Positions 1-17,000 of a DNA stretch of 17,000 nucleotides are shown one piece after another. The DNA is taken from NCBI GenBank assembly GCA_029933125.1, contig JAOZOU010000023.1, positions 1 through 17,000 of the forward strand, given 5' to 3'. Position 1 is the first letter of the stretch; each line of letters opens with the position of its first letter. Under the pieces are notes generated by a model, which made no database searches, was not told the DNA's origin, and saw only the letters and a program-made list of their open reading frames with translations. The translations under genes and the position numbers were made by a program. The stretch comes from a bacterium. GTDB lineage: Bacteria; Arandabacterota; Arandabacteria; Arandabacterales; Arandabacteraceae.

Positions 1-2
1 AG

Positions 3-293
3 ACTGCTCAGCGTCTCGTGGCGTTATTCGAGGATGATGAGGGTCGGATTCAGTCGCTGGGACGTGCCGCGTCGACAGCGTTTCGGGTATTTCAGTGCTT
101 CTGTCGGCGCCCGATACTCACAATGAAGGAGGTCTGCCGGCAGACGGGGCTTACCTTTCCGGCAGTTAGTAAAGCGGTGACGAGGCTCGTGAGGCTGGGT
201 ATAGTACGGGAGTTGACCGCGCAGCGGCGAAATCGGGTTTTTGCCTATGATCTCTACCTCAAAATTCTAAGCGAAGGCACAGAAGCACTATAA
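3..293 (+). CDS. Fic family protein, C-terminal end (5' part outside window)
   Basis: The reading frame is already open at the first bases (TAQRLVALFEDD...), so this is the 3' end of a longer gene; the GTG at 18 is only an internal codon. The visible residues form a winged helix-turn-helix: a first helix with LGRAASTAFRVFQ, then RRPILTMKEVCRQTGLTFPA as the recognition helix-turn-helix, and a wing ending IVRELTAQRRNRVFAYDLYL. This layout, with the ending ILSEGTE, is what I know from the C-terminus of chromosomal Fic/DOC proteins (N-terminal Fic domain with an HPFxxGNGR motif that AMPylates targets, plus a C-terminal wHTH). The Fic motif itself is outside the window, so the enzymatic assignment rests on the tail alone. 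A hairpin directly after the stop suggests the transcript ends here. Confidence 0.75.
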   Translation, partial: TAQRLVALFEDDEGRIQSLGRAASTAFRVFQCFCRRPILTMKEVCRQTGLTFPAVSKAVTRLVRLGIVRELTAQRRNRVFAYDLYLKILSEGTEAL

Positions 294-314
294 AGAGCCA
301 GACCCTGGCTCTTT
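292..314 (+). terminator. Terminator-like hairpin after the Fic gene
   Basis: Perfect 9-bp inverted repeat AAAGAGCCA / TGGCTCTTT with a 5-base loop, overlapping the last bases of the Fic stop codon. There is no long T run after it beyond the TTT of the stem, so it may be a weak intrinsic terminator or an RNA 3'-end stabiliser. Confidence 0.5.
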
Positions 315-733
315 GACAATATAGTCTTCAGGGCTGAGGAATCGTGTTCCTTTCTCCTGTCTTCAGATTTCCAACCAAAAGGGGAACACATTTTCAATAG
401 GATCTTGAATAGGTGTGGCATTCTGATCCGAGAAGGCGAAATTCCTTGAGAATTGACTTCTCGTTTTCTTTTGCTACGGGGATTACTCGATGCTAAAAGA
501 TTATGAGCTTTGGTACGTTAGGAAGCGGCTAGAACCATGATGAAGTGAATTCTCCTATAACGAACCTTGATGAAGCCACAGAATATTTGAGAACATGAGG
601 ACAAAAACAGAGGACAATGATCGTCCAGAGGTGAATATATGCGAGCATTTCGCACATATTTCTCATTCGGGAAGATATCATAACAATTCTGATATGAATT
701 GGTTAGGCGAAAGCGCAAGAGGAGGTATACCAA
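315..733. other. Intergenic region without a recognisable gene
   Basis: No convincing coding sequence in either strand; a 16-codon ATG frame at 490 has no homology I recognise. An imperfect stem pairs GTGTTCC plus TTT (344-353) with AAA plus GGAACAC (378-389), with a two-base bulge and a loop of about 24 bases. The stretch ends in a strong Shine-Dalgarno (AGAGGAGGT, about 718-726) for the next gene. No clear sigma-70 promoter was found. Confidence 0.4.
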
Positions 734-1201
734 ATGCGGATTGAATTCACCGTTAGAGGGCGTCCTCCTAAGAAACATGGGGAGAAGTCAATGTGGGCTC
801 GTGACGATGAAGCTCCTCTAATCGCCTTATTAAGAGAGAAAGCGCTTGAAGCCAGGCTGAAGGCTCGCCTTAATGACTGCTTCCGCTCATTAGTAGCTCT
901 GGAACTCACGGTATTTGCTCCGAGATCTCGGTTGGAGTCTGTAGGTGACCTCGACACCTTCATCGCTGGGATATGTGACGGCCTTCAAGCAGCTGACTCT
1001 AAGGTACTCCCCTATTTACACAAGACATTTCAGGAATCTAAGCGAAAAGAATTAGACCCTACGGTCCCGCTCCTTATTGAGAACGACGCAAAGGTGGTGT
1101 CCATTACTGCAAGAAAGGTGGCTTTAGATGAGGATCAAGAGATGTACTACAAAGTTGCCGTGGAATCGATTCAGACTGCGCCATCGCCTAATGCCGGATA
1201 G
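734..1201 (+). CDS. RusA-like Holliday-junction resolvase-fold protein
   Basis: 155 residues. The ATG follows AGGAGG with ideal spacing. The N-terminus (MRIEFTVRGRPPKKHG) matches the opening beta-strand and GRPxxK motif of RusA-type endonucleases. An acidic motif GDLDTFIAGICDGL (71-84) corresponds to the family's DLDN...K..LDAL helix, with Asp72 and Asp74 as likely metal ligands. ENDAKVVSITARK (116-128) corresponds to the family's DD-x-I/V strand, with Asp118 as third ligand. In E. coli RusA the third Asp follows about 19 residues after the second; here it is about 44, so there is an insertion containing a Lys/Arg-rich helix (95-107). RusA proteins are usually phage-encoded and cut four-way junctions. 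No phage genes are nearby, so this may be a stray or repurposed copy. The fold call is by motif only. Confidence 0.55.
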   Translation: MRIEFTVRGRPPKKHGEKSMWARDDEAPLIALLREKALEARLKARLNDCFRSLVALELTVFAPRSRLESVGDLDTFIAGICDGLQAADSKVLPYLHKTFQESKRKELDPTVPLLIENDAKVVSITARKVALDEDQEMYYKVAVESIQTAPSPNAG

Positions 1202-1296
1202 AAAGCTTGGCTGCGCTACGCCCAAAATGGCTTTGACGACTTTTTTATCCTGAAACCGCCATTTCGCAAGAACTGACCTTGACAGGCTCCCAGGCT

Positions 1297-1355
1297 GTCT
1301 AACGTGGAAGCTCAGCGGCGCGGTTTACCGCGTTCGCTGGAGCGCTTTGTTGGGC
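1297..1355 (-). other. attC: attC (59-base element) integron recombination site
   Basis: Exactly 59 bp. Plus-strand ends are GTCTAAC (1297-1303) and GTTGGGC (1349-1355), fitting RYYYAAC and GTTRRRY. Inside, GCTC-AGCG pairs with CGCTGGAGC with one extra base on one strand, and CGCGG-TTTA-CCGCG forms the central hairpin, so the single strand folds into the bulged stem that integron integrases recognise. Read on the minus strand it has the usual look (GCCCAACAAAGCGCT ... CACGTTAGAC), placing the minus-strand DUF1287 gene as its cassette gene. The gene's last nine codons and stop lie inside the site. Known biology: attC sites are cut between G and TTRRRY by IntI. Confidence 0.75.
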
Positions 1356-2053
1356 TGTCTTTCTTCCTCCACTTCTTGGAAATATCGGAAATGGCCTGTG
1401 ATCTCGAACATGAACAACACATCCTCGAGTTGCGTTCCTGCTCCGATATTGTGCACGACCTTGTAACGATCTCCACCCTTCACAGGAACGTTTGATACAA
1501 TCCCAATGTGAGGAACCCCATTGGGAAGACGCCACACAACTATATCGCCGGGTAGGTAGCCTCTCCCGTCGTTTGTTATCGGGACCGCCTTGCCCTTCCC
1601 CCGAAGAAACGTTGCGATATTCAGCGCACGGCGATGATCTATGTTACTGTCTGGCCGGTTCAATCCCCAGAGGTTAGGATAGCTCTCAAAATTCGCCTTC
1701 ATATCTTCCTGGATCTCAATTTGGAGATCAACTCCACATTTTCGAAGCGCTCGAATCACTACATCCGTGCATACTCCACGTTCGATAGGCACATCACCTC
1801 CAGGATATGAAAGTTCGATGTACGATGGGTCATAGATCGTCGTTTTTCCCACCTGTTCCATCGCAGCAACTGCAAGCAACTCAGCCTTCGACCTCGGCTT
1901 GCCGTCCAACGGTCGACCGGCCACCGCGCACTTGATTTCCTTGCTACCCACTAACGTCTGAGACGCGTCGCTCTCCCCGGCTTGCTCCTCGTTACACCCC
2001 ACGAGAAGTACCAGCATGAAAGTGAAAATTGTGGTAAAGCAACGTGCATTCAT
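1325..2053 (-). CDS. DUF1287 family lipoprotein (NlpC/P60-like fold), integron cassette gene
   Basis: 242 residues from the ATG at 2053. This start is preferred over an in-frame ATG nine codons upstream because AAGGAA (2061-2067) sits about 8 bases before it and it begins directly with a signal peptide. A hydrophobic stretch (FTTIFTFMLVLLVGC) ends in a lipobox with Cys20, so the product should be a lipid-anchored envelope protein. The mature part shows the DUF1287 hallmarks: IYDPSYIELSYPGGDVP, RGVCTDVVIRA (Cys about 95), EDMKANFESYPNLWGL, DHRRALN, PGDIVVWRLPNGVPHIGIV (His about 182) and VHNIGAGTQLEDVLF (His about 201). These Cys/His positions suggest a cysteine-peptidase-like active site, though the family's substrate is not established to my knowledge. 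The tail PNKALQRTR is attC-encoded and not part of the family domain. Likely dependent on an upstream cassette promoter. Confidence 0.85.
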   Translation of the reverse strand: MNARCFTTIFTFMLVLLVGCNEEQAGESDASQTLVGSKEIKCAVAGRPLDGKPRSKAELLAVAAMEQVGKTTIYDPSYIELSYPGGDVPIERGVCTDVVIRALRKCGVDLQIEIQEDMKANFESYPNLWGLNRPDSNIDHRRALNIATFLRGKGKAVPITNDGRGYLPGDIVVWRLPNGVPHIGIVSNVPVKGGDRYKVVHNIGAGTQLEDVLFMFEITGHFRYFQEVEEERQPNKALQRTR

Positions 2054-2090
2054 AGCGTAATTTCCTTGTTTCATCTCCATTCGGCTTGAC

Positions 2091-2156
2091 GACCAAGTTC
2101 ACCTATCGCTATGGAGCGCCAGCTGAATAGCCATCGGATGGAGGGCTTTGTTGACC
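2091..2156 (-). other. Degenerate attC-like site upstream of the DUF1287 cassette
   Basis: 66 bp between GACCAAG (2091-2097) and GTTGACC (2150-2156), each one or two bases off the attC core consensus. Arms CCTATCGCTAT (2102-2112) and ATAGCCATCGG pair at 9 of 11 positions around an AGCGCC/AGCTG centre. The right end shares GCTTTGTTG exactly with the intact attC at 1297-1355 and matches it at about 15 of 21 positions. It lies 38 bp upstream of the DUF1287 start and about 30 bp past the stop of the preceding scrap, which is where a cassette boundary should be. Mutated core bases suggest it no longer recombines well. Confidence 0.5.
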
Positions 2157-2185
2157 AGCCAGTTTTCCCGTTCTTTCCTTACTTA

Positions 2186-2330
2186 TCAATTCCTACTCAG
2201 GAGTTCAAGTAAGATTTGAGCGGCTTTCTTGTCTCCATCAATTGGAATCGGTTTTGAAGCAACCTCTTTGCCAATATTGTCCAGGACGAACGAACCGCCC
2301 CTTGAACAGGCAGCCTTAGGTCCCCATCGG
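2186..2330 (-). pseudogene. Small truncated coding scrap between two attC-like sites
   Basis: A minus-strand frame ends at 2186 with a protein-like sequence of about 35 residues (FVLDNIGKEVASKP, then DGDKKAAQILLELLSRN). The frame stays open upstream, but there it overlaps the Trp-tail gene in another frame and the residues become Arg/Gly-rich and unprotein-like. No start codon with a ribosome site precedes the good part. I read this as the 3' remnant of a cassette gene lost by deletion. Product unknown. Confidence 0.3.
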
Positions 2331-2332
2331 CA

Positions 2333-2375
2333 GGCTAACGGTCCGCGTGAGCGGCGACGCTGACGCTTGTCACTT
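2333..2375 (-). other. Possible short, degenerate attC-like hairpin
   Basis: GGCTAAC (2333-2339) stands one base from RYYYAAC. AACGGTCCGCGTG (2337-2349) pairs imperfectly (9 of 13) with GACGCTGACGCTT (2356-2368) around a 6-base loop. It begins right at the stop codon of the Trp-tail gene (2370), where a cassette's attC would lie. At about 43 bp it is shorter than normal attC sites and its far core box is poor, so it may be coincidental or a relic. Confidence 0.3.
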
Positions 2376-2714
2376 CCAAAATTCCCACCATTTCCGCGAA
2401 GTCTTCCGATCTGACTGATCTGACGACCGAGATTCCTGCTCACGGATTCGCGGCAGTTCTCGGGCAATCTGGCCAAACACCTCAATACCCTTCTCCCAAA
2501 CTTCACGATACGTTTGACGAAGTGACTCTGTCCCTTGGAGTGTCATCTTGGCCATTTCCCATTGCTGGCGTATCTCGCCTTCAGGTACTGGGTTTCCAGC
2601 CAAATGAATTGCATGTCTGAAGTTCTCATACGTCAGTTCTGAAATACTGTTCAGATATGCAAGAGCACGCTTGTAGTTGTCGGCAAGTTCTCTAGCTCTA
2701 TCAACGTTATCCAT
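2370..2714 (-). CDS. Small helical protein with Trp-rich basic tail, function unknown
   Basis: 114 residues; the ATG follows GGAGGGG at good spacing. I do not recognise the family. Residues 1-85 look all-helical with regular charged and hydrophobic spacing (DRARELADNYKRALAYLNSI; YREVWEKGIEVFGQIARELP). They are followed by a polar linker (REQESRSSDQSDRKTS) and an abrupt aromatic-basic end, RKWWEFWK. Such a tail could seat in a membrane interface or a partner groove. It is the third gene of a tight minus-strand set with the zinc-ribbon and HEAT genes (20 bp after the HEAT stop), so it probably acts with them. The HEAT protein also ends in a Trp/Arg-rich stretch (NRVLNWFRRMR), which suggests a shared docking mode. 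No enzyme motif is visible. Confidence 0.65.
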   Translation of the reverse strand: MDNVDRARELADNYKRALAYLNSISELTYENFRHAIHLAGNPVPEGEIRQQWEMAKMTLQGTESLRQTYREVWEKGIEVFGQIARELPRIREQESRSSDQSDRKTSRKWWEFWK

Positions 2715-2734
2715 AATGCGTCCCCTCCGATGGT

Positions 2735-3577
2735 TTATCTCATGCGTCGGAACCAGTTAAGTACTCTATTCCAAACAGAACCTGGCGGTCTTCCTAGCAC
2801 TTTGGAGAGCAATCTCCTCTTCGATTTCAGAGTTTTCATGGTGGTACGGACTGCTTGGTTGGCTCTTTTCCACTCAGTCTGCTCTGCTGGATGAGAACCT
2901 CCCTTCTCTTGTAGGGCAGACAGAAGGCGCTGCTCAATAGCGGGCAGTACGTTCAAGGTGTTCTCTGTGGCAGGCAGTCTTGTAATTAGTTCAGACAGCG
3001 CCTTAGCGGCACATTCTCGCAAGTGAGGACTGGGATAATCGTGAGGGCAAACTAGTAGCTCTGCAATTGGAGCAATGGCACTCTCATCTCCGAACTTAGC
3101 CAATGCGTTCATTATTTCGGCATGTACCCATAACCCTAACCTCTGAAACTCAAAATCTATCTCTTGTGTGATCTCGTCGATCACATTGGCTAGGTGGCGT
3201 TCTTCCGGGCTCAGCCGTCCATAGGATGTTTCGTCTGCCGTGGGTCGTTCGTACATTATTGTGCCGGTTGACAGTCCGTAGCCGTATCGAGCCGCTTTGA
3301 CGAGGCCAGCGAGGTCAGAGAGGCGCTTGAGGGCCAAGGCAAGTGTTGGAATGGCTTGCTTGTCGCCAATCGCCCCTAAAGCTCTCGCTGCGGCACCAAC
3401 AACCATAACATCATCGTCGTCCAGCATACGAAGGAGAGGTTGCACCGCAGCTTCAACACGGCGTTCGCCGAGAGAAATGGCGTTGCCAGCCCTGATCCTA
3501 GGATTCGGATCATTGAGACGATCAATCATCTGGGATATGTCCTCGTCTGACGCGCGGGACTGTTGGTGTTCGTTCAT
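2735..3577 (-). CDS. HEAT-repeat protein
   Basis: 280 residues. Two clear HEAT/PBS-lyase-type repeats lie at about 12-84 (LNDPNPRIRAGNAISLGE; LLRMLDDDDVMVVGAAARAL; GDKQAIPTLALALK). Another pair falls at about 150-200 (HAEIMNALAKFGDESAIAPI; HLRECAAKALSELITRLP). They are separated by a non-repeat insert (about 90-148). The end (246-280) is strongly basic and finishes NRVLNWFRRMR. HEAT solenoids are binding scaffolds, so this is likely the protein-protein platform of the three-gene set rather than an enzyme. The ribosome site is weak (TTAGGT about 6 bases before the ATG). The start is 39 bp after the zinc-ribbon stop, with no attC between, so the genes share a transcript. Confidence 0.8.
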   Translation of the reverse strand: MNEHQQSRASDEDISQMIDRLNDPNPRIRAGNAISLGERRVEAAVQPLLRMLDDDDVMVVGAAARALGAIGDKQAIPTLALALKRLSDLAGLVKAARYGYGLSTGTIMYERPTADETSYGRLSPEERHLANVIDEITQEIDFEFQRLGLWVHAEIMNALAKFGDESAIAPIAELLVCPHDYPSPHLRECAAKALSELITRLPATENTLNVLPAIEQRLLSALQEKGGSHPAEQTEWKRANQAVRTTMKTLKSKRRLLSKVLGRPPGSVWNRVLNWFRRMR

Positions 3578-3616
3578 CGATGACCTAAGTTCTTTTTGCT
3601 CGTCCTTGTTGCTTCC

Positions 3617-3883
3617 TCAGTCTTGGGTCGTGAAGAAGTAGGGACCACCCTCCTTCTTGCAGTTGGGGCAGGTTGGAATGCCCACAGAACCTACTTGGGA
3701 GGATGCGCACGAGAAACAAATGATATAGCCGCAATCCTGACACTTAAGCGCTATGTTCTCGCGCTTCATTGATGCCATCGAATCGGGGCCGAGCAGAGCT
3801 ATCTTGCCAGGGTCGAAGACGCGCACCTTGGCTTGTCTCCCGCAACTTTCGCACTTCACGTAGTCGCCGTCACGAACGTTCAC
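3617..3883 (-). CDS. Small four-CxxC zinc-ribbon protein
   Basis: 88 residues, starting at GTG with GGGGAGGAG 5 bases upstream. Four CxxC pairs occur: CESC (11-14), CQDC (48-51), CFSC (56-59) and CPNC (72-75), enough for two structural zinc sites. The sequence between the first and second pair (PGKIALLGPDSMASMKREN) has no catalytic signature. The closing part (CGYIICFSCAS...IPTCPNCKKEGGPYFFT) resembles zinc-ribbon modules that bind nucleic acid or protein. It is the first minus-strand gene next to the divergent promoter region facing the integrase relic, so it would be the integron's first cassette position. It probably forms an operon with the HEAT and Trp-tail genes. Specific function unknown. 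Confidence 0.75.
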   Translation of the reverse strand: MNVRDGDYVKCESCGRQAKVRVFDPGKIALLGPDSMASMKRENIALKCQDCGYIICFSCASSQVGSVGIPTCPNCKKEGGPYFFTTQD

Positions 3884-3915
3884 TTTACTCCTCCCCTTCT
3901 AGTTTGTGGCGCCAT

Positions 3916-3944
3916 TTGACACCGAACTTGCTATTCTACACAAT
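3916..3944 (+). promoter_or_regulatory. Putative sigma-70 promoter toward the integrase relic
   Basis: A perfect -35 box TTGACA (3916-3921), a 17-base spacer and CACAAT (3939-3944, 4 of 6 to consensus). It points right toward the integrase fragment and overlaps the divergent minus-strand promoter, as integrase promoters do in integrons. Confidence 0.4.
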
Positions 3945-3963
3945 CTCCGTTACTGTGAGTCAA
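3933..3963 (-). promoter_or_regulatory. Putative sigma-70 promoter for the zinc-ribbon operon (cassette-promoter position)
   Basis: Reading the minus strand: TTGACT (3963-3958), a 19-base spacer and TAGAAT (3938-3933). The boxes are good and the spacing is long. The predicted transcript would start about 43 bases before the GTG of the zinc-ribbon gene. Confidence 0.4.
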
Positions 3964-4032
3964 CTCATCAGCGGCTTTGCAGCCAGAATATCACGCGAGT
4001 GCGCACTTGGCAAGACAAAATGCAGGAAATGC

Positions 4033-4062
4033 GGGGAAATGGGGGAATAGGTGGGGAATGGG
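4033..4062 (+). other. G-quadruplex motif and inverted repeat upstream of integrase relic
   Basis: Four G runs (4033-4036, 4041-4045, 4053-4056, 4060-4062) with loops of 4, 7 and 3 bases fit the standard G-quadruplex pattern on the plus strand. An inverted repeat starts directly after or overlapping it: GGTTGGT (4061-4067) with ACTAACC (4084-4090). The latter resembles core-site boxes (GTTGGTT / GACTAAC, each one base off), so the attI site could have lain here. Confidence 0.4.
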
Positions 4063-4106
4063 TTGGTTGGAATCGCCGTAGCGACTAACCAGACCACTCA
4101 ACATGG

Positions 4107-4412
4107 GTGTTGTGGAGATTGTATCTAATGAAAAGACTGGATATGAGCGGAGATGACGATAAGCTGCAGGCCCTACTGGAAGGTTATCCCAACTTCCTGC
4201 GGGTAAGGAAGCTGGCCCCGCCCAAACCTCAACCCCACTTAGTACGCTGGGTGCGCGTGTTCCTGCTCTTTGCCAGCGAGCAAAGCGGTTAGAGCTTCGA
4301 GCAGACGCTGGGTTAGTTCCTGACCACACTCGGTCGATGTGCCGGCAGCAAGTCCTGGCGGATTCACCGGGCATCACGCGCCATTCGCATTTACCGGTAT
4401 CAGTATTGCGCC
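4107..4412 (+). pseudogene. Tyrosine recombinase (integron-integrase-like), N-terminal relic
   Basis: From the ATG at 4128 the frame reads LQALLEGYPNFLRVRKLAPP, LVRWVRVFLLFASEQSG, TAG (4290-4292), SFEQTLG, TAG (4314-4316), FLTTLGRCAGSKSWRIHRA and AIRIYRYQY. This pattern of a helical SAM-like core-binding domain (yPxFLRxR..P, WVrxFL.Fa, sFEqtL..FL..l, ..WqI.qA..AIRiY) is what I know from the N-terminus of integron-type integrases. The catalytic domain with its R-H-R-Y residues is absent; HsdS sequence follows in the same frame. TAG ends intact genes elsewhere in the window, so these stops inactivate. Position and orientation relative to the attC-like sites on the left fit a divergent intI. Confidence 0.55.
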
Positions 4413-5168
4413 ACCCGTGGCAGGAGGGAGGACAGAAGGGCGTCGGCGCTTCTGGCAATAACGGAAGGCGAGGCGAAGCGCCTGCGCGAGGAGGCTCGCC
4501 AGGAGGTCGACCGCCTCTGGCAATCCGTCCTCGCCGAAACCTTCCCCCGCCCCGGCTCCGACCTCCCCGAAGGCTGGCGCTGGGTTCGATTGGGTGACGT
4601 ATTCGAGCTTCAGCAAGGTGCCTCTATGTCGCCCAAGAGACGCCTTGGTCGCAACCCAAAGCCTTTTTTACGGACAAGGAACATTCTCTGGGGCCAACTG
4701 GACACGTCAGCAATGGATGAGATGGATTTCACGGAGGAGGAAATAGAAAAGCTTCGCTTGCAGCCGGGTGACCTTTTGGTATGCGAAGGGGGAGATGTGG
4801 GCAGGACTGCCGTCTGGGAAGGGAACCTTCCACTGGTTCTCTACCAGAACCACATCCATCGGCTTCGTGCTAAACAGGATTCTGTTGAACCGCGGTTTTT
4901 CATGTACTGGATGCAGGCTGCATACCAGGTGTTCCTCACGTATCAAGGCGCTGAGAGCAGGACAGCAATCCCAAACTTGTCAGGGCGTCGCTTAAAAGAA
5001 TTTCTCGCTCCCCTCCCCCCACTCCCCGAGCAGCGGCAGATCGTGGCGTGTCTGGAGGCGGTGCGGGAACGGGTGCAGGCGCTCAAAGAAGCCCAGGAAG
5101 AGACCGAGGCCCGCCTCAAAGAGCTGGAACGTTCCATCCTGGATAAAGCATTCCGAGGCGAGTTGTGA
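4413..5168 (+). pseudogene. hsdS: Type I restriction specificity subunit HsdS, C-terminal half
   Basis: Similarity begins about 4455 within the first coiled-coil spacer (AKRLREEARQEVDRLWQSV), then enters the second target-recognition domain (LPEGWRWVRLGDVFELQQG ... LQPGDLLVCEGGDVGRTAVW ... LYQNHIHRLRA). It ends with the conserved PPLPEQRQIVACLEAVRERV region, a second coiled coil and ILDKAFRGEL. A full HsdS has two such halves (about 400 residues) that contact a bipartite DNA site with HsdM and HsdR. Here the first half is missing, replaced by the integrase relic in the same open frame. The only near starts are weak (TTG 4590, ATG 4626) and lack a ribosome site. No hsdM or hsdR is present. A half-HsdS can sometimes dimerise, but a remnant is likelier. 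Confidence 0.8.
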
Positions 5169-6046
5169 TGCGGGATCTGTGGGGCAATCCGGTGGTCAGA
5201 CGTGGAGAGTATTTTGTCTTCCACGATGAGAGCATCCCCAACAAGCGCTGGTTGCTCATCGGTCTATCTTTCGTCAAGAAAGTGGATATCGATCACGTGC
5301 GAGCTGCTCTTCGCACAGCACGGGAGAAGGAGGGTGGATACTCTGGCGAGATCCATTTCAGCAAGCTACCGAAATCGTTTGACGGAGCATATGGAGCAAA
5401 GGCTCGGGTTGCTCGTCGATGGATGCAGGCTTTTGAGAACGGACTTGCTGAGAGCCTGAACTTCTCCTGTCTTGCCGTGGATCGTCACAGCCCGGCTTAT
5501 GAGCATCGCCGGTTCACTCGTGAGTTTCATGCATACAACCGGTTTACCGCCATGGCTCTAAAGGCTGGGATTGCCTGGCATATACACCCAGAGGATTTCG
5601 ATCAGCTCAACATGGAATTTGTCTCCGATGTCAAAGATCGAACAACCAGACCTGATCGAGGCTTGATTGACAATTTCGAGGACTATCTGCCGTACCGCGC
5701 TGAGCTCGATAGCTTTCTTGCGCAGTTAAGCGGCAGGTACTTCCCTGCCGTTAAGCTCACGATGCAGCTTCAGGATTCCGCAGAAGAAGATCTGCTTCAA
5801 TTCACCGATTTGATCCTCGGAGCTATTCAGATGGCCCTTGTAGCCGCGTCAAGCCGACCCGTGAAGCGCAAATTGGGAGAATTTGTGCCCGGCTTCTACC
5901 GAGATCTTCAGCAGCCGCCGTGGGGACAGCGATACGGACTCCACCGCCGGTTTAATCTGTGGAGGTTTCCAGACGAGGAAGGCCGCCCTAGTAACCACGT
6001 CCCTTTGAACCTCCAAATTGACACCGATCAGATTCCGCTGTTTTGA
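5168..6046 (+). CDS. DUF3800 domain protein
   Basis: 292 residues from the ATG at 5168, which overlaps the HsdS stop as TGATG, indicating coupled translation. It opens with the DUF3800 hallmark strand (EYFVFHDESIPNKRWLLIGL, acidic pair at about 20-21), then GYSGEIHFSKL (about 58-67). The second acidic motif SAEEDLLQFTDLILGAIQMA (about 204-223) carries the conserved D-x-x-LQ-x-x-D pattern. The family is thought to have an RNase H-like fold from these spaced acidic residues, and it is often found beside restriction and other defence genes. Biochemistry is not settled to my knowledge. The frame is intact with no signal or membrane segment, so it should be a cytosolic protein. Its loss-prone neighbours make it the survivor of a larger cluster. 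Confidence 0.8.
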   Translation: MRDLWGNPVVRRGEYFVFHDESIPNKRWLLIGLSFVKKVDIDHVRAALRTAREKEGGYSGEIHFSKLPKSFDGAYGAKARVARRWMQAFENGLAESLNFSCLAVDRHSPAYEHRRFTREFHAYNRFTAMALKAGIAWHIHPEDFDQLNMEFVSDVKDRTTRPDRGLIDNFEDYLPYRAELDSFLAQLSGRYFPAVKLTMQLQDSAEEDLLQFTDLILGAIQMALVAASSRPVKRKLGEFVPGFYRDLQQPPWGQRYGLHRRFNLWRFPDEEGRPSNHVPLNLQIDTDQIPLF

Positions 6047-6391
6047 AGTCGTGGCCTCCTGCCTGTCCAAAATCAAGTCAACGGGGAGCTTGTGGATCTT
6101 CGTCGAGCGCCTCACCCGGACGCCAAGGTCGAAGCGCTCCTGGACTGGATCTACCATCTCGAGGGCGGGGAGGGCGACCCGGATCTCAAGGTGCTGGTGT
6201 TCACTGAGTTCGTGCCGACCCAGGAAATGCCGCAGGAGTTCCTGACTGAGCGCGGCCTCAAGGTGGTATGCCTCAACAGCTCCATGGACATGGAGCAGCG
6301 GAACCGGGTCGAGTACGCAATCGTCGGGGATGCCCGCACCCTAATCTCAACGGATGCCATAGGTGTGGGGTTCAATGAGTGCTTTACCTAG
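6047..6391 (+). pseudogene. SNF2-type helicase fragment (second RecA domain, truncated)
   Basis: The open frame starts directly after the DUF3800 stop (NGELVDLRRAPHPDAKVEAL). It covers the start of the helicase C-terminal RecA lobe: KVLVFTEFVPTQEMPQEFL (motif IV), LKVVCLNSSMDMEQRNRVE and ARTLISTDAIGVGFN (motif V, normally STDAGGEGLNLQ). Both Gly-Gly-Glu bases of motif V are altered, and the reading ends two residues later. Motif VI and the whole first lobe are missing, so it cannot be active. SNF2 helicases of this kind occur in defence systems including DISARM; the fragment is too short to say which. Confidence 0.7.
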
Positions 6392-6633
6392 ATGATTCGT
6401 TGAAGTGAACTACCAATCGGGTTCGCAGGACCGACGCTTTTGCCTTCTGACTGCCACGATGTACGCATTTACATCGACGAGCTTTTCCTCCCGCGCCGCC
6501 GGTGATATAGAATGAATATAGAAGACCTATCAAGGGATGCTGTTGTAATCTCTGTGGACCCGCAGGCTATGAGGAAACAGTAAATGACGGCGACAGTGAG
6601 CCGTAAGGATCATGAACAAAATGCGGCCACATC
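6392..6633. other. Intergenic remnant region
   Basis: No clear gene. A 23-codon plus frame at 6512-6583 (MNIEDLSRDAVVISVDPQ...) has a GGTGA-like site before it and looks protein-like but is unassigned; it may be the rest of a deleted gene. It lies directly upstream of the attC-like element. Confidence 0.3.
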
Positions 6634-6715
6634 GCCTAACACAGGCTTTTCGGCTCACTTCGTTCGCCCGAATTCCGCCTGCGGCGAAACTTGGTATACG
6701 CCAGAAACGTTGGGC
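6634..6715. repeat. 82-bp hairpin-rich element with attC-type ends
   Basis: It starts GCCTAAC (6634-6640) and ends GTTGGGC (6709-6715), matching RYYYAAC and GTTRRRY. With one flanking base each side, CGCCTAAC and GTTGGGCG pair over 8 bp with one G-T wobble. The interior holds smaller inverted repeats (TTCGG / CCGAA and GGCG / CGCC). The next gene starts 25 bp beyond with its own ribosome site, as a gene cassette would. The interior pairs less continuously than a textbook attC, so it may be a related dispersed repeat. Orientation is ambiguous. Confidence 0.45.
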
Positions 6716-6740
6716 GAATTCTGTAGGAGGGTACTAGGAT

Positions 6741-7649
6741 ATGTCAATCATAATTGATGGAGAACGAGGGAAAAAGGTGGCGGAACTCGTCTATAAAGCC
6801 TTCTCTACTAACGGTATTCATGGAAGGACGGATATGCCTGAAGACATAGTGCCCAATGGTGTAGCAAGAGGCTCTCTTGATCATATATTCTTTATAACCC
6901 TCACGGTTTCTATTGACTATCAACGAGATGCCCCATCGTTATGGGCGAGTTCAAGAAAAACATTTGACGATCCAGAAACAAGATACTTATTTGATCCAAA
7001 ACTACTCCATGAAACTCCTCGTGAGAAGATAATTGAAGACATGCAAAAGTATGGGTTATCTAAGAAACCTCGAAAAGATGCTTATATCTGGCGAACGGTT
7101 GGTGTTACTTTCTATAAGAAATGGGGAGGAGACCCACGCAACTTTCTCCAAAGTTGCAACTGGGATTCTCCAGTCATTTTGAGACGTCTAAGGGAAGACA
7201 CCCACCTCTATAACGGAAGAGCGATATCCGACTATCCATATCTTCGTGGTCCTAAAATAGGTCCGTTGTGGCTGAGAATGCTTCGAGACAACGTAGGTAT
7301 CACCGAATTGAAAAATTTGGACAAAGTACCTATCCCCGTAGATGTACATGTAGCAAGAGCAACATTAGCTACTGGGATTGTTAGAGGGCGGTTCAGGGGT
7401 AGATTAGATGAAGTGTTTGAATACATACGAAAGGCCTGGTTTGAGAGTGTAAAAGGACTTAGCATTAGGGACAGAGAGATGATAGCGTTGGACGTGGATG
7501 AGCCTCTTTGGCATCTTTCTAAATACGGTTGTACAAAGCGAGATAAGACGACTGGCTACTGTCCACTTTACCACAGATGTGAAGCAAGAGAGTTCTGTGT
7601 TGGGGGAATGGTTAGAATAGAAGGTACCGTTGTGGAGTTGGACACATGA
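6741..7649 (+). CDS. HhH-GPD (endonuclease III-like) protein with C-terminal Fe-S cysteine cluster
   Basis: 302 residues; AGGAGGG lies 9 bases before the ATG. The centre carries a helix-hairpin-helix-like LRGPKIGPLWLRML (168-181, Lys172) followed by KVPIPVDVHVARAT (195-208, Asp201). These align with the GxGxKTA...xxVDTHVxR signature of the endonuclease III/MutY superfamily, whose Asp (and Lys in bifunctional members) drives base excision. The C-terminus has four cysteines (264, 274, 280, 286) in place of the usual 4Fe-4S loop. The spacing is C-x9-C-x5-C-x5-C rather than C-x6-C-x2-C-x5-C. The first 120 residues are unlike standard EndoIII. It sits alone between an attC-like element and a repeat region, so it may be a mobile DNA-glycosylase with a defence or modified-base role. 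That role is inference. Confidence 0.65.
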   Translation: MSIIIDGERGKKVAELVYKAFSTNGIHGRTDMPEDIVPNGVARGSLDHIFFITLTVSIDYQRDAPSLWASSRKTFDDPETRYLFDPKLLHETPREKIIEDMQKYGLSKKPRKDAYIWRTVGVTFYKKWGGDPRNFLQSCNWDSPVILRRLREDTHLYNGRAISDYPYLRGPKIGPLWLRMLRDNVGITELKNLDKVPIPVDVHVARATLATGIVRGRFRGRLDEVFEYIRKAWFESVKGLSIRDREMIALDVDEPLWHLSKYGCTKRDKTTGYCPLYHRCEAREFCVGGMVRIEGTVVELDT

Positions 7650-8375
7650 GAGCATTCGTCCAAGTTCGCCTTCGGGAAACCTGAGATACGCTTGTAACGT
7701 GATACTGAAATACTAAAAGAAGTGGCATCTTCACAAGTACCCAAAGGGTTGCGAGCCCTCAAACTTTCACCTTTAAGATGAAGAAAAATAGCAAGGAGAG
7801 ATGAAATTACTTTCCTTCGCTAGCAAGAGCCTTTCTATCTCTTACCTTCTTCCGTCGCTCATGAACATCATCTTTTCCAGATCTCCATTGATTCGCAATT
7901 TCCACGGTAAGGAACGATATGAAACAGATCCGAACGCTAGATATGTCAGAATTGAATTCAGAATTGAATTCCACGTCACAAATTGGGATTAGCAGCAGTG
8001 AGGTTATTAGAGACTTGGCGAATGCTAGCGCGTGATCTGGCGAGGTGGTTTCTGAGGATACGTGAGAGATAGTTAAGTTACGTGCGCCAGGGAGCCGATT
8101 CAAGTATTTTGGAGGCAAAAAACAGATTGAAGGGCGAAGGTCCATCAGGGTGGAAACTACATTGGGTGTGAAAATTGATCGTAGGCTGAAATGCACTAGA
8201 GGCGGCATTCGGAACTTCTGAAACAGCAGGGATATCGTCTTGTTTCAGAGACCTGGGTTTCACCTCGAGAGTGATTGTGGTGAGATCATCCTGTGTGAGA
8301 GACCGCGCCTTCGCATAGGGACTTACTTTAGCTTCTTTAGATGTGATAGACGGTGTTGGCACCTTGAAGGTGTTT
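7650..8375. other. Gene-poor region before the tandem repeat
   Basis: No confident gene. AGGGTT-gcg-AGCCCT (about 7745-7759) could be a short hairpin. A 12-bp unit CAGAATTGAATT is repeated twice in tandem at 7947-7970. A minus frame at 7807-8208 ends in a basic stretch (RSGKDDVHERRKKVRDRK) that looks protein-like, but its first half is not, and it overlaps the heptad-encoding minus frame in a different phase. I read the region as decayed sequence. Confidence 0.35.
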
Positions 8376-8587
8376 AGCTCATGGACGAACAGGGCTGGCT
8401 CAAGGGAGAGCATATCTGGCTCAGGGACGAGCCTCTCCGGGGTTTTCGATGCACGTGTCTGGCTCATGGGCGAATGTGTCTGGCTCATCGTACGAACATG
8501 TCTCGCTCATCGGAGAGCATGTCTGGCTTACGGACGAACATGTCAGCGTTATCGAGGAAGATGTCTGGCTCATCGAGGGAGGCTCGT
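8078..8587 (-). pseudogene. Frameshifted minus-strand frame encoding heptapeptide repeats
   Basis: Reading the minus strand across the 21-bp repeats gives a run of seven-residue units: DIFLDNA, DMFVRKP, DMLSDER, DMFVR (frame lost), DTFAHEP, DTCIENP (frame lost), DMLSLEP, ALFVHEL. It then continues about 95 residues with no repeat (TFKVPTPSITSKEAKV, SLTQDDLTTITLEVKPRSL, SLKQDDIPAVSEV). Two 22-bp units cause the frameshifts. Only the part up to 8488 has an ATG, and no ribosome site is convincing. No family recognised. It could be a broken repeat protein, or purely a DNA minisatellite read by chance. Confidence 0.35.
8376..8587. repeat. Ten-unit 21-bp tandem repeat
   Basis: Units begin near 8376, 8397, 8418, 8439, 8461, 8482, 8504, 8525, 8546 and 8567, eight of 21 bp and two of 22 bp (8439-8460, 8482-8503). 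Each is built on GGCTCATCG followed by GACGAACATGTCT, with several substitutions per unit. There are no spacers. Because 21 is a multiple of three, frames on both strands stay open across parts of the block. Confidence 0.85.
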
Positions 8588-8694
8588 ACAAAGCCTCTCT
8601 GAAACAAGCCGGGATGTCGATGCTTTAACCCTGACGAATAGGCCGAACTCTGGGGATAGAGGGATTGACCAAAGAAGCTCTACCAAAGAAAAGG

Positions 8695-8723
8695 TTTACG
8701 AGAATTCTAGCCTCGCTTATGAT
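8695..8723 (+). promoter_or_regulatory. Possible sigma-70 promoter for glnA
   Basis: TTTACG (8695-8700), exactly 17 bases, then TATGAT (8718-8723). The -10 box is one base from consensus. The implied leader is very short (about 12 bases) and would start inside the AGGGGT ribosome site, so this is tentative. Confidence 0.3.
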
Positions 8724-8741
8724 TAGGGGTGTGATGAGAGC

Positions 8742-10061
8742 ATGAGCGACATGAAAGAAAGACTAGAGGAACTCAAAACCAGGAATGTGAGATTCATAAG
8801 GCCCGTATTCGTCGATATCCTCGGCAGAATGCTAGATTTCACAATCCCAACGAACGAGTTCGAGAGTTTTGTTAAGGACGGCAAAGGATTTGATGGCTCC
8901 AGCGTGGAGGGTTTTGCAAGAACAGAGGAAAGCGATCTAAGATTTATCCCAGACATCGAAACTCTGGCGATTTCTCCTTGGGAGTACAAGGGTGTTGAGA
9001 ATACCTGGAGAGAGGCAATCGTTTTCGGGTACATATGCGATTCAGGCGGCAATCCATACGAAGGAGATACGAGGGGTTTGTTGAAAAGTCTGATCGAGAA
9101 ATACAAGGATATCGGGACTCTAAGGTGTGGTGCTGAATTAGAGTTCTTCATCTTTGGAAGTGACAAAGAGCCCGTACATACAGATGAAGGTGGATATTTC
9201 AGGTCAGGAACCTGCGGAGAGATAAGGAAAGAAGCTCAACTGATTCTCAGTGAGATGGGTATTGAAACCGAGTTTGACCATCACGAAGTTGCTCACAGCC
9301 AGCACGAGATAGACCTAACTTGTTCAGATGCACTGAAGATGGCGGACAGCATAATTTTGGCGAAATACACAGTCAAGAAAATCGCGATGAAATTCGGCAA
9401 GCATGCTTCCTTTATGCCCAAACCGATTGCCACAATAAATGGAAACGGGATGCATCTACACCTTTCGTTATGGAAGGATGGCAGGAACATCTTTTATGAC
9501 GGCGAAAACGAGGGCTTGAGCGATATCGCAAAATCATATATCGCAGGACTGATAAAGTCTGGGAAGGAAATCCAGGCAGCACTAAATCAATGGATCAATT
9601 CCTACAAGAGGCTTATTCCAGGCTATGAAGCCCCTACCTATCTCTGCTGGGGGACAAAAAATAGGTCAGCCTATGTAAGGGTGCCCGAGTATCAGAAGGG
9701 GAAGGAGTCCGCCACAAGAATAGAAATAAGAAGCCCTGACCCTGGTTGTAATCCTTACTTAGCTTTGAGTCTAATTCATGCTGCGGGTATAGAGGGCGTC
9801 AAGGAAGGCTTGGAGCCGCCACAGCCAGTTGAAGTAGATGTATTTCATTTGTCTGAGCAGGAAAAGAAGAGTCTCAACTTGGATGAGCTTTCCCCTTCAT
9901 TGGAGATAGCGATTGAGTTTTTTGAGAAAAGTGAATTGGTCAAGAGAGTCCTTCCTCAACACATTCGTTGGAAATTTATTGAGAACAAAAAGATAGAATG
10001 CGCCAGTTTCAACAGAGCTGTCACTGACTACGAGATCAGGAACTATTTTGGTACATTATAG
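8742..10061 (+). CDS. glnA: Glutamine synthetase, type I-alpha
   Basis: 439 residues, full family length. It makes glutamine from glutamate, ammonia and ATP in the cytosol, as a dodecamer in this class. Landmarks: FDGSSVEGFARTEESD (50-65), metal-ligand strand AELEFFIF (131-138), DHHEVAHSQHEIDL (179-192), nucleotide-binding KPIATINGNGMHLHLSLW (227-244), the flap GYEAP (294-298), RSAYVRVP (308-315) and RIEIRSPDPGCNPYLAL (326-342). The C-terminus ends VTDYEIRNYFGTL. There is no NLY-type adenylylation loop and no beta-type insertion, so this is the alpha subtype seen in Firmicutes, Thermotoga and many archaea, typically regulated by feedback rather than adenylylation. No nitrogen-regulation gene is adjacent, and the gene stands alone among defence genes. 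Arg is often AGA/AGG here, unlike the GC-richer HsdS and BREX genes. Confidence 0.95.
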   Translation: MSDMKERLEELKTRNVRFIRPVFVDILGRMLDFTIPTNEFESFVKDGKGFDGSSVEGFARTEESDLRFIPDIETLAISPWEYKGVENTWREAIVFGYICDSGGNPYEGDTRGLLKSLIEKYKDIGTLRCGAELEFFIFGSDKEPVHTDEGGYFRSGTCGEIRKEAQLILSEMGIETEFDHHEVAHSQHEIDLTCSDALKMADSIILAKYTVKKIAMKFGKHASFMPKPIATINGNGMHLHLSLWKDGRNIFYDGENEGLSDIAKSYIAGLIKSGKEIQAALNQWINSYKRLIPGYEAPTYLCWGTKNRSAYVRVPEYQKGKESATRIEIRSPDPGCNPYLALSLIHAAGIEGVKEGLEPPQPVEVDVFHLSEQEKKSLNLDELSPSLEIAIEFFEKSELVKRVLPQHIRWKFIENKKIECASFNRAVTDYEIRNYFGTL

Positions 10062-10629
10062 AACCATAATGGTTGGGACAACATCCACGCCAGCCCCCGC
10101 ACCCGCGGAAAAGTAAGAACTGGTCGGCTTGAGCTTCCCAACTCCTGTTCCCAAGGCGCCCAATTCTCACCACCTGAGGTGGCTCACCATCTCACCACCC
10201 ATTCCCCCAAATCTGTTTGAGTATGAATTGAACTTCAAAGTAAGGGACGTCCGTATTGATGAGGGTGGTGTCGGTATGCCTCAGATTGGTTAGCACATGC
10301 TGTCCGCCCTGAGATCTTCCTCTCTCGCGAATCTAGCTCCTGCAGCCGAATTTCGTCTTCAGGAGGAGGTTGTTCAAAATTGCCATGCAGAGCAGAGATA
10401 TGGGACCTTAGGCGTCATTTGAGATGCTGGAGGGTTATGGGGGCGATTGGCGATGGGTGTCCCTAGGCGATTCGAGATTGTGCGGCACAAAACGAGGAGG
10501 CAACGTGCAAGACCGCTGATCGAGATCTGTGAGGCTTGGGACCTTTGGGGGTAGGAAAACGGGGGCGATTTGAACCGAGGTGATGCTATTCTAGTGTCCT
10601 CCTACAGGGCCACATCCTTATGGTGATCA
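10062..10629. other. Intergenic region between glnA and the SIR2 gene
   Basis: No gene recognised on either strand. Directly after the glnA stop is the palindrome AACCAT-A-ATGGTT (10062-10074). A second, CCACCT-G-AGGTGG, lies at 10170-10182. CTCCTG (10337-10342) pairs with CAGGAG (10360-10365) across a 17-base loop. None has the T-run of a standard terminator. The stretch separates the plus-strand glnA from the convergent minus-strand SIR2/BREX genes. Confidence 0.4.
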
Positions 10630-11808
10630 TTAGTTGCTTCCCAGAATGGGCTCAAGCCAAGTTCTGAACTCTTCGTTTGTCTTTAGAAAATCTCCCAGTG
10701 ACCACTTGCGCGGCTTCCCCCGCCTCACCTGGTAGAGTTTCCCTTTGAAAAGGCTTAGCTGTGGCTCCTTGTCGTGCCACTTGGGGAAGCATGTGATTCT
10801 GGGGTTTTGATTATGAGGATCCAATCTACTTCTGACGCTGTCGTGGTCGGGATCAACAATAGCAACGCGCAGTGCTGTATTCTGACTCATTGCATCCGCA
10901 ACTACTTGGGTGACACTATTGTCTCTGAGACTGCATCCTACTATGACGAGTGCCCCTAGGTCATGAGAATGAAGGGTGCGTCTGAAGTCTTCAATCGCTG
11001 CCCTTGCGGGACCTGGCGGATTTTGTTTCTGATCATCCTTAAATATCAGGAACGGTTCACAGTGGACATTTGCAAACAGCTTCTTCCTCTTTGCACCAGA
11101 TCGGAGAGGGATTCTGAAATACTTCCTTCCGTCACCATTGTTACCATCTGCCCTATGCCACGAAATCGAACCGTGGAGCTTGCGCAGATGAACCTCAAGT
11201 GGGGGGTTCATCCTGTGACTATTGTGACCGTCCAGCCAGACAGGACCAAAACCGTCATCGCAGGGAATATTTACAGCATAGCAAAGACACTCCACCACAA
11301 GGTCGTAGTTAAGGCTAAACACCTTGAGAATCGCTCGGCCTGCCTCATTCCTTGCTGAAGCCCGGGCGGGAAGGTGTAACAAGGGCTCAAGGTATTTTAC
11401 GTCCCCAGGTGTTGCTTCCCTGAACTGAGCTCTCATTCGTTCGCCGATAAAGTCCCAGAACTTCTGAACCAGCCGGGGCTTTTTGGGAGACTTACTGCCA
11501 GAGGAACGCAGGACCAGCCCTTCCTGTATCTTCTCCATTAGCACCTCGATGTCAAAATTTCCATCGTTTTGCTTTTCCCAAGCCCTGAGGAGTTTCCTCA
11601 TTTCCTTAAGGTCATCGCGCTTCCAGCGCCCTTCGTGTTTAACTCTACGCTTCGAGCCGTCCTCTCGGTCGGCTATCATTCTATGGAGGCTCTTCTTTAT
11701 ACTTCCGACGAAGCCTTTGGCTGTTGGGATTCCTGCCTCACAGGATGCGCCGGCACCTAAGAGGAACGCCACTGGTAAGACTCTCTGAGATCTTTCGGTC
11801 TTCAGCAT
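10630..11808 (-). CDS. SIR2-domain protein, probable NAD+-consuming defence effector
   Basis: 392 residues; GGAGGG precedes the ATG by 8 bases. The Rossmann-type SIR2 core shows AFLLGAGASCEAGIPTA (14-30, NAD-binding GAGAS), VFSLNYDLVVE (163-173, the conserved Asn-Tyr-Asp), HLRKLHGSISW (207-217, catalytic-region His) and ALVIVGCSLRDNSVT (286-300). An Arg/Lys-rich segment (50-70) sits in a helical insert after the first strand. Prokaryotic SIR2 proteins of this kind, unlike deacetylase sirtuins, deplete NAD+ on phage infection (Thoeris ThsA, DSR and SIR2-Argonaute systems). No zinc-binding cysteines of a classical sirtuin are evident. It lies 209 bp downstream of brxL on the same strand with its own ribosome site, so it may be co-transcribed as a back-up abortive module. 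The sensor or partner is not identified. Confidence 0.8.
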   Translation of the reverse strand: MLKTERSQRVLPVAFLLGAGASCEAGIPTAKGFVGSIKKSLHRMIADREDGSKRRVKHEGRWKRDDLKEMRKLLRAWEKQNDGNFDIEVLMEKIQEGLVLRSSGSKSPKKPRLVQKFWDFIGERMRAQFREATPGDVKYLEPLLHLPARASARNEAGRAILKVFSLNYDLVVECLCYAVNIPCDDGFGPVWLDGHNSHRMNPPLEVHLRKLHGSISWHRADGNNGDGRKYFRIPLRSGAKRKKLFANVHCEPFLIFKDDQKQNPPGPARAAIEDFRRTLHSHDLGALVIVGCSLRDNSVTQVVADAMSQNTALRVAIVDPDHDSVRSRLDPHNQNPRITCFPKWHDKEPQLSLFKGKLYQVRRGKPRKWSLGDFLKTNEEFRTWLEPILGSN

Positions 11809-12017
11809 GTTGCAGCCCTCCAGAAGTCACTCCACATCATCGAGATTTACTTCCCAAGCTTGCTTCGGTTCCTCAATCAACCCGCTTGAGCTCTTTCTGA
11901 GGATGACTTCTCATTCGAGCTCAAGGCCCGGAACATGCTAACTGGGGAAGGAGGGAAATAGCTTCGTAAGGGTGGAAATATTTACAGGCTTTGCCAGTCT
12001 TCGAAGAGAATACTCAA

Positions 12018-14045
12018 TTAGGTCATTCCCAAGGCTTTCATTGCCGCTGTCATGGGGTCGGAGTAGAAAATGGGGTCTACTCGTTCTATGATGTCGCCTG
12101 AAACTTCTAGAAAATTGCGCTTGTTTTCTAAAGGAATTAGTGCACGCTTAGCACCGTTGTCCATACTGACTTGAAGGGGCTCCACAAGGGAACGTAGCGA
12201 CTTGATATTACCTTGAATCGTAAGATCTCCCAGAATCACGAGACCAGGCAGGACTGAGTGTTTCTTGAGTGCCGAGTACACGGCAACGATGAGGGCTACC
12301 CCTGGCTCAATAGGTACATGGTTGCCGAGCAGATCGATCGCTTCTACGTGGAAGTCAGTGATATCTACATGCTGAGAAATACCCATCCTAGCTTTCTGCG
12401 CTCGTAAGTAGGCAAAGGCTCTCGTGATCGACTCCTTCATCGTTCCATCTATGCCTCCAGCAGTCCTCATTTTCCCACTGCCTGGAGAGCACCCGACTTC
12501 CAGCCGATACAGACCAGCCTTGCCCTGATCATCCACAGAAGCGGCATATACTGAGCCGGGAGCCAAGGGATCAGACGAGATCATGTCACGCCCACCCTGC
12601 TCTGGAACACCCACGAACCTTTCTTCTCGCGTTTCATTATCGATGTAAGAGAAGGATGTCTGGTGATACTCAAAGGAGCCGAGCTTCTTGAGCTGCTCTT
12701 TGACACGTCGTCTCCCCTCAAGGGCTAGTTCCAGTATCTCGGCAAGTTCTGCGCGGCTAAACTTACCATGAGGGTAGATGAGCTTGATGAATCCTGAAAC
12801 GGTCTTTCGGACAGCCTTAACGTCACGCGCATTCAGGTGGGATCCGAGGGAGAAATACCGATCTATGGAATCGCTGAAGTTGTGTTTTCGGAGCTCACGG
12901 AACGCCTCAGCAAGGTAATCGACAACAAACCCATAATGCTCAGTGAAATACTCGACCCGCATCTTGGGGATTTCCCAACCGGGCATATAGAAATGGAGGC
13001 GATCGAGAAACGCCAAATCTTCACGAATTACTTCCGGCATAGGCATGAAAAGGTGCGAGGAGCGTACCATTATTTCAACCGCCTGGTTGGTATTGCCGAA
13101 CATGGCTATCGAGGCCCTTCCGGTCAGCGCGTCTTTCCCCCTAGCGAAGGTTCCTGATTCGCAATATGTCTTGAGTGTTGTTACTACTTCCTTTTTCATC
13201 TTCTGGAGATCCGCAACCTCATCGAATGCAACGACATCCCAGGTTCCTACCAACCCCATCTTGCCGGTCGCCATGTTGTAAAAGAGATTCGCAACTGTCG
13301 TGGGACCAGTAAGCAGAATTGTATACGGTGAAAGTTCTTGATAGGCATAGCTTTTCCCGGTTCCACGGGGACCAAGCTCCACCAAATTGTAGTTCTCTTC
13401 ACATAGCGGGATCAGGCGCACCAGCAACAGCATCTTGCCCCTACGGCTGAAGTGCTGAGGCTCAAGCCCGATGGAACGAATCAGCAAGTCAATCCATTCG
13501 TCTGTAGAGAACTCTGAGCGACATTCTTGGAACTCATCAAGGTCGAAAGTAGCAATCTGAATCGGTTTTAGGCTATCAATCCAGAAAGGACTTCGTTTGC
13601 CCCGGGCATCTTGATCGTAGAGATGGTGAAGGTCAACCTGAGCCCAAATGCCACCCATAAGCAGGCGGTCATACTCACGCAGGTAGCGGTCTGGAATGTG
13701 GACATACTTATGTCCGAAGTTTAGCAGTTCAGCCCAGTACTTATCGTCCTCTGACAAATAGCGAACTTTCACTTTGTCGATAAAGGTATGTTTGCCTTTT
13801 TCTTTAACCATTGACTGAGCTTTATTCGATTCATCTGGTCTGACAAAATTGGTGCTGATCGTAGTGTTTACAACCCGGAGACCCGCCTCAATGGCATTAG
13901 GATCATCGGTAGCGCAGTACTTTCCAAGAAGATATTCGAGCACGAAGACTGGAATATTTGCTCCTACCTTCACCTTTCGCACGAGGTCCTTTCGGACCAC
14001 CTTGCCGGCAAACACTCTCGTGACTTTGCGATCCAGCTCGGACAT
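12018..14045 (-). CDS. brxL: BREX system AAA+/Lon-like protein BrxL
   Basis: 675 residues from the ATG at 14045 (GGCGGTGA just upstream, 16 bp after pglZ's stop); the in-frame ATG 13 codons earlier lies inside pglZ and lacks a site. The N-terminal domain starts MSELDRKVTRVFAGKVVRKD, typical for BrxL. The AAA+ core has Walker A GPRGTGKS (225-232), Walker B VVAFDEVAD (271-279), sensor FGNTNQ (316-321) and a DRLHFYMPGW arginine segment (348-357). The C-terminal Lon-like domain (about 500-675) reads DITDFHVE, EPGVALIVAVYSAL, GDLTIQGNIKSLRSLVEPLQ and ends FYSDPMTAAMKALGMT. The Lon Ser and Lys positions appear as Glu and Val, so proteolysis is unlikely. BrxL is a DNA-binding hexamer-forming restriction factor in BREX type 1 and 4. 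Confidence 0.93.
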   Translation of the reverse strand: MSELDRKVTRVFAGKVVRKDLVRKVKVGANIPVFVLEYLLGKYCATDDPNAIEAGLRVVNTTISTNFVRPDESNKAQSMVKEKGKHTFIDKVKVRYLSEDDKYWAELLNFGHKYVHIPDRYLREYDRLLMGGIWAQVDLHHLYDQDARGKRSPFWIDSLKPIQIATFDLDEFQECRSEFSTDEWIDLLIRSIGLEPQHFSRRGKMLLLVRLIPLCEENYNLVELGPRGTGKSYAYQELSPYTILLTGPTTVANLFYNMATGKMGLVGTWDVVAFDEVADLQKMKKEVVTTLKTYCESGTFARGKDALTGRASIAMFGNTNQAVEIMVRSSHLFMPMPEVIREDLAFLDRLHFYMPGWEIPKMRVEYFTEHYGFVVDYLAEAFRELRKHNFSDSIDRYFSLGSHLNARDVKAVRKTVSGFIKLIYPHGKFSRAELAEILELALEGRRRVKEQLKKLGSFEYHQTSFSYIDNETREERFVGVPEQGGRDMISSDPLAPGSVYAASVDDQGKAGLYRLEVGCSPGSGKMRTAGGIDGTMKESITRAFAYLRAQKARMGISQHVDITDFHVEAIDLLGNHVPIEPGVALIVAVYSALKKHSVLPGLVILGDLTIQGNIKSLRSLVEPLQVSMDNGAKRALIPLENKRNFLEVSGDIIERVDPIFYSDPMTAAMKALGMT

Positions 14046-14061
14046 TATTTGATCACCGCCT

Positions 14062-16677
14062 TTACATTGAGATGGCAACGTCAATCTTTTCTATTCTTGA
14101 CAGTTCAACCCCCGTTGCAGCGTCCAGCAAGTGCAAACTGACAGTTTTCTGGACAGGTTCCTCAGTTACCATAAGGGTGACTGTGTTTGGTGCTATTTGC
14201 TTGGTGTTAACCTCATCGTATCGCAATGTCACATCTCCTGTGGCTTCTTCGAAGCCATATGAGGCACTAACAGTGCGCGAGATTGTCTTGCCCCTCGCTC
14301 GGAGCTCAACCCGTACATGTGGCAGAGGAATATCAAACAGCTCATGAACCTCACCTGTAATTTGAACCGAGAAGAATCGGGTAGAAAGCTTCTGACTACC
14401 AGGTATTAGCTTCCACTCGATTGAACTGAGCTTAGCTGCCGGCGATTTTGCCAACGGCGTCAACACCATAACCGGGACAATTAGCTCTTGCGGCGAAAGG
14501 CCCCCATGGAAATAGGTCGTCGCACCGCCCTTGCATCTAAAGCAGGCCAAGGTCCACGGCGTCGCTATATCGAACTCGCTTTCCATACCAAGCGCTTTGA
14601 TGGGCATCCGGAATACGGCGTCATCTGCAGAGCCACCGTGACCCACCCAAGCCCGACGATGAAGGTCCACCGTTTGTCCTCCAGGAGCATCAATCTTCAT
14701 ATCCTCTGTTAACTCTTCAGCGAAAAGGTGACCATGGTCTGCGGCCAGGACGATGCGCTCAACACCCAAGTCGCTTAGGATTCGAATGCAACGCTTCAAG
14801 TCTTTCAGAATCCTATCCATTTGCCTCCTTGCCTGTGCCACATTGTCCGATTCACAAAGCTCGTCGATCTCTTGCGAAGTCACGAGGACAAGTTGTGCAC
14901 CCCTAATCCCTTCCCTAACCTTCTTGGATGGTTTAGGCAAGAGCTTGTCGAGCCTAGTATCGAAGACGCTGACATCTACATGCTCCTTTAGGAAAGCGAC
15001 ACGATCTCTGCGGTCCTTGATGACTTTCCCGTTGATCTCGAGTGCCAGTTTGTCACTGCCTGCGGACACAACCTTGGCCGAGGTGTGGGCATTGGGTAGG
15101 AGAGCTGCCATGCCTATCTCCGTGATGGTCGGCACTGCCGCAAGGGAAGCAAGCAAATCCACCTCAGAATATTCCATAAGTATCGGTGCCAGCTCCTTTG
15201 CCATTTCGAATCTGAGGGCATCTACCCAAATGTAGGCGATTTTTTCTTTGCCCAACCAGGGCCTTGCATGTTTCTCGAAGGTTTCGCGCTGGCGCAAGAT
15301 GGTCCCCTCAGGGGTGGTCTTTTGTAGCTGCCTAAGGAATTGTCTAGCAACCTCGGAGGCAACGTGCGTATAACGCTGTCTCGCCCTCATGATCAGCCTC
15401 TCTAGGCTGTCGTGGTCATCGCCGTCTGCTTCGAAGTCGTACCAGCGCTTTTCCATGTGACGATGATGGGTGTCGAGCATGCACCAAGGTTCGGGACCTT
15501 CTGTGTATTCTCTGATCATCTGGGAGACCGATGTCGGGGGCCTCTTCAGTGCCTGCTCCACTCGGTCAGCCTGGAGTAGCACTTGGGCGGCTGAGGCGAC
15601 CAACGCCCAGTGAGCCTGGAGCCTTCCATCCACATGACACCAGAAGCCGTCCATCCGTGATTCCGCAAGCCGGAGTACTTCGCTACTTGCGTCAGTCTGA
15701 GCTGCAGAGGTATTCGTCTCCTCAAGAAGACGGGTCTCAGCGTAGCGGAGCAACGCTCTTTCAATAGCGGCGAAAGTTTGGAGTTTTTCAATAGCCTTAG
15801 GGTCAAGGTCTAGGGTAGCCAAACCAAACTCTTGCTCAACACGTTCGGCAGCAGCGACGTAGCTTGGCTGCATTTCTCGGTGCGAGCGCCACTTATTCGC
15901 TAAGACCTTGCATGCCTCAGTGGTTGCCGGCGTGCGTGCGATCGGAACTGAAGCTAGTCGTGGCGGTTTGGCATCACCCAGGCAAGAGATGAGTTCGGTC
16001 ATGAGAACGTGGCGAGCAAAGAGCCGACGGAGATGAGTCACGTCTGTACCATTATGAGCATCAAAACCGAACTCCTGGCTCAGGAGCTCCAGAAGTTTGC
16101 CAGTTGCTTCCTTCTTCGTGATGCTTTCATCAAAGCGGCTGCTCGCGAGAAATGAGAGAGCGACTTCCTGGGAGTTGCCAGTACTGAAGATGAGGGCTAT
16201 TATGCCTCTTGATATTTCGCCGCCCTTGTCTGCCAGGGCGTCAAGGTCGGCCAAGGTGAGCTTTCCTGCTTCGGTCTGTTCGACAACCTCCGCAAGGTTT
16301 TCTTCGTTCAGAATGCCCTTGAGTGCATTCCTAGCTACCACCGACAGGCGAGTGTTTCGGGCAGGCGGCTGCTGTCCTGGTTGCATAACCACACCTGCCG
16401 CCTCGAGTTCGATGAGTGCGTGATGGGTTTTCTCCTGATGCATTGGGACATAGACCACGAGACGAGGCGGCTCCTCACCATCCATAAGTTTCCTCTGATC
16501 GATCTCCCAGCGTAGAAGGATGAAACTGCCCTGATAGCGGAGGACGGTGGTACCAGGCAGGTCCAAGGCCTCGACCGCCTCGGAATAGGCGCCATCCGGG
16601 TCGTACCACACAACAAGGCCATTGTCGTCGACCTGCTTTGCGATCAGATTACGAACGTGTTCCGAAACGATACTCAC
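14062..16677 (-). CDS. pglZ: BREX phosphatase-domain protein PglZ
   Basis: 871 residues, family-typical length. It starts at GTG 16677, three bases after the upstream stop, with AAGGAAA as ribosome site. The N-terminus (GLVVWYDPDGAYSEAVEAL) is characteristic of PglZ. The alkaline-phosphatase-like core runs from about 475 to 740: AYIWVDALRFEMAKELAP (Asp486), VPTITEIGMAALLP (Thr near 518 as possible nucleophile), VLAADHGHLF (Asp647, His648, His650) and TTYFHGGLSPQELIVPV (His724). A beta-rich C-terminal domain (about 760-871) follows. PglZ is a core component of all BREX and Pgl systems, where it works with the methyltransferase and ATPase to mark self DNA and block phage replication. Its phosphatase-type metal residues are conserved here. 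Confidence 0.93.
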   Translation of the reverse strand: MSIVSEHVRNLIAKQVDDNGLVVWYDPDGAYSEAVEALDLPGTTVLRYQGSFILLRWEIDQRKLMDGEEPPRLVVYVPMHQEKTHHALIELEAAGVVMQPGQQPPARNTRLSVVARNALKGILNEENLAEVVEQTEAGKLTLADLDALADKGGEISRGIIALIFSTGNSQEVALSFLASSRFDESITKKEATGKLLELLSQEFGFDAHNGTDVTHLRRLFARHVLMTELISCLGDAKPPRLASVPIARTPATTEACKVLANKWRSHREMQPSYVAAAERVEQEFGLATLDLDPKAIEKLQTFAAIERALLRYAETRLLEETNTSAAQTDASSEVLRLAESRMDGFWCHVDGRLQAHWALVASAAQVLLQADRVEQALKRPPTSVSQMIREYTEGPEPWCMLDTHHRHMEKRWYDFEADGDDHDSLERLIMRARQRYTHVASEVARQFLRQLQKTTPEGTILRQRETFEKHARPWLGKEKIAYIWVDALRFEMAKELAPILMEYSEVDLLASLAAVPTITEIGMAALLPNAHTSAKVVSAGSDKLALEINGKVIKDRRDRVAFLKEHVDVSVFDTRLDKLLPKPSKKVREGIRGAQLVLVTSQEIDELCESDNVAQARRQMDRILKDLKRCIRILSDLGVERIVLAADHGHLFAEELTEDMKIDAPGGQTVDLHRRAWVGHGGSADDAVFRMPIKALGMESEFDIATPWTLACFRCKGGATTYFHGGLSPQELIVPVMVLTPLAKSPAAKLSSIEWKLIPGSQKLSTRFFSVQITGEVHELFDIPLPHVRVELRARGKTISRTVSASYGFEEATGDVTLRYDEVNTKQIAPNTVTLMVTEEPVQKTVSLHLLDAATGVELSRIEKIDVAISM

Positions 16678-16680
16678 CGC

Positions 16681-17000
16681 TCAGTTTCCTTCGGCATTTG
16701 TTTCGGCGTTTGCTGGAAACATTTCTTGCAAGGCTGAGATAAATTCATCGAGCTGCAACTCGGGTCGATAATAATGGCTTTCCTGCAATCGGATAATGCC
16801 CGGACGGTCAAGGGCGGAAAAATACCTCGAGACCAGGCGCCCTGCCTTTATAACGTAGGGTTCGTCAGCATATTGATCGCGGAATTGGATAGCCTGATCC
16901 CATTCACTCTCCATCGTAGTCGCCAAGATGGCGTACATATCCAGAGCATGGTAACGGCCGAATTCCTTGTCGGCATCGTCGAGCCGGTCACTGAATGCGA
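16681..17000 (-). CDS. Gene upstream of pglZ, C-terminal 105 residues (partial)
   Basis: The frame is open to the window edge (AFSDRLDDADKEFGRYHALD at the edge), so the ATG at 16938 is only internal. The visible part is helical: DMYAILATTMESEWDQAI, VIKAGRLVSRYFSALDRPGI, YYRPELQLDEFISALQEMFP. It is translationally close-coupled to pglZ (stop 16681, pglZ GTG 16677), so it belongs to the same operon. The pattern A..dR...(x)GR.HALD.Y.I. recalls the tail of nucleotidyltransferase-like (AbiEii-type) proteins, but that is a weak recollection. It does not look like the end of PglX or BrxC as I remember them. Treat as an unassigned BREX-operon component. Confidence 0.6.
   Translation of the reverse strand, partial: AFSDRLDDADKEFGRYHALDMYAILATTMESEWDQAIQFRDQYADEPYVIKAGRLVSRYFSALDRPGIIRLQESHYYRPELQLDEFISALQEMFPANAETNAEGN

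Follow-up and report, generated by a model that had tools for sequence, protein, structure and literature searches.

Integrons are bacterial devices for capturing genes, and positions 1297-4412 of contig C104 raise the question of whether one once stood there and what has become of it. The contig in its entirety forms the window (the whole stretch of DNA that we analyzed, 17,000 bases long) and belongs to a 3.23 Mb metagenome-assembled genome from a sparsely sampled class. A sequence-only reading had described the locus as a decayed chromosomal integron comprising an integrase-like relic on the plus strand, attC-like sites at 1297, 2091, and perhaps 2333, and 4 genes on the minus strand as cassette cargo. 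We consider it highly probable that the stretch is indeed what remains of a sedentary integron, with an integrase that lacks its catalytic core. The features discussed below are the following:

1297-1355, minus strand: attC 1, canonical (covariance model 1: 55.0 bits, E = 2.9e-14 over the window; model 2: 51.4 bits)
1325-2080, minus strand: DUF1287 lipoprotein-like gene, cargo of cassette 2 (PF06940, E = 1.3e-62)
2084-2156, minus strand: attC 2, degenerate (model 1: 21.4 bits, E = 4e-4; model 2: 20.4 bits, E = 3e-3)
2370-2714, minus strand: protein of 114 aa ending in WWEFWK ("Trp tail"), probable third ORF of cassette 1 (ORF)
2735-3577, minus strand: HEAT-repeat protein of 280 aa, probable second ORF of cassette 1 (HEAT_2, E = 6.7e-19)
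3617-3883, minus strand: zinc-ribbon-like protein of 88 aa, first ORF after attI and probable cargo of cassette 1 (ORF; weak zinc-ribbon matches)
3925-3953, minus strand: attI (alignment with the region upstream of the L154 intI; conserved GTAACGGAGATTGTGTAGAATAGCAAGTT)
3985-4013, minus strand: candidate cassette promoter, TTGCCA-17-TATTCT with TG before the -10 element (consensus scan only)
4128-4412, plus strand: intI relic, the N-terminal extension of a long-form integron integrase (profile A2; identity to IntI)
4421-5168, plus strand: C-terminal half of the type I specificity subunit HsdS (reading frame; Methylase_S, E = 1.8e-13; PADLOC Specificity_I, E = 2.9e-45)

An integrase remnant without its catalytic core

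The reading frame of the relic is interrupted by 2 in-frame TAG stops (4290-4292 and 4314-4316), and its translation was searched with X at these positions. Across 98 genomes, this search returned 3 integron integrases (TIGR02249, 394-453 bits) and a single chance-like ORF, and the relic was found to match an extension of about 100-145 residues that lies ahead of the part covered by the IntI model. We built a profile of such N-terminal extensions with the relic left out (A2) and ran it over 290 genomes, where it matched the relic with E = 7.6e-10 as its sole match in the relic's own genome; 11 of the 12 other matches at E < 1e-7 fall on IntI cores, whole or broken, while the remaining one ends at a contig edge. 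The closest relative is the integrase of an integron in genome G262 (contig C501, L091/L154), which shares 49 of 89 residues (55%) with the relic as well as 73% of the nucleotides over 266 bp, and its extension continues into a canonical IntI core. The integrase-like relic of the earlier reading is thus an integron integrase and not another recombinase, with the other recombinases of the same genome failing to match it. A search of plasmids with the relic returned nothing.

The core itself is gone: TIGR02249 finds no IntI core on C104 and none over the cut-off in the rest of the genome, and what would make a complete integron in the IntegronFinder sense, a full IntI with catalytic core and the IntI-specific additional domain adjoining attC, is not present. 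Beyond position 4412, the frame of the relic runs on in frame into the HsdS fragment, which lacks its own usable start codon ahead of 4590. Neither this junction nor the attI site described below had been noticed in the sequence-only reading.

Long-form integrases have been encountered before, and Nemergut et al. 2008 (PMC2426708) describe the Deltaproteobacterial IntI of clade 15 as about 120 aa longer than others through a gene fusion common to the whole group. Their additional part resembles the extension of the relic, and the two domains are likely identical. The A2 profile also has weak matches to the ordinary SAM-like domain in the IntI of L031, L032, L033, L059, and L062, as if the extension were a second copy of that domain. 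In a relative from the same family as our genome (L064/L065, G003 C297), an IntI that scores over the cut-off lacks the N-terminal extension.

Recombination sites and cassette cargo

We searched for attC sites using 2 covariance models, after a box-and-bulge scanner of our own had been dropped as noisy (106 matches compared to 43 in shuffles). Model 1 covers 61 positions and was trained on 7 attC sites from elsewhere with the window excluded, comprising 3 relatives of the hairpin at 1297 and 4 other attC sites that include the aadA7 type present on thousands of plasmids; the broader model 2 comprises 41 sites with pairing backed by covariation. Both models recovered the 2 main sites proposed previously on the minus strand, with the one at 2091 turning out to be degenerate, while the possible site at 2333 matched neither and was rejected. 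The next best match of model 1 within the window has an E value of about 1, and across the whole genome (E ≤ 0.1) attC 1 and attC 2 are its only two matches. Searches of Rfam at gathering and relaxed thresholds returned nothing relevant.

The first site displays R''/R' and L''/L' boxes and one extrahelical base. It resembles the aadA7-type attC of class 1 integrons in having R and L boxes, an unpaired spacer, a single extrahelical base, and the same geometry, but the sequence and cargo are different and there is no resistance gene in the window. Relatives of the hairpin were found in 6 other contigs labelled as Planctomycetota, Gammaproteobacteria, Nitrococcus, Smithella, or Bordetella, whereas its 23-mer was absent from viral contigs. 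An integrase acting in trans may still be able to use attC 1. The second site has an E value of 0.08 at the scale of the genome and its R boxes pair poorly; it lies at the 3' end of cassette 1, directly upstream of the DUF1287 gene, and is probably a true site in decay. Both sites share the same orientation and point away from intI.

An attI site was recognized by comparison with the integron on C501, because the intergenic regions preceding the relic and the L154 intI have the motif GTAAYGGAGATT..GTGYAGAATARCAAGTT in common. The alignment scores 36, whereas none of 2000 shuffles exceeded 30 and the rest of the window reached no more than 24, and the 29-nt motif lies about 200 bp from the start of intI at both loci. 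Cassettes join attI at a GTT, and the homology with L154 stops exactly there, at the junction with the first cassette, which therefore starts at about 3925. The junction itself reads GTTCGGT and departs from GTTRRRY at one position. Between attI and the relic, a consensus scan of both strands (2 promoters found, 0.4 expected) points to a candidate promoter at 4013-3985 that might read into the cassettes.

As previously described, the genes on the minus strand run away from the relic. That the DUF1287 gene is cassette cargo is near certain: its ORF starts 4 bp after attC 2, its stop codon lies inside attC 1, and it fills the space between the 2 sites to form a compact ORF-attC cassette of which attC 1 is the 3' end. 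For the other 3 genes, the proposal that they are cargo holds in a weaker form. They are located between attI and the degenerate attC 2 and would therefore be the cargo of one first cassette of 1.84 kb, in which the gaps of 39 and 20 bp between ORFs leave no room for a further attC. None of these genes was found beside attC sites in other genomes. Relatives of DUF1287 and HEAT were found elsewhere, with the HEAT protein yielding generic HEAT matches only, and none of them adjoins an attC; the zinc-ribbon protein has no relatives in 280 genomes or on plasmids, and none were found for the Trp-tail protein in the same kinds of searches, plasmids included.

A wrecked integron and its alternatives

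An intI remnant, an adjoining attI, attC sites in the same orientation, and a compact cassette are all found at this locus, with the first cassette probably compact as well. Their orientation, order, and spacing agree with the proposed layout of a chromosomal integron and match intact integrons that we examined. At L031, L033, L083, and L154, intI and the attC sites likewise occupy opposite strands, with the attC sites leading away from intI. The integron on C501 additionally shares with the window a divergent first cassette with attC beyond it, next to its homologous attI. It differs in that its extension is followed by the IntI core (in an assembly with gaps; this integron may itself not be intact) and in the content of its cassettes.

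The main competing explanation is that the attC sites and the DUF1287 gene are a stray cassette fragment, i.e., a small CALIN, which came to lie near the relic by accident of island assembly, with the other 3 genes being ordinary genes of that island. The degenerate state of attC 2, the lack of any attC between the 3 genes, and the absence of relatives beside attC would all fit this explanation, as would a contig that is a mosaic of defence-gene fragments. Yet the relic and the zinc-ribbon gene are separated by an attI whose homology breaks off at GTT, and the strands and gene order agree with intact integrons, so that we regard such an accidental neighborhood as rather improbable. It is far harder to believe that the hairpins have nothing to do with integrons and belong to a dispersed palindromic repeat. 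The 23-mer does occur as single copies in scattered contigs of unrelated phyla, but the model built on the hairpins finds arrays beside intI in other genomes, the stems show the covariation and the extrahelical base of an attC, and the genome has no other copy; we view this explanation as very improbable. Even less credible, and largely refuted, is the idea that the relic stems from an unrelated tyrosine recombinase of the Xer or phage type and that the attC sites are the only integron parts. In its favor, Pfam and NCBIfam are silent on the relic alone and A2 weakly touches ordinary SAM-like domains, but the strong matches of the profile lie on IntI cores, the recombinases of the same genome do not match the relic, and its DNA is 73% identical to a true intI.

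Under the reading as a wrecked integron, intI would once have stood on the plus strand with attI about 200 bp upstream, where cassettes were captured that would be read on the minus strand and away from intI. A deletion or rearrangement would then have eliminated the entire catalytic portion of intI, leaving its first approximately 95 codons fused to the distal hsdS half, with the 2 stops breaking the remnant further. Such a platform could no longer catalyze its own recombination, and its 2 cassettes would be frozen in place.

Decayed integrons are a known and common kind, of which this locus is a new member. Nearly one third of intI genes are reported to be pseudogenes (PMC2426708), and CALIN have been proposed to be degraded integrons (PMC9024848). 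The window resembles these pseudo-integrons and CALIN in its broken intI or in having attC sites without a working integrase, but differs in that relic intI, attI, and attC are all kept in place and the remnant runs in frame into hsdS. Since our models place 2 attC sites 730 bp from each other, the locus would itself count as a CALIN, although attC 2 may fall below the threshold of IntegronFinder.

While the locus is one further entry in a long series of degraded integrons, it also illustrates that an integron can be recognized from a 95-codon intI remnant together with attI and attC where a standard integrase search yields nothing over the cut-off. The N-terminal extension could serve as a marker of broken integrons, since nearly all strong matches have it attached to an IntI core. 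More tentatively, and in our view unlikely, integrases with an extra N-terminal SAM-like domain might form a separate platform lineage over several phyla, with the attI motif described above as its own and with long multi-gene first cassettes, in which case the wreck would be a member from a little-known bacterial class.

Contig setting and neighboring elements

C104 is an outlier in tetranucleotide composition within its bin, correlating at 0.28-0.53 with 7 other contig stretches of the genome that correlate at 0.39-0.80 among themselves. The glutamine synthetase encoded in the middle of the contig, which is the only strong match of its kind in the bin, is 45-47% identical to those of its family, while the family members are 68% identical among themselves. 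Because of this composition and the divergent glutamine synthetase, C104 is a foreign island, or else it was binned wrongly. The resulting uncertainty about the host touches the owner of the integron and not its identity as an integron.

Besides hsdS, C104 carries a BrxHI-like helicase fragment (6092-6391, plus strand), a SIR2-like gene (10630-11808), and BREX genes in the right part of the contig (brxL and pglZ, 12018-16938, minus strand). A palindromic repeat, TCGCCTAACAC...GTTGGGCGA, at 6634-6715 (plus strand) is 77-80% identical to single copies in 3 unrelated genomes and has a covarying stem. As an attC it was rejected, with scores at background level in our models and a straight stem without extrahelical base in its relatives. 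Since a partial second copy is found at about 7654-7700 (plus strand; score 32 compared to at most 23 in 500 shuffles), directly 3' of the gene at 6741-7649, this gene is flanked by direct repeat copies in a cassette-like manner. It lies on the plus strand and encodes a protein of 302 aa that weakly matches the archaeal DNA glycosylase AGOG and has distant relatives on haloarchaeal plasmids. A degenerate 21-bp tandem repeat (8377-8576; 9.4 copies, 65% matches) lies between this AGOG-like gene and the glutamine synthetase.
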